In this document: piece by piece, positions 1 to 64,000 of the stretch
Numbering within the stretch: the first letter of the stretch is position 1
Layout: every line of letters begins with the position of its first letter
NCBI RefSeq assembly: GCF_000739655.1
Contig: NZ_BATR01000162.1
Coordinates: forward strand, 1 to 64,000
Source: Verrucomicrobium sp. BvORR106
GTDB lineage: Bacteria; Verrucomicrobiota; Verrucomicrobiia; Verrucomicrobiales; Verrucomicrobiaceae
Direction of reading: 5' to 3'
DNA length: 64,000 nt
Notes under the pieces: model-generated
The model's database searches: none
Seen by the model: the letters and a program-made list of their open reading frames with translations, nothing else
Told to the model about the DNA's origin: nothing
Program-made: the position numbers and the translations under genes

Positions 1-180
1 CGTAGGCTCCGGTGCAGCAGGTGCCGGAGCCGCAGGGACCGCAGTAGCACCTGCTCCCTCGCTGGTTACGGGGGTAGTTTCATTTTGATCCAGCCCCACC
101 TCGGCCGGCTTGCGGGAATCACCACATCCTGTAAGGACGAAACAAACAGCGGCCACCAGGGCAGGAGACGTCAATCGCAT
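1..180 (-). CDS. Lipoprotein, N-terminal 60 residues only (cut by window edge)
   Basis: Reading the minus strand from an ATG at 180 gives an open frame to base 1. It starts MRLTSPALVAAVCFVLTGCG and continues into an Ala/Pro-rich linker. LTGC is a good lipobox, so the protein should be cleaved by signal peptidase II and lipid-anchored. The start matches the larger lipoprotein encoded at 4691-8770, which begins MRL, ends its signal in SGCGESR, and shares the ten bases covering its start codon (171-180 and 8761-8770). The two are therefore probably paralogues. The function is unknown and the rest of the gene lies outside the window. Confidence 0.75.
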   Translation of the reverse strand, partial: MRLTSPALVAAVCFVLTGCGDSRKPAEVGLDQNETTPVTSEGAGATAVPAAPAPAAPEPT

Positions 181-375
181 GAGATCGGGGGAATTTTTAC
201 CAAGCTACAACCCTCCCAAAGCACAACTCAAGCCTGAATGCCTCACTTTCTCGTCAGGTAGGAGCGACCATTGCCGCAGGTGCCCCCATCGCAATGAAAG
301 TTGTTTCCTGAATGGACCGGTGGATCTCCTGGCGTGGCCAGGCACCGCCTGGGCACCTCGTCCGCCGCTCCTTCT
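181..375. other. Intergenic leader shared with the second lipoprotein gene
   Basis: No gene is seen here. The first ~50 bases upstream of the lipoprotein start at 180 resemble the region upstream of the paralogue start at 8770: both have a T-run close to the start, a CCCTC/CCCCTC block, and then an ACAACTCAAG element (about 221-232 and 8812-8821). This suggests the promoter region was duplicated along with the gene. Confidence 0.4.
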
Positions 376-2109
376 TCACCGGCTGCACGGCATCTCTCCT
401 TGCAACTCCTTCGATGGCACCAGCCCCTCTTTCACGACATCTTCCGCGGCAGACTCCGTCTTAACCTGGGCGGTCATGAGCCAATTGCCCACCCGATTGG
501 AAAAGTTCACACTGGGCCAGTCTACCCAGCGGGTGAGCAGATCCGAGATCCAGAACGTTGCCATCACACAAAATCCAAGCCCCAGCGTGGAGGCCGCTAC
601 GGGAGCCAAGCCCATCTTCATGAAAACGACCGCGACGCCCTGCCCCACCGTATGGAGCGTCAACGCGTGGACGACATAGAGCGCGAAGGAGCGCTCCCCC
701 AACCAGACAAGTGGTCGCCAGGAGAGCAGGGTGATGGCAGCCTGGGAATACAGCGCAAGCCCCACCGCCAAGGTCGCCGCAATGTGGAGAGGCCACACCC
801 CGAGTGACGGATACCACGCGAACCACGTCCCTGAGAGATCCCGGGACATATGAATAGACCCGATGGCGACCACCATTGCCAATACCAGCAGAGCCACACC
901 GCCCCCCAGGCGAAAATCCGGGCGGCGCAGGGAGTGTGCAGCGATGAAGAGCCCCGCCAGGAAATCCACCATGAACTTCTGCGGCCAAACAAACATCATC
1001 ACCGCAAGGACCGCCCCCCAAACGAGTTCGCGCCGGGCCATCGACAGTGTGCAGGCAATCAGGCCAAACAGTGCAAGAGATCCGACCAGCTCCAGCTGAA
1101 CAGTCCACAGCGGTGCGTTGAATCCTCGTCCCAAAAATACCGCCTCCCACAACATGCTCGTGAAAGTCATCGGGACCATCCCGATGGTGAACATTCCGGA
1201 GTCAAAGCGGGACAGATCATTAAAATGGCCGGTGAAAAACCCGCCAGAGGTATACAGGAAAAAAGAAGCCACTGTCGTGATGAAAGGCAGCGGCAGCAGC
1301 CGGAAATATCGCTTCGCGGTGGCCTTCGCCACCAAGTCAAAAGAGGCCTTCTTAAGCAGGGGCCGCGCCAGCACAAAGCCGCTCAACACCCAAAAGATGT
1401 GCACCATGAGTTCCCCATTCAACACCAACGAGAAAGGCGGGGTCATGATCCATTTTGCCACCGCTGGCACAGCGTACTCAGTGTTCACTTTTCCCAGCGT
1501 GAACCAGGATCCAGGAAACATCACTCCCGAGGCATGGAACAGAAATACGCACATCGCCGCCACACCCCGCAGGGAATCCAGGGCATGCAGACGTTTTGTC
1601 TGTGAGACAGGCGCCCCCACAGCCTGGCCCTTTCCCATATGCCGCATTAGCGCCAGCATGCCTAGAAGCAGAAACGCCGAACCACCCAGGTGGGCCGTCC
1701 GCATGACCGCCCCGGGCAGATCCAGCGCCAGGACCACATCCCCACTCCCGGAGGACAGCAACTTCCGAAGAGATTCGTTGATATAGAGCGCGTTACCCTC
1801 CCTCACGCGGAAGGCAGGCTCGTTGGCCCGTGACAGCTCATCCACGGCCCCCACTTCCATCGCCCGCTTTCCTGAAACCCACACACCCGGTTCAAGCCCA
1901 TACCGTTTTTTCCCAAATTCCTTTTTGGAGAGCCGGGTGAACACCGCCCCGGCTACCTTCCCTTCACGGAACTCCTCAAGAGTCAAAGGACGTCCTTTCA
2001 CCGGACTCAACAGCAATGATGTCCCTGCCAGCATTGAGGAAATGACGAGCAATGCAATCAGACCATAACGGACAGCGCGTGACGATCCGAATCCGCGGGG
2101 GAAAATCAT
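376..2109 (-). CDS. Membrane acyltransferase (acyltransferase 3 family) with N-terminal extension
   Basis: 577 aa. Residues about 174-195 carry the family signature, LHALDSLRG followed by FLFHASG with the expected catalytic His near 192. They are followed by about ten hydrophobic segments. Such enzymes move acyl groups (often acetyl or succinyl) from the cytoplasm onto envelope glycans or lipids. Ahead of this domain is an unusual ~170-residue part: one TM segment (about 14-34), a soluble stretch (about 35-135) and a second TM (about 140-155). The soluble part is presumably periplasmic and I do not recognise it. The ATG at 2109 is the first in frame. The acceptor substrate cannot be told from sequence. 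It lies between two members of a duplicated lipoprotein/SGNH pair, so an envelope-modifying role is plausible. Confidence 0.85.
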   Translation of the reverse strand: MIFPRGFGSSRAVRYGLIALLVISSMLAGTSLLLSPVKGRPLTLEEFREGKVAGAVFTRLSKKEFGKKRYGLEPGVWVSGKRAMEVGAVDELSRANEPAFRVREGNALYINESLRKLLSSGSGDVVLALDLPGAVMRTAHLGGSAFLLLGMLALMRHMGKGQAVGAPVSQTKRLHALDSLRGVAAMCVFLFHASGVMFPGSWFTLGKVNTEYAVPAVAKWIMTPPFSLVLNGELMVHIFWVLSGFVLARPLLKKASFDLVAKATAKRYFRLLPLPFITTVASFFLYTSGGFFTGHFNDLSRFDSGMFTIGMVPMTFTSMLWEAVFLGRGFNAPLWTVQLELVGSLALFGLIACTLSMARRELVWGAVLAVMMFVWPQKFMVDFLAGLFIAAHSLRRPDFRLGGGVALLVLAMVVAIGSIHMSRDLSGTWFAWYPSLGVWPLHIAATLAVGLALYSQAAITLLSWRPLVWLGERSFALYVVHALTLHTVGQGVAVVFMKMGLAPVAASTLGLGFCVMATFWISDLLTRWVDWPSVNFSNRVGNWLMTAQVKTESAAEDVVKEGLVPSKELQGEMPCSR

Positions 2110-2491
2110 GTTTCCGCGTACCGCGTCCCCCTAGAGGCGACAACCTGAAAATGCTGCCGGGGACTACTTTTTTTCCTTAAACTTGCGACAATTGATCATC
2201 AAGACAATGCAGCCTCGAGGCACATCGCTCAACGCAAAGTCAAGGTTGGCAGCGTCTCGCAATGCAGGCGAAAACCTCCCCTTCTTTCCATTGGCAATAG
2301 TTTAGGTGAAGGTGAAGATGATCGCGTGGCGCAGCGAAGTGCGCCATCAGAGCTACCGGGGCCCCCTCTCCTGACGGGAGGCACTGCAGGCCCCTGCCAC
2401 GCCATGTGTTTGCGGTGAAGATTTATTCCTCGCATGGCGTAATTTCCTTTCCTACCTTCCCGCTCAGCCCTCTCCTTTTGCTTCCCATTTC
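2110..2491. other. Divergent intergenic region
   Basis: This 382-base gap separates the acyltransferase (minus) from the SGNH hydrolase (plus) and should hold both promoters. No convincing ORF is present. The last ~80 bases (about 2410-2446, with the core CCTCGCATGGCG) have a diverged copy at about 8920-8955, upstream of the SGNH relic, so they probably belong to the SGNH leader. Confidence 0.5.
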
Positions 2492-3793
2492 ATGAACCTC
2501 ATCCGCCGCTCCTTCATCACCGGCTGCACCGCCTCCCTACTGACGCTGCCTTATCTTTCCGCCCAAGAATCGCCCCCGGTCCTCCGCGAGGCGGCCGAGG
2601 TCACCCCGCGCGGCGGTCTGCCCAATGTGCTGGCCAAGCTCCAGGCCGGTCAGCCCGTGAAGGTGGGCTACCTGGGCGGCAGCATCACCGCCGCGCCGGG
2701 CTGGCGCGTGAAGTCCCTCAAGTGGCTCCAGGAGAAGTTCCCCAAGGCCCAGCTCACGGAGATCAACGCCGCCATCGGGGGCACGGGGTCTGACCTCGGG
2801 GTGTTCCGTGTGCAGCGGGACGTGCTGGATCACAAGCCGGACCTCATGTTCGTGGAGTTCGCCGTGAACGATGGCGGAGCTGAACCGGCCCGCATCCAGA
2901 AGTGCATGGAGGGCATCGTCCGCCAGACTTGGAAGGTCGATCCCGCCACAGACATCTGCTTTGTGTACACTCTGAGCGAGCCCTTCCTGAATGACCTGAA
3001 GGCCGGCAAGGCCTCCCGCTCCGCCACCGCCATGGAGGGCGTGGCCGACCACTACCAGATTCCCAGCATCCACTTCGGCGTCGGCGTGGCCAGCCTGGAG
3101 AAGGAGGGCAAACTCATCTTCAAGGCTCCCAAGCCCCAAGGCCCTGCCCAGCCCGGCGCACCGATGATCTTCTCCGAAGACGGCGTGCACCCTCATGTGG
3201 AGACCGGGCATGAGCTCTACCTGCAGGCGATCACCCGCGCCTGGCCCGTCATTGCCGAGAAAGGTGCCGGTGCCAAGCCCCACGCCCTCATCGCGCCCCT
3301 GCGGGCAGACAACTGGGAAAAGGCCAAGCTCGTGCCAATCACCCAGAACATGCTGAAAGGCAGCTGGACGAAGATCGACATGCCCACCCACCCCATCGGC
3401 AAAGGCTATCAACAACGCCTCCCCGGCATGTGGAAGGCCACCGGCCCGGATGCGGTGCTTGAGTTTGAGTTCGAGGGCTCACACGTGGCCGGTTATGACC
3501 TCGTGGGACCCGATGGCGGACAACTGGAAGTGACGGTGGACGCCCTGCCTCCGAAGAAGCTGGCCCGCATCGATGCCCACTGCACCTACCACCGACTGGC
3601 CACCTCCCTGCTGCTCACCGGCGCCCCCGAAGGCCGCCACCACGTGAAGGCCCAGCTCCTGGCCGAGGCTCCCGACAAGCGCAAAATCCTCTTCCCGAAG
3701 AATGTCCCGGACTTGGAGAAGAACCCGGCGAAGTATCAGGACAACGTGTGGTATCTGGGTGGGTTGCTGCTGCTGGGGGATTTGGTGAAATAA
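2492..3793 (+). CDS. Secreted SGNH/GDSL-type hydrolase
   Basis: 433 aa. The N-terminus has a twin-arginine start (IRRSFITG) and a hydrophobic stretch ending near SAQ, so Tat or Sec export is likely. All four SGNH blocks are visible: GGSIT with Ser64 (block I), GGTGSD around 96-101 (block II), VND with Asn126 (block III) and DGVH with Asp230 and His233 (block V). These point to an active esterase or acetylhydrolase, typically acting on acetylated polysaccharides in this phylum. Residues from about 265 to the end form a second, beta-rich domain that may bind glycan. The leader just before the ATG is C/T-rich with no Shine-Dalgarno tract. A deleted relic of this gene lies at 8905-9090. The exact substrate is unknown. 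Confidence 0.88.
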   Translation: MNLIRRSFITGCTASLLTLPYLSAQESPPVLREAAEVTPRGGLPNVLAKLQAGQPVKVGYLGGSITAAPGWRVKSLKWLQEKFPKAQLTEINAAIGGTGSDLGVFRVQRDVLDHKPDLMFVEFAVNDGGAEPARIQKCMEGIVRQTWKVDPATDICFVYTLSEPFLNDLKAGKASRSATAMEGVADHYQIPSIHFGVGVASLEKEGKLIFKAPKPQGPAQPGAPMIFSEDGVHPHVETGHELYLQAITRAWPVIAEKGAGAKPHALIAPLRADNWEKAKLVPITQNMLKGSWTKIDMPTHPIGKGYQQRLPGMWKATGPDAVLEFEFEGSHVAGYDLVGPDGGQLEVTVDALPPKKLARIDAHCTYHRLATSLLLTGAPEGRHHVKAQLLAEAPDKRKILFPKNVPDLEKNPAKYQDNVWYLGGLLLLGDLVK

Positions 3794-3883
3794 GTGCTCA
3801 CCTGCGGGGATGTATGGGCCACCGCATGATTTGTGGTGGCTCACAATCTTCGCATGGAACGATGCAACATCGGCGATTTGAGT

Positions 3884-4540
3884 CTAGTCACATCGCCCAG
3901 AAGCGATGACCTCCCCCGGATGGAGAGCCTTCGAAGGGTATGCCTTCAAAAGCCCCTTCACCCTCTCTACATCCTGGCGAATCCTCTTAGCAGTCTCATC
4001 ATCGGGATCGATTGGAACCACCACGTACGTTTCGATCACGACGATCCCCAGATCTTTCCAATGGTGAGTTGGAAACAGCCGGTGTTGACGTTCGATTTGT
4101 TGCAACTCCAATTTCAACTTCCATTCAGCCTCCGTTACCGGAGCGAACATTCTGAAATCAAGCCTGTAAGTGGGTTTCGGGAGCTCCCGAGCGGCCTTTG
4201 CGCGCAGTTCTCCCACTTCTCGATTGATCTCTTTCCACTTTTCCACCCAGTCTTTCTCGTCAACTTTTGGAGCAATGTACAAAAGCAAGGTGGAAGGAGT
4301 ATCATCAGCCATCAGACTGCTGTTAAGCCCAGACTGCACCCCCACCACCCCGTCGTGGCTAGCTAGCGTTATCAGCTTGTCCGTTACGTCATAGTGGACG
4401 GTCCAGCGTTGCCCTACAGCCTGAGATATTTGAGCCAACAATCCGGCAACGGCAGCGTCATCCGAGGCCTTGAGCCCTGTCCCGAGCGTCAAGACCGCCA
4501 ACATCACTAACATTCTGGTCAGACTAACGTACATTTTCAT
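3884..4540 (-). CDS. Small secreted protein of unknown function
   Basis: 218 aa from the ATG at 4540. A longer frame extends to 4633, but a clean Sec signal peptide begins only at MKMYVSLTRMLVMLAVL and ends near LKASDD, so the internal start is preferred. The mature part is charged and mixed alpha/beta, with a Lys/Glu-rich segment around residues 105-130 and no cysteines apart from one near the C-terminus. I do not recognise a family. It sits between the SGNH hydrolase and the large lipoprotein, transcribed with the latter, separated from it by about 150 bases. Confidence 0.65.
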   Translation of the reverse strand: MKMYVSLTRMLVMLAVLTLGTGLKASDDAAVAGLLAQISQAVGQRWTVHYDVTDKLITLASHDGVVGVQSGLNSSLMADDTPSTLLLYIAPKVDEKDWVEKWKEINREVGELRAKAARELPKPTYRLDFRMFAPVTEAEWKLKLELQQIERQHRLFPTHHWKDLGIVVIETYVVVPIDPDDETAKRIRQDVERVKGLLKAYPSKALHPGEVIASGRCD

Positions 4541-4690
4541 AGGTGGTTGAAAACTCCGGCTGGGATCCCTGCCATTACACAAGGATGTGAAGCGGCGCAG
4601 TGCCGCCGTGAGCGAAGACAACATGGCGATCAAGAACGTGCATCAAGTTCTAGGCGCCTACAGTTGAAGTAGGTTGGACCGCTCAATTTT

Positions 4691-7600
4691 TCAACTCCCC
4701 CGATAGGCGATCACGTTGAGCGGAAACTCGTGCGGAATCACCGTGCCGTCCTTCATCACGATCTCCACCACAATGGTCAATGCCAAAGCCTCCTTCATGA
4801 TGTTGGGGGCGCGGTAGGTGAAAACACCACCAGCGCTCACCGCGGCACCAGTCACAGTGTCACGAAGGCGCATCGTCGCCACAGCCTCAGGGTTGTTGAC
4901 GGTGATCTTGTACTCCATCTGACGGCCCTGTGCCGCAAAGGGCATCGCATGGGAAGTTACCACGACCGTCTCTGGTGCCGATTGCTTTAACACCGCCGGC
5001 AGATCGCATTTGATAAACTGCAGCATGCTGCCTTTGTGATTTCGCACCACGATGAGGTTACGATCACCGCAGGGCAACACCCGGGTGCCATTCTCACTGT
5101 AGGATCCGTAAGCGTCATCAATCCTGAGCACACCAATGTTGTGGAGGGTCATCAGTGTGCGGGAATGATCCGGACAGACTAAGGAAATTACGTCCCCTTC
5201 TTTTTCCCCTGCCAGCGCGACATAGTTGCCACACCTGCTGTAGGCCGCATCTCGCCTGCCCGGATTGTCAAACCCCAGCCACCTGGCACCAATGAACATT
5301 GAACTCCCCACCCACAACCTGTCCCCCGTTGGCGAAGCCTGCAATTGGGCACTCGATTCTACATTGTATAGACTTAAATTTTGCCCCAAGTTCCCCACCC
5401 TCGCACCCTGGGCATACGAAACCCCTGTTGTCAGGCTTGGGGAAACTATCGCCTGGCCCGACGACAGGCAAAGCACCCGCCCATCCGCTGAGCAGGGGAT
5501 CTGGACCGGCACCTCAGTCAGGAGCCAGTAGGCCTGTCCGAAACCCTCTCCGGCCAGCCACTCCGTCGTCCCCTTTGTCTCGGACGACGGCTGCGCCCAC
5601 TTGTTTCCCCTGGTCAGGGTCGTATTCTCCAACACTACCAGACGAAATTGGTCCATCTTCTTCCCATTGAAGCCCGCCGCCTTGCTGTAATCCAAGACCA
5701 GGGAGACAGGGCTATCCGGCTGCGTTCCCACTGCCAGCCCCTTCAGAGGCGCCCTCTCTGGAACCGTCACCGTAAGCTCTGGCTTAAAATCCGGCAGAGA
5801 CAGTCGCGTCAGAGAAGTGACCGCAGGTTCATATGCCAGCACATAATCTCCCGCCAGAAAGAGCCCCGTTTTCGCCGACGGGCGGTAACTCCCGACCACT
5901 CGCCGATCCTTTGTCGAGTAGAGCTCCAAAGTCCCGTCTTCCATGCGAAGCGTCACGTACTCATTTAGCCCTGAAGACATGTCCACGACACGGCGCGGAC
6001 TGTTGTAAATCCAGGACTCCAAGTGCACGAAGTCAGGAGGCGTAGCCTCCCCTGACGCAATCTTCGCCACAGCTGACGCCATGTCTGAACCGCCCTGCAC
6101 CGCTGGGTAAGCCACCAATGGCGGCACACCGCCAATCATCAATGTATGCCTAAACTGAGTGCCCTCCTTTCCAGTGGGCCCCACGAGTTTCAAGTTCAAC
6201 TCGACCTTGCTGGGAACAAATGCCGCTGGCACATCCCAGGTCAACCTGCCCCGCTCATCCATCTGCATACCCTGCATCAGGGGTGCCACCTGTAGCTTCC
6301 ATCCCGGAGGCCCAAGCACCTCCGGAGCAAACGAGTACTTCCTGCCCCTGGCCGCCACCCCGTCGGGAAAGTTTAGCAAGATCGGGGCATCAGTTGCCGC
6401 CAGATCCCTCTGCTTGAGTCGTCGTACGGTCACATTGCCGTCGTGACCCCAAATGGCCACCGACCGGCTGTACGGATCAAAAAACACACTTCCCACCGAC
6501 AATTCCAAATTCCCGCTACTCATCTCCGTCAACTCTTGGGTGGCCACACTGCAGACCAGAGCCTGATCAATCACCGAGTAAAGTGTAAGGACGGTCGGCA
6601 GCGGCGGCAGCTGCGGCTGGGCCTTTTGCAGAGTCACGTAAAGAGGCGCTTCCAGCAAGGGCCGAACTGTCTCCGACAAGCTGAAGGAGCTCTCTTGAGT
6701 GGCCCGCACAAGCAGCTTGCGTTTCGCCCCACTTGGCAGCGGCACTTCCACGTGAAAATGATCCCAGATGATCGAGGGAGACACCGTTCCCTTGCTGCCA
6801 GCCGACTGGCCGTATCCAGGGCGTCCCCTAAAGCCCCGGTAGTAGTCCTCGTAGTTTTCTGAGGTAGAGATTGAGCTACCATTCAGAGTCAACAGGCACC
6901 GCCCATCACCCGAGAGAACATGGTCAATTCTGTCACCAACAAGAGATCGGCGGGAGCCACTCGGCAATCCAGTGAAAGCCATTTCCAATGTCTTCGGGTC
7001 ACAAGCAAAAACACTCTCCTCGCAAACGAGCGCTATAGGCCCATGAGTGGAGACCGCCCCCGCCGCCAACCGGACCGGCGTCAGATGCTCGGGAATCTGG
7101 ATGCTGACTTCACGCTGAAGGGTTGCAGCATCATACCGGGTCAGGCGGCGCTCCTTTGGCACCAAGACAAAGAGGGACTCCTCGTTCCCCGCCACCCTGC
7201 ATTCTTCCAGTGGCTCCGCGGGCAGCGGCAGCCAATCCCGTTTCTCAAGAGAGAGCCGCTTCCAGTACGGAGCCCCCTCCAGTTTCAGCAATAGTTCGCG
7301 ACCACCCCTCGTTGCCACGACTCGCGTGATCTTCGTTTCTGCCCTCAAACTTACCAGTTCCCCGTGCCCCAAGGGCGCCTTCGACGGCACTTCTTGATTA
7401 ACCGTCAAAGGATTCGTCGAAACTGAGTCTACAACTCTGCTTCCCGTAGAAGCGGGTTGTCCGATCTCCCGCTCATGCTTGATGCCATGAGCGTGGCAAG
7501 AGTACTCCACCCCGGTCCGAGTGATCGTTACTCCGAACGGGATGGACCGACCAATGATCTGGTTGTCCTTGCTGCGGGCCACCACTTGCAATTCATAGCT

Positions 7601-8770
7601 GACTTGCGTATGCGCTGATGCCAGTTGCGGCTTCAGAGAAAAGTGCATCTCCCCATCTTGGCTATCAAAGTCGACAGGCACTTCCTGCGCCCCATCCAGC
7701 GCAAGCGGCATTCCTGACTCCGGCACGGGAACCACGGGTGTTCCTGGGTTCCCTAGCTTCCAAGGCTCCGTCACTCGATACGCCACCTTGAAAGATTGCG
7801 AGTCATTGAAGATGTCAAACAGCTTCCCCTTGAGGTTAAGCGGCAGAGTGTCGCCCGACAGGGGGCCTGTCTGCACTGATTCAGGAGAGAAACGCACTCT
7901 CGTGATGTCCACAAGTGAGACGTTGGCCTGCCGGTACCTCCAGCTTGCATCTTGCTCAGGCATCGCAAAACCCGCCAGCCCGCCATCTGCCCCTAAGATC
8001 GCAATCGTCCGGGGCAATTGCTGGCTCACTTCTGCCAGTCTGTCGCAATACAGTCTGTCTCCCGCCAATCGGACATTCACCAGTTCTTGCGAGATCGGAG
8101 GGATGCGTACCGGTCCTGTTCCAGGCTGGCCGATGGCTCCCTCAGCGGCAAGCAGTGGCAGCAAGGCATACATCTCTCCGAAGGTGGAAGCCTTCTTTAC
8201 CTGACCGTCCTGGCTGTAGGGAAAGGACTCCATGAAAGCCACGACCGCGATTCGCGATGCCGCATCATAGCTCACCAGCGTGCCGGGGCGTTGCATGAAG
8301 CTCGGCTGTACCTCATCCACCAAAAGATTGCGCTGCACCGTGATCTTGCAGGACCTATCCCGCAGCGCAGTTTCATCGTAGTCCGGAAGCCAGGCCATCG
8401 CCAGCCTCCCCGATACCTGCCGCGGAACTGCTGGCTCGCACAATTCCGGGGCGAGGATCACGGCCCCGTAGGACCGCCGGATAGCCCCGCCAACGGTGAT
8501 CGTCAACCGCAACGAACCAGCCGCGAGTTCCGGCGTAAGCGTGAATGCTGGCGGAGTTCCCGACGCAGCCACGGATGCACGGGAAGGCTCCTGAACTGGT
8601 GCCGCTGGCAGTGCTGCTACAGGACCATCCTCCTTTCGCGGTCCGGTGTCGCGACTGCTCTCGTTCCTGTCCGACAAGGCGGCCGATGATTCCGCCCGAT
8701 TGCGGGATTCACCACATCCTGACACAACAATACAACAAGCCAGTGCTAAAGAGAAAAATATCAATCGCAT
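4691..8770 (-). CDS. Large lipoprotein, predicted beta-propeller/Ig-like, unknown function
   Basis: 1359 aa from the ATG at 8770. An ATG four codons upstream exists, but the paralogue at the window edge supports 8770. The N-terminus has a signal peptide with lipobox VSGC, so the mature protein should be lipid-anchored. A Pro/Ala/Ser linker follows to about residue 75. The body is beta-rich. It includes WD-like phrases such as LTRYDAATLQREV and repeated blade-like segments between about 470 and 800 and again about 930-1230. Two Ig-like stretches are visible, one near 860-910 and one at the C-terminus. No catalytic motif is recognised. A propeller-bearing surface or periplasmic scaffold is possible but not shown. 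No close gene partner is evident. Confidence 0.7.
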   Translation of the reverse strand: MRLIFFSLALACCIVVSGCGESRNRAESSAALSDRNESSRDTGPRKEDGPVAALPAAPVQEPSRASVAASGTPPAFTLTPELAAGSLRLTITVGGAIRRSYGAVILAPELCEPAVPRQVSGRLAMAWLPDYDETALRDRSCKITVQRNLLVDEVQPSFMQRPGTLVSYDAASRIAVVAFMESFPYSQDGQVKKASTFGEMYALLPLLAAEGAIGQPGTGPVRIPPISQELVNVRLAGDRLYCDRLAEVSQQLPRTIAILGADGGLAGFAMPEQDASWRYRQANVSLVDITRVRFSPESVQTGPLSGDTLPLNLKGKLFDIFNDSQSFKVAYRVTEPWKLGNPGTPVVPVPESGMPLALDGAQEVPVDFDSQDGEMHFSLKPQLASAHTQVSYELQVVARSKDNQIIGRSIPFGVTITRTGVEYSCHAHGIKHEREIGQPASTGSRVVDSVSTNPLTVNQEVPSKAPLGHGELVSLRAETKITRVVATRGGRELLLKLEGAPYWKRLSLEKRDWLPLPAEPLEECRVAGNEESLFVLVPKERRLTRYDAATLQREVSIQIPEHLTPVRLAAGAVSTHGPIALVCEESVFACDPKTLEMAFTGLPSGSRRSLVGDRIDHVLSGDGRCLLTLNGSSISTSENYEDYYRGFRGRPGYGQSAGSKGTVSPSIIWDHFHVEVPLPSGAKRKLLVRATQESSFSLSETVRPLLEAPLYVTLQKAQPQLPPLPTVLTLYSVIDQALVCSVATQELTEMSSGNLELSVGSVFFDPYSRSVAIWGHDGNVTVRRLKQRDLAATDAPILLNFPDGVAARGRKYSFAPEVLGPPGWKLQVAPLMQGMQMDERGRLTWDVPAAFVPSKVELNLKLVGPTGKEGTQFRHTLMIGGVPPLVAYPAVQGGSDMASAVAKIASGEATPPDFVHLESWIYNSPRRVVDMSSGLNEYVTLRMEDGTLELYSTKDRRVVGSYRPSAKTGLFLAGDYVLAYEPAVTSLTRLSLPDFKPELTVTVPERAPLKGLAVGTQPDSPVSLVLDYSKAAGFNGKKMDQFRLVVLENTTLTRGNKWAQPSSETKGTTEWLAGEGFGQAYWLLTEVPVQIPCSADGRVLCLSSGQAIVSPSLTTGVSYAQGARVGNLGQNLSLYNVESSAQLQASPTGDRLWVGSSMFIGARWLGFDNPGRRDAAYSRCGNYVALAGEKEGDVISLVCPDHSRTLMTLHNIGVLRIDDAYGSYSENGTRVLPCGDRNLIVVRNHKGSMLQFIKCDLPAVLKQSAPETVVVTSHAMPFAAQGRQMEYKITVNNPEAVATMRLRDTVTGAAVSAGGVFTYRAPNIMKEALALTIVVEIVMKDGTVIPHEFPLNVIAYRGS

Positions 8771-8904
8771 CGTATAAAGCATTTTTTTGGCAGACTCCCC
8801 TCAATCATATTACAACTCAAGGCGGAAAGTACCAAAACTCTGCAAAACAACCCCATGGTCACGCGCCCACCCCGGATAACCATGCTAGCCAGAGTGCCCC
8901 CTTT

Positions 8905-9090
8905 CCCTCCCCATGCAACTGCGGTTAAAACTTGCTCCTCGCATAGCGAATTCACCCGCGGCATTTGCCCAATGTGCTGGCCAAGCTCCAGGACGAGGCC
9001 CTGACAAACGCAAGATCCTCTTCCCGAAAGAACAGGCTGACGAAGGCGGAAGTTAATAGTTCAGGGTGAAAAGTGCTAAGCGCCACGGGA
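8905..9090 (+). pseudogene. Internally deleted relic of the SGNH hydrolase gene
   Basis: Four blocks match the intact gene at 2492-3793 and its flanks, in the same order. They are a leader block (about 8920-8955, like 2410-2446), an early coding block (8967-8992, like 2620-2645, sharing CCCAATGTGCTGGCCAAGCT), a late coding block (8991-9033, like 3661-3702, sharing ATCCTCTTCCCGAA) and the tail around the stop (about 9064-9090, like 3783-3808). Roughly a kilobase between the second and third blocks is gone, and no open frame survives. This is a decayed copy, not a gene. Confidence 0.72.
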
Positions 9091-9107
9091 TTTCGGCGTT
9101 GTTTGCC

Positions 9108-10320
<1,213 letters not shown>

Positions 10321-10514
10321 TTATGAGTTAAGAGTTATGAGGGGAATGGTCGGCACCGATGCCAAAGGAAAGACAACACCCCTCAACACAGCCAAATGCG
10401 CGAAGCGTCTTCGGAGTGCCGGTGGCTTGACACCGCTTTGGCACCCCTTTTGATTTCATAAAACCGCAGCACCTGAGCAGCGCTGCCAGACGCCATGCGT
10501 CATCTGTAAGCAAA

Positions 10515-10585
10515 GTAGTTCAGCACTTTAGTGCGTCAGTCGCGCGACTCACGTCATCCAACACCGAGCTAAAGCTCTGCACTAC
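10515..10585. repeat. GTAG-headed inverted hairpin pair (REPIN-like, second family)
   Basis: A plus-strand unit starts GTAGTTCAGCACTTTAGTGC and a minus-strand unit, read from 10585, starts GTAGTGCAGAGCTTTAGCTC. Each has a GTAG head followed by a short palindrome, and the two face each other, with GTCGCGCGAC between them. This matches the architecture of REP doublets but uses different hairpins from the 12.8/26.8/36.2-kb family. The rest of the 10294-10598 gap holds no gene. Another short hairpin-like stretch (GGTGGCTTGACACCGCTTTGG) lies near 10422-10443. Confidence 0.55.
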
Positions 10586-10598
10586 ATTGAGCTTCCCT

Positions 10599-11594
10599 TC
10601 AGCGCGCCACCATCCCCCGCCACTCACCCGGCGTGGTGCCTTCCCAACCGTGAAAGGCTCGGAAGAAGGAGTTCGAGTCTTCATAGCCCAGCAGAAAGGC
10701 CACGCCACTGAGTTCCACCGTGCTCTGGCGGAGGTAGTGATGCGCCAGTTGCCGCCGGGTATCTTCCACCAGCTTCTGAAAGGTGAGACTGGCCTCACCC
10801 AGCCGACGCTGAAGGGTGCGAGAGCTCATCCCCAGTTCCTGTGCCACGTCCTGGATGGTTGGCCGCCTGCCTGCGAGGGATCGCTTGAGGCAATGCCGCA
10901 CCTGCTCGCCCAGATCCAGCCCTTTGGTTTGCGCCTCCAGTTCGTTGTCCAGCTGCGGCCCCAGGGCGGCGAGCAGTTCCTCGTTGTGGGTCACGAAGGG
11001 CCGGTCGAGATCCCGGTCGCGAAACACCAGGGCATTCCGCCCCGCCTTGTACCGCACCCGACAGCCGAAGTGCTGCTCCAGCAACTCGCGGTTCTGGGCA
11101 TGTCTCGCCAGTTCCAGCCGGAGCGGCACGATCTGCCCGCCCGTCCCCCGACGCCCCACAGAGAGGATCCAGGACAGCGCCACGTCCACCAGCAGCTCGG
11201 GCTCTATTTCCTCTGCCGCCGTGAAGACGAACTCCACCGTTGTTTCCTCCCCTGCCTTCGTCAACCGGATCTGCTCCGGGCAGGTCAGCTGCTTGTACCG
11301 CGCCATCCGCTGCAGCGCGTCCCGGTAGGAACGGCTGCAGACGGCCACCACCGCCGTGGGGTGGTAGCGCTCGATCCGCTCCTCCACTCCCAGCTTCAGG
11401 CCGATGCCCGGGTCCGGGCTCATCTCACCGATGGCCCGGTACAGGGCAAACAGCTCCGCCGTCGTGGCCAGGATCCTCTCCTGATCGAAGAAGCCCGCAG
11501 GCAGCCCCGCCAGCCTCAGCAGAGCCGGAAGCAATAGCCCCTGCTCTGCCAGCCTGGCTGCCAGGAGATTGGAGATGCGGAAGTGCTGGTTCAT
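10599..11594 (-). CDS. AraC-family transcriptional regulator
   Basis: 331 aa. The N-terminal ~200 residues fit the 'arabinose-binding-like' sensor of the OruR/ArgR-type AraC group. The C-terminal ~100 residues carry the double HTH: VAQELGMSSRTLQRRLGE is the first helix-turn-helix, and GVAFLLGYEDSNSFFRAFHGWEG holds the second, with the family hallmark FxRAFxxWxGxTPxxWR. Its ATG overlaps the stop of the upstream dehydrogenase as ATGA, so the two genes are co-transcribed and translationally coupled. It probably controls its own operon through the boxes at 12684-12738. The inducer is unknown. Confidence 0.92.
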   Translation of the reverse strand: MNQHFRISNLLAARLAEQGLLLPALLRLAGLPAGFFDQERILATTAELFALYRAIGEMSPDPGIGLKLGVEERIERYHPTAVVAVCSRSYRDALQRMARYKQLTCPEQIRLTKAGEETTVEFVFTAAEEIEPELLVDVALSWILSVGRRGTGGQIVPLRLELARHAQNRELLEQHFGCRVRYKAGRNALVFRDRDLDRPFVTHNEELLAALGPQLDNELEAQTKGLDLGEQVRHCLKRSLAGRRPTIQDVAQELGMSSRTLQRRLGEASLTFQKLVEDTRRQLAHHYLRQSTVELSGVAFLLGYEDSNSFFRAFHGWEGTTPGEWRGMVAR

Positions 11595-12645
11595 GAATTC
11601 AGCGAGGCCATGTCGATCACGAAACGGTAACGCACGTCCTGCTTCAGGAGACGCTCCCAGGCTTCGTTGATCTTCTGCATGGGGATGAGTTCGATGTCCG
11701 ACACGATCTGATGCTTGGCGCAGAAGTCCAGCATCTCCTGCGTCTCCGCGATGCCACCGATGGCTGAGCCGGAGAAGTTGCGGCGCGGCAGCAGCAGGTT
11801 AAAGGCCGCCACTGGCAGCGGTTCCTCCGGCGCGCCCACCAGCGTGAGGGTGCCATCCAGCTTGAGCAGACTGAGGTAAGCATTGATGTCGTGCTGGGCG
11901 GACACCGCATCCAGGATGAAGTCAAAGCTGCCCGTGTGCTTGGCCATGGCATTGGCATCCTTGGACACCACCACCTCATGCGCCCCCAGGCGGAGACCGT
12001 CCTCAATCTTGTTGGGCGAGGTGGTGAAGAGCACCACATGCGCCCCAAAGGCGCGGGCAAACTTCACACCCATATGTCCCAGGCCGCCCAGCCCCACCAC
12101 GCCCACTTTCTGGCCCGGGCCCACCTTCCAGTGGCGCAGGGGTGAGTAGGTGGTGATGCCAGCGCACAGCAGCGGAGCCGTCGCTGCAAGATCCAAGCCC
12201 TCCGGCACCCGCAGCACAAAGGCCTCATCCACCACGATGCTGGTGGAGTAGCCCCCGAACGTGTGCCCGCCCAGGATCTTGTCTTCGCCGTTGTAGGTGA
12301 AGGTGGGGTACGACAGGCAGTACTGCTCCTGACCTGCCCGGCAGTTGTCGCACTTCCCGCAGGAGTCCACCATGCATCCCACAGCCGTGAGATCGCCCGT
12401 CTTGAACTTTTCCACCTCGGCCCCACCCGCGTCACCCGGCCGACGATTTCGTGCCCCGGCACGCAGGGGTAGATGGTGTTTTTCCATTCATTCCGGGCCT
12501 GGTGCAGGTCCGAGTGGCAAACGCCGCAGTAGAGAATTTCCATCTCCACGTCCCAGGGCCCCGGCTCCCGGCGGGCGATGTTGTGGGAACCAAGAGCACT
12601 GGCGGCGGACTGCGCAGCAAAGGCGTGAACTGAGTTGGTTTTCAT
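11591..12645 (-). pseudogene. Zinc-dependent NAD(P) alcohol dehydrogenase, broken by a single-base frameshift
   Basis: Two overlapping frames encode one medium-chain dehydrogenase of the YahK/cinnamyl-alcohol type. The first frame, from the ATG at 12645, gives MKTNSVHAFAAQ, the catalytic-zinc Cys in CGVCHSDLH, and GHEIVGRVTRVG. The second continues with EVEKFKTGD, the structural-zinc cluster CGKCDNC...C and the Rossmann motif GLGGLGHMG, to the end. The frames join at a run of four C (12421-12424, G on the coding strand). One more G would restore a 351-aa protein of normal length. This is either a true recent frameshift or a homopolymer read error. The downstream AraC gene starts within its stop codon. 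Confidence 0.85.
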
Positions 12646-12683
12646 GTTCACCACCGTAGCCTGCCGCCCCTTTTTTATCACTA

Positions 12684-12738
12684 GCAGGACGCGCCACACC
12701 ACTTGCAAAACGCGCCAGATGTTTTTGGCGTGTTTTGC
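12684..12738. promoter_or_regulatory. Putative AraC-type operator: three 13-bp boxes at 21-bp spacing
   Basis: Boxes GCAGGACGCGCCA (12684-12696) and GCAAAACGCGCCA (12705-12717) are direct repeats. A third, TGGCGTGTTTTGC (12726-12738), is the inverted form of GCAAAACACGCCA. Starts are exactly 21 bases apart, which is two helical turns. The array lies 39-93 bases upstream of the dehydrogenase start. A TGATAA element sits between it and the start on the coding strand and could be a -10. This is the classic layout for AraC-family activators, and an AraC gene is the second gene of this operon. Binding is inferred. Confidence 0.62.
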
Positions 12739-12801
12739 GGCAGCGCAATGACAACGGCAACCAACTCAACCTGAGCCATTTATCAACAACCCCTCCGCTG
12801 C

Positions 12802-12865
12802 CTGAGACGACCGGACTACTCCTGACGCCGCCTCAGGGGTAGTCCGATGGTCCCCATCGGCTCAG
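12802..12865. repeat. REPIN (inverted pair of GTAG-headed REP hairpins)
   Basis: A minus-strand REP (12802-12819, partly eroded) and a plus-strand REP (12839-12865) face each other across a 19-base spacer. Each unit has the form GTAGTCCG, a short palindromic hairpin, then CGGCTCAG or a close variant. The plus-strand unit has hairpin CCGATGGTCCCCATCGG. The same units recur at 12955, 26796, 26842, 36183 and 36317. Confidence 0.75.
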
Positions 12866-12954
12866 TCGCTGAAAGGGACACTCGGACAAAGACCAGAGCA
12901 CGGCCAGGCCGGCCAGCAGGTTCGCGGATATCACACATTTGTCCCCTCCGCTGC

Positions 12955-12981
12955 CTGAGCCGGTCGGGACGACCGGACTAC
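12955..12981 (-). repeat. Single REP element
   Basis: Read on the minus strand, this is GTAGTCCGG, hairpin GGTCGTCCCGACC, then CGGCTCAG. It ends just downstream of the FMN reductase stop. The following bases (GACGCCGCCTCAGG) repeat the spacer of the REPIN at 12802-12865, so it may be half of a second REPIN. Confidence 0.72.
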
Positions 12982-12994
12982 ACCCGACGCCGCC

Positions 12995-13552
12995 TCAGGA
13001 GTCATTCGCCAGCGCCTTGCAGCACTCTCGCACTGCCTCCACTGGCACCTCATCATAGAACACCGTCCCTTCCTGCGCATACACCATGCCCACCTGCTCC
13101 AGCCCCAGGTAGTCGCAGAAGCTGCCGAAGGCCGCCTGGATGACCTCGTTTGGCCGCGGGGCATAGCCTGTGGTGAGAAACGCCACCTTCCGCCCCCGCA
13201 ACCGGCGGCCCAGATCCTTGCGGGAGTACAGCAGGTCCGTGAATCGATCGATGAACTGCTTCATCGGTGCCGAGTAAGAGTACCAATACACGGGCGTGGC
13301 GAACACGATCAGCGGTGCCTCCACCATCTGCTCGATGATGCCAATGAAGTCATCGTCGGAGTACTGCTGACTGTAGGAAAACGGCGCTATCCTCACCTGA
13401 TTGAGATCCACCACCTCGCAGGGGAGGCTCTCAAAGAGTCGCTGCAAGGCACGGGCCGTGTTGCCCTCGCTCCGCGCACTGCCGAGGATGGCCAAAGCCG
13501 GTGCAGCAACCGAAGTGCGCAACGTTGAAGATGATGTCAGTTCTGTATTCAT
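12995..13552 (-). CDS. NADPH-dependent FMN reductase / flavodoxin-fold oxidoreductase
   Basis: 185 aa. The flavodoxin-like FMN phosphate loop is GSARSEGNT (about residues 24-32), and the second flavin-contacting block is FATPVYWYSYSAPMKQFIDR. Both match the NAD(P)H:flavin/quinone reductase superfamily (PF03358/PF12682). It is likely cytoplasmic and reduces flavin, quinones or similar acceptors. It lies on the same strand as the neighbouring reductases and dehydrogenase, but REP elements separate it from the dehydrogenase, so it is probably transcribed on its own. The AT-rich stretch at 13598-13615 upstream may hold its promoter. Confidence 0.87.
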   Translation of the reverse strand: MNTELTSSSTLRTSVAAPALAILGSARSEGNTARALQRLFESLPCEVVDLNQVRIAPFSYSQQYSDDDFIGIIEQMVEAPLIVFATPVYWYSYSAPMKQFIDRFTDLLYSRKDLGRRLRGRKVAFLTTGYAPRPNEVIQAAFGSFCDYLGLEQVGMVYAQEGTVFYDEVPVEAVRECCKALANDS

Positions 13553-13651
13553 AAATTCAAACAGGGATCAATGATTCCAAGCCGGCAGCCGCCGGCATAT
13601 ATATTTCCTATAACCTCCAGCCCAGTAGAGGCCCGCGCATGACCTTGCCGA

Positions 13652-14932
13652 CTATCTTCCACCCAACTTCTCGACCTTCTTGAAGAGATGGGCTCTCATG
13701 CCCGGGTCATCGGCCAGACCGGCGGCCCGCAGGCAGGCCTCACGAGCCTCCCCAGTCCGCCCCAGGATCTCCAGCACATGGCCGCGGGCCGCCCAGTAGG
13801 GCTGATAGTCTGCCACGCGTCCCTCAGGCAAAAGGTCCAGCGCCGCCAAGGCAGCATCCGCCTTGCCCACCTGGGCCAGAGCCACCGCCCTCCCCACCAT
13901 GGCACCGATGCCGGGTGTGAGTTGGACCAGCCCCTCGTAGAGCAGCAGAATCTCCTCCCAATCCAGACTGCCCGTATGGGCCCGGCTGGCGTGGATGGAC
14001 TGGATGGCCGCCTCCAGTTGATAGCGCCCCAGTTTCTTGAAACCCGATGCCCGCCGCAGCAACTCCTCCGCCTCGGTCATCAACGGTCGTGACCAGAGTG
14101 AGGTGTCCTGCTCATCCAGCGGCACAAAGTTCCCCTCCCCATCATACCGCGCGGCACAGCGCGCCTCACAGTGCAGCATGAGCGCCAGCAACCCCAGCGC
14201 CTCCGGCTCCTGCGGCATGAGCTGCACCAGGGTGCGCCCCAGATGAATCGCCTCCCATGCCAGCCCATGCTGAGTGGACCCCGCTTCCAGCAGGCTTTCC
14301 CAACCGGTCGTGTACGCCGCATAGATCGCATCCAGCACAAAGGAGAGCCGCTCCTCCCATTCCGGCGGGTCCGGCACCCGGAAGGCGATGCCTGCATCGC
14401 GGATCTTGTTCTTGGCTCGAACCAAACGCTGGCTCATGGTGGCGGGAGACACGAGGAAGGCAGAGGCAATCCGTGCCGCATCCACCCCCAGCACCACTTG
14501 CAGCATGAGCGGCGTGCGCACCGCGGGATCGATCGCCGGATGGCCGCAGACGAAGAGCAGCTTCAGACGTTCATCCGGGAAGGGATCACCTGCGTCGGCC
14601 ACCGTGCGCACTTCCTCCGCCAGTTGTTGCAAGTGGGCCTCGGAGTTCTGCTTCACCCGCTGATGACGTATCGCATCCGTGATCCGGTTGCCCGCCACCC
14701 GCAACAGCCACGCCTCCGGCTTCTGCGGCACCCCGTCGCGGGGCCAGCGCTCCAGCGCCGTAGCCAGCGCATCGCTCAGGGCATCCTCTGCCCCTGCCAC
14801 GTCCCGGGTACGGGCTGCGAGATAAGCCAGCAGCCGGCCATAGGACTGTCGCACGAGGGCATCGATGGTTCGATGAGCCTTCTCATCGAGCACTCCTGGC
14901 ACTGCGGCAGGTGATGGGTCAGACACGTCCAT
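13652..14932 (-). CDS. ECF sigma factor of the ECF42 type with C-terminal TPR-like domain
   Basis: 426 aa from the ATG at 14932; an in-frame TTG at 14944 would add four residues. Sigma region 2 spans about 17-85 (RQSYGRLLAYLAARTRDVAG, then AWLLRVAGNRITDAIRHQRV). The family-specific linker FPDERLKLLFVCGHPAID follows, then region 4 (IASAFLVSPATMSQRLVRAK). After about residue 185 comes a long helical extension with DAIYAAY and TPR-like helices, characteristic of ECF42. The gene follows its DGPF/YCII partner by about 20 bases. This family is known for lacking a classical anti-sigma factor, with the C-terminal extension and DGPF proteins as likely control elements. Its target genes are not identifiable here. 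Confidence 0.9.
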   Translation of the reverse strand: MDVSDPSPAAVPGVLDEKAHRTIDALVRQSYGRLLAYLAARTRDVAGAEDALSDALATALERWPRDGVPQKPEAWLLRVAGNRITDAIRHQRVKQNSEAHLQQLAEEVRTVADAGDPFPDERLKLLFVCGHPAIDPAVRTPLMLQVVLGVDAARIASAFLVSPATMSQRLVRAKNKIRDAGIAFRVPDPPEWEERLSFVLDAIYAAYTTGWESLLEAGSTQHGLAWEAIHLGRTLVQLMPQEPEALGLLALMLHCEARCAARYDGEGNFVPLDEQDTSLWSRPLMTEAEELLRRASGFKKLGRYQLEAAIQSIHASRAHTGSLDWEEILLLYEGLVQLTPGIGAMVGRAVALAQVGKADAALAALDLLPEGRVADYQPYWAARGHVLEILGRTGEAREACLRAAGLADDPGMRAHLFKKVEKLGGR

Positions 14933-14953
14933 GGCCGGTGGCAATACGGGTGA

Positions 14954-15328
14954 TCAGGCAGTCTTTGCCGCCGGGCTGCCAACAGAGAAATGCGACCCCA
15001 TGAGCGGCCGCACCTCCACCGAGGCAAAGGCCGCCGCCGGATGACGCGCCGCCCACTCCAGTGCCGTGTCCAGATCCGGCACATCGATGATGCCGAAGCC
15101 CGCCAGGAACTCCTTGGACTCGGCGTACGGGCCGTCATGCACCTGGCGCTGGCCATCCCGCACCCGTACGGTCGTGGCCGCCAGGGGCGACTCCAGCCCA
15201 GCGCCCCCCACAAAAATACCCGCCGCCTGCAGTGCCTGGCCATAGGCCCTGCCCGCGGCCAGCACTGCCGCGTCATCGCGACGGTCAAAAACTTCCTGAG
15301 ATTGATGAACAAGCAGTGCGTACTTCAT
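14954..15328 (-). CDS. DGPF/YCII-family protein, partner of the ECF42 sigma factor
   Basis: 124 aa from the ATG at 15328 (MKYALLVHQSQEVF). An upstream in-frame start would add 14 residues that do not fit the family. The DGPYAESKEFLAGFGII block is the 'DGPF' motif of PF03795 (YCII-related) proteins, small alpha/beta-barrel dimers nearly always found next to ECF42 sigma genes. It is the first gene of a two-gene operon, with the sigma gene directly downstream. The biochemical role is unknown. Regulation of, or by, the sigma factor is an inference from this conserved pairing. Confidence 0.9.
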   Translation of the reverse strand: MKYALLVHQSQEVFDRRDDAAVLAAGRAYGQALQAAGIFVGGAGLESPLAATTVRVRDGQRQVHDGPYAESKEFLAGFGIIDVPDLDTALEWAARHPAAAFASVEVRPLMGSHFSVGSPAAKTA

Positions 15329-15535
15329 GTGATGTTTCGGTAGAGTTTGAGTGGAGGCGGACCAGTTCATCTGACCGCGCTACACAGGGATGACGACTCA
15401 CCGGAAGGCATTTCGACAATTGGGAAAAAGAATACTCGGGCGGTCGAAGAAACACGAGACGCCAGTGCCAAGGGCTCTCCACCGGGTCAACCTTCCCCGT
15501 GCCCAGAGTAGCAATAGCCGAGTCTCTTGTCAGCC

Positions 15536-15656
15536 GGTCGAAGCTCTTCCTCGAAGAGGATTCGGCTCCAAGCCCAACGTTGACGAGCTTCCAGCGAGTC
15601 TACGGTGGGTAAGAGAGAGACGAGGTCTACTCCGAAGGAGTTGTGGCGGTCTGACC
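15536..15656 (+). repeat. Dispersed repeat family A, copy 1
   Basis: Carries GTTGACGAGCTTCCAGCGAG followed by TCTACG, and CTACTCCGAAGGAGTTG with GGCGGTC(T/C)GA, as in the copies at 31174-31299 and 34517-34595. It falls in the 430-base gap between the DGPF gene and the next sigma factor. It makes a spurious N-terminal extension (PNVDELPASLRW) to the sigma frame, which is why that start was placed downstream. Confidence 0.78.
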
Positions 15657-15758
15657 TGCTGCCCCGCTCCAATCCCCTTTCCCAAAAATATTCCGGCAAA
15701 ACTCCGCCCCTTTGGCGGCTATCTCTATGGGAGCCTGGCTCCCCCTGCCCTTCCCCCT

Positions 15759-16313
15759 ATGCCACCGCCTTCAGCTTCACCATCGCCCACCCCGGATCCG
15801 CATGGGCAGTTCCTGCGTCTCCTAGCCGAGCACCAGGCGGGCCTGCACACGTTCATCCGCGCCATGTTGCCCTCCCGTGAAGACGCCTCCGCCGTGCTGC
15901 AGGATGTGCTGGTGGTGCTGTGGCAGAAGTTCGACTCGGCACAAGACTTCAAAAAATGGGCCTATGGCGTGGCCCGGCTGGAAGTGCTCAAGCATCTCCA
16001 GAAACTTCGTCGAGATCGACACGTGTTTGACGACGACCTGGTGAATCAGCTCGCGGATGAGTCCCTCACGCATCAGGAGCGCCACCTGACCCAGCAGGAT
16101 GCCCTGGAGGGCTGCCTACAGAAGCTGCCCGCCGCTCAACGAGAGCTTGTGCTGAGCGCCTATACCAAAGGCACCCGCATGGATGATCTGGCCCAGCAGC
16201 GTGGCCAGTCCCCCATGGCCCTCTACAAGATGCTGCACCGCACCCGCCAGCTCCTGCTGGAGTGCGTCCGCCGCTCCATGACCCGGGGAGAGGAAGGCCC
16301 CCACCTCGCATGA
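15759..16313 (+). CDS. Short RNA polymerase sigma factor (Rhodopirellula/Verrucomicrobium type)
   Basis: 184 aa from the ATG at 15759. The open frame extends upstream, but that part is repeat A. Region 2 is LLAEHQAGLHTFIRAMLPSR followed by AVLQDVLVVLWQKFD and WAYGVARLEVLKHLQKLRRD. Region 4 is LEGCLQKLPAAQRELVLSAY followed by the HTH MDDLAQQRGQSPMALYKMLHR. Its stop overlaps the next start as ATGA, so it is coupled to the one-TM regulator. In Planctomycetes and Verrucomicrobia such sigma/anti-sigma-like pairs head operons of exported proteins, and here the pair heads a cytochrome and dehydrogenase operon that it may autoregulate. Confidence 0.88.
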   Translation: MPPPSASPSPTPDPHGQFLRLLAEHQAGLHTFIRAMLPSREDASAVLQDVLVVLWQKFDSAQDFKKWAYGVARLEVLKHLQKLRRDRHVFDDDLVNQLADESLTHQERHLTQQDALEGCLQKLPAAQRELVLSAYTKGTRMDDLAQQRGQSPMALYKMLHRTRQLLLECVRRSMTRGEEGPHLA

Positions 16314-17317
16314 CCCAGCCTACTCCCCCCACCTCTGACTGGCTGGATCTCATGCAGCGCTACATGACCGGCCAGACCTCGCAAGAGGAAACAACCATCC
16401 TGCAAAACGCGCTAAAGGCGGATGCAGCCCTGCGCACGCTCTATCTGGATCTCGTCCACCTTGATCTCGCCCTCAGCGCCACCGCGGATGCCACCTCCTT
16501 CATGACGCGAGCCGAACCGTCCCCGATACCGCTCCCCGCCCCGACCTCCCTCACCCGATCTCCCTGGCGGCAATGGCGCCCACTGGCCACGGCCGCCGCC
16601 GCCGGGCTCATGCTGGGACTCTTCAGTGCCACGCTCGTATGGGCCTATGTTTCTCCCAATCCGCGCCAAAAGGGCATCACGCTGTTCGTCGAGGGCTTTG
16701 AGCCAGCAAGCGACGTGCAGGCCCGGCTGCGCCATCCCGAGTTGAAGACGCCGCCCGGCCTCCCCACCACCATCGATCTCTGGACTGGCGATGACGCCCA
16801 GATAGTGACCGCCGAGCACGATGTCTCGCCCCGCGGTGGACGTCACATGCTCCGCTTCAACAGCGCCACTCACTCCGGGGAGGACGCCAAGCGCAGCGCC
16901 TGGGGCGATGTTTATCGTCTGGTGGATGTGAGGAATCTGGTAAAAGACACCCAGTCCCTCCTGCGCCTCACTGCCAGCTTCAACGCCCCCCCTTACCCAG
17001 AGAATGAGGAATACCTCTGCAGCGTGGAACTGTGCACGCTGGAGACCAATCCCAACGAAGCCCCGCAACCACTCACGCTGCCCTGGGTGCGGGAAAACGG
17101 GTCTGCCACGGCATTGAGAAAGTTCCCGCTCAAGGGCAACCTCACCTGGAAGAGTACCAACGTGGAAGTCTCCATCACGCCCCAGACCCAGTATGTGCTG
17201 GTGCATCTGGCCGTCCTCCGCACCAAGCCCTATGCGCCAGATGGTCCGGTGCAGTTTGGCACCCACTATGTGGACAACGTGAAGCTCCAGGTCATTTCCC
17301 AGAACCCCACACCGTGA
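16310..17317 (+). CDS. One-TM regulatory (FecR/anti-sigma-like) protein
   Basis: 335 aa from the ATG at 16310 inside the sigma stop codon. The N-terminal ~80 residues are cytoplasmic and helical (LMQRYMTGQTSQEETTILQN), the pattern of zinc-less anti-sigma domains that follow this sigma type. One TM segment lies at about 100-122 (TAAAAGLMLGLFSATLVWAY). The remaining ~210 residues would be periplasmic and beta-rich, like a jelly-roll or LamG-like sensor: GGRHMLRFN, RLVDVRNLV, YVDNVKLQV. It probably holds the sigma factor inactive until an outside signal arrives, but this is inferred from context. Its stop overlaps the next start as GTGA. Confidence 0.8.
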   Translation: MTQPTPPTSDWLDLMQRYMTGQTSQEETTILQNALKADAALRTLYLDLVHLDLALSATADATSFMTRAEPSPIPLPAPTSLTRSPWRQWRPLATAAAAGLMLGLFSATLVWAYVSPNPRQKGITLFVEGFEPASDVQARLRHPELKTPPGLPTTIDLWTGDDAQIVTAEHDVSPRGGRHMLRFNSATHSGEDAKRSAWGDVYRLVDVRNLVKDTQSLLRLTASFNAPPYPENEEYLCSVELCTLETNPNEAPQPLTLPWVRENGSATALRKFPLKGNLTWKSTNVEVSITPQTQYVLVHLAVLRTKPYAPDGPVQFGTHYVDNVKLQVISQNPTP

Positions 17318-19497
17318 TCAGGTTCCTCCCCAGCATCGCGATCATCGTCGCCAGCACGGCCCTCTGGACGGCCGCCGCCACCACCGCAGCAGAAGTCTGC
17401 GCCGAGGTTCCCGCCTACGAGCGCCTGCGCAAGGCAGGCACCCCGCTCCAGCCAGCCGAGGCCGGAGCCCTGCTCTATTCCGAACTGTCATGCGCCGCCT
17501 GTCATGAACCTGCGGCAGCATCATCCTCTGCCCCCGCCAAATCCTTGCGCTGGAAGGCCGGCCCTGACCTCTCCGCTGCAGGCGACCGTCTGCGCGCCAC
17601 CTGGCTGCGCCAGTACCTCATGGACCCCTCCGCGGTCAAATCTGGCACCACCATGCCGGACTTGCTGTCCGGCATGAATGCCCCTCAACGTGCCGAGACA
17701 GTGGAGGATCTCACCCACTACCTCATGGGCCTGCGTCCCAAACAACGTCGCAACGTGGAGCCCATTGTTGGCTCCTCGAAGACGGGCAAAACCGTCTTCG
17801 AGACCATCGGCTGCGTGGCCTGTCATGGCACCCATCTGCCGACGAATCTGGGTGAAAAATACGCACCGGGAGCACTGGCCAAGTTCCTCATGAGCCCCCT
17901 AACGGTGCGCCCCTCCGGCCGCATGCCGGATCAGCGCTTGGGCAAAAAGGACGCCGCTCATCTGGCCGCCTACCTCGCTCCGGCTCCCCCACCCGCTGAG
18001 CCTCCCTTTGAGCAGGACACCGCCCGGGCACAGCGTGGCCGGAAGGCCTACCACTCCCTGGGCTGCGTCTCCTGCCATGGCAAACCTGCTGAAGACCGCC
18101 CCGTGCCGCCTCTTGCCGATTTCCATCAGGGCTGCCTCGCCCCCGCGGACTCTCAAACCGCAGGCGTGCCCAAGTACACACTCAGTGAGGAGCAGCGTGA
18201 GGCCCTGCGCGCCTCCATCACCACCTCCCGCACGGCTCCGGCTGAGCAGGACCCGAAGGCCGCCATCCGGCATCTCCTGCTCCAGCGCAACTGCATCGCC
18301 TGCCACACCCGCGACGATCTGGGCGGCCCCACACCTGAGGTGGCCGGGCATTTCCACTCCACCAAGGACGATCTGGGAGATCTGGGTCGGCTCCCTCCTC
18401 CCCTGGATGGCGTGGGGCGCAAGTTTCAGCGAACCGCGCTGGAAAGCGTCCTCCGCGGCAGGGACCTCGTCCGCACCTACATGCGGGTGAAGATGCCAGA
18501 CTTCGGCGATGACTTGGCCAAACATCTGCCCGACCTACTGGCCAAGGCGGACGCCCAGGCTAAGGAACCACGGTATGCCCTGCACAGGGAAAAGAACCCA
18601 GACCTCACCGGTCGCGCCGAATGGGGCCGGGAGCTCGTCGGCACCGGGGGCTACGCCTGCATCGTCTGTCATGATATCAATGGCCAGCCCTCGCTGGGCA
18701 TCGGTGCCTATGATCTGGCGCAGATGCCCAAGCGCCTGCGCCCAGAGTGGATGAGAGATTTTCTTCTGAACCCCGCAGGCTTCGCCACCGGCACGCGCAT
18801 GCCCCCCTTCTGGCCCCAGGGCAAGCCCATGAACCCCGCGCTGGCGGGCGGCACCGCGGAACGCCAGATCGACAGCATCCGCCGTTATCTCCTCGAGGTG
18901 GATGAGAGCCTGCCCCCACCCGGCATGGCGGACCGGGCCACGCACCTGCTCACTCCGGAGCAGAAGCCGCTGGTCTTCCGCACCTTTTTGAAAGGCACCG
19001 GCACCCACGCCATCGCCGTGGGATTCCCCGGTGGCATGAACGCCGCCTTCGACGCGCTGCAGGTACGCTGGTCCATGGCCTGGCGCGGGAAGTTCCTGGA
19101 CGCCGATGGCACCTGGAATCAACGCTACGTAAAGATGGAGCAACCGCTGGGCGAGTCCCTGGTGAGGCTGGATGAGGCAGGCATCCTCACCCTGCCCCAG
19201 GATCCCGGCGCGAAGCCGGAGTTCCGTGGCTACCACCTCACCCAGGAGGGTGTCCCCGTGTTCGAGTACCAGTTGGGGCCGTTGCAGATCGAAGATCGCC
19301 TGGAGCCTCTTGCATCGGGCGGCTTGGTGCGCCGTCTGGATGTTCGAGGTCCCACTCCACCCGTGCCCGTGCAGTTTCACGCCAAACCGCCCGCGGGCAT
19401 GAAGATACGTGTCGCCTCGGGAGGCGCGGACACTTCGCCGATCATGCTGCAATTCCACGAAGGCACGGCGACCCTCACGGAGGAAATCAGATGGTAG
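17314..19497 (+). CDS. Exported five-haem c-type cytochrome
   Basis: 727 aa from a GTG at 17314 that overlaps the previous stop. A signal peptide follows (IRFLPSIAIIVASTALWTAA). Five CxxCH haem-binding motifs are present, at about residues 60 (CAACH), 167 (CVACH), 251 (CVSCH), 327 (CIACH) and 449 (CIVCH). Several have distal Met ligands in the form G(T/R)xMP. The last ~180 residues lack haem sites and are beta-rich (AIAVGFPGGMNAAFDALQVR), like the tails of Verrucomicrobial membrane-bound dehydrogenase cytochromes. It should carry electrons in the periplasm, most simply from the propeller protein encoded next, whose start overlaps its last codons. Confidence 0.9.
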   Translation: MIRFLPSIAIIVASTALWTAAATTAAEVCAEVPAYERLRKAGTPLQPAEAGALLYSELSCAACHEPAAASSSAPAKSLRWKAGPDLSAAGDRLRATWLRQYLMDPSAVKSGTTMPDLLSGMNAPQRAETVEDLTHYLMGLRPKQRRNVEPIVGSSKTGKTVFETIGCVACHGTHLPTNLGEKYAPGALAKFLMSPLTVRPSGRMPDQRLGKKDAAHLAAYLAPAPPPAEPPFEQDTARAQRGRKAYHSLGCVSCHGKPAEDRPVPPLADFHQGCLAPADSQTAGVPKYTLSEEQREALRASITTSRTAPAEQDPKAAIRHLLLQRNCIACHTRDDLGGPTPEVAGHFHSTKDDLGDLGRLPPPLDGVGRKFQRTALESVLRGRDLVRTYMRVKMPDFGDDLAKHLPDLLAKADAQAKEPRYALHREKNPDLTGRAEWGRELVGTGGYACIVCHDINGQPSLGIGAYDLAQMPKRLRPEWMRDFLLNPAGFATGTRMPPFWPQGKPMNPALAGGTAERQIDSIRRYLLEVDESLPPPGMADRATHLLTPEQKPLVFRTFLKGTGTHAIAVGFPGGMNAAFDALQVRWSMAWRGKFLDADGTWNQRYVKMEQPLGESLVRLDEAGILTLPQDPGAKPEFRGYHLTQEGVPVFEYQLGPLQIEDRLEPLASGGLVRRLDVRGPTPPVPVQFHAKPPAGMKIRVASGGADTSPIMLQFHEGTATLTEEIRW

Positions 19498-20963
19498 CCC
19501 CTTTTCCCCTACTCCCAGCCTTGCTGGGCAGCATCGCGCTGCTCGCCCTCATTCCACCCACCTTGTCGGCGGAGGAGAACTATCGTCGTATTCCCCTGGA
19601 AGCACCAGAGAGTCTGGTGCTGGAGGCCGGTGGCCTCGCGTGTCTGCCTGGTGGAAAGCTCGCGGTGGCCACCCGTCGGGGTGAGGTATGGATCGCCGAT
19701 CACCCCTATACCCCAGACGGGCGGCAGGTGGGCTGGCGACATTTCGCCAGTGCGCTCCACGAACCCCTGGGTCTGGCCTATCACGAAGGGGCCCTGTACG
19801 CCAGCCAGCGTAGTGAGGTCACCCGCATGAGGGACACGAATGGCGACGGCGTGGCGGACGAGTACCACTGCGCGGCCAAGGGCTGGGGGGTCTCCGGCGC
19901 CTACCACGAGTACGCCTACGGACCCAAGTTCGATCCTGCTGGCAACATGTGGGTGACGCTGAACTGCACCATGGGAGATGCCGTGACCCGGGACAAGAAC
20001 TGGCGGGGCTACGGATTGCGCATCGCCCCCGACGGTTCATGGAAACCCGTCTCTGGCGGCATGCGCTCCCCCTGTGGCGTTGGCATCAATCAGGCGGGCG
20101 ATGTCTTTTACACGGATCAGCAGGGCCACTGGAACTCCGCCTGCGGCATTCATCACATCCGCCAGGGTGCCTTTCACGGGCACACCGCCTCCTTTGCCTC
20201 CGCCACCCTGCCGGGAGCACCTTTTGCCGCGCCGACCGAGCTCGTGGAAAACGTGCCCATCCCAGAAGCCGCCCGGCGCATGCCCATCTACAAGCCCGCC
20301 GCCGTGTGGCTCCCCTACCGGAAGATGGGGATGAGCACCACCGACCTCGCTCTCGATGACACCGGGGGCAAGTTCGGCCCGTTCACCGGCCAGTTCTTTG
20401 TGGGGGAGCTCACGCAAGCCTGGGTGAACCGCGTGTACTTGGAGAAGGTGGAGGGAGAGTATCAGGGTGCCTGTTTCCCCTTCATGCAGGGATTCCAGGC
20501 CGGTGTTCTCCGCCTGGAGTTTGGCGAGGATGGCTCGTTGTTTGTCGGCGAAACCAGCCGGGGCTGGAGCTCCGTGGGGAGCAAGTCCTACGGTGTGGAA
20601 CGCGTCGTCTGGAACGGAAAGACTCCGTTCGCCATGCGCACCATGGAGGCCCGGCCCGAAGGCTTCCGCTGCACCTTCACCCGCCCGGTCACTCGAGAGG
20701 CCCTGAACTCTGCCTCCTGGAAAATGCGCAGCTACACCTATGAGTACCATGCCGAGTACGGCGGCCCCGACATCGATGAGAAGGAACCCACTCTCCACAT
20801 AGCCAGCCTCTCCCCCGATGGCCTGACCGTCGATCTCAAAGTCACCCCGCTGCGCGAAGGTTACATCCACGAACTCCAGGTCACCGGTCTCCACTCTTCC
20901 GACAACGAGCCCCTCACGCCCGACATCGCGCACTACACGCTCAACAAGATCCCCAAGTCCTGA
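19491..20963 (+). CDS. Secreted propeller-type dehydrogenase-like protein (PQQ/sorbosone dehydrogenase fold)
   Basis: 490 aa. A signal peptide ends near LSAEENYRR. The body reads as a six-bladed propeller of the glucose/sorbosone dehydrogenase and 'putative membrane-bound dehydrogenase' group: LACLPGGKLAVATRRGEVW, EPLGLAYHEGALYASQRSE, MRDTNGDGVADEY, GPKFDPAGNMWVTLNC, SPCGVGINQAGDVFYTD. The DTNGDGVADEY loop is a likely calcium site. A C-terminal ~100-residue beta domain follows. It overlaps the cytochrome by seven bases and, unusually for this window, has a strong ribosome site (GGAGG). A periplasmic sugar or sugar-derivative oxidation passing electrons to the cytochrome is plausible but not proved. 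Confidence 0.82.
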   Translation: MVAPFPLLPALLGSIALLALIPPTLSAEENYRRIPLEAPESLVLEAGGLACLPGGKLAVATRRGEVWIADHPYTPDGRQVGWRHFASALHEPLGLAYHEGALYASQRSEVTRMRDTNGDGVADEYHCAAKGWGVSGAYHEYAYGPKFDPAGNMWVTLNCTMGDAVTRDKNWRGYGLRIAPDGSWKPVSGGMRSPCGVGINQAGDVFYTDQQGHWNSACGIHHIRQGAFHGHTASFASATLPGAPFAAPTELVENVPIPEAARRMPIYKPAAVWLPYRKMGMSTTDLALDDTGGKFGPFTGQFFVGELTQAWVNRVYLEKVEGEYQGACFPFMQGFQAGVLRLEFGEDGSLFVGETSRGWSSVGSKSYGVERVVWNGKTPFAMRTMEARPEGFRCTFTRPVTREALNSASWKMRSYTYEYHAEYGGPDIDEKEPTLHIASLSPDGLTVDLKVTPLREGYIHELQVTGLHSSDNEPLTPDIAHYTLNKIPKS

Positions 20964-21009
20964 GTGCCGCAGCTCACCACTTACCTCTTACCCTTTACTT
21001 CTTACCGAG

Positions 21010-22188
21010 ATGTTTCGTCGTCACTTCCTAACCACCTTGGCCGCCACCACGGCCTCAACCGCCCTCACCGCGGCGAATCCCCCGCAGAAATGGCGCGTGG
21101 CCGTCCTCGGCGACAGCAACCACGGCAAATACGGCCACAGCCTGGACAGCATGTGGCTGCGTCTCCCGGAGGTGGAGATCGTCGCCGTCGCCGATCCCAA
21201 CCCCAAAGGACTCGAGGCCACGCTCAAGAAGCTCAACGTCACCACCGGATTCGCCGACTACCGGGAAATCGCACAGGTGAAACCTGACATCGTCGCCGTA
21301 TGTCCCGCCATGAGCCTGCATCGCGACATGGCCCTGGTGGTCGCCGCCAGCGGCGCGCGCGGCATCTACATGGAGAAGCCCTTCTGCCGTTCACTGGCTG
21401 AGGCGGATGACATCGTCAACGCTTGCGAGAAACATGGGGTGAAACTGGCCCTCGCCCATCGCAACCGCTGGCATCCCACCCTCCCCGTGGTGAAGCAGTT
21501 GGTCAATGACGGCACCATCGGCCGACTCCTCGAACTCAGGGGCCGGGGCAAGGAAGACCGGCGCGGCGGTCTGGAGGACCTGTGGATCCTCGGCTCGCAT
21601 GTCCTGAACCTCGCCACCTTTTTCACCGGCCGCCCCACGGCCTGTTCTGCCGAGGTACTCCTCGATTCCCGGCCCGTCACGCCTGCAGACGTCATCCGCA
21701 CCAAGGAGGACTTCAGCGCCATTGCGGGCAATGCCGTGCATGCCCGCTTTGAGACTGAGTCCGGGGTGCCCATCTACTTTGACTCCGTCCAAGACGCCGG
21801 CGATGCCAAGGTCGGGTTCGGGCTGCAACTCATCGGCACCAAGGGCATCATCGACATCCGGGTGGACAACACGCCGCTCGCCCACCTGCTTCTGGGGAAT
21901 CCGTTCCAGCCGGTGGCAGAGCCACGTACCTGGGTCCCCATCACCGCCGCCGGCGTGGGTGAACCGGAGCCCAACGCCAAGATCGGCAACATCGTCATGA
22001 GTCACGAACAAGGCGCCCGCGATCTCATCGCCGCCATCCAGGAGAACCGCCAACCACTCTGCAGCGCGGTGGATGGCCGCCTCACGGTGGAGATGATCAC
22101 CTCCGTGATGCTCTCCCACGTTCGCGGCGGCAAGCGGGTGGAGTTCCCGCTGGAACAGCCCGAGAATCCGTTTGGCGCCTGGAAGTAG
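21010..22188 (+). CDS. Tat-exported Gfo/Idh/MocA-family oxidoreductase
   Basis: 392 aa. The N-terminus has a twin-arginine signal (FRRHFLTTLAATTA). The nucleotide fold begins WRVAVLGDSNHGKYG, VADPNP binds the cofactor ribose region, and MEKPF is the family's catalytic EKP motif. HRNRWHP matches the substrate-domain pattern. Such enzymes oxidise or reduce sugars with tightly bound NAD(P), and Tat export of the folded, loaded enzyme is common in this phylum. It lies 46 bases after the propeller protein on the same strand, so it may share that transcript and act on the same sugar pathway. Confidence 0.9.
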   Translation: MFRRHFLTTLAATTASTALTAANPPQKWRVAVLGDSNHGKYGHSLDSMWLRLPEVEIVAVADPNPKGLEATLKKLNVTTGFADYREIAQVKPDIVAVCPAMSLHRDMALVVAASGARGIYMEKPFCRSLAEADDIVNACEKHGVKLALAHRNRWHPTLPVVKQLVNDGTIGRLLELRGRGKEDRRGGLEDLWILGSHVLNLATFFTGRPTACSAEVLLDSRPVTPADVIRTKEDFSAIAGNAVHARFETESGVPIYFDSVQDAGDAKVGFGLQLIGTKGIIDIRVDNTPLAHLLLGNPFQPVAEPRTWVPITAAGVGEPEPNAKIGNIVMSHEQGARDLIAAIQENRQPLCSAVDGRLTVEMITSVMLSHVRGGKRVEFPLEQPENPFGAWK

Positions 22189-22299
22189 CACAGCCAGTCA
22201 TTCAGTCGAAGCTCTTCCCCGAGCTGCTCCGGCACAGGTCGTTTTGAGAAGTCGCCAGACCGCCCTGAGCTCAATCTTGTTAATCCTTCAAAAATCTTG

Positions 22300-23454
22300 T
22301 CAATCCTGTCTCAATAACGTCTCCAGCCCCACACGATCCACTTTCCCCAGCGAGGTTCTAGGGATAAACTCCACACCCCGCACCTCACTCATCCGCTGAT
22401 ATCCTGGCACACCTTCATTGAAGTTCACCCGCAGCTTCTCCAAGGCAGCCTCGCTCATCTCCCCCACCAGCACCAGCCGCGTCTCCTGCCGGTCATCGGC
22501 CACGGGCCAGATCACGCAGGAGGCCGGAGCCAGCCCTTCCTCCAGGCAGATCTTCTCAAGCCTCGCCTGCAGTTCAGGCAGGCTCACCAGTTCCCCCAGC
22601 ACCTTCACAAACGAAGCCTCCCGCCCAAGGAAACGCAGAAACTGCCGCGAGCCATGATGCCAGATCTGCACGCGATCCCGCGTGACCAGTCCAGCCTCCG
22701 CATTAATTGGCTCCCATTGCCAGGCCCCATCGCGCCGCACCATGTAGCCCCTGGCAAGGGCGCTCCCCCGCACCGTCAAGCGGTCCGTTTCATCCGTGCC
22801 CAATTGCCAGCAGGGCAGAACCTCCAGCGAATCCGGATCAAAGCCCGCTCTCAGATGCTCCAGCGGCTCCGTCGCAATCTGCGACGCCGTCTCGGTCATG
22901 CCAAAGCTCTGCAATACCGGCCAGCCCAGCTCCAGAGCCCGCAGCGCCACCTCGCGGTTCATGCCGCCGCCCCCCACGACGATGGCCCGCAGCGACTCCG
23001 GCGCGGGAAGTCGGGCCGCCACCAGATCATACACCTGTGTCGGCACCAGGGACACCAGCGTGACTTTTTCGGCTGCACACTGGGCAGCGAACCGGGTCGC
23101 ATCCCATTTCCCCTCCAGGAACGTCCACGCAGCACGGCTCACATGGCAACGGGCCAGGATGGAGCAGCCGCCCACATGATGGGTGGGCAGGGCGAGGAGC
23201 CAACGGTCCTGCGACGTGGACTCCAGATGCTCATTCACTGCCCGTGCCGAGGTCAGCATGCCCTCCCGTGAGAGGCCCACCCACTTGGGCACGCCTTCGC
23301 TCCCGGAAGTTTTGAAATAACACAAGCCCGCCGTGTCGGCCCGGGCTTGAGCCATCTCCGCCAGTCTCTCCGGCGCATTCTCCCCCGGCGCCAGCGCCAG
23401 ATGCAAGCGCGCCGATTGCCAGAAGGCGTCGTTTTCCTGATGCGTGTGCAGCAT
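22300..23454 (-). CDS. menE: o-Succinylbenzoate-CoA ligase (short form)
   Basis: 384 aa. This is an adenylate-forming enzyme that activates o-succinylbenzoate to its CoA thioester in menaquinone synthesis. The nucleotide-binding signature is YFKTSGSEGVPK (about 47-58). Later blocks include VVGGGGMNREV, QSFGMTETASQIAT (the A5-type motif) and the hinge/C-terminal SLGKVDRVGLETL with the catalytic Lys. It is about 80-100 residues shorter than typical MenE at the N-terminus, starting close to the P-loop. It is the last gene of the men operon, 30 bases after menC. The assignment rests on motif plus neighbours. Confidence 0.87.
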   Translation of the reverse strand: MLHTHQENDAFWQSARLHLALAPGENAPERLAEMAQARADTAGLCYFKTSGSEGVPKWVGLSREGMLTSARAVNEHLESTSQDRWLLALPTHHVGGCSILARCHVSRAAWTFLEGKWDATRFAAQCAAEKVTLVSLVPTQVYDLVAARLPAPESLRAIVVGGGGMNREVALRALELGWPVLQSFGMTETASQIATEPLEHLRAGFDPDSLEVLPCWQLGTDETDRLTVRGSALARGYMVRRDGAWQWEPINAEAGLVTRDRVQIWHHGSRQFLRFLGREASFVKVLGELVSLPELQARLEKICLEEGLAPASCVIWPVADDRQETRLVLVGEMSEAALEKLRVNFNEGVPGYQRMSEVRGVEFIPRTSLGKVDRVGLETLLRQD

Positions 23455-23484
23455 ATCAGTCGTCTGTGCCGGAAAGGTTCACTC

Positions 23485-24447
23485 CTACAACTTCAGCCAG
23501 GCCAGCTTGTCCAGCACCTCATTGAAGCCCAGCCCGGTGCCGCTGCGATCCACCTTGAGCAATCCGCCCGCCGCACCCAGACGCTCAAAGAAGGAGTCTT
23601 TGGCAAAGAGATGATCCGTGGCCAGCCCACACAGGTCCATGCGATCCCCCACCTGCTGCCAGGCGAGAGCCGCCTCGTACGCGGCAAAGCTCTGGCCGAT
23701 GGCGTGATCCATGGCGGAGGTCATCACCACCCGCACGCGCTCCGGCACGCCGTCCAGCATCTCCCGCCACTCCCGTCGCCCGGGCTTGAGCACGGCCACG
23801 TTGAACCCCTCATCCGCACCGCGCAGCGCCTTGTCCAGGGCCAGATCCACCTCATAGCGACGTTGCATGTCCTCCCAGGCCTCGGGATCATAGGGAAAGG
23901 GATCTTCCACAAAGTCGAGCCGCATCCGCACCCGGGGCGACATCCATTCCATGAAGTTGCGGAACTGATGCTGCTCCAGGCAGGAGTTAAAGTCCGCGCG
24001 CAGCTTCACAGCCGAGCCCGCAGCCTTGGCGGCAAAGCTGTCCAGCCAGCGCAGCACCTCGCCCACGTTGTTCCAGCCCTTGGTCTTGATCGCCCCCCAG
24101 CCCTCTTCCACCACGCGGCGCATCTGCGGCTCACTGGGCTGATTTTGATCCCACGAGTAATGACACGGCGGAATCTCCAACCCCTCAAACAAGCTGACAC
24201 CCGCCCGGCGCGCCTCGCCATCCACTGCGGCCATGCGCAGGGCGCGCTCGATCACCTTGGACGTACCGCCATCCCGCAGCAGGTCCAGCTGATCCTTGAT
24301 CGGCGGATCGCCGAACTCCGGCCAAGGATGCAGGCACCCCACCCCACCGTTCACCATGATGAGCACCCCGTGAAACTCCCGCCGCTGCGACACCGCATTC
24401 AACGCACCGCGGGAGTACAGCGTGTACGGATGAATGTAGTAGGACAT
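23485..24447 (-). CDS. menC: o-Succinylbenzoate synthase
   Basis: 320 aa from the ATG at 24447 (MSYYIHPYTLYSRGALN); the longer frame upstream lacks family similarity. It is an enolase-superfamily dehydratase forming o-succinylbenzoate from SHCHC. Visible signatures are KLRADFN (catalytic Lys and metal-side residues), FVEDPFPYD (metal ligands Glu-Asp) and MTSAMDHAIGQ (the C-terminal catalytic-Lys region of the superfamily, here with Met-Asp-His in the loop). VNGGVGCLHPWPEFGD at the N-terminus is the OSBS '20s loop' region. It sits between menA and menE on the same strand. Confidence 0.88.
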   Translation of the reverse strand: MSYYIHPYTLYSRGALNAVSQRREFHGVLIMVNGGVGCLHPWPEFGDPPIKDQLDLLRDGGTSKVIERALRMAAVDGEARRAGVSLFEGLEIPPCHYSWDQNQPSEPQMRRVVEEGWGAIKTKGWNNVGEVLRWLDSFAAKAAGSAVKLRADFNSCLEQHQFRNFMEWMSPRVRMRLDFVEDPFPYDPEAWEDMQRRYEVDLALDKALRGADEGFNVAVLKPGRREWREMLDGVPERVRVVMTSAMDHAIGQSFAAYEAALAWQQVGDRMDLCGLATDHLFAKDSFFERLGAAGGLLKVDRSGTGLGFNEVLDKLAWLKL

Positions 24448-24521
24448 GGTTGGGGAGGAAGTTGAGGCGCTGCGCTGGTTGAGGCGGGCTTCGCCCTGGT
24501 TTAGGAGTTTAGGAAAATTCG

Positions 24522-25403
24522 CTAACCCCAGATCAATGCGGCGATGAAAGCGAAGGAGAAGGCCAGGAGGGAGGCGCCGGCCATGGCGAGGAATTTGTTG
24601 TAGCGGGGAGAAGGCTCTGTCTTCCAAATCGCGGTGGCCAGTCCAGCGGCGGCAAGGAATGCGATGGCAAAGGGAGCCCAGCGCACGGCAGGAGTCTGCC
24701 AGTAGAAGCAGAGCCCCAGAGTGACGAGGTAGAGCAGCGTGATCTCCACCCGCGCGAAGGTCTTGCCGAAGCGCACGGCCAGCGTCTTCTTGCCCGTCTT
24801 GGTGTCTTCCTCAACGTCCCGCAGGTTGTTGATGGCAATGAGCACCGTGGAGAGACAGCCAATCTGCAGACCCGCCACGAGCGCTTCCACATGCCACTGC
24901 CCGCTCTGCACAAACGCGGAACCAGTCACCGCGATGAGGCCGAAGAACAGCACCACAAACAGCTCCCCCAGGCCGCGATAAGCCAGCGGCACGGGTCCAC
25001 CTGTGTAGCCATAGCAGAACCACAGCGAGGGAATGCCGATGGCGAGAATGGGCCAGCCACACTGCCAGATCAGCGCCGCCCCCATCACACTGGCGATTCC
25101 CAGAAAAAGCACCGCCGCCTTCATCACCGCGCCGGCGGACATCATGCCGGAGGCCGTGATACGCACCGGGCCGAGTCGTTCCTCGGTATCGCTCCCCTTC
25201 ATCGCATCCACGGCATCGTTGAAGAAGTTCGTGGCGATTTGCAGGCAGATGCAGCTTCCCAGCGTGGCCAGCATGAGCCATACGCAGAACTCCCCGCTGA
25301 GCTTCCAGCCCAGCGTGGAGCCCACCAGCACAGGGGCCACGGCGGCCCCCAGCGTCTTGGGACGGGCTGCCAGGATCCAGGGTTTGATCTTTCCGGCGCT
25401 CAT
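24522..25403 (-). CDS. menA: 1,4-dihydroxy-2-naphthoate polyprenyltransferase
   Basis: 293 aa, an integral membrane enzyme of the UbiA family with about eight or nine TM segments. It joins DHNA to a polyprenyl diphosphate to make demethylmenaquinone. The first aspartate-rich motif is NFFNDAVDAMKGSD and the second is NNLRDVEEDTKTGKKTLAVRFG; both bind magnesium-diphosphate. The start KPWILAARPKTLGAAVAPVL is typical of bacterial MenA. It lies 32 bases downstream of menB and about 75 bases upstream of menC in the same operon. Confidence 0.93.
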   Translation of the reverse strand: MSAGKIKPWILAARPKTLGAAVAPVLVGSTLGWKLSGEFCVWLMLATLGSCICLQIATNFFNDAVDAMKGSDTEERLGPVRITASGMMSAGAVMKAAVLFLGIASVMGAALIWQCGWPILAIGIPSLWFCYGYTGGPVPLAYRGLGELFVVLFFGLIAVTGSAFVQSGQWHVEALVAGLQIGCLSTVLIAINNLRDVEEDTKTGKKTLAVRFGKTFARVEITLLYLVTLGLCFYWQTPAVRWAPFAIAFLAAAGLATAIWKTEPSPRYNKFLAMAGASLLAFSFAFIAALIWG

Positions 25404-25435
25404 GATGAAAGGCCTGCGTTAGATCTTGAACCGCC

Positions 25436-26248
25436 TCACGGCACGCGGGGGAACTTGGAGAAGTCCGGCTGGCGTTTTTCCACGAACGCATTTTTGCCCT
25501 CCTTCGCCTCCTCGCTCATGTAGTAGAGCAGCGTCGCATTGCCCGCCAGATCCAGCAGGCCCATCTGGCCGTCACAGTCCGCATTGAGGGCGGACTTCAG
25601 GCAGCGCAACGCCAGCGGCGAGTGCGCCAGGATCTCACGGCACCACTTCACGGTTTCTTCTTCCAGCTCAGCCAAGGGCACCACGTGGTTCACCAGGCCC
25701 ATGTCCAGCGCCTGCTGCGCATCATACTGGCGGCACAGGTACCAGATCTCGCGCGCCTTCTTCTGCCCCACGATGCGGGCCAGGTAGCTGCTGCCAAGAC
25801 CGCCGTCGAACGAGCCCACCTTGGGCCCCGTCTGGCCGAATCGGGCGTTGTCCGCCGCGATGGTCAGGTCGCACACGATGTGCAGCACATGGCCACCACC
25901 GATCGCGTAGCCCGCCACCATGGCGATCACCGGCTTGGGAATGCCGCGAATCTTCTTCTGCAGGTCCAGCACATTCAGGCGGGGCACGCCATCGCTGCCC
26001 ACGTATCCTGCGTGCCCGCGCACCTTCTGGTCTCCACCAGAGCAGAAGGCATCCGGCCCCTCGCCCGTCAAGATGACAACGCCCACCTCGGGATCCTCAT
26101 GCGCCACGTCAAAGGCATTCAAGAGCTCATGCACCGTCAGCGGACGGAACGCATTGCGCACCTCCGGCCGGTTGATCGTAATTTTCGCGATGCCGTCGCT
26201 GGACTTCTCCAGCTTGATGTCCTGGTATTCTTTAACGGAGGTCCACAT
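25436..26248 (-). CDS. menB: 1,4-dihydroxy-2-naphthoyl-CoA synthase
   Basis: 270 aa from the ATG at 26248; a TTG two codons upstream is an alternative. It is a crotonase-fold enzyme that closes the second ring of the naphthoquinone from OSB-Co[10 protein letters not shown] is the MenB-specific oxyanion/loop motif, [13 protein letters not shown] the second oxyanion segment, and [18 protein letters not shown] carries the conserved Asp/Gly stretch. It is the first gene of a menB-menA-menC-menE operon. menD, menF, menH and the methyltransferase are not in this window. Confidence 0.94.
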
Positions 26249-26427
26249 GGTCAAGGTCGGTTGTCAGGAAGGGTGTCGAGGTCGTAGGTCGGGAAGGAAC
26301 GCTTTAGCGCAGCTTGGCGTGGAAGCATCCCGTTTCGCAGATTTTGTACGTCTGGAGGCGCAATGTCGCCGCGCCGCGCTCCGGAGCCCTCATGTTCGGA
26401 GTACGAACAGCTTCCCGATCCCTCTGC

Positions 26428-26634
26428 TCAGTGCCCGTCCCTGGTGCGGGCCACCGCATATTTTACTCGCATCGCGTCAAGAAACTCCGCGAGGGGCCGT
26501 CCCTCTCCCGAAAGCGCCGTCGCTATCCCTTGCTTGATGGCGGCAACAGCTTCCCAATCCTCCGCACAGCCTGACTGATCTGAGGTGCCTTTCCCGTGGT
26601 GATCCAAGAGTGCCGCGTAGTCCAGAGGATCCAT
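26428..26634 (-). CDS. Small protein, antitoxin-like C-terminus
   Basis: 68 aa from the ATG at 26634 (MDPLDYAALLDHHGKG); an in-frame start 11 codons earlier exists. The C-terminal half (AIKQGIATALSGEGRPLAEF, then DAMRVKYAV) resembles the tail of small antitoxins of the ParE/RelE-partner type, which have the pattern AI.xGxxxxxxGxxxPLxExxxxxRxKY. No toxin gene is adjacent: the flanks are menB and a repeat-filled gap. It may be an orphan or decayed antitoxin, or a chance frame. Similarity is judged by eye. Confidence 0.4.
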   Translation of the reverse strand: MDPLDYAALLDHHGKGTSDQSGCAEDWEAVAAIKQGIATALSGEGRPLAEFLDAMRVKYAVARTRDGH

Positions 26635-26695
26635 GGCAAAAGATCGCAGCGCACCGAGCCTGCTCAAGTCAATTCTCCCTCACTCCCCTCACCCC

Positions 26696-26730
26696 CAACC
26701 GGCTCAGTTGCCGCAGGGTCGCACGCCCAA
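26696..26730 (+). repeat. Half-REP remnant with flank
   Basis: CAACCGGCTCAG, then a tail ending CGCACGCCCAA, matches the right half of the intact REP at 26842-26868 plus its downstream flank (26857-26890). The GTAG head is missing. Confidence 0.6.
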
Positions 26731-26795
26731 GCATCTACGCCCGTCCGCCTCAGCCAGCATAACTATCGATGTCCGCCACGTCACCGCTCCGTTGC

Positions 26796-26868
26796 CTGAC
26801 CGGATGGCACATCCGGACTACTCCCGAACAGCTCTCCAGGCGTAGTCCGGTTGTCCCAACCGGCTCAG
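26796..26868. repeat. REPIN (inverted pair of GTAG-headed REP hairpins)
   Basis: A minus-strand REP at 26796-26821 (hairpin CCGGATGTGCCATCCGG) faces a plus-strand REP at 26842-26868 (hairpin CCGGTTGTCCCAACCGG) over a 20-base spacer. The heads GTAG point towards each other. It lies in the 348-base gap between the small ORF and mnmA, which otherwise holds no gene. Confidence 0.8.
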
Positions 26869-26921
26869 TCGCCGCAGGGACGCACGCCCAAACTGCCTGC
26901 GCCCCGTCCGACCGTCGGTCT

Positions 26922-26945
26922 CCACCACTCCACCACTCCACCACT
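26922..26945 (+). repeat. Short tandem repeat, three units of CCACCACT
   Basis: Three perfect 8-base units, with a further partial copy about 20 bases on (ctCCACCACTCC). It sits about 40 bases beyond the mnmA stop codon. It could vary in length between strains. Confidence 0.7.
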
Positions 26946-26982
26946 CCAATCCCGATCCCTCTACTCCACCACTCCAGCCGCT

Positions 26983-28080
26983 CTACTCATACCCGATCGA
27001 CTCAAACACCGCCCCCCCCAGCAGCTGATCCCCATCATACAACCCACAGATCTGCCCGGGTGTGAGGGCCCGCTGGGGCTCGTCATACACCAGCTCCGCG
27101 GCCCAGCCGTCTTCCCGCTGGAACGGCGTGTATGTCGCCGCCCCGGCCGGGCACCGATACCGCGGCTGGGCATCCAAGCGGCGAGGCACTAGAATGTCCG
27201 GCCCAGTCGTGGATATCTGCGTCAGGATCGCCTTTCGCGCCCAGAGCAGCGGCGTATCCGCGTGCTCGATTGCCACCACCAGTTCATTGGCGGCAGGGCG
27301 CTTGGCCACCACCACATAGGCCTGCTTGTAGAGGTTGGAGGGCACCCGCAGCCCCTTGCGCTGGCCTAGGGTGTAGAGATGCAGGCCGCGATGCTCACCC
27401 AGCACCTTGCCTTCCAGATTCACAATGTTCCCCGGATTGTCCGCCACGAAGGTGCGCAGGAAGTCCTCCATCTTCACCTCGCCGATGAAGCAGATCCCCT
27501 GGCTGTCCTTTTTCTCGGCCGTCTTCAGCCCCAGGCGTGAGGCCTCCACCCGCACCTCCGCCTTGGGCAGGTGACCAATGGGGAAACGCGCAATCTCCAC
27601 CTGCTCCGGCCGCATCATGGCCAGGAAGTAGGTCTGGTCCTTGTTGCCATCCACGCCACGTCGCACGATCGGGTGCCCCCCGCCTTCAGCAGGCGCTTCC
27701 CAGCGGGCATAGTGGCCGGTAGCGATGGCATCGTACCCCTGATCCTTGGCCCACTCCCAGAGCACGCCGAACTTCATCTCCCGGTTGCACATCACGTCCG
27801 GGTTGGGCGTGATCCCCTCTTGATATCCGGCCAGGAGGTACTTCACCACCTTCTCCCGATACTCCCGCATCAGGTTCACCACGCGGAACTCGATCCCGAG
27901 CTGGTCCGCCACGGCGCGAGCGTCCTCGATGTCCTCCTGCCAGGGACAGTGACCGATGATGTTCTCCTCGTTGATCCAGTTCTTCATGTACGCGCCAGAC
28001 ACATCATGCCCCTCGCGGACGAGCAGGGCGGCGGCGACACTGCTGTCCACGCCTCCAGACAGCGCGGCTAGGATCTTCAT
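26983..28080 (-). CDS. mnmA: tRNA-specific 2-thiouridylase
   Basis: 365 aa, full length. It thiolates U34 of Lys, Glu and Gln tRNAs using persulfide sulfur. The ATP pyrophosphatase loop is SGGVDSS at residues 8-14. The two catalytic cysteines are Cys98 in [13 protein letters not shown] and Cys197 in SQGICFIGE. Other conserved blocks are TGHYAR, DQTYFL and HTLGQRKGL-like [13 protein letters not shown]. The C-terminal beta-barrel is complete. The start is the ATG at 28080. It appears monocistronic and diverges from the gene at 28259. Confidence 0.96.
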
Positions 28081-28258
28081 GGGAATCAGTACGGTAAGGG
28101 AAAGTTACGCCCGATATCCCACGCCGGGCGGGGAAAAAAGGGACCCGCGTACTCGCTTGCCCCGGGCCCTGTGTCAATCCCCAACCACCCTGTCAGGTGC
28201 GACCTCTCGTCACGTTTTCCCCCCTTTCCTTTTCCCCCGGCACGCGCTACCAACTCCC

Positions 28259-28984
28259 ATGTCTCAAGCTCAGAAAGAACCTACCGGCCCCTTCAGCCCG
28301 TTCTACGGTTGTGCCATTCTTATCATCGCCATTTGCACCTTCGGCGGGATCGTCGGCTGGACCCTCTACAGCGGCTATCGGCAGGACAAGGAGATCAGCC
28401 AGTTCACGATCGACAATGCGCCTCCGCTGCCCACTCCCACCCTCAGCGAGGAACAAAAAGCAGCCCTCCTCACCAAGCTGGACTCCTTTGAAGACGCCAC
28501 CGCCAATGGAAAAGCTGTGCCCCTGCTCCTCAGTGTGGATGAGCTCAATGCTTTGATCGTCATCGCTGGCGAAAAGGAAGTGGCCGACTACCGCGGCATC
28601 GCCCGCTTCACCGCCATCGATCCCCAGGCCCAGCTCCTCATGGCCGACCTCTGCTGGCAGATCAACCGCCTCCCCGGCAGCGATGGCCCCAAGCGCTTCC
28701 TGGTCGGCAAGAGCGGCTTCAAGCCCGTCATTGAAAACAACGCCCTGGACCTGCACATGGAGACCCTCACCGTGCCGGGCAAGGAGGTCAGCCTTGGCTT
28801 CTTCCTCCATCTCAAGACCATCCCGTGGCTCAACGTTGCCAAACTCAAGCCTCACGTCAAAGCCGTGCTGGAGAAGGTGACCAGCTTTGAGTTTAGCGCC
28901 GATGGCTCCTCCATCATCCTGCACTCCACCGCCGCCAGCGGAGCCGCTCCACCAGCATCTCCGACAAAAGCAACAGCTCCGTAA
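28259..28984 (+). CDS. Single-pass membrane protein of unknown function
   Basis: 241 aa from the ATG at 28259; the longer frame upstream runs antisense into mnmA. A TM segment at about 18-37 (YGCAILIIAICTFGGIVGWT) anchors it, with the rest outside the cytoplasm. The soluble part has a helix (LSEEQKAALLTKLDSFEDA), then a VDELNALIVIAGEKE segment, and strands ending in a Ser/Ala/Pro tail. I recognise no family. The leader before the ATG is C-rich without a Shine-Dalgarno tract. Confidence 0.78.
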   Translation: MSQAQKEPTGPFSPFYGCAILIIAICTFGGIVGWTLYSGYRQDKEISQFTIDNAPPLPTPTLSEEQKAALLTKLDSFEDATANGKAVPLLLSVDELNALIVIAGEKEVADYRGIARFTAIDPQAQLLMADLCWQINRLPGSDGPKRFLVGKSGFKPVIENNALDLHMETLTVPGKEVSLGFFLHLKTIPWLNVAKLKPHVKAVLEKVTSFEFSADGSSIILHSTAASGAAPPASPTKATAP

Positions 28985-29134
28985 CTTTGGGATGGGCATG
29001 TGGCCGCGGGACGCTACAATCGCGGCCCGTTAGCTTGGCACGTGTACTGCTTTTCAAAATAATTGTCACCGTGGCTAATCGCAATGATTGCCACGGGAAA
29101 CAGAAAAGCAGTGTGCGTCAACCCCACCTTGCCC

Positions 29135-30472
29135 ATGCATCCGACGATTCGTCTTGCCGCCTTGTTGTTGCTCGTGTCTGCGGGTTCCTCCGCCCGGGCA
29201 GAAGCCCTGAACGCCGGTCTGCCGGTAGAAGACCTGCTCGAACTGCAAGCAAAGCAGTGCGAGGAAAAAACTGCCGCACCAGCACCCACGCTTGAGGCGC
29301 TGAAAGCGGAAGTCGGCCGCCTCACAGTGGAGAAGGAGAAGCTCTCCACCGAGCTCGCGCTGGCCCAGGCCGCTGTGGAGAAGGAGCTCAGCCCCTCCAA
29401 GCTCAACACCATCCGCCTTCAGGCCCAGCTCGCCGAGCTGAAGGCGAAGCAGGACCTGGCAGAGTATCAGGAAAAACTCGCCGAAGACAAAGCCCTGGAG
29501 GAGGACAAGCGCGCGCTGGATCGCGCCCTGCTCAAGAGCAGCATCGCCAAGGCCGAGGTCGAGACGGAACTCGCCGAGATCCGCCGCATTGAAAACGCCA
29601 CCCAGAAGGAGATTGCCCGGATCAATTCCGGCATCGCCTTGGAGAAAGAGGAGGAAGAGGCCCGCAACTACGCGATGTCGGATCCCGTCTATCTCGCGGA
29701 GCCACTGCAGGGGCGCAAGCTGGTCATGTCAGACCGGCGCATCGCCCTCAACGGCCCTATTAGCATGCGCACGGCGGATAACATTGTTTCCCGGATCAAT
29801 TATTTCAACAACCGCGATGCCAAGCTCCCCATCTTCCTCGTCATTGATGACAGCCCCGGTGGCTCCGTCATGGCAGGTTATAAGATCGTCAAAGCCATGC
29901 AGGGCAGCCAGGCCCCGGTGCATGTGGTGGTGAAGTCCTTCGCCGCCAGCATGGCCGCCTGCATCGCCACCGTGGCCAAGCATTCCTACGCGTATTCGAA
30001 CACCGTCATCCTCCACCACCAGATCCACTCGTTTGCCGGTGGGAATCTCACCCAGCAACAAGAGTGGCTGAAGGAGATGGAAGAATGGTGGCGTCGTCTG
30101 GCTGACCCAGTCGCGGTCAAGATGGGCATCTCCCGTGAGGAACTCATCAAGCAAATGTATGCCCACGCATCCAGCGGTGATTGGAGCGAGTTCGGCGACA
30201 ACGCCCAAAAGCTCAAGTGGGTGGACCACATTGTGGATGAGATCCAGGAAACAGGCACCATCAAGAGCCCGGATGTCGTCTCCAAAACGCCCGGCACCGG
30301 CGGCATCAGCGCCGACGACGGCATGGAGGCCAGCGCCCGCGGCACCGGTCCAGTGACGGAGCTCAAGGCGCAGGCGGACGAGAAAGGCCGCCCCTACATG
30401 TCCCTGCCCCGCCTGAATCCCCGCGATTGTTATTGGCTTTACAATCCGGACGGTTATTTTCGGGCACCGTGA
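29135..30472 (+). CDS. Exported ClpP-like serine protease with coiled-coil N-terminal region
   Basis: 445 aa from the ATG at 29135 (MHPTIRLAALLLLVSAGS). A Sec signal peptide ends near ARAEA, unlike cytoplasmic ClpP. Residues about 50-180 are a long charged heptad-rich coiled coil. The C-terminal ~220 residues follow the ClpP fold: SPGGSVMAGYKI near 240 (oxyanion glycines), Ser272 in FAASMAAC, His294/295 in LHHQIHS, and Asp349 in SGDWSEFGDN followed by WVDHIVDEI. The Ser-His-Asp set looks intact, so it is probably active in the periplasm. It may be energy-independent, with the coiled coil for oligomerisation or targeting. No ATPase partner is adjacent. Confidence 0.8.
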   Translation: MHPTIRLAALLLLVSAGSSARAEALNAGLPVEDLLELQAKQCEEKTAAPAPTLEALKAEVGRLTVEKEKLSTELALAQAAVEKELSPSKLNTIRLQAQLAELKAKQDLAEYQEKLAEDKALEEDKRALDRALLKSSIAKAEVETELAEIRRIENATQKEIARINSGIALEKEEEEARNYAMSDPVYLAEPLQGRKLVMSDRRIALNGPISMRTADNIVSRINYFNNRDAKLPIFLVIDDSPGGSVMAGYKIVKAMQGSQAPVHVVVKSFAASMAACIATVAKHSYAYSNTVILHHQIHSFAGGNLTQQQEWLKEMEEWWRRLADPVAVKMGISREELIKQMYAHASSGDWSEFGDNAQKLKWVDHIVDEIQETGTIKSPDVVSKTPGTGGISADDGMEASARGTGPVTELKAQADEKGRPYMSLPRLNPRDCYWLYNPDGYFRAP

Positions 30473-30537
30473 GGTAAGTCCGCCCACCCTTTTCGCAGGG
30501 TGGTCCCGCCTCCGGCAGCCTTTCCCAACCCGACTGC

Positions 30538-31074
30538 ATGGAGAATCCCTGGACCACCCTGTCCACCCGCGAGGTGTATCACAATCCCTGGATCCGTATC
30601 CGTGAGGATCAGGTGATCAATCCCTCCGGCGGCCCCGGCATCTATGGCGTGGTCGAGTTCCAGAATCGCGCCGTTGGCGTCATCCCCATCGATGACCAAG
30701 GCTACACTTGGCTCGTCGGCCAGTATCGCTACTGTCACGAGAGCTACGAATGGGAGATCCCCGAGGGTGGCTGCCCCGCGCATGAGGAGCTAGTCGACTG
30801 CGCCAAACGCGAACTGCTGGAGGAGACCGGCATCATCGCCCAGAGCTACGAGCTCATCCTGGACGGCATGCAGCTCTCCAACTCCACCACCAACGAGGTC
30901 GCCTACATCTACACCGCCCGCGGTCTGAGCTTCACCAAGGCCGCGCCGGAGGATACGGAAAAGATCGACGTGAAAAAGGTCCTCCTGGAAGAAGCCATCG
31001 AGATGGCCCGCAACGGCACCATCCGCGACGGCATGTCCGTCATGGGCCTCCTCTGGCTCGGGAGTCAACCGTAG
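30538..31074 (+). CDS. Nudix hydrolase, ADP-ribose pyrophosphatase-like
   Basis: 178 aa. The Nudix box is complete: Gly77, then Glu83, then RELLEETGI from Arg91, matching GX5EX7REUXEEXGU. EWEIPEGG before the box and the overall length fit ADP-ribose/NDP-sugar pyrophosphatases, which hydrolyse nucleoside diphosphates linked to another moiety in the cytoplasm. The start is the ATG at 30538. It follows the ClpP-like gene by 65 bases, and a small CCACCC/GGGTGG inverted repeat lies between them. Substrate specificity is not determinable here. Confidence 0.9.
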   Translation: MENPWTTLSTREVYHNPWIRIREDQVINPSGGPGIYGVVEFQNRAVGVIPIDDQGYTWLVGQYRYCHESYEWEIPEGGCPAHEELVDCAKRELLEETGIIAQSYELILDGMQLSNSTTNEVAYIYTARGLSFTKAAPEDTEKIDVKKVLLEEAIEMARNGTIRDGMSVMGLLWLGSQP

Positions 31075-31076
31075 CC

Positions 31077-31127
31077 CCGCTGCGCGGGGAGACACAAGAC
31101 TGGAAGACTCCAGACTCAAGACTTGAG
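31077..31127 (-). repeat. Dispersed repeat family C, partial copy
   Basis: On the minus strand this reads like the right half of the copy at 44712-44875 (TCAAGTCTT, then GTGTCTCCCCGCGCAGCGGG). It begins immediately after the Nudix stop codon. Confidence 0.6.
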
Positions 31128-31173
31128 CTTCGCCCCAATTGGTCGCATCATCCCACACAGCGAACGCCATCCG

Positions 31174-31299
31174 CCTTCGAAGCTTTTCCCGAAGGGAATG
31201 AGGCCACAAGCCCAACGTTGACGAGCTTCCAGCGAGTCTACGTTGGGAATGCAGGGAGGCAATCCTACTCCGAAGGAGTTGCGGCGGTCCGACTCACCG
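31174..31299 (+). repeat. Dispersed repeat family A, copy 2
   Basis: Shares CAAGCCCAACGTTGACGAGC, then TTCCAGCGAGTCTACG, and CTACTCCGAAGGAGTTGCGG with copies 1 and 3. Together with the partial family-C copy it fills the 298-base gap between the Nudix gene and the small secreted protein. No gene is seen there. Confidence 0.78.
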
Positions 31300-31372
31300 G
31301 CTGCAGCCACGTCCCACCATCCTGCCGCCCCCTCCGACTCCCACTGAATTACTGGTTTACCGAATTACTGAA

Positions 31373-31753
31373 TTACCGATTTACCGTCTGTGCTTCGCCC
31401 ATCACGAGCACCAGCACCTTCCCTGTCGCCTGATCCAGCACGGTCATTTCGCTCTTGTCCATCTCCCCCACCACGGGATCCGGCACGGTTTTTCTCTCGA
31501 ATTTCTGCACGAGAAAACGCTTTCCGCTCGCTCCTCCGAAGGTCAGCCCCGGCTCTACGAACCAGTTCTTCCGTTTGTCATCGGGGGTCGCCACCTGGTG
31601 GGGAGCAGCCGCGGACCGCAGAGTGATCCGGTATTCCTGCGCAGCTTCCTTCGCAGGCGGCGTTGGCGTCGGGGTCTGCGCGGAGAGATCCCCAGGCATG
31701 CCTCCAATCGCGGTGAATCCGGCCACGAGAATCGAGAGAAGGGGCAATTTCAT
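31373..31753 (-). CDS. Small secreted protein of unknown function
   Basis: 126 aa from the ATG at 31753 (MKLPLLSILVAGFTAIGG), chosen because a signal peptide begins there; the frame continues 17 codons upstream. The signal ends near LSAQ and is followed by a Thr/Pro-rich linker. The mature part contains two likely beta-hairpins (FLVQKFERKTV, EMTVLDQATGKVLVLV). No family is recognised. It diverges from rplI. Confidence 0.7.
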   Translation of the reverse strand: MKLPLLSILVAGFTAIGGMPGDLSAQTPTPTPPAKEAAQEYRITLRSAAAPHQVATPDDKRKNWFVEPGLTFGGASGKRFLVQKFERKTVPDPVVGEMDKSEMTVLDQATGKVLVLVMGEAQTVNR

Positions 31754-31811
31754 CCATTCAGTCCACCAAAACCCCTGTGAACGGTCAACTCCCAAAAACT
31801 TCACCCAGCAT

Positions 31812-31839
31812 TTGACAGCCTTTCCTAGCTAGGTATCCT
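31812..31839 (+). promoter_or_regulatory. Candidate sigma-70 promoter for rplI
   Basis: TTGACA at 31812-31817 and TATCCT at 31834-31839 are separated by 16 bases and lie 32 bases upstream of the rplI start. The -35 hexamer is a perfect match and the -10 matches at four of six positions. Confidence 0.5.
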
Positions 31840-31870
31840 CCCTGCCCCACTCTACCCAACCAGCAATCGT

Positions 31871-32365
31871 ATGCCCACCGTTGATATCATTTTGAAGGAG
31901 AAAATCGCCAATCTCGGTGCCGAGGGCGACGTTGTGAAAGTGAAAGGCGGATTCGCCCGCAACTTCCTGATCCCTCAGGGCAAGGCCTATGCTGCCAACA
32001 AGGGCAACCTCCGCCAGCTTGACACCCTTAAGAAAGTCCGCGCCGAGCGCGAGGCCAAGGAGATCGAAGAAGCTGAGAAGATCGCCACCAAGCTCAAGCG
32101 CCTGAAGCTGAAGCTCACGCTGGCCACCGGCCAGGCTGGCAAGGCTTTCGGTTCCATCACCACGATCGACATCCAGAAGGCTGTTGCCGAGAGCGCCGCC
32201 AAGGTGGAACTCGACCGTCACCAGATCGACCTCGATAAGCCAATCAAGAGCACCGGCGTCTTCGAAGTCCCCGTCAAGCTTCACGCCCAGGTCAACTGCT
32301 TCCTGAAGATCACCGTCACCGCAGCGGACGGCGAAGAGACCGAAGCCGAAGAGACTGAGGAATAA
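31871..32365 (+). CDS. rplI: 50S ribosomal protein L9
   Basis: 164 aa. The L9 signature near the N-terminus is present (DIILKEKIANLGAEGDVVKV, then GFARNFLIPQGKA), followed by the long central helix and C-terminal domain. It binds 23S rRNA domain V. The C-terminus carries an extra acidic tail (GEETEAEETEE), making it slightly longer than the usual ~150 aa. The usual rpsF-ssb-rpsR neighbours are absent; it has its own candidate promoter and a strong terminator, so it is probably monocistronic. Confidence 0.97.
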   Translation: MPTVDIILKEKIANLGAEGDVVKVKGGFARNFLIPQGKAYAANKGNLRQLDTLKKVRAEREAKEIEEAEKIATKLKRLKLKLTLATGQAGKAFGSITTIDIQKAVAESAAKVELDRHQIDLDKPIKSTGVFEVPVKLHAQVNCFLKITVTAADGEETEAEETEE

Positions 32366-32410
32366 GCGAAGCCTTTTCCGGCCCGGCTCGTTATCAGCCA
32401 TTTTTTCAAA

Positions 32411-32446
32411 CCCCACACAGCCCTGCTGTGTGGGGTTTCTTTTTAT
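32411..32446 (+). terminator. Rho-independent terminator after rplI
   Basis: The 11-bp stem CCCCACACAGC/GCTGTGTGGGG has a 3-base loop and is followed by TTTCTTTTT. It separates rplI from dnaB. Confidence 0.92.
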
Positions 32447-32533
32447 CTGTGTGATCCTGTGTTGTTCACAGAAGTTCACATCGATTCTTTCTCGCTCACT
32501 ATCTGACATTGGGTTAGGCTCGTCCCCCGTCCC

Positions 32534-34021
32534 ATGCCAGAGCCCGCCTCCAATGTTACTCCGTTTGACCCGGCAGCCGCCAATGCCCCGGCGCTGCAAA
32601 AAGGAGGCCAGGGCAAGAAAAAGGGAGAAAACGTTGATCCGCTCAGCGACATCAACCGCGCCATGCCCTTCAGCGATGACGCGGAGAAGGGTGTGCTTTC
32701 CTGCTTCCTGCAGAATCCGACGGACCTCATCAACGACGCGTTGACGTCCCTTGCGGTGGAGGCCTTCTACCACCCCGCCAACCGCCTCATTTATGAAGTG
32801 CTGCGGGAGTTCAACAACGACGGGCGCCCCATCGACCTCGTCTCCCTGTCGCACTACCTGATCGACAAGGGCCTCATCGACAAGATCGGCGGCCCCGCCA
32901 CCCTGGCAGACCTATACGACTTCGTCCCCACCCCGGCCCACTACGAGTACTACAAGGGCATCCTGCACGACAAGCACCTGCTGCGTCGTATCATCACCGC
33001 CTGCACGGAGAGCATCCAGAATGCCTACGAGTACCAGGAGGACGTCCCCCTCCTGCTTGACCGCGTGGAGCAGCGCATGCTGAGCGTCCGTGAGGACACC
33101 GAGTCGCGCGATACCATCAAGCCGCTCCGGCAGCACATCATGGAGGCGGTGGATACCATTGAGCACCTCCTGCTCAACCCCGGCCAGATGAACGGCCTCT
33201 CCACCGGCTACCGGAAGCTCGATCAGCTCAGCACCGGCCTCCAGGGTGGGGAACTCTTCGTCATCGCCGCCCGTCCCTCCATGGGCAAGACCTCGTTCTG
33301 CATGAACATCGTCGAGTATGTCGCGGTCGAACTGCAGCGCCCCGTGGCCTTCTTCAGCCTGGAAATGAGCGCCTCCGTGCTGGTTCAGCGTCTCATTGCC
33401 GGCCGTGCCGGGGTGAACATGAGCAAGCTCAAAAGCGGTCTGCTCAACCGTGAGCAGATGCGCGCCGTCACCACCGCGTGCGGTCAACTTCAGAAGTCAG
33501 AGATCTTCATCGATGAAACGCCCGGCCTGGACATCATGGAGTTCCGCGCCAAGGCCCGCCGCTTGAAGAAGCAGCACAACATCGGCCTCATCACCATTGA
33601 CTACCTCCAGCTCATGACCTCCGGGTCCAAGCGAGCCAAGGAAAACCGTCAGATCGAAATCGCAGAAATCTCCGCCGGCCTCAAAGGCGTGGCCAAGGAA
33701 CTGGACATCCCCATCATCGTGCTGGCCCAGCTCAACCGAGCTGTGGAACAGCGCAAAGGCGGCCGCCCCATGCTGAGCGACCTTCGCGAATCCGGTTCCA
33801 TCGAGCAGGACGCCGACATGGTCGGCCTCCTCACCCGTGACGACTACGCCGGCAGCAAGACCGAAGTCGGCACCGAAGAGGAAGAGGAAGCCAAGAAAGG
33901 CAAAGCCGTCCTCATCATGGCCAAGAACCGTAACGGCCCCACCGACGACGTCCCGCTGAAGTTCATCGCGGAGTACATGAAGTTCCTCGAACGCGAGCCC
34001 GATCCGGATGAAGGACAGTAG
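32534..34021 (+). CDS. dnaB: Replicative DNA helicase DnaB
   Basis: 495 aa. The N-terminal domain (about 40-150) includes PFSDDAEKGVLSCFLQNP. The RecA-like C-terminal domain begins GLSTGYRKLDQLSTGLQGGE. Walker A is RPSMGKTSF, Walker B is LITIDYLQLM, and LAQLNRAVEQRKGGRPMLSD with LRESGSIEQDAD forms the DNA-binding/arginine-finger region. It unwinds DNA at the fork. A Lys/Gly-rich stretch near residues 20-35 precedes the conserved domain. No Shine-Dalgarno tract lies before the ATG at 32534. Confidence 0.97.
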   Translation: MPEPASNVTPFDPAAANAPALQKGGQGKKKGENVDPLSDINRAMPFSDDAEKGVLSCFLQNPTDLINDALTSLAVEAFYHPANRLIYEVLREFNNDGRPIDLVSLSHYLIDKGLIDKIGGPATLADLYDFVPTPAHYEYYKGILHDKHLLRRIITACTESIQNAYEYQEDVPLLLDRVEQRMLSVREDTESRDTIKPLRQHIMEAVDTIEHLLLNPGQMNGLSTGYRKLDQLSTGLQGGELFVIAARPSMGKTSFCMNIVEYVAVELQRPVAFFSLEMSASVLVQRLIAGRAGVNMSKLKSGLLNREQMRAVTTACGQLQKSEIFIDETPGLDIMEFRAKARRLKKQHNIGLITIDYLQLMTSGSKRAKENRQIEIAEISAGLKGVAKELDIPIIVLAQLNRAVEQRKGGRPMLSDLRESGSIEQDADMVGLLTRDDYAGSKTEVGTEEEEEAKKGKAVLIMAKNRNGPTDDVPLKFIAEYMKFLEREPDPDEGQ

Positions 34022-34207
34022 TCCGGTAAATCAGTGGGCAGTAGGCAGTGCGTGAGTGGTCAAGGTGTTGGAGATGGACTGCAAGGAGGGCACGGGGTCA
34101 GCTTGCGGGTGTGTTGCGGTGGTTGGCAGGGCGGCAGATGCGAGCCCTCGCAACACGCATACGCATCAGGTTAACAAGGGCTGACTCGTGTTGGCTCAAC
34201 GGCAGCT

Positions 34208-34312
34208 CCACGCCAACGGCGTGATACAAAACAGCCCGGCGTCAGACCGCGAAGCGGTCGCCACCCCGGGTTTCAACGGTGAAGCGATGGAACTCCAACG
34301 GAGTTCTACAAA
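34208..34312 (+). repeat. Hairpin-cluster repeat (family D), copy 1
   Basis: A run of short palindromes joined by variable linkers: CACGCCAACGGCGTG, GACCGCGAAGCGGTC and ACTCCAACGGAGT, with ATACAAAACAGCCCGG in between. A related cluster in reverse orientation lies at 47752-47836. The relation is by architecture and the shared ACAGCCC core, not by long identity. Confidence 0.5.
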
Positions 34313-34516
34313 CCGTTCGGATCACCCAGATGCGACTGTCCCGCATGCGATGGACACCTCAGGAATGCTGTCATGGCTTGCTGATCTAACTTCGGAAATC
34401 AAGTCCATCCATCGAGGAAACAACGACGAATGCAGCTGTCAACGTGAGGAGAACCGACCGACCGCCGCGCTCGGGGTGGCCACCGGGCAACCGACGCCGT
34501 CCACGGTCCACACGCT

Positions 34517-34595
34517 CAGTCGAAGCTCTTCCTCGAAGAGGATTCGGCCACAAGCCCAACGTTGACGAGCTTCCAGCGAGTCTACGTTGGGAACC
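34517..34595 (+). repeat. Dispersed repeat family A, copy 3
   Basis: Near-identical to copy 1 over CGAAGCTCTTCCTCGAAGAG, GATTCGG and CAAGCCCAACGTTGACGAGC, and it encodes the same spurious peptide PNVDELPASLRW. The 3' part with the CTCCGAAGGAG hairpin is missing. A further short match (CAGTCGAAGCTCTTCC) lies at 22203-22218. Confidence 0.78.
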
Positions 34596-34963
34596 TCCGC
34601 CGAGGATGATCAGGTGGGGAGGCCGACAGCATCCGCGTCCTCCCCACCACCATCAACACCTCCACGTCAGGCGAATGCGAGATCACGTGCATCCCAAGAT
34701 TCCCGGCCAGCGCCATGCTTGGACCTCGCCCCACTACGCCACCTCATGGGACGCTTGCCAGGGACCGGGACAGGAATGCCCCCCTCCTTTTCCTGATGCC
34801 CCGCCTCCTCACGCCCCGCCCCCCAGATTTGCCCTCGCATCCCACTTGCAAGATCTTGTGACTACGGCGTCACTGTGGCAGACCGAGGGCCCTCCCCTCC
34901 CCGGCGCTCCGGCCCCACAGGTTTACTGATTTACCGAATTACTGACTCACAGATCTACCGAAA

Positions 34964-36076
34964 ATGTCCGCTCACGCCAACACCCTCGGCCAGCTTCTCC
35001 TTACCGGCATCCCTGGCCCAGAACTCGACTCAGAAACCGCCGCACGCCTCAAGAAGCTCCAGCCCGGCGGCTTCATCCTCTTCAGCCGCAACCTCCAGGA
35101 CGCCACCCAGCTCCGCAAGCTCTGCGATGATCTCCGGGACCTGAGCGACATTGAGCCCATCATAACCATCGACCAGGAGGGCGGCCGCGTCTCCCGCCTT
35201 CGCTACATCGGCCAGGAGCCCCCGAACGCCCAGCAGCTCCGCCAGAAGGGCGATCCCCTCCTCATCAAGCGCCACGGCCAGCTCACTGGCAGGCTGCTCC
35301 GCCTTTTCGGGATCAACCTCGACCTCTGCCCGGTGCTGGACATCAGCTACGATGACACCGCGGACAACTCCCTGAAGGGCCGCTGCTACGGCACCGATCC
35401 CCAACAGGTGGTGGACAACGCCGGCACCTTCAACCGCGCCATGCGCAAGGAAGGCGTCCTCAGCTGCGCCAAGCACTTCCCCGGCTACGGTCCTGCCGAG
35501 TGCGACCCGCATGAATTCCTGCCCATCATCGAGAAGTCGGCAGAGCAACTCGAGAAGGAAGAACTCCTCCCCTACCGCACCCTCCTGCCCGAGCTGGACA
35601 GCGTGATGGTCTGCCACGCCAACTACCGCGCCTACGATCCGCAAAACGAGCGCTGGCCCGCCTCCCTCTCCCACAACATCGTGCAGAAGCTCCTGCGCGA
35701 TCAGCTTGGCTTCGACGGCCTGGCCATGACGGATGACCTCGACATGGGCGCCATCCTCAATGAAGTCACCTTCGAGCAAGCCATTCAGGAAGCCGTGAAG
35801 GCCGGGAATGACATGGTCATGATCTGCCACCGCCTGGAGATGGTGGAAGAAGCCCGCCGCCACCTGGAAGGCGTGCCGGATCCGATTCTGCACGACGCCC
35901 TCATCCGGCTGGAGAAGACCAAGAAGAAGCTCGCCTTCCCCGACAAGTTCAGCATCGAGAAGTTCGCCGCCATCAACGACGACATCTGGAAGCTCCGCGT
36001 GGACACCCTGGGCGAAGAAGGCGCCAAGAACCTCAGTGTGGAAGACGGCAAGCGCTCCCCCGTGGAGTTGTATTGA
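34964..36076 (+). CDS. nagZ: Glycoside hydrolase family 3, beta-N-acetylhexosaminidase (NagZ-type)
   Basis: 370 aa, single-domain GH3. No signal peptide is seen, so it is probably cytoplasmic, trimming GlcNAc from recycled peptidoglycan fragments. Conserved blocks are GGFILFSRNLQD, TIDQEGGRVSRL, SCAKHFPGYGPAECDPHEF and AMTDDLDMGAI. The nucleophile is Asp257 in the last block, and the His of the DPH motif is the expected acid/base of NagZ enzymes. The usual KHFPGHG is KHFPGYG here. The start is the ATG at 34964. A terminator follows. Confidence 0.88.
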   Translation: MSAHANTLGQLLLTGIPGPELDSETAARLKKLQPGGFILFSRNLQDATQLRKLCDDLRDLSDIEPIITIDQEGGRVSRLRYIGQEPPNAQQLRQKGDPLLIKRHGQLTGRLLRLFGINLDLCPVLDISYDDTADNSLKGRCYGTDPQQVVDNAGTFNRAMRKEGVLSCAKHFPGYGPAECDPHEFLPIIEKSAEQLEKEELLPYRTLLPELDSVMVCHANYRAYDPQNERWPASLSHNIVQKLLRDQLGFDGLAMTDDLDMGAILNEVTFEQAIQEAVKAGNDMVMICHRLEMVEEARRHLEGVPDPILHDALIRLEKTKKKLAFPDKFSIEKFAAINDDIWKLRVDTLGEEGAKNLSVEDGKRSPVELY

Positions 36077-36104
36077 GTCAGTCACGATTTCAGCAGTGCT
36101 CACC

Positions 36105-36138
36105 AACCGCCGTTCCTTCTCCGGGACGGCGGTTTTTT
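36105..36138 (+). terminator. Rho-independent terminator after the GH3 gene
   Basis: The stem AACCGCCGT/ACGGCGGTT encloses a loop of about 12 bases and ends in a T run. It lies 28 bases past the stop codon. Confidence 0.88.
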
Positions 36139-36182
36139 ATTTCCTATATCGCAATGAATCACCCCTCCGCATCGCCACGGGC

Positions 36183-36343
36183 GTAGTCCGGTTGTGCCAA
36201 CCGGCTCAGTCAACGAAGGGGAACCGCGTGAAACACGGTCCCTTCCACCGACCGCCCCCACGTCTCCGGCACGAACAACCGCAATCTCACTCGCCCCCCC
36301 TCAATTCCCGCGGCGACTGAACCGACGGGGACCGTCGGACTAC
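36183..36343. repeat. Pair of REP elements pointing away from a 107-base core
   Basis: A plus-strand REP (36183-36209, hairpin CCGGTTGTGCCAACCGG) and a minus-strand REP (36317-36343, hairpin CCGACGGTCCCCGTCGG) flank unrelated sequence. The heads are on the outside here, whereas the pairs at 12.8 and 26.8 kb have heads facing in. It fills the gap between the GH3 terminator and the TPR gene; no gene is seen there. Confidence 0.78.
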
Positions 36344-36379
36344 TCCCACAGCATCGCGCGAACCTCACGGTTCGATGCA

Positions 36380-37921
36380 TCACCTGGCCGTCTCAGCACC
36401 CGCACCCGCCTTTTGCTCAAATTCTGCCAGGCGCTTTTGAGCATCCGGCAAGCAAATGGGAGGCAGTCCTCCCAGCTCAAACACCTTCCGCTGCCATTTG
36501 AGCCCTTCTGCAAACTGACCAAGGGGAAGACAAACGCGGGCCAGCACATCCAGGCAAAACGCGTTTTGCCAGTTCGACACCTCGCACGCTTTGGTGGCAT
36601 AGGGCAGCGCCTTTTCCGCCTCGCCCGCATCCAGATACACCAGCGCCACATTGCTGTAGGCCAGACCAATACTTGGATCGAGTTCCGCCACCTTGATGAA
36701 GTCGGCAATCGCAAGGTCCCGCTTCCCCAGATCACGATAGAAGTTTCCTCGTGAGTTGTAGATAAAGGGAGACTTGGGAGCCATCTCCAGCGCCTTGTTG
36801 AGATCCGCCAGAGCCTGGTCAGACTGACCCAGCAGATGACGCGCATTCCCCCGGTTCGCGTAGAGTTCCGCCCGGTTGCTGCGTAGTTTCAAGGCACGAC
36901 TGGCATCAGCCAGGGCATTTTCCCCGTCCCTGAGTTCACTGTAGAGCTCTCCGCGTGTGGAATACAGCTCCCAGTCGTCTGGCCGCAGTTTGATGGCAGT
37001 GGCCAGATCAGAAATGGCTTCCTTCAACTCCGCCGCTTTCCGGTGCACCAGCGCCCGCGCCACCCAGCCACGAAAGTCGGATGGAGCGAGCGCGATCACC
37101 TGTGAAAAATCAGCGATGGCCTTGTCCTTCTCACCCAGATTGGCATACCCCTCTCCACGGGTATGATACACCGCCGGTTCAGATTGCATCTTCTCCAGCA
37201 CCAGGGTGCAGTCATCCACCATCTTCTCATACTGCCCCAGCTTGCCGTATTGCACGGCTCTCTCCACCCTGGCATGATGATCCTCCGGGTCCAGCTTGAG
37301 GACCTTCGTCAGGTCGGCTGTAGCTTCCTCGTACCTCTTCTTGGAGACATGCAGCACTGCCCGGTTGAAGAAGGCTGAGGGATCATTGGGATCCAGCTCG
37401 GCCGCCATGCTGAGATCCAGCATGGCATTTTCGGGACGATTCAGCACGATGTTGATCTTGCCGCGCAGGGTGTATCCCTGGGCATACGCCCCATCGAGCT
37501 TCAGCCCCTGTTCCACATCCTTTAGCGCCTTGGCATACGCGCCTGCGCGAAAATGAACTTCGGCCCGGGTCGTATAACCTCCTGCATAGCTGGGAAACCT
37601 CCGCACCAGGTCATTGGCTTCGGTCATGGCCTTGTTCAGGTTGCCCATGTGGTAGTGGATCTGAACACGCAGACACAGCAGATTCACCGCAGCCGGGCTC
37701 TGCTCCAGGCACTGGTTGCACGTCGTGAGCGCCTTCTGAAACTCCTTCTTGCCGACGTACTCCGTGACCAGCTTGCCGCAGTCCCGCCCGCCACCTTCTT
37801 GCGCAGCCAGGCTATCCATGCCACTCCCGCCAAGGAGGAGAATCAATCCTACCAGCGTCAAACCCTGGCGAACGATACGATTTGGCGTCGTCACAATTTC
37901 AAATCTGCGGGGGGCACTCAT
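36380..37921 (-). CDS. Secreted tetratricopeptide-repeat protein
   Basis: 513 aa. A hydrophobic signal segment (LTLVGLILLLGGSGMDSLAA) at about 20-40 is followed by roughly a dozen TPR units from about 57 to 490, with regular phrases such as GAYAQGYTLRGKINIVLNRP, DPSAFFNRAVLHVSKKRYEE and GLAYSNVALVYLDAGEAEKA. TPR solenoids bind proteins; the target is unknown and probably periplasmic. It lies 64 bases after a paralogous TPR gene on the same strand, with the same length and repeat layout, so the pair arose by tandem duplication. Confidence 0.85.
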   Translation of the reverse strand: MSAPRRFEIVTTPNRIVRQGLTLVGLILLLGGSGMDSLAAQEGGGRDCGKLVTEYVGKKEFQKALTTCNQCLEQSPAAVNLLCLRVQIHYHMGNLNKAMTEANDLVRRFPSYAGGYTTRAEVHFRAGAYAKALKDVEQGLKLDGAYAQGYTLRGKINIVLNRPENAMLDLSMAAELDPNDPSAFFNRAVLHVSKKRYEEATADLTKVLKLDPEDHHARVERAVQYGKLGQYEKMVDDCTLVLEKMQSEPAVYHTRGEGYANLGEKDKAIADFSQVIALAPSDFRGWVARALVHRKAAELKEAISDLATAIKLRPDDWELYSTRGELYSELRDGENALADASRALKLRSNRAELYANRGNARHLLGQSDQALADLNKALEMAPKSPFIYNSRGNFYRDLGKRDLAIADFIKVAELDPSIGLAYSNVALVYLDAGEAEKALPYATKACEVSNWQNAFCLDVLARVCLPLGQFAEGLKWQRKVFELGGLPPICLPDAQKRLAEFEQKAGAGAETAR

Positions 37922-37985
37922 GAAGCAACTTGGGGGGCAGCAGTCGTCCCATCCATCCTAGCTGCGGGACAGCCTCTAGGAAAGC

Positions 37986-39524
37986 TCAACGTCGCCCGGC
38001 CAGACCGGCACGCAGCCTCTCCAGTTCGTGTTGCTCCGCGGGCGCCACTCCGAGGGATTCCGCTTTCACCATCCATTTCCGGCCCTCTTCAAACTTCCCC
38101 GCTCTGCAACAAACACCCGCCAGCAGCAGCACCTGGCTGGGATCCTTCCAGCCTGAGTACTCACACCCGGCCGTGGCATGGCGCTCCGCTTCGGCAAGAT
38201 CCTTCTTCTCCATACTTATGAAGACCCGTGCTCGATGAACATCGACGAGTTTCGGATCCAGCTTCTCTGCGGCATCCAAGTCAGCCTGCGCCCCGTCCAT
38301 GTCGCCGAGTTGAAAACGCGACGCCCCGCGAGACGCCAGAGCAGGTGCGAAGTTGGGATCACACTCCAGCGCCTTGGTGCACGCTGCCTCTGCAGCCTTG
38401 TGGTCATTGATCTGACCAAGGACATGCGCCCGGCGATAGTACCCCTCAGCCCGTGTTGGGTCCCCAGCCACCAAGGCATTCACATCAGAGAGCGCCTTGT
38501 CCGTCTGGCCCAATATCATGTAAACTTGTGACCGGATTTGCCTGACCTCCCAGTTGCCCGGCATCAACTCCAGTACCGCACTGAAATCCGCCTCAGCCTT
38601 GGCAAACTCACGACTGTTAAAGTAGATGAGGGCCCGCGTCGTATGCGCCTGCGCCAGAATGCCTTTATCAGCAGTTCCCAGCGCAAACGCCTGCCCCAGG
38701 TCCACCATCGCCTTCTCCACATTGTTCAAGTTTGAATAACTGATCCCCCGCAGTGCATACGCCTCCGCGATGTTGGGATTCGCCTTGAGGATGCTCGTGA
38801 AAGTGGCCACGGCGGTTTCATGCTGCCCCGTCCTGCCATACAGCGTCCCCAGCATATACCAAGCCTGGATGTCATTCGCCTGCAGGCTCACCACCAACTC
38901 CAGATCCCTGATCGCGAGCTTGTATTGCTGCAAGTCTGCATACAGCGAGGCGCGATTGTAAACCGCCCCCATGTCCGTGGGATTGAGCTTGGTCACCTGC
39001 GTGTAGTCAGCCACCGCCCCGTCGTAGTCTCGCATCGCGTGACGAATCTTCCCACGTAGTCCGTAGCCATCCGCATCCTGTGGGTTGATCTTCAGCACTC
39101 GTCCCACGTCCTCCATCGCCCCGGACAATTCTCCCTGCCGAAAGCGAACTGTACCCCTGGCAAGATACCCATCGAGCGACCGGGGCTTCAACTTGATCAC
39201 CGCCTCGGCGTCCACCATCGCGAGGCTCAGCTTGCCCAGATGATGGTAGGCGTTCGCGCGCTCCATCCGCGGCACCGAGATTCCCGGCTCAAAGCCGATG
39301 CACTTGGTGTAGTAGCGGACCGCCGCCTCATAGTCCCCACGCTTCGCCGCCACTCTCGCTTGGGCCAGTGCCTCTTGATACCCCACCGATTGCGACCAAA
39401 GGCTGGAGATGCTGCAAAGAAAGGCCACCACGACAAGGAGCACACCCGGTAGCTGCCGACCATTCCGCCCACTGCGACCATCTCGCCATCCGGCAGAATT
39501 TCTTGCACTGATTTGCAGTCTCAT
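37986..39524 (-). CDS. Secreted tetratricopeptide-repeat protein, paralogue of the next gene
   Basis: 512 aa. A signal peptide at about 25-45 (GVLLVVVAFLCSISSLWSQS) is followed by about twelve TPR units, for example GDYEAAVRYYTKCIGFEPG, MGAVYNRASLYADLQQYKLA and TRAEGYYRRAHVLGQINDHK. Length, signal position and repeat register mirror the protein at 36380-37921. Both end with a TPR that contains two cysteines and the phrase GCEYSGWK or ACEVSNWQ, followed by a variable tail. This gene is first in the two-gene unit. A periplasmic scaffold is likely; the partner is unknown. Confidence 0.85.
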   Translation of the reverse strand: MRLQISARNSAGWRDGRSGRNGRQLPGVLLVVVAFLCSISSLWSQSVGYQEALAQARVAAKRGDYEAAVRYYTKCIGFEPGISVPRMERANAYHHLGKLSLAMVDAEAVIKLKPRSLDGYLARGTVRFRQGELSGAMEDVGRVLKINPQDADGYGLRGKIRHAMRDYDGAVADYTQVTKLNPTDMGAVYNRASLYADLQQYKLAIRDLELVVSLQANDIQAWYMLGTLYGRTGQHETAVATFTSILKANPNIAEAYALRGISYSNLNNVEKAMVDLGQAFALGTADKGILAQAHTTRALIYFNSREFAKAEADFSAVLELMPGNWEVRQIRSQVYMILGQTDKALSDVNALVAGDPTRAEGYYRRAHVLGQINDHKAAEAACTKALECDPNFAPALASRGASRFQLGDMDGAQADLDAAEKLDPKLVDVHRARVFISMEKKDLAEAERHATAGCEYSGWKDPSQVLLLAGVCCRAGKFEEGRKWMVKAESLGVAPAEQHELERLRAGLAGRR

Positions 39525-39694
39525 CCTCCACCCTCAACGTCAGTTTTTTTCATGTCAACACCCAACCATGACCGCGGATTTCCTGACATAAAAAATCCTC
39601 GTCTTGCCAATGCCACCGCTTCGTGGCAAAACGCTCACAGTCAATCTTTCCACCCCAGCCAACAGCCCTCAGGCCAGCGGCCCCCCATCCATCC

Positions 39695-40399
39695 ATGCTC
39701 CCCGTCGTCCAGCAACTCCTCGTCCTGCAAGACCGCGACCAGCGCATTCGCAACCTGAGCAAGGATCTCAAGGACATCCCGACCCTGCAGAAGCGCGCCC
39801 AACTCCGCCTGGCCGACGATGAAGCCGCAGTGGCCGAAGCCCTGGGCAAGGTCCGCGAAGTCGAACTCAAGATCAAAAACCTCGAACTGGACATCCAGAC
39901 CCGGAAGAACACGATCCTCCGGCTCAAGGATCAGCAGTTCGCCACGCGGAAAAACGAGGAGTTCCGCGCGATGGGGAACGAGATCGAGCGCTACGGCAAA
40001 GACGTCTTCAATCTGGAGGACCAGGAACTGGAGCTCATGGAGCAACTGGAGACCGTGAAACCAGGCCTCGCCTCCGCCCAACAGAAGCTCAGTGCCACCA
40101 AGACCAGCGTGCAGGAAGAGATCAATGAACTGGGCGAGCGCGCCAAGGCCATTGAGGCACGACTGGGCGAACTTCGTGCCGAGCGGCTCGATCTCGCTGG
40201 CCCCATTGATGGCCTCGCCCTGGCCACTTACGACCGCCTTATCAAAAGCAAGGGGGATGCCGCCGTCGTCCTTGTGGAGGCAGGCGCCTGCAAAGGCTGC
40301 CACGTCAAGGTGATCTCCGGCACTCTCAGCGCCCTGCGCGCAGACACCGACATCACCTACTGTGAGCAGTGCGGGCGCATTTTGTACCTTGAAGGCTGA
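39695..40399 (+). CDS. Coiled-coil protein with C4-type zinc ribbon
   Basis: 234 aa from the ATG at 39695 (MLPVVQQLLVLQDRDQRIRN); the frame extends upstream but homologues begin here. Residues about 1-170 form a long helical hairpin coiled coil. The C-terminus carries a zinc ribbon: CKGCHVKV, then CEQCGRILY. This arrangement is the widespread 'zf-RING_7 / C4-type zinc ribbon' family, thought to bind nucleic acid, with an unsettled role. It is followed after 26 bases by an MFS transporter, which may be co-transcribed. Confidence 0.9.
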   Translation: MLPVVQQLLVLQDRDQRIRNLSKDLKDIPTLQKRAQLRLADDEAAVAEALGKVREVELKIKNLELDIQTRKNTILRLKDQQFATRKNEEFRAMGNEIERYGKDVFNLEDQELELMEQLETVKPGLASAQQKLSATKTSVQEEINELGERAKAIEARLGELRAERLDLAGPIDGLALATYDRLIKSKGDAAVVLVEAGACKGCHVKVISGTLSALRADTDITYCEQCGRILYLEG

Positions 40400-40425
40400 A
40401 TTGACGCCCTGACCTCGTCGGTGCC

Positions 40426-41724
40426 GTGAAGAGTCTCGCCGCCCAGCCCAATCTCCGGCGGAACTTCTGGATGCATTGTCTGGAAGGCGGGCTCTACATG
40501 TCAGGCTCTGCCTTTCTGGGGCCCGAGACGGTTTTGCCCGCCATGGTGAAGTCCCTGGGCGGGAGCAATGCGCTCATCGCGCTGATGCCCGTGCTCCTCC
40601 CCGCCGCTTACGCGCTGCCCGGCCTGTTCGTGGCACCGCTGGTGGAGCGCTTGGGGCGGCTCAAGCCGTTTGTCGTCTTCTTCGGCGTCCTTCAGCGGCT
40701 CCCCTACCTCATCACCGGGCTTGTCATGCTGCTGGCCCCACAGGCTTCGGGCGCGATCCTTACCCTCGTGGTCCTCACCCCCATCGTCTCCGGTGTTGTG
40801 GGTGGCGTGGGGGTCAATGCCTGGATGGAGTGGGTGACCCGCCTCATCCCCCAGCACCTCCGCGCCTCAGGGTGGGCCATCCGTTACATGATCCAGGGCG
40901 TCATCGGCCTCGCCGCCGGCCCGGTCATCCACTGGGTGTTCACCCACCAGCCCGGGGCTCACGGCTACTCCACGCTGCACCTCATCTGCTTCGGGTTCCT
41001 CACCCTCTCACTTCTGGCCCAGCTGCGGATTCGCGATGAGGTTCCAGCAGCCTCGCCATCGTTCCCGGGCAGATCCCCTCTGCCCTTCCGTTACGGCCCC
41101 TACCTCAGGGCGCTGCCCGGCATGCTTCAGTCACAACCCCAGCTCATCCGGTTGGTGCTCGCCCGGTTCACCGGCATGGGCTACCTCATGCTGGCGGGCT
41201 TCATGAGCATCCATGCCCTGGAGGTGACCCACCAGCCCCAGGCCGCCATCGGTCACCTCGTCCTGGCCACCATGATCGGCTCCCTCTTCGGGAACCTCTT
41301 CGCCGGGTGGTGGGGGAACCGCCACGGGGGCAAGGTCGCCATGCTCCTCTCCCGTTGTTTGTGTCTCGGCCTCTGCCTCACCCTCCCCTTCGTCAGCAGC
41401 TTTCCCGCCTTCCTCGCCGTGTTCTTCGTCTGGGGGTTCGGTCTGTTTGTGGACAAGGTGGGCGACCTCACTTTCAGCGCAGAACTGTGCCCCTTTGAGC
41501 GGCGGCCCACCTATCAGGCCATGCTCGCCTTCTTCCAGATGATCAGCCTGCTGGGCTCCGTCACCCTGGGCGGCTGGGTCTACTCCCAGAGCGGCAGCTT
41601 TCACGCCCTCACCCTCATGTGCGGCCTCTTCGCCACCGTCTCCATCCTCATTCTGCATTCCATCCCCGAGGTACGGAAAAAACACCTGCCTCCCGTGATG
41701 GGTGAAAACCCGCCAATGGGCTGA
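40426..41724 (+). CDS. MFS transporter
   Basis: 432 aa from a GTG at 40426, with about twelve TM helices, a length and hydrophobic pattern typical of the major facilitator superfamily. The first half contains PLVERLGRLKPFVVFFGVLQ (the loop 2-3 motif region), and the second half GNLFAGWWGNRHGGKVAM gives the matching loop 8-9 motif. It is an inner-membrane carrier with unknown substrate. It lies between the zinc-ribbon gene (26-base gap) and the SMP-30 lactonase (78-base gap) on one strand, so a sugar-acid or related solute is possible but speculative. Confidence 0.87.
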   Translation: MKSLAAQPNLRRNFWMHCLEGGLYMSGSAFLGPETVLPAMVKSLGGSNALIALMPVLLPAAYALPGLFVAPLVERLGRLKPFVVFFGVLQRLPYLITGLVMLLAPQASGAILTLVVLTPIVSGVVGGVGVNAWMEWVTRLIPQHLRASGWAIRYMIQGVIGLAAGPVIHWVFTHQPGAHGYSTLHLICFGFLTLSLLAQLRIRDEVPAASPSFPGRSPLPFRYGPYLRALPGMLQSQPQLIRLVLARFTGMGYLMLAGFMSIHALEVTHQPQAAIGHLVLATMIGSLFGNLFAGWWGNRHGGKVAMLLSRCLCLGLCLTLPFVSSFPAFLAVFFVWGFGLFVDKVGDLTFSAELCPFERRPTYQAMLAFFQMISLLGSVTLGGWVYSQSGSFHALTLMCGLFATVSILILHSIPEVRKKHLPPVMGENPPMG

Positions 41725-41802
41725 TCGCCAGGGGTGCCACCCCAGTGCAAATTCAGAATTCCCCGGTTCCAATCACCCCGAGCCGTGCTAACAGGAACCC
41801 CA

Positions 41803-42660
41803 ATGTCCATTCCCACTCCCGAACCTGTCGGCAACCACATTTCCACCTGGGGCGAAGGCTCCCTTTGGGATCGCGATACCCTCCTCTATGTGGATATCGA
41901 GGCTCACAAGATCCTCCGCTTCAATCCCAAGACCGGTGAAGAAAAGATCTGGGACGCAGGCGAACGCGTCGGCACCGTGGTGCCCCGGGCCAAAGGAGGC
42001 CTCGTGTACGGCGGCGACAAAGGGATCTCCTTCCTGGATGAGGCCACCGGAGAGATCACACTCATCGTTGATCCTGAACCCCACCTGCCCCACAACCGCT
42101 TCAACGACGGCAAGTGCGACCCCGCAGGCCGCTTCTGGGCAGGCACCATGCCCACCGATGTGAAGGCCCCCAAGGCCTCCCTGTATTGCCTCTTTCCGGA
42201 TCTCACCATCGAGAACAAATTCAGCCCCGTGACGGTCTCCAACGGCATCGTCTGGACGCGCGATCAGAGTACGATGTATTACATCGACACCCCACGTCGC
42301 AACGTGCTGGCCTTCGACTACGAAGTATCCACGGGCGTGATCTCGAACGAACGCATTGCCATCGATACCGCGCAATGGAACGCCTCCCCGGATGGCATGA
42401 CGATCGACAGCGAAGACCGCCTCTGGGTGGCCTTCTGCCATGGCTCCGCCGTGCGTTGCTTTGATCCCAAGACCGCCAAAGTGGAGGCCGAGATCGCCCT
42501 GCCCTGCATCGAGGTGACCTCCTGCGCCTTTGGCGGAGAGGATCTGGGTGACCTCTACATCACCACCGGAAAGGCCAAGTTCGAGGAACCTCTCGCCGGC
42601 CGTCTCTTTGTCACTCGTCCGGGTGCCAAGGGCGTCCCGGCCGTGCCCTTCGCGGGTTAA
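41803..42660 (+). CDS. SMP-30/gluconolactonase-family protein
   Basis: 285 aa from the ATG at 41803, preceded by AGGAA; the upstream frame is not conserved in the family. It is a six-bladed propeller hydrolase of sugar lactones. The divalent-metal ligands of the regucalcin family are visible: Glu in WGEGSLWD, Asn in VSNGIVW, Asp in NASPDGMTID, and the substrate-side Asn in HNRFNDGKCDPAGRFWAGTM. It is cytoplasmic, with no signal peptide. The probable reaction is hydrolysis of an aldonolactone; the specific sugar is unknown. Confidence 0.92.
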   Translation: MSIPTPEPVGNHISTWGEGSLWDRDTLLYVDIEAHKILRFNPKTGEEKIWDAGERVGTVVPRAKGGLVYGGDKGISFLDEATGEITLIVDPEPHLPHNRFNDGKCDPAGRFWAGTMPTDVKAPKASLYCLFPDLTIENKFSPVTVSNGIVWTRDQSTMYYIDTPRRNVLAFDYEVSTGVISNERIAIDTAQWNASPDGMTIDSEDRLWVAFCHGSAVRCFDPKTAKVEAEIALPCIEVTSCAFGGEDLGDLYITTGKAKFEEPLAGRLFVTRPGAKGVPAVPFAG

Positions 42661-42672
42661 GAGGCATTCCAT

Positions 42673-42725
42673 CCCGGTTCCTGGTTCGGTCGTCCACCCA
42701 TGGACCCAGCAAACCTGGAACCGGG
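42673..42725 (+). terminator. Long inverted repeat between the lactonase and aspartase genes
   Basis: Arms CCCGGTTCCTGGTT and AACCTGGAACCGGG pair over 13 of 14 positions. A smaller GTCCA/TGGAC hairpin lies in the loop. There is no U-tract, so it is not a textbook terminator, but it could end the lactonase transcript or stabilise its 3' end. Confidence 0.45.
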
Positions 42726-42764
42726 AGCTTGCCATGCCCGCCCCTCCCGCCTCATGATTGCTCC

Positions 42765-44651
42765 ATGAAATTGAGTGCGACAACCGTGGCAGAGGCCGCT
42801 GCCCGCATGGGCGTGACCACGGAGGAATTGCAAGGAGTGCTGGCTCTGGGTGAAGAACGCACCTACAAGGCCGGCGATCATCTCTTTTACGAGTCCACCC
42901 CCCGGCGTTGGTTCGGCCTGGTGCTGGAGGGAGAGGTCGAGTTGAGTCACGGGTTGAGCGGCATGTCCGTGCACATTGCCACGGCAGCAGAGGGCAGCCT
43001 CCTCAGTGAAGGGGTGCTCTTTGACGACCTCCCTCACGCCACCACCGCCATGACCCGCTCAGGGAGCGTGATATGGGAACTGTCCATCGACCGTGTGCAG
43101 CAACTCCGCGCGACTTCGCCGGGGCTGTTCTACCGCATCTGCGGGAACGTGGCCAGCCACGTCGGCCGCCGCCTTCGCGAGTCCAACCGCAGACTCTCCC
43201 TGCTCATGTCGCAGGCACCCACCTTGAGCGGATTTCGTCGTGAGCACGACCTCCTGGGTGAGCGCGACATCCCCGCCTCCGCCTACTATGGCATCCAGAC
43301 CCTCCGGGCGGTGGAAAACTTCCCGCTCTCCGGCATCAAGCTGCATCACTTCCGCCACTTCATTGTGGCGCTGGCCTTTGTGAAAAAGGCCGCCGCCCTC
43401 GCCAACATGCAGCTGCACGTGCTCAAGGAAGACCGGGCCCGGGCCATCGCCGCAGCGTGCGATGAAATCATCGAGGGCAAGCTGCACCACCAGTTCGTGG
43501 TGGACATGTTTCAGGGCGGTGCCGGCACCTCCACGAACATGAATGCCAACGAGGTGATCGCCAATCGTGCCCTGGAACTCATGGGCCATGAGCGTGGGCA
43601 GTACCAGTTCTGCCACCCCAACGATCACGTGAACTGCTCCCAGTCCACCAACGATGTGTACCCCACCGCCGTGAAGCTGGGTGTGTACCTCACGGTGCGG
43701 GACACCCTTTCCGCCCTGCGGGATCTGCGCGAAGCCCTGCTGGCCAAGTCCACCCAGTTCAGTCATGTACTGAAAATGGGCCGCACGGAGAACCAGGATG
43801 CCGTCCCCATGACGCTCGGTCAGGAGTTCGGAGCTTATGCGGTCATGATCGGTGACGGCCTGCGTCATCTGGAGCGTGCCGCTTCAGATCTCCTGTATGT
43901 GAACATGGGCGCCACCGCCATCGGCACCGGCATCAACAGCCCTCCCAGCTATGCAGACATCTGCACGCGCCGTCTGGCAGATGTCAGCGGTCTGCCGGTG
44001 CAACTCGCGGAAAACCTTGTCGAGGCCACTCAAGACTCAGGAGAGTTCTCCATGCTCAGCGGCGTCATGAAGACCGCCGCCGTCCAGCTTTCCAAGATCT
44101 GCAACGACCTCCGCTGGCTCTCCTCCGGCCCCCGTTGTGGCTTGTATGAGATCCGCCTGCCCGCCATGCAGCCCGGCTCCTCCATCATGCCCGGCAAGGT
44201 CAATCCCGTCATCCTCGAGGCCGTGAACCAGATCTGCTACCAGATCATCGGCTTTGACATGACCATCTCCATGGCGGCTGAGGCCAGCGAGCTTGAGCTC
44301 AACATGGCCGAGCCCGTCATCGCCTTCGACCTGCTCTTTGGCCTCACCCTGCTGCGCAACGGCGCCATCATTCTTGCCAGCCGCTGCATCTCCGGGATCG
44401 AAGCCAACGAAGACCGCTGCATGCAGTACGTGCAGCAATCCATCGGCCTCGCCACCGCATTGAATCCCGTGCTGGGGTATGAGCGCTCCGTCGCCATCGC
44501 CCGCGAAGCCCTCGCCACCGGGTCCAGCGTGTACGATCTGGTGCTGCAGAAAAACTGGCTCACCCGCGAGCAGTTGGAAGACCTGCTCAAGCCAGAGAAC
44601 ATGACCCATCCCCGTCAGCTTCCCGAAGCCCCGCCCGCCGCGGATATTTGA
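42765..44651 (+). CDS. aspA: Aspartate ammonia-lyase with N-terminal cyclic-nucleotide-binding-like domain
   Basis: 628 aa from the ATG at 42765, against about 470 for ordinary aspartase. Residues about 160-615 are the lyase: GERDIPASAYYGIQT, GGAGTSTNMNANEVIANRAL, NDHVNCSQSTNDVYPTA and the signature GSSIMPGKVNPV around 471-482. It interconverts aspartate with fumarate and ammonia. Residues about 1-150 form a cNMP-binding/Crp-like beta-roll (YKAGDHLFYE, FGLVLEGEVELSH, GSLLSEGVLFDDLPHATTAM, VIWELSIDRVQQL). The phosphate cassette lacks the usual Arg, so the ligand may not be cAMP. No DNA-binding domain is present, so allosteric control of the enzyme is the likely role. Confidence 0.9.
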   Translation: MKLSATTVAEAAARMGVTTEELQGVLALGEERTYKAGDHLFYESTPRRWFGLVLEGEVELSHGLSGMSVHIATAAEGSLLSEGVLFDDLPHATTAMTRSGSVIWELSIDRVQQLRATSPGLFYRICGNVASHVGRRLRESNRRLSLLMSQAPTLSGFRREHDLLGERDIPASAYYGIQTLRAVENFPLSGIKLHHFRHFIVALAFVKKAAALANMQLHVLKEDRARAIAAACDEIIEGKLHHQFVVDMFQGGAGTSTNMNANEVIANRALELMGHERGQYQFCHPNDHVNCSQSTNDVYPTAVKLGVYLTVRDTLSALRDLREALLAKSTQFSHVLKMGRTENQDAVPMTLGQEFGAYAVMIGDGLRHLERAASDLLYVNMGATAIGTGINSPPSYADICTRRLADVSGLPVQLAENLVEATQDSGEFSMLSGVMKTAAVQLSKICNDLRWLSSGPRCGLYEIRLPAMQPGSSIMPGKVNPVILEAVNQICYQIIGFDMTISMAAEASELELNMAEPVIAFDLLFGLTLLRNGAIILASRCISGIEANEDRCMQYVQQSIGLATALNPVLGYERSVAIAREALATGSSVYDLVLQKNWLTREQLEDLLKPENMTHPRQLPEAPPAADI

Positions 44652-44711
44652 GATGGGTGGGGAGGGGCACACCTTCACAGACTTGCCACCCTGAAGCTTG
44701 TCCCTGGAATG

Positions 44712-44875
44712 AAGGAGGCGGGGGGTTCAACCCCACTCAGTCGCGCGTCCACCAGATGTGAACAACATGGGGCGCGTCCACGCATGCGACAGCATTCAAG
44801 TCTGGCGTCTTGTGTCTTCAAGTCTGGCGTCTCCCGCGCAGCGGGTCGGGGTTCCCAGTCCCGCTCACGCCTCAA
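44712..44875 (+). repeat. Dispersed repeat family C, copy 2
   Basis: Contains GATGTGAACAACATGGGGCG, the direct repeats TTCAAGTCTGGCGTCT (twice within ~35 bases) and CTCCCGCGCAGCGGG. It adjoins copy 3, and the pair makes up most of the 661-base gap between aspA and the SPFH gene, which shows no gene. Confidence 0.75.
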
Positions 44876-44934
44876 TCGTCCCTTGATCCCCTCCCCGCCC
44901 CGCTGACCCAGCAGACCGCGGGGCCGGAGACCCC

Positions 44935-45093
44935 GCCTCCTTTACTCTGCGGCCAAGTCACCCCGTCACTTGTTCGTGAGTACAGGAGGCGGGGGTTCCC
45001 AGCCCCGCTCAGTCGCACGTCCACTGGATGTGAACAACATGGGGCGAGTCCGCATGCCACAGCATTCAAGTCTGGCGTCTCCCCCGCAGCGGG
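44935..45093 (+). repeat. Dispersed repeat family C, copy 3
   Basis: Carries both halves: CTGCGGCCAAGTCACC and TTGTTCGTGAGTACAGGAGG as in copy 1, then GATGTGAACAACATGGGGCG and CATTCAAGTCTGGCGTCTCC as in copy 2. It links the two forms into one family. Confidence 0.78.
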
Positions 45094-45312
45094 CTTGACG
45101 ACAACGGGGACGCACTCCCACCAAAAAACGTCCGATTCACCCGAATTCCCAACCGCGGAATCAAATTTCCAACCGATTTCCCCCTCCGCCTCCGGCAACG
45201 CGCCATGCCAGTTGGAAAAAACCGGTGACACCCCGTCACAAATCCTTGAACCTTTACCTGCACCCCCTGTCTCACCAGACGGGACTCCCACAACCTCAAC
45301 TACCTCACGATC

Positions 45313-46386
45313 ATGGGCCTGATGGATTATTTCAAAGGACAGTTTCTCGAAATCATCGAGTGGACTGATGACTCTCGCGACACGCTTTCCTACCGCTTCG
45401 TGGACGAAGACAAGGAGATCAAGAACGGCGCCCAGCTCATCGTGCGGGAATCGCAAGTGGCCCAGTTCGTGTATCTCGGCCAGTTCGGCGACACCTTCGG
45501 TCCCGGCAAGCACACCCTGGTCACGGACAACATCCCGATCCTCAGCACCCTCAAGGGTTGGAAGTACGGCTTCAATTCCCCGTTCAAGGCGGACGTGTAC
45601 TACGTCACCACCCGCCTCTTCACGGGCAACAAGTGGGGCACCAGCAACCCCATCATGATGCGCGACCAGGACTTCGGCATCGTGCGGGCCCGCGCCTTTG
45701 GCACCTTTGACTTCCGCATCGTCGATCCCAAGCTTTTCCTCAAGGAAGTAGCCGGTTCCGACCATCACTTCCGCCTGGACGAGTTCGCCGACACCATGCG
45801 CTCCCGCATTGTCAGCGTGTTCAGCGACGCCATCGCCTCCGCCAAGATCCCGGTGCTGGACCTCGCCACCCGCTACACGGATCTGGGGGATGCCCTGCTG
45901 CCGCTCATCAACCCCACCCTGCAGGCCAAGTACGGCATCGAGTTCCCCAGCTTCATCCTGGAGAACGTGAGCGTGCCGCCGGAAGTGGAAGCCGCCATCG
46001 ACAAGCGCAGCAGCATGAGCGCGATCGGCAACCTCAACGACTACGTGAAGTTCCAGATGGCCGAAGGCATGGCCAAGGGCGGCGGCGCTGGCGCCCCGGC
46101 CGAGATGGCCATGGGCTTTGCCATGGCGCAGGAGATGATGAAGAACACCAACCTCTCTCAAGGAGGAGGAGGCGCTCCGCCCCCACTTCCGGGTGGTGCT
46201 CCCGCAGCCGCAGCGGCTCCAGCGCTGAATGTGGACGTGCTCACGCCAGCTCAGGTCGCCCAGGTTCTAGGTGTTACAGAGGCAGACGTCATCTCCAGCA
46301 TCGACTCCGGTGACCTCAAGGGCAAAAAGATTGGCAGCGCCTACCGTATCACCCGCGCCGCGCTGGACGACTTCCTGAAACACTAG
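45313..46386 (+). CDS. SPFH-domain protein (YdjI-like) with C-terminal HTH
   Basis: 357 aa. Residues about 10-230 match the 'SPFH / virion core' group related to B. subtilis YdjI: QFLEIIEWTDDSRDTLSYRF, GQLIV-type AQLIVRESQVAQFVYLGQ, then ITDNIPI-type and FGTFDFRIVDPKLFLKEVAG. A Gly/Ala/Pro-rich flexible linker (about 250-300) leads to a C-terminal ~50-residue excisionase/MerR-like helix-turn-helix (TPAQVAQVLGVTEADVISSI, then KKIGSAYRITRAALDDFLKH). SPFH proteins assemble at membranes; the HTH here may bind DNA or a protein. The next gene encodes a zinc-ribbon membrane protein, the same pairing as in ydjI neighbourhoods. Confidence 0.83.
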   Translation: MGLMDYFKGQFLEIIEWTDDSRDTLSYRFVDEDKEIKNGAQLIVRESQVAQFVYLGQFGDTFGPGKHTLVTDNIPILSTLKGWKYGFNSPFKADVYYVTTRLFTGNKWGTSNPIMMRDQDFGIVRARAFGTFDFRIVDPKLFLKEVAGSDHHFRLDEFADTMRSRIVSVFSDAIASAKIPVLDLATRYTDLGDALLPLINPTLQAKYGIEFPSFILENVSVPPEVEAAIDKRSSMSAIGNLNDYVKFQMAEGMAKGGGAGAPAEMAMGFAMAQEMMKNTNLSQGGGGAPPPLPGGAPAAAAAPALNVDVLTPAQVAQVLGVTEADVISSIDSGDLKGKKIGSAYRITRAALDDFLKH

Positions 46387-46426
46387 GCTTCCTAAGGACA
46401 GTGCGCCTGGCTCTGCCCCGCTCTTT

Positions 46427-46469
46427 GGACCGCCACCTGTGCCTGAACGCACAGACTGGCGGTCCTTTT
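46427..46469 (+). terminator. Rho-independent terminator or attenuator between the SPFH and zinc-ribbon genes
   Basis: A long stem pairs GGACCGCCA with TGGCGGTCC, with an inner stem CTGTGC/GCACAG, followed by TTTT. It lies 40 bases after the SPFH stop, so read-through would be needed to express the downstream gene from the same transcript. Confidence 0.85.
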
Positions 46470-46503
46470 GCTGCCCGCGAGCCACGCCACGCCCCTGACT
46501 CCC

Positions 46504-47580
46504 ATGTCTTCTGATCTTACCGCCATCAACAAGTTCTCCTGTCCGGCCTGCGGTGCTGAGGCAGTGTGGAACCCTGGCAAAAAGGCGCTCATCTGCCCGT
46601 ACTGTGGCACCGAATCCCCGGCCGAAATCAAGGCCGATGGCAGCCTCGTCGCTGAGAGCGATCTCATCGAGGGACTGCGCAATCTCTCAGACGATGATCG
46701 CGGCTGGGCCGCCGAGCGCAAAACCGTCCGCTGCCAGAGCTGCAATGCCATCTCCGTCTTCGATGAAAAGCGCGTCGCCCAGCGTTGCGATTTCTGCGGA
46801 TCCCCGTCGCTCATGGCGGTGGATGATATCAAGGCACCCATCCGCCCCTCTGGACTGCTCCCCTTCAATCTCGCCGAGTCAGCCGTGCGGGAGCAGATCC
46901 GCCAGTGGTATGGCAGCCACTGGTTTGCCCCGAACAATCTGAAGGGCAAGGCCCTCACGGATACGGTTCATGGAGTTTACCTCCCTTATTGGACCTTTGA
47001 CGCCCAGGTGGCCGCCCAGTGGGAGGCGGAGGCCGGCTACTACTACTATGTGCGCAACTCCAAGGGCGAATCCGAACGCCGTGTCCGCTGGGAGCATGCC
47101 AGTGGCGCACTGGAGCACTTCTTTGATGATACCCTCGTACCCGCATCGCGCGGCGTGCATGAGAAACTCCTGGGTCAGCTCGAACCCTTCCCCACCACCA
47201 CCGACATCAAGCCCTATGATCCAGGCTATCTCTCAGGCTGGGTGGTGGAACAGTACCAGATTGACCTCATCGGTGCCGCCCAGGCTTCGCGGTCCCGCAT
47301 GGACTCCGCCGTCCGCGGCATCTGTGCCTCCCAGGTTCCCGGGGACACCCAGCGCAACCTCCAGGTTCAAGCCGATTACTCAGCCCAGACCTTCAAGCAC
47401 ATCCTGCTGCCCGTCTGGCTGCTGGTTTACACCTATGGGGCCAAGAGTTACCAGGTCACCGTAAACGGCTCCACTGGCAAGATTGCCGGGGAATACCCCA
47501 TCAGCTGGATCAAGGTCGCTCTCGTCACCCTGCTGGGCCTGATCATCGTGGCCATCATGATCTACTTTAACGGTAAATAA
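46504..47580 (+). CDS. Zinc-ribbon membrane-associated protein (YdjG/YdjH-like)
   Basis: 358 aa from the ATG at 46504. Two zinc ribbons lie at the N-terminus: CPACGAEAVW with CPYCGTES (about 12-35), and CQSCNAISVF with CDFCGSPSL (about 75-100). The central part contains GVYLPYWTFDAQVAAQWEAE, typical of the large family annotated as 'TFIIB-type zinc ribbon' or, wrongly, 'primosomal protein N'. Near the C-terminus one or two TM segments follow (ILLPVWLLVYTYG and ALVTLLGLIIVAIMIYF). It likely works with the SPFH protein at the membrane; the function is unknown. Confidence 0.82.
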   Translation: MSSDLTAINKFSCPACGAEAVWNPGKKALICPYCGTESPAEIKADGSLVAESDLIEGLRNLSDDDRGWAAERKTVRCQSCNAISVFDEKRVAQRCDFCGSPSLMAVDDIKAPIRPSGLLPFNLAESAVREQIRQWYGSHWFAPNNLKGKALTDTVHGVYLPYWTFDAQVAAQWEAEAGYYYYVRNSKGESERRVRWEHASGALEHFFDDTLVPASRGVHEKLLGQLEPFPTTTDIKPYDPGYLSGWVVEQYQIDLIGAAQASRSRMDSAVRGICASQVPGDTQRNLQVQADYSAQTFKHILLPVWLLVYTYGAKSYQVTVNGSTGKIAGEYPISWIKVALVTLLGLIIVAIMIYFNGK

Positions 47581-47600
47581 CCCGGCATAGCCGGTACAGA

Positions 47601-47646
47601 CAGGGGCGGTCAGCGCGTTGTTGCGCAGGCTGCCCCTGCTTGTTTT
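47601..47646 (+). terminator. Rho-independent terminator after the zinc-ribbon gene
   Basis: CAGGGGCGGTCAGCGC pairs with GCGCAGGCTGCCCCTG, with wobble pairs and one mismatch, and TTGTTTT follows. It lies about 20 bases past the stop. Confidence 0.8.
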
Positions 47647-47751
47647 AGCCCAGGGAAAGCCAAGCGCATTTCGGATTTCGCTACCTGAATAGGCATCCAT
47701 GTCTCGATCCTGCATCTCGCGGCAAGGATGACGCCAAGGAGAGGGAGCATC

Positions 47752-47836
47752 CCCGCAACGCTTTCAGCGTTGAACAGAACCTCGGCTCGCTTAGGGCTCC
47801 TTCAACATTGGGCTGTGCTACAAATCCCCTTCGAGG
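47752..47836 (-). repeat. Hairpin-cluster repeat (family D), copy 2
   Basis: Contains the perfect palindrome CAACGCTTTCAGCGTTG (47756-47772). On the minus strand it reads TTGTAGCACAGCCCAATG, resembling the ACAGCCC-centred cluster at 34208-34312. No gene is seen between 47647 and 48294. Confidence 0.48.
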
Positions 47837-47984
47837 ACTGATCTCGACCTGAGCAGAGTCGATTCCAGGGTGCCCACCCCAGAACACCCGCGTTTGGTTG
47901 ACTCACCTCAGGCGGACAGAAGGCCCGCTCCCATCGAGCTTGGCCACACTGTTTGTTCGATCCTCATCAAACGAGCATTTACGA

Positions 47985-48130
47985 CGTATCGAGAAATTAT
48001 GGCAGCTAAACACAGCCACTTTTCTTAGAAATATTTATTCTCGGATCGAAAGTTTTCTTCTTCTAGAACCGGAGCTTTTTGGTATTTCTGGATTCATTCA
48101 TTTCGAGAAAATTCCGTCCAGTTATCACAT
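47985..48130 (+). promoter_or_regulatory. AT-rich leader upstream of the giant PEP-CTERM gene
   Basis: A stretch rich in A and T (for example TTTCTTAGAAATATTTATTC and GAAAGTTTTCTTCTTCTAGAA) stands out from the GC-rich surroundings. It lies about 165-310 bases upstream of the start at 48295. It contains palindromic TTCTAGAA-type elements. It probably holds the promoter and a long 5' leader. No Shine-Dalgarno tract is seen before the ATG. Confidence 0.45.
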
Positions 48131-48294
48131 CGTCGTTACCCGCGCTTCACATTGCGGCTACAAACGCGTGCCCAAACCGTCTCTGCGCAGCCGGCCGGGC
48201 GATGCGGCGGTGGCCCGTGTCTTTTCTCCCAGGGGTGCCTCTATCATCCCTACTTCTCTTTTCTGACCTCAAAAACTTCGCCTTCGCGACTGCC

Positions 48295-51200
48295 ATGAAC
48301 TCCTCCCGACGCCCTGCTTTCCGAATCCTTCAGGCCCCATTGATTGCGGCCATCGCAGCAGCCTGGGGAGGGTTGTTCGCGCCCGGGATCACCGCTGCGG
48401 ACGGGACCTGGGTGGCCACCAGTGGCGGGACCTACTACTGGCTGGACACCAATGCGGGCAATGCCAACACCCCCTTCGTGCCACCGTGGGGCGTCATCGG
48501 TGCAGGCACCTCAGAAGATCCGTTCATCCTGGGCCCCATCCCCAATCAAGTGGGGGACGTCGCCAATCTCAATAACAACATTGCCGGAAGCCAAACCATC
48601 ATCCTCAGTGTGCCCATCACCTTGGGCACTCTGAACATCGGAGACGCCGATTCCAGCCACGCCTACACCATCGCTCCTGGCACAGCAGGCAAGTTCCTAT
48701 TGGACGTCACCAGTGGCAACGCTGCCATCAACAAGACCGGCACCGCCACGGATGTGATTTCGGCCGCCGTCGAGCTGCAAGATCCCACCATCGTAAATGT
48801 GGCCACGGGAGGGCAGCTCAATCTGACCGGAACCGTTTCGGGGGCCACCACGTTGAGCAAAGAAGGCAAAGGCACGCTGCTCTTGGGTGGAGCCAACACC
48901 TACAACGGAGGCACCACCCTGGTTGACGGCACGGTCACGGTCGCCTCCAGCACCGTCGGCGGCCTTGCCGGGTCATCCATCAGCTCCGGTCCCCTGGGCA
49001 CCGGTACCGTCACCATCGCTTCTGGAGGCACGGCGACATTGAGATCTGACTCGGGCTCCCTCCGCACCCTGGCCAATGCACTGATCGCCAACGCCGACTT
49101 CAACCTTGGAGCACTGGGCTCAGGCTCTCTCATGCTGGGTGGTACCGTCAATCTTGGTGCCGGATCGCCCCGCACCATCACGGTCACAGGCAATCAGTTC
49201 ATCACCGGAGCCGTATCCGGTGGCAGCCTGAGCGTGGCAGGGACCGGCACGCTCCACCTGCGGGGCGCAAACACGCAATCCACACTCACGCTCGGGACTG
49301 GGAGCACGGTGGTCGTTGGCACCACCACCGCCTTGGGAGCCGGTCAGGTCACCGTCAATGGGGCCACGATCGCCTCCGACACGGCCCGCACCCTGACCAA
49401 CGCATGGTTGCTCAATGGAGATCTGACCCTCGGAGGCAACCCTCTCAACGCGGGAAGCTACGACGGCCTGCTGACCCTGAGTGGCACCATCAACCTCAAT
49501 GGCACCCGTACCATCACCACCAACACCTCTGGTGTTCCCACGACCATCACCACGGTGGCAGACACATTGAGCGGCGTCATCTCCGGTGGGGCATTGATCA
49601 AGGCGGGAAATGGTCGTCTGGTACTTTCCGCTACCAACACCACCATTACCGGCATCACCATCAACCAGGGCGTGCTGGCGTTTGGGGCACCTGCCAACCT
49701 TGGCAACAACCCTGGCACCGTGGCGGCTGGCGCAGGATTCATCACCCTCAACGGTGGCACGCTCGCCTACACGGGGACCAACCAGCAGAATGCACAGACT
49801 AACATGGGAGTCGCCATCACTGCGGCCTCCACTATCCAGGTCAACGATGCTGGCGGCACTTTTGTGCTCTTCAACAACACCGCGGCAACCATCACCGGCA
49901 CAGGCAACCTCAACAAGACCGGACTGGGTGCACTCCACATCGTTGGCAGCGCCAACAGTTCCTGGTCAGGCACGCTGAACATTGTGGGCGGTTCCGTCAT
50001 CGCCGGCTCTTCAGGTGCCGCCAGTACAGGCAGTCTCCTGGCCGCCGTGACCGCCATCAACGTCCAGTCGGGCGGCACTTTTCGCATCCTCAACGGTACC
50101 GCCGCAGGGGGCATCAGCACCGATCGCGTCAACAATGCCGCGGGCATCACCCTGAACGGCGGCACACTGTTCTTCGACACCACCCCGACTGCCGGCTTCG
50201 ACTATGAGGAAACGCTTGGTGCCATCACGCTCAACCGGGGCAACAACACCATCACCTCAGACGGAGCCAGCGCCACCGTCGGGGACACCTCCATCCTCAC
50301 GATCACGAACCTGGTGCGCACGGCTGGCACGAATCGCGGTGTGGTGAACTTCAACTCCGCCGACGCAGGACTCCTCGGAACCAGCGATCGCAATCGCATC
50401 ATTCTCACCAATCTCAATGGCTCCGCCCCTGCGGCTGGCTTCATCGGAGGCTGGGCCACGGTGGGCACGGCGGCTTCCGGTACGGCCGCCGAGTGGGCGA
50501 AGTACGACGCCACCAACGGTGTGACCGCCTTCGCCGCCACCGACTACAATGCAGGCGGAGCCTTTCTCGAAAGCAGCATGACGGTCGCCACCTACCATGC
50601 CAAAATCGCCGCTGCCACCGCCGCCACCACCACCTTCGGAGGAGCACGAACCGCCGGTTCCCTGAATATCTCGTCCACTGCGGCCGCTGGGAACCAGACC
50701 ATTGCCCAGGCCGGGTTCAGCTACACGATCGACAGCGGCGGCATTCTGGTCAGCGGCACAGCCACCACCACGGCTCACAGCATCTCAGGCGGCAGTCTGC
50801 TGGTCGGCAGTGGCAATGAGCTCCTCATTCACCTCATCGGCTCGAACGCTCTCGGCATTGGCTCCTCGATCAATGGCAGCATTGCCGTCATCAAGAGCGG
50901 CGCCGGTGTCCTCACGCTCACCGGCTCCAACGGATTCACCGGTGGCCTGTTTCTTCATCAGGGTACCATCCGCCTTGTAAACTCCGTTTCCGGCAGCAGC
51001 AGTGCCCTGCCTACGGCCAACGCCATCACCGTGGTGAACGGCATCCTCGCCGGGAACAGCAGCAACCCGCTGGTCCTGGGCAACAGCATCACCATTCACG
51101 ACAGCCTCACTCTCGGTGATGCGACGGGCACGGGGCGGAACATCCTTACCGGTGCCGTCAACCTGGCCGCCCCTACGGAAGGCATTGCCTCCATCATCGC

Positions 51201-54200
51201 TCACACCAACACCACCACCACGATCACCGGCAACATCTCGGGCGGCAGCCTCCGCATCGCCCAGGTCGGTGCCACCGGCAGCGTGGAGCTTGCAGGAAAC
51301 AACACTTTCGCCTCCACTGACCGCATTCAGGTGGACTCCGGACTGCTGGGAGTGGGATCCTCGACCGCACTTGGCTCCGCCAAGATCGTCCTGAACGGAG
51401 GCGGCATCTTCAACGCTCTTGGCTACCGCGGCAAGGTCCTCAATGACGTCCTCATCACCGCCAGTTCCACCATCGGCAGTGCCGCCTATCTGGAAAAGAC
51501 AGACCTCGCCGGCACGGTGGACCTCTCCGGCACCTCCCGCCAGCTCACCGTCAACGGCATCCATCAGGAAATAAGCGGCCGCATCACCAACGGTGGCTTT
51601 GTGAAGGAAGGCAACGGAGTCCTGATCATCTCCGGGTCCTTGAACGATTATCTCGGCGGCACCACCCTCAATGACGGGGTCACCTGGCTCCGGGGCAATG
51701 CCACCCTTGGCGCCAACGTTGCGGGAAACAACATCGACCTGTCCGTGACGGCCAATCGCGATGCGGTGCTGCGGCTCGACGGACCGCAGAACATTGGCAG
51801 CAATCAGATCCTCTCCCTGGCCAGCCAGACCGCTACCGGCATGCCTACCCTGGTCCTGGGCACGGGGTTCTCAGGCACCACCGCCGCCGTCCCCCTGATT
51901 GACTTCAACACCACCGGCACGGGTATTCTCAATGTCCGCCTCAGCAACAATACCAACGACAAGGCGATGCTGGTGCTGGACGGCTGGGCGCTAAAGCATG
52001 ACCTCATCGCCGAGACCAACGCTGCGGCCCCCAATGCCCAGATTTGGATCGGCACAACAGGGGCCAACGGCTCCATCGCCACCGCCATCTCCGCCGGGCA
52101 AGGGAGCCTCTACCGCTTTGGCGGAGGCAGTGAGTCCAGCGTCGCCAGCAACAACGCTGCCGGGGTGCTCACTCTGGAGGCGAACGTCCTCGGCACCGCC
52201 ACGGGCATGATCATTGGCGCCCCCAACGCCACCGGTCTGTCCAACATCTCAGCCACCAGCCACGCCGTCTTTCTCAAGGGTGACCAGAGCAACTTCGCGG
52301 GATCCGTCACGTTTGGCAACGGGGGCACCGCCGTCGTCGCCAGCGGGCTGGCGATGGGCACCGGATCTGTGGTGAACCTGGACATGGGCGCTGTCGCCAA
52401 CGGTCTGGTTGCCTTCCGCAACAGCGGCTACAGCGGCTACACCAACGTCAACAACAGCTACAGTGGCAAGAACCTCAATGTCATCAGCGACTCCCGCATC
52501 CGGGTGGACGCCGATGGCGGCGGCCGCTCCTATGCCGTCCAGTTTGGCACCCTTGGCATCGGTGTCGTAGGAGGCGCCACCCGCACCTTTGAAGTGCAGG
52601 ACGCCTCAGCCAACGGCGAAATCCAGTTCAACACCGTCACCGCAAACTACAGCGGCTCAGGGACGGCCACCCTGGCCATCAACATCGGAGGCGGTTTCAC
52701 TCGCTTCGAGAACGGCATCGCCCAGTCAGGGGCTGGCACAATTAATCTCACCAAGAGCAACAGCACCGGCACTTTGATTATCGACGGCACCTCGGCCCTC
52801 ACTGGCATCACCACCATCCAGAGAGGCACCGTCATTCTCACCGGGACACAAGGCCTCTCCTCGGGAGGCCTGGTGCTGGGCAACGGAAGCGCCACCGCCA
52901 CGGAAGTCGCCGCCCTTCACCTTCGCAACGACGCCCTGAACTCATCTTACAATTTCGGGGCCATCTCCTTCACCAGCGGCACCGCCGGCCAGCAGACTCT
53001 CCTGACCGGGGCCATCACGAACACTGGCCTTACCGGAGGCACCCAGACCCTTGACGGCGCCGTCACCGTCAGCGGCCCCCGCACTCTCGGCGTCCAGGCA
53101 CTGCAGGGCCGCACGCTCAAGTCAACCGGCGCCTACTCCATCACCGGTGCCGCCGCGGAAACGTTCACCATCAACGTGGACCAGGGCAAATTCGAAATCA
53201 GCGGCAGCATCGACAGCACCACGGTGACCACCGCCATTACAAAAGGGGGGCGAGGCATCCTCACCTTGAGCGGAAGCAACAGCTTCAGTTCTGCCACCAC
53301 ATCCGTCTCCATCAGCAGCGGCACGCTGGTCCTCGCCCACGATCTCGCCCTCGGTGCCGCAGCCAAGACCGTCTCCTCCACCGGCGGCAGCTCGCACAAC
53401 GTGTACGCCTCCGGCACTCGTACGATCGCCAACAACATCGTGTCCAACTCCACGGTCACCCGCATCTTCGGCGGCATGGACAGCGGCTCCAAAACCTTCT
53501 CCGGCACCTTCAGCAACTCCGGAGCGGGCGGCTCTATCGGATTTCATGCGGCAACTGGCGGGGATACGACTTTTTCGGGCATTATTTCCTCCAGCTCCAC
53601 CACCGCCGTGAGCTACTTCAAGTACGGCCAGGGCCGGGTCATCCTCTCTGGAGCCAACACCTTTGGCAACGCCTCCTCCGGCACGGACCTCACGGTGGCC
53701 CGTGGCACGCTCGAAGGCATTGCCCAGGCGGCGGCCTCCCCCTTTGGCGCGGCGACCAATGACCTCATCATTGCCGGCGGCACCCTTCAGCTCACCGGCA
53801 TCGGTGTCACCACCAACACCTCGCTGGCCACGCTCACGGTTGGCGGCACGAACCTTGGTGGCTACCTTCACCTCCGCGATCTCGCCTCCGGGGACAGCAT
53901 CAACACCCAGCTGACCATCACGGCGGGCTCCGGGCAGCTCACCCGCACTGGACGCGGGGCTCTGGTCATCATTCCTCAGTTCGGCAATCTCGGCACCGAG
54001 GAACGCCTCACCTTCTCCACCGCCCCGGCCACGATCAACGGCATCCTTTCCCCCTGGCTGCTCACCCAGACCAGCGCCGCTGTCACGGATGGCAACTTTG
54101 TCAACATGAGCGGCACCAATGTCATCGCCAAGACCTACACACCCGGCACCACTCAGGGGGATCTCAATCTGATCGCCACGACGGCTGTTTCTGTCTTCGA

Positions 54201-57200
54201 CAACGACGTCGCCACCACCCTCACTGCGAACAAGAGCGTCTTCGCCCTGCGCACGAACAACAGCATCAATCTTGGGAACTTTGACCTGAGCCTCGGCGAT
54301 GTTGGCAACACGAACCCCGCTACCAACAACCCGGTGGCCGGCTTGATCCTCAACAATGGTGCGGGCATCTCCAACGGACGGATCCTCACCAATGCCTCTG
54401 AGACCGTGCTGTACGTGGGCGGCGGCAGCACCTCCACCATCAGTGCCTCCATCCGGGGTTCATCCCTCACATCCTCCATCTCCACTCTTTCCACCAATGT
54501 CCTCTCCAAGACCGGCGAGGGCACGCTGATCCTCAGCAGCACGGGCAACACCTACACCGGAGCCACCAACGTGATCGGGGGCACCCTCCGCGCCGGGGCC
54601 ACCAATGCCCTGGGTCGCCGCACCACCAACGGCCTCACCATCGCCTCCGGCCTGACCATTGCCGCCGGTGCGACCTTCGACATGGGCACCCTCGGCTTCG
54701 ACCAGCGCATCGGCAGCCTAGCAGGCCAGGGCACCCTCCAGCTGGGGAACAGACAGTTGATCGTGGGCGATGACAGCACCAGCACCGTCTTCGCCGGCCA
54801 GATCACCGGCACCGGCACCATCATCAAAACGGGAACAGGCGCCCTCGACTTCCAAAACGTGGACGCAGCCAACCCCAACAGCTTTGGCAACCTCTATGTG
54901 GACCAGGGCATCGCCCGCTTTGTTATTTCCGAAGGAGCCCCCCTCCCCTATGTCGTCAATGACCAGTTCCTCGCCACCACCACCAGCTCCATCCCCTCCG
55001 GTACGCTGGTCACGTTGCGCGGGGGTGAACTCCGCTTCTTCATCGCCGAAGACTTTGGCACGGGCATTTTCAACTCCCTCAACACTGGTGTGAATGTCAA
55101 CGTCCTCTATGGCGGCACGATCAACTCCGCCAGCGGCTACGCCGTGGGAGCCTTCACCGAGAACAAGTTCATCAACATCAACAACCTCACGGTCAACGAG
55201 ACCACGGTCACCTTCTCCAATGCCAACACGGTCGGCGTCAATGTGGCAGGCACCACCACCATGACCAACAACGCGAGGCTGGCCATTTCCAACGACACCA
55301 CCTTCAGCGGACAGATCACTGGATCAGGCAACAAAGGCTACACCCTCAACAAGACCGAGGCCGGGAACCTGGCCATTGCCAACTCAACCAACGACTACGC
55401 GGGCGGCACCGTCGTCACCGGCGGCCGCCTTCTCTTTGGCTCCCGCAACCTAGCATACGACTACGTCCACAACGTCAACACCTTCACCTACAACAGCACG
55501 GCCAAAGCGGGCACTGGTGACATCTGGATCAACCCCAACTCCCAGATCCGCCTTAGCGAGACCAACCTCCATGCCAACCAGTTGCTCTACATCCGCAGCG
55601 CCGGTGCTCCAGGAGTGGCCAACGCCAACCAGAGCCGTCTGGAGATGATCAACGACGCGAGCCTGGCCAACTACCACCTGCGCAGCACCACGAGCGGCGC
55701 CCTCACCCTCATGACGGGAAGCCAGAGCAGCCAGAACGGCGTCCATCCCGGGCGCTACACCCAGGTCATCGATCTGGCGATGGTGGGCAACGGCATGTGG
55801 GGTCTCGCCGCCGAAGACTTCGACGTGACCTACGACGCGGCCACCCTGGGTGCCGGGGCGGGCAATACCTACCGCTTCTTTGGCGGGGCTCAGCAGCTCA
55901 ACTTCAGCCGCGCCAATGTCCTCACCGGCACCGCCCGCGTCGAGGTCGGCATGTCCATGGGCACCCTTGGCGCCGCTCCCGGCAGCTCCGCAGCCATTGT
56001 CATGATCAACGCGGACCAGAACTACACCGGTGAGACCGTTGTTCACTCGAACCGCACCACCGGTGGCATCGCCAACGTGCTCCGGGTGCTGGCCGATCTT
56101 TCCCCCTCCACCAGCATCGAAAACTACGCGCGCGTCGAGCTCAATGGCTCCGGCCGTCTCACCGATGACAGCGGTCAGCAGGTCATCGACTACATCGCCC
56201 GCGGTGGCTCCAGCCTGCGACTCGACTATGACGCCGGCTTTGCCCCCTTCGTCAGCTCCCAGTCAAACTACCTCTCTGACACCAGCGTCGGCACCGGCAT
56301 CAATGCAGGCCCTCTCACCAACAAGTGGCAGGATGACCTCGCCATGACCCTCGTGGGTTCCCAACTCAACATCGTCAACGCCAACTCCCGGGACACCACA
56401 GAAATCATCGGGGGCCTCAACGTCTTTGGAGGCGGTGAAATCTACCTGGAGAGTCGCACGGCCGGGGCCACCAACCTTCTCATCAACGGCGCCATCAGCA
56501 TGAATGCAGGCTCGGTGCTCACCTTCCGCGCCCTCACCAACACCGTGCTCAATCCCGCTGGCGCCTCGAACCGCAAGGTGCTGATGGGGAACCCGGCCGA
56601 CATCCCGGCCTTCATCACGGTGAACGCCGTGACCCAGGCCATGATTTCACCCCGGTTTGTCACCGCTACCAGCAGCGCAGACATCCCCTACACCTTCACG
56701 ACCTATGACTCCGTGCTGGGGTTCAGCGCGGCAACCTTCAATGTCACCAGTGCCGGCACCGATCTCAGCACGGGTGCCAACGACGGCACGGCCATCGTCG
56801 ATGTCACCGCGGTGGCCACCCCATCGGCACCGGCGGACATTCTCGCCCTCCGCGCCCGCCAGAACATCAACGCGGGCAGTGCCATCACCATCCGCAGCGG
56901 TGGTCTCATCCTCTTCCCCGGAACGGCCGACACTGGCATCACCATCGGCACCAATCTCAACTTCGCCAACGGCAGCGCCGTGGACGCCTACATCTGGACC
57001 AGCCGCAACACCAGCCTGCAAACCCATACGATTTCAGGAAACATCACGGCCGCCGGCCTCATCGTTTCCGGAGTGAGCCAGCTCAACCTCAGCGGAAACA
57101 ACACCTTTAGTGGAAATGCCACCCTCAACGGTGGCATCCTCCAGTTCAACAGCGTGGCCTCCGCCAATGGGCTCGGCTCCATCACTCTCCACAGCGATTA

Positions 57201-60200
57201 TCACGAGAATCGTGACTTCGGCGGCGGGGTACGGCGCAGCTACGCCCGTCTCAATCTCACCGTCGCCTCCGGCGCCGTGAACTTCAACAAGGACCTGATC
57301 ATGGGCGCTGGCGTGCCCTTCGCCGAGTTTGTTCAGAGCGGCCAGGACGTGGAGTTCACCATGGCCAAGCTCATCTTTGAAGACGCTGGCAGCACCGGCT
57401 CCCTTATTTCCTTTGGCAACGGCAACAACGCCGACCTCGCCTTTACTGGCACCACCACGCTGGGCGGCACTCTCGTCAACATCAACGTCGGCGGCTCCAG
57501 CAACACGGTGCGTCTCGCAGGCGTCGTCTCCGGTGGCGCAAAACTGGTCAAGACCGGTGGCCAGGAGCTCCGTTTTGACTCAGAGGTCAACACCTTCACC
57601 GGAGGCATCGTGATCAACGAAGGTCTCGTGGACATGGTCAGCGCAGTCAATGGCGCCCACCTCGGCACCGGCCCGGTGGAAATCAATCGCGGCACCCTCC
57701 GCTCGCGCGGGGACACCGGTCTGGTCAACTACATGAGCAATCCCAATGGCATGCTCACCGTCCGCGGCAACGGCACCATCCTTGATGTTCGCCGCGTGTC
57801 TGGCACCACCACCATCGCCCATCTCTGGGGCAGCGCCTCCTCTGTCCTGCGCACTGAGAACAGTCCGTTCATCATCGTTCAACAGTCCGGCAACGTCCAG
57901 CTCCGCTGGGTGGGTGACGTGGTCATCAATGACAACCCCATCATCCGTACGGACACGGAACTTGACGCCAGCTCCGTGCGCGGTGCCCTGGTGTTCGGCA
58001 ACCAGCTGGCCAACACTGAAGTGAGCGGGTCCGGTTTCATCTACAAGTACGGGGCCGGTACTTTGACCTACAACTACAATGCGCCCAGCACCTACAGTGG
58101 TGGCATCCAGGTTTCCCAGGGGATCCTCCGGGCCAACACCGTGAACGACTCCTTCACGACCGGCTCGACCGGGACCGGTGGCATCTACATCGCACCCGGT
58201 GCCTCCATTCATGTACAGAGCCTTGCCAACCTCAACAACAGCTCCGCCACCATCCGCCAGTTTCACAGCAACAGCACGGCCACCGCCGTGCTCAGCCTGA
58301 CTGGCGCAGCCTTGAACACTGCCAATCCCACCAGCTTCCTCAGCGCAGCAGCGGTCACCAGCGGCAATGCCAATGGCAGTGTGGTCAACACCCTGGGTGG
58401 GGGCTCCAATGGTGGCGTCATCAACCTTCAAGGGGTCACCTACACCGGCAGCCTCGACATGGGCTCGCTCTTTGGCGGCTACTGGTTCCTTGGCGGCGGT
58501 GTCTTCAACAATGCCACCTATTCCAACGCCACCCTCGGGGTGGGTGCTGGCAACGTGTATCGCCTGGGTGGTGGTGATGGCCAGATCATCTTCAACCAGG
58601 CCAACGTCTTCACGGGGTCGGCCAACCTGCTCATTGGCAAGGCCCTTGCCTTCCAGGGCGGCGGCACAGTGCAGATCACGAACAGCAACAACTTCACCGG
58701 CACCCTGGTGGAGGTCACTCAAAGCCGGAACCGGTTCGGGGAAAGCAACGGCATCCAGCTCACCAGCAACACGCTTCAGACCAACCAAGGTGGATTCGGT
58801 TCGGCGTCCACCCCCTTTGGCACCGCCACCGTCCAGCTCGTCGGCACCCTGCAGTACTTCAGCAGCAACGGATCCAACGTTAACAACTTGGGCACAGGGA
58901 ATCGCAACGCCGTGGTGTTCCACATCGGTTCCCGGCTTCTTTTTGACAACGACAACGGCGTCACCTCCACCGCCGTGAACAGCAACCAGGGCCGCTGGGC
59001 GGACAATGTCGGCATCGCCCTCAACGGCTCTGTCATCCAGCTGGCCGGTGAGGGGGTCACTGCCAACACCACGGGTCAGAGCGAGACGGTGGGAGCAGTC
59101 ACCTTCGATCGCGGTTCCGCCGCCCGGGTCGTACGCCAGGCCGACGATGGTGCTGAGTTCGTCTTTGCCTCTCTGCTGCGCACCGGTAGCGGAACGCTCA
59201 CTCTAACCCACACGGCCAACATCCTGGGCACCAACGCCACTAACGCCAACAACAATGCCGCCAACGTGGAGCGCATCATGGTAAGCGCTGGCGTTGGCAC
59301 GGTGGGAACTGGCATCGCACTGGAGTCTGGCAGCACCGCCGGCACCGATCTCCGCTCCCTCGTAGGCAATGATGCGGACATGCTCAACCCCTACATTGTA
59401 AGCCGCTCCGAACGCCAGTTCACCCGCTACAACGCCACCAACGGCATCCAGACCTACTTCACCAACGGCACCACCACTGCCAACCACTACCTGCGCGTTC
59501 AAACATCGAACCAGACGATCGGTGCCGGGCGCTCCATCGCCAACGCTGGCATCACGTCCGTCACTGCCGGGACTGCCGCCTTCGGCGGTTCCGTCACCAT
59601 GGCCAACAACGGCACCGAGATCCTCGATGTCAGCGCCGTCACCGCCACCCTCGGCTCTGACACCGACGTGCTGGCCGTCCGCCTTGGCGGCTCGGGCGGC
59701 TCCATTGTCGCGGATGCGGCCAACCTCTTCACCACCCTGACCATCCGCAGCGGCGGCCTCATCGCCGGCACCACCGACAACGCCAACGTCATCCGCACCA
59801 ATCTGATCTTCGGCAAGGCGGGCAGCCTGCGCGAGGCGTTCATCTACATTGATCAAAACACCCTCACCATCGACGGTCAGATCCAGGCCAGTGGCATCAC
59901 CAAGTTTGGTTCCGCGGGCAATGACGCCGGCGTACTCACCATTGCCCAGGACCAGGCCAGTTTCGCCGGCACCTGGACGGTGAACGGCGGCACGCTGCAA
60001 GTCATGACCAGCTACGGCCTCGGCACCAACGGCACGAACGAGATCGTGCTCAACGGCTTCGTGAACCCAGACGGCGGCAGCGACCAGAACTTCAAAACGG
60101 AACTGCGGTTCAACCTCAACTCCACGGGCAACGCCGTCTTTGGTGATGCTTCCTTGAACCGGTTCTACCACGGCACCATCACTGCCTGGAACCAGAACAC

Positions 60201-62652
60201 CATTCGCGCCGTCACGGCCAATGACCGCCAGTACCAGATCGGCAACATCGACGCCAAGACCACCTACACCGCCGGCATGACCATGCCCGGGGTGCTGCAA
60301 TTCCGCGTGGACGGCAGCCGCACCCGCCTGCTCACCGGAGAGGTCCGCCTGTTTGACGACTATGCCCTCTATGTTGATGCCTCCAGCTTTGGGCCGGGTT
60401 CCACCGTGGGCGTCATTCCCGCCCTCATCAACAACCAGGGTGACTACGATGTGACCAAGCTCGGCGACGGGGTCCTCTACTTGGGCGACATGTCCGGAGC
60501 CAACGGCCTCTCGGGCAGTCACTTCTTCACCGTCAACGAAGGGGCCGTGCGGGTCTCCAGCAATGGCTCCTTCGGCACTGCCGCCATGACCGCCATCATC
60601 GACAACGGCGGTGCCATTGACGTCGCCGTCGCCAACTACGCCTCCACGGCCACCCTGGTCCAGCAAAACGGATCCATCGAGCGCTGGTCAGTGGACGGGG
60701 CTCGGGCAACGGGCTTCAACCTGGCCAGCGGCGTGCACCTGCAGATCAATGCGGACCAGACCGGCACGCAGACACTGGGGCTCAACGGGGGCTCCGTCAT
60801 GGGCTACCTCGCCATTGACCTGGATGAGATTGCCGTCATCCGCACCCTCGGCAGCAATGTCGACATCAACCTGCTGGCAGACAGCTTCCTCGGTCAACCT
60901 TACGTGGGCGGTGGCGCTCACCGTTTCTACGACATCGGCAAGGTCAACGCCTACAACAACCCCTTCGATCCCCGCCTCCAAGGTACGATGCTCCAGATCA
61001 AAGGCGACATCAGTGGCAACTTCAACCTCACGAAGATCGGTCAGGACGTCGTCCTCCTGGCTGGCACCAATACTTACAAAGACACCATCGTACGTGAAGG
61101 CGTGCTGATGGCCGGGGCGGACAACACCCTCCCCGGCACCGGAAGGGTCACCACCACGGCCAACGGCGTGCTGGACCTCAATGGTTTCCACCAGATCGTC
61201 GGCAGCATTTCCGGCAGCTCCGGCATCATCACCAGTGGTGCCACCACCCGCACCACCCTGAGCACGGGTGCAGACGGCTCCAGCACGACTTACACGGGTG
61301 TCCTGGCCCAGTCCATCCAGCTAAACAAGGTGGGCGCCGGAGAACTAACGCTCGGCTCCGCTCCACTCAGCGCCGTTGTCACCGCAGACAGCACGGTCGT
61401 GACCGGGATCGCCAACACTGCCAATCTGGTCGTCGGCATGTCCGTCAGCGGCCCAGGCATCCCGGCCGGAGCCACCATCTCCCGTATTCTCAGCAGCAGC
61501 TCTGTCGAACTCTCCACCAAGGCCACCGCCTCCGGCACCAGCCTTGCCGTGGGCAACACCCACAACGGTGGCAACATCTTGACCGGTGGCAAACTGAAGG
61601 TCTTCGCCGATGCGGCCCTGGGCACCGCCCCCAGCACGGCCGCCATCGGGTCTGACAACCTCACCTTCAACGGCGGCACGTTGCATGTGGCGGAAACCTT
61701 CGAGGTCAACTCCAACCGGGGCGTCCGCCTCAACGCAGGTGGTGGCACCGTGGAAGTGGATGACACAAAGACCTTCACCATCTCCAGCATGGTCGCTGGA
61801 GTGGGCCAGTTTGCCAAAACAGGAACCGGTCTGCTTCAGTTCAACACCGCCAGCACCCACACCGGGAAGACCTCCGTGGATGCCGGGACCTTCAAGATGG
61901 GCTCCAGCGCCTCCCTTGCGGACTCCAGCTGGATCGAGGTAAAAACCGGCGCGGTGCTGGATACGGTGGCCGTGGCCGGCGGTGCCCAGGTGGATGGAGT
62001 CGTCAGTGGCACGGGCACCGTGAACGGCTCCCTGGTAATTTCCAGCAACCGCGGCAGCGCCAACTCCTCCGGTGTCCTCAAGCCGGGCGGGGCTGGCACC
62101 GATCTGGTGGCCAATGCAGGCGAGCTCAACGGCACGCTCACGATCAACGGGAACCTGACCCTTGACGGCGCAGCCACCGCTACCACCCGGGCAGTCTTCA
62201 GCGTCACCACGGCCACGGTCAACGACTCTGCTGGCATCCTCGCGGCCACGACCAGCAACACGCTCACGAACTACCTGGTGAGCAATGAAGTGACATGGAA
62301 TAGTGCCACTCCGGGAAACCACGATGTCCTCGTGGTCAACGGCACCGTGGACTTCCACTACAATGGTCAGATTGAAGTCATCAATTGGAACCCGGTACTG
62401 GGCGATGTCGTCGATCTCATGGACTGGAGCACCGTTCTCATGAATGACTTCCGCCACGGTGGTGACCTTCTCACCAACGCCCGGGTGGGAGGTGCTGTCG
62501 GAGACCTTATCCTGCCCACCCTTGCGTCCGGTCTCACCTACGACATGACGCTTTTCTACACCAGCGGCATCGTGGTAGTCGCCCCTGAGCCAGGCCGGTT
62601 CATCCTGCTGGCCTTTGGCCTCAGTCTCCTGATGTTCCGCCGCAAACGTTAA
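48295..62652 (+). CDS. Giant secreted PEP-CTERM protein with autotransporter-associated beta-strand repeats
   Basis: 4785 aa from the ATG at 48295; the frame is open 72 codons further up, but a signal peptide begins at MNSSRRPAFRILQAP and cleaves near residue 35. About twenty units match the autotransporter-associated beta-strand repeat (PF12951/TIGR02601), pattern KxGxGTLxLxGxNTYxGGTxxxxGTL; examples are KEGKGTLLLGGANTYNGGTT near 189 and KTGEGTLILSSTGNTYTGAT. The sequence is rich in Gly, Thr, Asn and Ser, and I saw no cysteine. A long parallel beta-helix stalk is expected. The C-terminus (PEPGRFILLAFGLSLLMFRR) is a PEP-CTERM signal for exosortase, not an autotransporter barrel. It is probably surface-displayed or matrix-bound, possibly adhesive. 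Confidence 0.93.
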   Translation: MNSSRRPAFRILQAPLIAAIAAAWGGLFAPGITAADGTWVATSGGTYYWLDTNAGNANTPFVPPWGVIGAGTSEDPFILGPIPNQVGDVANLNNNIAGSQTIILSVPITLGTLNIGDADSSHAYTIAPGTAGKFLLDVTSGNAAINKTGTATDVISAAVELQDPTIVNVATGGQLNLTGTVSGATTLSKEGKGTLLLGGANTYNGGTTLVDGTVTVASSTVGGLAGSSISSGPLGTGTVTIASGGTATLRSDSGSLRTLANALIANADFNLGALGSGSLMLGGTVNLGAGSPRTITVTGNQFITGAVSGGSLSVAGTGTLHLRGANTQSTLTLGTGSTVVVGTTTALGAGQVTVNGATIASDTARTLTNAWLLNGDLTLGGNPLNAGSYDGLLTLSGTINLNGTRTITTNTSGVPTTITTVADTLSGVISGGALIKAGNGRLVLSATNTTITGITINQGVLAFGAPANLGNNPGTVAAGAGFITLNGGTLAYTGTNQQNAQTNMGVAITAASTIQVNDAGGTFVLFNNTAATITGTGNLNKTGLGALHIVGSANSSWSGTLNIVGGSVIAGSSGAASTGSLLAAVTAINVQSGGTFRILNGTAAGGISTDRVNNAAGITLNGGTLFFDTTPTAGFDYEETLGAITLNRGNNTITSDGASATVGDTSILTITNLVRTAGTNRGVVNFNSADAGLLGTSDRNRIILTNLNGSAPAAGFIGGWATVGTAASGTAAEWAKYDATNGVTAFAATDYNAGGAFLESSMTVATYHAKIAAATAATTTFGGARTAGSLNISSTAAAGNQTIAQAGFSYTIDSGGILVSGTATTTAHSISGGSLLVGSGNELLIHLIGSNALGIGSSINGSIAVIKSGAGVLTLTGSNGFTGGLFLHQGTIRLVNSVSGSSSALPTANAITVVNGILAGNSSNPLVLGNSITIHDSLTLGDATGTGRNILTGAVNLAAPTEGIASIIAHTNTTTTITGNISGGSLRIAQVGATGSVELAGNNTFASTDRIQVDSGLLGVGSSTALGSAKIVLNGGGIFNALGYRGKVLNDVLITASSTIGSAAYLEKTDLAGTVDLSGTSRQLTVNGIHQEISGRITNGGFVKEGNGVLIISGSLNDYLGGTTLNDGVTWLRGNATLGANVAGNNIDLSVTANRDAVLRLDGPQNIGSNQILSLASQTATGMPTLVLGTGFSGTTAAVPLIDFNTTGTGILNVRLSNNTNDKAMLVLDGWALKHDLIAETNAAAPNAQIWIGTTGANGSIATAISAGQGSLYRFGGGSESSVASNNAAGVLTLEANVLGTATGMIIGAPNATGLSNISATSHAVFLKGDQSNFAGSVTFGNGGTAVVASGLAMGTGSVVNLDMGAVANGLVAFRNSGYSGYTNVNNSYSGKNLNVISDSRIRVDADGGGRSYAVQFGTLGIGVVGGATRTFEVQDASANGEIQFNTVTANYSGSGTATLAINIGGGFTRFENGIAQSGAGTINLTKSNSTGTLIIDGTSALTGITTIQRGTVILTGTQGLSSGGLVLGNGSATATEVAALHLRNDALNSSYNFGAISFTSGTAGQQTLLTGAITNTGLTGGTQTLDGAVTVSGPRTLGVQALQGRTLKSTGAYSITGAAAETFTINVDQGKFEISGSIDSTTVTTAITKGGRGILTLSGSNSFSSATTSVSISSGTLVLAHDLALGAAAKTVSSTGGSSHNVYASGTRTIANNIVSNSTVTRIFGGMDSGSKTFSGTFSNSGAGGSIGFHAATGGDTTFSGIISSSSTTAVSYFKYGQGRVILSGANTFGNASSGTDLTVARGTLEGIAQAAASPFGAATNDLIIAGGTLQLTGIGVTTNTSLATLTVGGTNLGGYLHLRDLASGDSINTQLTITAGSGQLTRTGRGALVIIPQFGNLGTEERLTFSTAPATINGILSPWLLTQTSAAVTDGNFVNMSGTNVIAKTYTPGTTQGDLNLIATTAVSVFDNDVATTLTANKSVFALRTNNSINLGNFDLSLGDVGNTNPATNNPVAGLILNNGAGISNGRILTNASETVLYVGGGSTSTISASIRGSSLTSSISTLSTNVLSKTGEGTLILSSTGNTYTGATNVIGGTLRAGATNALGRRTTNGLTIASGLTIAAGATFDMGTLGFDQRIGSLAGQGTLQLGNRQLIVGDDSTSTVFAGQITGTGTIIKTGTGALDFQNVDAANPNSFGNLYVDQGIARFVISEGAPLPYVVNDQFLATTTSSIPSGTLVTLRGGELRFFIAEDFGTGIFNSLNTGVNVNVLYGGTINSASGYAVGAFTENKFININNLTVNETTVTFSNANTVGVNVAGTTTMTNNARLAISNDTTFSGQITGSGNKGYTLNKTEAGNLAIANSTNDYAGGTVVTGGRLLFGSRNLAYDYVHNVNTFTYNSTAKAGTGDIWINPNSQIRLSETNLHANQLLYIRSAGAPGVANANQSRLEMINDASLANYHLRSTTSGALTLMTGSQSSQNGVHPGRYTQVIDLAMVGNGMWGLAAEDFDVTYDAATLGAGAGNTYRFFGGAQQLNFSRANVLTGTARVEVGMSMGTLGAAPGSSAAIVMINADQNYTGETVVHSNRTTGGIANVLRVLADLSPSTSIENYARVELNGSGRLTDDSGQQVIDYIARGGSSLRLDYDAGFAPFVSSQSNYLSDTSVGTGINAGPLTNKWQDDLAMTLVGSQLNIVNANSRDTTEIIGGLNVFGGGEIYLESRTAGATNLLINGAISMNAGSVLTFRALTNTVLNPAGASNRKVLMGNPADIPAFITVNAVTQAMISPRFVTATSSADIPYTFTTYDSVLGFSAATFNVTSAGTDLSTGANDGTAIVDVTAVATPSAPADILALRARQNINAGSAITIRSGGLILFPGTADTGITIGTNLNFANGSAVDAYIWTSRNTSLQTHTISGNITAAGLIVSGVSQLNLSGNNTFSGNATLNGGILQFNSVASANGLGSITLHSDYHENRDFGGGVRRSYARLNLTVASGAVNFNKDLIMGAGVPFAEFVQSGQDVEFTMAKLIFEDAGSTGSLISFGNGNNADLAFTGTTTLGGTLVNINVGGSSNTVRLAGVVSGGAKLVKTGGQELRFDSEVNTFTGGIVINEGLVDMVSAVNGAHLGTGPVEINRGTLRSRGDTGLVNYMSNPNGMLTVRGNGTILDVRRVSGTTTIAHLWGSASSVLRTENSPFIIVQQSGNVQLRWVGDVVINDNPIIRTDTELDASSVRGALVFGNQLANTEVSGSGFIYKYGAGTLTYNYNAPSTYSGGIQVSQGILRANTVNDSFTTGSTGTGGIYIAPGASIHVQSLANLNNSSATIRQFHSNSTATAVLSLTGAALNTANPTSFLSAAAVTSGNANGSVVNTLGGGSNGGVINLQGVTYTGSLDMGSLFGGYWFLGGGVFNNATYSNATLGVGAGNVYRLGGGDGQIIFNQANVFTGSANLLIGKALAFQGGGTVQITNSNNFTGTLVEVTQSRNRFGESNGIQLTSNTLQTNQGGFGSASTPFGTATVQLVGTLQYFSSNGSNVNNLGTGNRNAVVFHIGSRLLFDNDNGVTSTAVNSNQGRWADNVGIALNGSVIQLAGEGVTANTTGQSETVGAVTFDRGSAARVVRQADDGAEFVFASLLRTGSGTLTLTHTANILGTNATNANNNAANVERIMVSAGVGTVGTGIALESGSTAGTDLRSLVGNDADMLNPYIVSRSERQFTRYNATNGIQTYFTNGTTTANHYLRVQTSNQTIGAGRSIANAGITSVTAGTAAFGGSVTMANNGTEILDVSAVTATLGSDTDVLAVRLGGSGGSIVADAANLFTTLTIRSGGLIAGTTDNANVIRTNLIFGKAGSLREAFIYIDQNTLTIDGQIQASGITKFGSAGNDAGVLTIAQDQASFAGTWTVNGGTLQVMTSYGLGTNGTNEIVLNGFVNPDGGSDQNFKTELRFNLNSTGNAVFGDASLNRFYHGTITAWNQNTIRAVTANDRQYQIGNIDAKTTYTAGMTMPGVLQFRVDGSRTRLLTGEVRLFDDYALYVDASSFGPGSTVGVIPALINNQGDYDVTKLGDGVLYLGDMSGANGLSGSHFFTVNEGAVRVSSNGSFGTAAMTAIIDNGGAIDVAVANYASTATLVQQNGSIERWSVDGARATGFNLASGVHLQINADQTGTQTLGLNGGSVMGYLAIDLDEIAVIRTLGSNVDINLLADSFLGQPYVGGGAHRFYDIGKVNAYNNPFDPRLQGTMLQIKGDISGNFNLTKIGQDVVLLAGTNTYKDTIVREGVLMAGADNTLPGTGRVTTTANGVLDLNGFHQIVGSISGSSGIITSGATTRTTLSTGADGSSTTYTGVLAQSIQLNKVGAGELTLGSAPLSAVVTADSTVVTGIANTANLVVGMSVSGPGIPAGATISRILSSSSVELSTKATASGTSLAVGNTHNGGNILTGGKLKVFADAALGTAPSTAAIGSDNLTFNGGTLHVAETFEVNSNRGVRLNAGGGTVEVDDTKTFTISSMVAGVGQFAKTGTGLLQFNTASTHTGKTSVDAGTFKMGSSASLADSSWIEVKTGAVLDTVAVAGGAQVDGVVSGTGTVNGSLVISSNRGSANSSGVLKPGGAGTDLVANAGELNGTLTINGNLTLDGAATATTRAVFSVTTATVNDSAGILAATTSNTLTNYLVSNEVTWNSATPGNHDVLVVNGTVDFHYNGQIEVINWNPVLGDVVDLMDWSTVLMNDFRHGGDLLTNARVGGAVGDLILPTLASGLTYDMTLFYTSGIVVVAPEPGRFILLAFGLSLLMFRRKR

Positions 62653-62797
62653 TTGCGACAGGCCGGAACCAGGCATCTCCGTTCACGAGGATCTCGAGCA
62701 ACGCCCCCACCCCGGTGGGGCGGGTGTTGAGGCCATGCTGCGCCCCATCGTCCTCGCATGGGCAGCGATAACATGCATTCTGAAAAAATGACATTTA

Positions 62798-62826
62798 TTG
62801 ACACCTTTATGAGTACACCTTATTCG
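62798..62826 (+). promoter_or_regulatory. Candidate promoter for the gene at 62875
   Basis: TTGACA (62798-62803), a 17-base spacer, then TATTCG (62821-62826), in the AT-rich part of the 222-base gap after the giant gene. The -35 is perfect and the -10 is weak. Confidence 0.4.
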
Positions 62827-62874
62827 TCGCGATCACCTGCCCGGTGATAACATCGCACTAAAACCCTTCCTTCC

Positions 62875-63555
62875 ATGTATCTCCCCACGCCTGTCCGGCT
62901 ATTGCTGGCAGGTGCCGTGCTGTATGCCGGCACCTACATCGCCCTTCGTGTCACCAGCCATGTCGTGATCTACGACGGCCGCGTCCTCCTCGGCTCCTGG
63001 ACGGCTGGCCCGTCATTGCTGGATCCCAGCGTCTCAGACCAGTACTTTCATGTTTCCAACTTTAGCGGTGGCCTCTTTGCGCCCCTGGCTGCGGTTGACG
63101 GAGCCATCAACAGCTCGCCCCCCTTCAATGACAAGGCCGGCATCACCCCGTTGCGCGGTAAGCTTTCCAAAAAAGAAGCTGAGCGTCAACTTCCTGACAA
63201 ACCGGACGGTTGGTCTGTGGTAGGTGGATGGTATGAGCACCAGGAGAAAGACCGCCATGAGAGTTACCACGTGATTCTGAAGACATCCACGGATCCCGTA
63301 GCTTCTGACAGTCAACTGAACGACCTCGCCTACAAGCTTTCCAAAGGCACCCCTCCCGGAGGTGCTCCTGAGGTGCAGAAAATCCCCCATCCACAGACCA
63401 TCGACATCCACACTTTCAGCACGGAATCCAACGTGTTCCGCGGTGCCGGACACGAGGGTCAATGGGCGGAGATCGTGGTCGATGACGGCCAACTTCTGGC
63501 GCTCGTCAGCTGGGGTCGCAGCGTTCCTGCCGAGGGGGAAGCCGCAGCGCAATAG
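62875..63555 (+). CDS. Membrane-anchored or secreted protein of unknown function
   Basis: 226 aa. An N-terminal hydrophobic segment (LLLAGAVLYAGTYIALRV, about 8-26) could be a signal anchor. The remainder is soluble and mixed, with phrases GWSVVGGWYEHQEKDRHESY and GQWAEIVVDDGQLLALVSWG. No family is recognised. It has its own candidate promoter and a strong terminator, so it is likely monocistronic and independent of the giant gene. Confidence 0.75.
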   Translation: MYLPTPVRLLLAGAVLYAGTYIALRVTSHVVIYDGRVLLGSWTAGPSLLDPSVSDQYFHVSNFSGGLFAPLAAVDGAINSSPPFNDKAGITPLRGKLSKKEAERQLPDKPDGWSVVGGWYEHQEKDRHESYHVILKTSTDPVASDSQLNDLAYKLSKGTPPGGAPEVQKIPHPQTIDIHTFSTESNVFRGAGHEGQWAEIVVDDGQLLALVSWGRSVPAEGEAAAQ

Positions 63556-63596
63556 TATCGGCATCACGCCTACTTACTGCCTTTTCCATCCATCTT

Positions 63597-63643
63597 GGGG
63601 ATGTCGCGTCCAGCACAAAGCTGGCACCCGACATCCCCTTTTT
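63597..63643 (+). terminator. Rho-independent terminator
   Basis: The stem GGGGATGTCG/CGACATCCCC has an inner CCAGC/GCTGG hairpin and is followed by TTTTTC. It lies about 40 bases after the stop of the preceding gene. Confidence 0.9.
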
Positions 63644-63743
63644 CTTGTTGCTCATGATTTGAGGCCAGGTTTTGACACGCTTTTTACAAACGCTTTGCAC
63701 AGCGTTGACTCAGGGAGCCGGACCTTATGCCACACTTGGCCTC

Positions 63744-64000
63744 ATGAGATACAAATTCCTGCACCCGTCTTCCTTCACCTGCAGCCGCAGCCTGGCCTTC
63801 TTGGCCGCACTGCTCGCCCTCCCCGCGTTGTCATACGCTCAAGACGCCGTCGATCCCTATAAGAAATCTCCAGCCCAGGCGACGAAACCTGAAACACCGC
63901 CTGCTCAAGCCGTCTCCACAAACCAGCTCTTCACCACCGTTGAGTGGATCGAGATGGAGACCAAGGACGCCCTTGCCCTCATCCGCCGGGGACTGTCCCC
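63744..64000 (+). CDS. Exported protein, N-terminal part only (runs off the window)
   Basis: An ATG at 63744 opens a frame that is still open at base 64000 (85 complete codons). It begins MRYKFLHPSSFTCSRSLAFL and has a clear Sec signal peptide ending near LSYAQ. A Lys/Pro/Ala-rich linker follows, then a more ordered segment TTVEWIEMETKDALALIRRG. Too little is present to name a family. Confidence 0.7.
   Translation, partial: MRYKFLHPSSFTCSRSLAFLAALLALPALSYAQDAVDPYKKSPAQATKPETPPAQAVSTNQLFTTVEWIEMETKDALALIRRGLS

Follow-up and report, generated by a model that had tools for sequence, protein, structure and literature searches.

The aspartases compared here, E. coli AspA (1jsw), Bacillus AspB (1j3u) and the enzyme in entry 6wng, are chains of 468-478 amino acids, and the E. 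coli enzyme is reportedly a partner of GlnB in an interaction named in a paper title. In E. coli, aspA and dcuA form one operon and DcuA swaps aspartate for fumarate or succinate (PMC10634366, in excerpt), and the two genes are also neighbours in L178, an E. coli plasmid record. Cyclic-nucleotide-binding (CNB) domains have been described in a different setting, that of CRP/GlxR and the PKA regulatory subunit. The phosphate-binding cassette of PKA has the consensus GELALIYGTPRAATV, its Arg209 co-evolved with Gly169 of the beta2-beta3 loop, and in PDZ-GEF proteins the place of the cassette Arg is taken by Met or His (PMC2246266, in excerpt). Metabolic enzymes fused to a CNB domain are already in print, for example the phosphoglycerate kinase-like proteins of trypanosomatids, some of whose enzyme domains are predicted to be inactive (excerpts of PMC7729029). 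The nucleoside-binding PKA regulatory subunit of trypanosomatids is a case in which the Arg209 equivalent is replaced and the ribose-binding Glu is present (PMC10959531, in excerpt).

Here we describe a protein of Verrucomicrobium sp. BvORR106, encoded in a 64,000-nucleotide stretch of contig NZ_BATR01000162.1 (the window), which joins an N-terminal CNB domain to an aspartase in one chain. It has the whole lyase, the catalytic residues and the SS loop in common with the three aspartases above, and among solved structures it is closest to 6wng, "Aspartate ammonia-lyase" (E 1.4e-166); however, the match of these chains is confined to its residues 154-618, and they are thus without a CNB domain. 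With CRP/GlxR and PKA it shares the CNB fold and the cassette Glu, but it has His at Arg209 and Arg at Gly169, and a lyase takes the place of the DNA-binding or second CNB domain. The trypanosomatid phosphoglycerate kinase-like proteins likewise combine a metabolic-enzyme domain and a CNB domain, although both the enzyme and the lineage differ. The nucleoside-binding type has Glu at the Ala202 position (PMC10959531, in excerpt), whereas all 25 distinct fused sequences that we collected have Val, Ala, Ile or Met there (17, 4, 2 and 2 sequences, respectively), so that the fused CNB domain is not of that type.

Protein databases probably carry the CNB-aspartase architecture as an automatic annotation. 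In the open-licence literature, with most subscription papers outside its scope, we found no paper on a CNB domain fused to aspartase or acetate kinase, none that combines PduL, acetate kinase and a cyclic nucleotide, and none on a glutaminase-STAS-CNB protein. A broader search, covering titles and the starts of abstracts, gave nothing on the fusion among the matches listed.

Domain plan, fold and cassette

The original prediction placed a CNB domain and a complete aspartase in a single open frame with no DNA-binding domain, and coordinates, frame and Pfam domains agree with it (Table 1). The PF00027 match has an E-value of 2.6e-9 and 37.4 bits against a Pfam cut-off of 27.5, and PF00206 matches with 311 bits. 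No DNA-binding domain of the window protein reached its Pfam cut-off; the lyase comes after the beta-roll, with no C-terminal helix-turn-helix, and a weak helix-turn-helix-like match at residues 3-35 (E 0.067) falls under the cut-off. A TTG lies in frame 36 bases upstream of the ATG, but the alignment with paralogues begins at the ATG.

Table 1. Features of the fusion gene in the window and of CNB-fused genes at other loci
Feature	Position	Strand	Basis or remark
CNB-aspartase fusion, 628 aa, one open frame	42765..44651	+	ATG 42765, stop 44651
Cyclic-nucleotide-binding (cNMP/CNB) domain, residues 32-117	42858..43115	+	PF00027 and predicted fold like CRP-/PKA-type CNB structures
Arg47 codon, beta2-beta3 loop, putative PKA Gly169 equivalent	42903..42905	+	Alignment to 2pqq
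Phosphate-binding-cassette equivalent, residues 77-95	42993..43049	+	Alignments
Glu82 codon, retained cassette Glu	43008..43010	+	25/25 fused
His91 codon, in place of the cyclic-phosphate-binding Arg	43035..43037	+	25/25 fused, 1/65 unfused
Long C-terminal CNB helix and hinge to lyase, residues 119-156	43119..43232	+	Helix 119-147 in full-length model
Lyase_1 domain, residues 165-496	43257..44252	+	PF00206
GRTENQDAVP, residues 339-348	43779-43808		22/25 fused lyases; GRTQLQDAVP in E. coli-type enzymes
Catalytic SS loop GSSIMPGKVNP, residues 471-481	44175..44207	+	Ser472, Ser473, Met475, Lys478, Asn480 in 25/25 fused
FumaraseC_C domain, residues 562-615	44448..44609	+	PF10415
CNB-acetate kinase-PduL, 770-772 aa	L066 9187-11499		PF00027, PF00871, PF06130
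CNB-acetate kinase-PduL, 770-772 aa	L071 6272-8590		By clustering
CNB-acetate kinase-PduL, 770-772 aa	L084 7863-10178		PF00027, PF00871, PF06130
Pyridine-nucleotide oxidoreductase (NDH-2-like) with CNB and apparently CBS domains, own genome C29	L155 979-3045		By reading
CNB-thioredoxin-reductase-like protein, own genome C49	L160 1384-3090		By reading

The lyase scores 713.1 bits with the NCBIfam aspartate ammonia-lyase subfamily model NF008909 (cut-off 510) and 674.6 bits with the aspA equivalog TIGR00839, just under the cut-off of 681.2, so that we name the enzyme from the subfamily model, the residues and the context. The predicted identity as an aspartase is borne out by NF008909 and the catalytic residues: T255, S294, T295, N296, T341, S472, S473, M475, K478 and N480 are present in all 25 fused lyases, with catalytic roles that we take from work on their AspB counterparts. 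At residue 295 they share Thr with the compared aspartases; the 15 fumarase-type rows have Ser there. Judged by its sequence, the enzyme appears to be a normal-looking aspartate ammonia-lyase, complete by itself. One difference is that 22 of the 25 fused lyases have Glu-Asn in GRTxxQDAVP where E. coli-type aspartases have Gln-Leu; none of the nine CNB-free aspartases of the tree set has the Glu-Asn, and the change presumably adjoins the site of the substrate amino group.

The N-part is a real protein and not a chance frame. An AlphaFold2 model of it (pLDDT 81.2) is a beta-roll with flanking helices that matches GlxR with cAMP (3r6s, Z 15.7, rmsd 2.8 over 141 residues) and Thermus CAP (4ev0, Z 14.8, rmsd 3.4 over 146 residues), so the CNB-like fold proposed in the original prediction was recovered by structure prediction. 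The full-length model has a pLDDT of 71.5 with residues 142-190 below 50, and the interdomain geometry is not fixed by it. Across three pairs formed by the window copy and two same-genus genomes, the N-domain has dN/dS values of 0.061, 0.089 and 0.098, and the lyase of the same three genomes 0.015-0.033. Outside its own orthologues, N-domain identity to the window protein is 27-47% across 20 aligned rows. Translation from an internal start, giving an enzyme of normal length, had also been considered. The window copy has Met148, as do its orthologues L067 and L069, but none of the nine other rows of alignment A1 has it at that column; since it is found in these three rows only and selection on the N-part is purifying in the three genomes of the genus, Met148 is ruled out as the start of the main product. 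A small amount of internal product may be made from it.

The cassette text GSLLSEGVLFDDLPHATTAM given in the original prediction matches the window translation exactly, and the cassette reads SEGVLFDDLPHATTA when aligned to the PKA consensus. It had been called degenerate for want of the canonical Arg. That Arg is indeed gone, with His91 in its place in 25 of 25 distinct fused sequences, but the pattern is not one of decay, as Glu82 is also kept in 25 of 25 and Arg47 in 23 of 25 (Pro in the other two). Pro46 is likewise found in all 25; identical or contained sequences were merged before counting and near-copies kept separate. Among 65 unfused CNB domains, which were taken from the fetched loci for their match to the fused profile (E of 1e-5 or better) and are not a random sample, position 91 is Arg in 36, Ala in 13, Tyr in 10 and His in one, and position 47 is Arg in one. 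A further single-domain CNB protein of the same genome, outside the 65 (L159 1390-1914, contig C80), reads GPHTATV, with His in place of the cassette Arg, so the fusion is not alone in having this His. Glu82 and His91 belong to the N-domain sites under the strongest constraint. Because His91 and Arg47 fill the coupled Arg209 and Gly169 sites in 23 of the 25 sequences, the pocket appears to have been substituted and kept by selection.

Occurrence, neighbours and companion proteins

The fusion is sparse, yet it is found in more than one phylum. Our searches extended it well beyond the genome of origin, to the 25 distinct sequences, which come mostly from Verrucomicrobiota and from a few Chloroflexota and Thermodesulfobacteriota assemblies. 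Genomes met again in later draws were counted once. Among 38 genomes comprising the own genome and its relatives, six have the fusion, at eight places, the own genome twice. In the class, the N-domain profile has matches at 1e-15 in 44 of 335 genomes, 10 of which have the fusion, at 13 places; all 10 of the places that were fetched are full fusions. There is a gap in score, the fusions reaching at least 147 bits and the rest at most 81.4, though several of the 10 class genomes are themselves rows of the search profile (alignment A3), which raises their scores here and in the phylum scans; the frames shown for the rest encode single CNB proteins or CNB proteins of other kinds. Twelve matches came from a scan of named genomes, and 10 of these are full fusions: Verrucomicrobium sp. 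BvORR034, Chthoniobacter flavus, two Haloferula, an Opitutaceae bin, three other Verrucomicrobiota bins, a Geobacteraceae bin and an Anaerolineae bin. The last two are metagenome bins and could be mis-binned. Among 247 genomes of Thermodesulfobacteriota, the phylum of the Geobacteraceae bin by tree label, three match including the seed and all three are fusions; the fusions L143 and L144 are from genomes of this phylum, and L144 is quite divergent. The phylum of the Anaerolineae bin has seven matches in 301 genomes, with the seed as the sole fusion. Five of eight genomes match in the class of G1138, which alone has a frame read as a fusion, and the second match of G1090 sits in a 914-aa frame. 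No fused copy was found on plasmids, as none of the 375 plasmid records that match P0001 covers 80% of it.

In the lyase tree, 22 of the 25 fused lyases form one clade (100/99), and the pair L043/L044 and L144 are placed elsewhere, among CNB-free aspartases, giving three changes of label. This tree holds nine CNB-free aspartases, eight from plasmid records, and six of the 15 fumarase-type rows; 18 rows had first been called unfused, from which the truncated fused genes L169 and L170 were dropped, L126 proved to be an aspartase and 15 were fumarase-type. Forcing all 25 fused lyases together lowers the log-likelihood by 15.95 and is not rejected (AU p 0.096). All 25 also group in the CNB tree (SH-aLRT 87), a tree made by a quick method with a midpoint root and long branches.

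We compared 22 neighbourhoods, which include orthologues and are not independent. In 12 of them the fusion gene is directly preceded, on its own strand, by a DcuA/DcuB-family gene (by Pfam in L066, L082 and L143 and by BLAST clustering elsewhere); the other 10 lack one upstream. Some flanks are short, with 311, 145, 63 and 51 bases downstream in L067, L089, L143 and L144 and 28 bases upstream in L087. Asparaginase is encoded at L082 and L083, a permease of the Asp/Ala-exchanger family at L082 and L086, and glutaminase at L082; PEP carboxykinase is found at L086 (Pfam) and L074 (by reading) and pyruvate kinase at L071 (Pfam) and L070 (by reading). The window copy stands alone, adjoined by genes for an MFS transporter and an SMP-30-like protein, with no Dcu-type C4-dicarboxylate transporter in its neighbourhood, and its orthologues L067 and L069 have upstream neighbours in common with it. 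The downstream gene (45313-46386, plus strand) encodes an SPFH/Band 7 protein with a C-terminal helix-turn-helix (HTH_17) domain. The window also holds a 4857-aa autotransporter-like frame with passenger-associated transport repeats (PF12951) at 48079-62652 on the plus strand.

In four of the 22 loci, including the second copy of the own genome (L066), the next gene encodes a fusion of CNB, acetate kinase and PduL phosphotransacetylase. Across all loci with this fusion, L066 and L084 were identified by Pfam, L068 and L171 by BLAST, and L071 by clustering. The gene at L068 (4998-7310, genome G001) is split into a 646-aa frame and a 123-aa frame with the remaining PduL, which is either a real break or a sequencing error. 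These proteins likewise have an N-terminal CNB domain without the cassette Arg on a metabolic enzyme, but the enzyme is another one, the cassette (GELALMSGDPAVADL in L066) has Ala in three of them and Met in L084 rather than His, and there is no equivalent of Arg47. Among 318 genomes of the phylum three have this fusion, the third being that of L171, and all three also have CNB-aspartase; G129 has CNB-aspartase and no match to the acetate kinase fusion. At L066 the gaps from Dcu through aspartase to a DUF1269 gene are 9-37 bases on one strand, so that these genes probably form one operon; after CNB-acetate kinase-PduL come the DUF1269 gene and a succinate dehydrogenase/fumarate reductase flavoprotein (Pfam), beside which cytochrome-b-like and iron-sulphur-like frames were recognized by reading.

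PF00027 is found at 11 places in the own genome, including the two CNB-aspartases and CNB-acetate kinase-PduL. By reading, the others are a glutaminase-STAS-CNB protein (L154, contig C103), a SulP-like transporter-STAS-CNB protein (L156, C108), four single-domain proteins and the two oxidoreductase-like fusions of Table 1. Among these other CNB fusions, the Pfam assignments are for relatives of glutaminase-STAS-CNB (L077, L078 and L080). Glutaminase-STAS-CNB, in the own and related genomes, likewise pairs a nitrogen-releasing enzyme with a CNB domain, but there the CNB is C-terminal, has the canonical cassette Arg (FGEMALLDEAPRSAVV in L154) and is separated from the enzyme by STAS. The own genome also has five matches to class III cyclases (PF00211), so cyclic nucleotides may be made in a cell whose aspartase cassette is without the residue that grips them.

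Role of the N-terminal domain

We favour, at about even chances, the reading that this is an allosterically gated aspartase in which the CNB domain would act as an in-cis switch with a ligand other than canonical cAMP/cGMP. A small ligand would bind the pocket around Glu82, His91 and possibly Arg47 and would shift the long C-helix, which runs on into the N-terminus of the lyase, setting aspartase activity, and the conversion of L-aspartate to fumarate and ammonia would thus come under CNB control. CNB-acetate kinase-PduL of the sister clusters would answer to this signal or to a parallel one, and the window copy, which stands by itself, would provide a second regulated aspartase with separate expression. 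This reading is favoured by the family and fold, the selection on the N-domain, the invariant substituted pocket and the intact catalytic residues, as well as by Dcu in 12 of 22 loci, amide-scavenging genes in some and CNB-acetate kinase-PduL in four; the aspartase of E. coli, too, is reportedly under a regulator, GlnB. It is disfavoured by the open interdomain geometry of the model, the lack of the sister neighbourhood around the window copy, the 10 of 22 loci without upstream Dcu (one of them, L087, with its 28 bases only) and the absence of the acetate kinase fusion from G129, and also by L159, which shares the cassette His without being fused to an enzyme. The domain may also bind nothing, as the phosphate-holding Arg is missing in all 25 sequences. 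Direct ligand control of aspartate/fumarate/ammonia exchange, as suggested by the original prediction, fits the domain plan and the neighbourhoods of the sister copies. More tentatively, and with the odds against it, the substituted CNB domains (Arg47/Glu82/His91) may be a subfamily with a rewritten pocket that senses a ligand new to the fold and gates aspartase, a second Arg-less CNB gating acetate kinase-phosphotransacetylase in the sister clusters.

The chief rival holds that the CNB domain is an assembly or docking module joining aspartase to Dcu, to CNB-acetate kinase-PduL or to another tetramer in a metabolon. Loss of the phosphate-binding Arg would suit such a role, as would the adjoining transporter gene in 12 loci and the gene of another CNB-fused enzyme in four; however, Glu82 and His91 of the ligand cassette are among the most constrained sites of the N-domain, fusions such as that of the window lack these neighbours, and we regard docking as rather unlikely. 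A lower probability still attaches to the idea that cAMP or cGMP is bound after all, with Arg47 and His91 replacing the Arg in an ordinary cyclic-nucleotide-controlled aspartase. The invariant Glu82, the five cyclase matches and the basic residues at two cassette-linked sites speak for it, but a change of Arg to Lys at the PKA site lowers cAMP affinity nearly ten-fold (PMC2246266, in excerpt) and Arg47 is missing in two of the 25 fused sequences. That the domain is a structural remnant, serving stability or solubility with no regulatory role, agrees with the replacement of both the canonical cassette Arg and the loop Gly and with a lyase complete by itself, but is the least probable account given dN/dS values of 0.06-0.10 in three same-genus genomes and His, Glu and Pro residues that are invariant across divergent sequences.

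The combination of His and Arg provides a precise and testable mark of this subfamily. If the CNB domain switches the enzyme, the aspartate/fumarate/ammonia branch point would be under direct control beside transcriptional control, and the fusion would offer a single-chain system for finding a new CNB ligand. Should the rewritten-pocket reading be true, one or two signals would set both the supply of aspartate-derived fumarate and the formation of acetate at the level of the enzymes, in more than one phylum.
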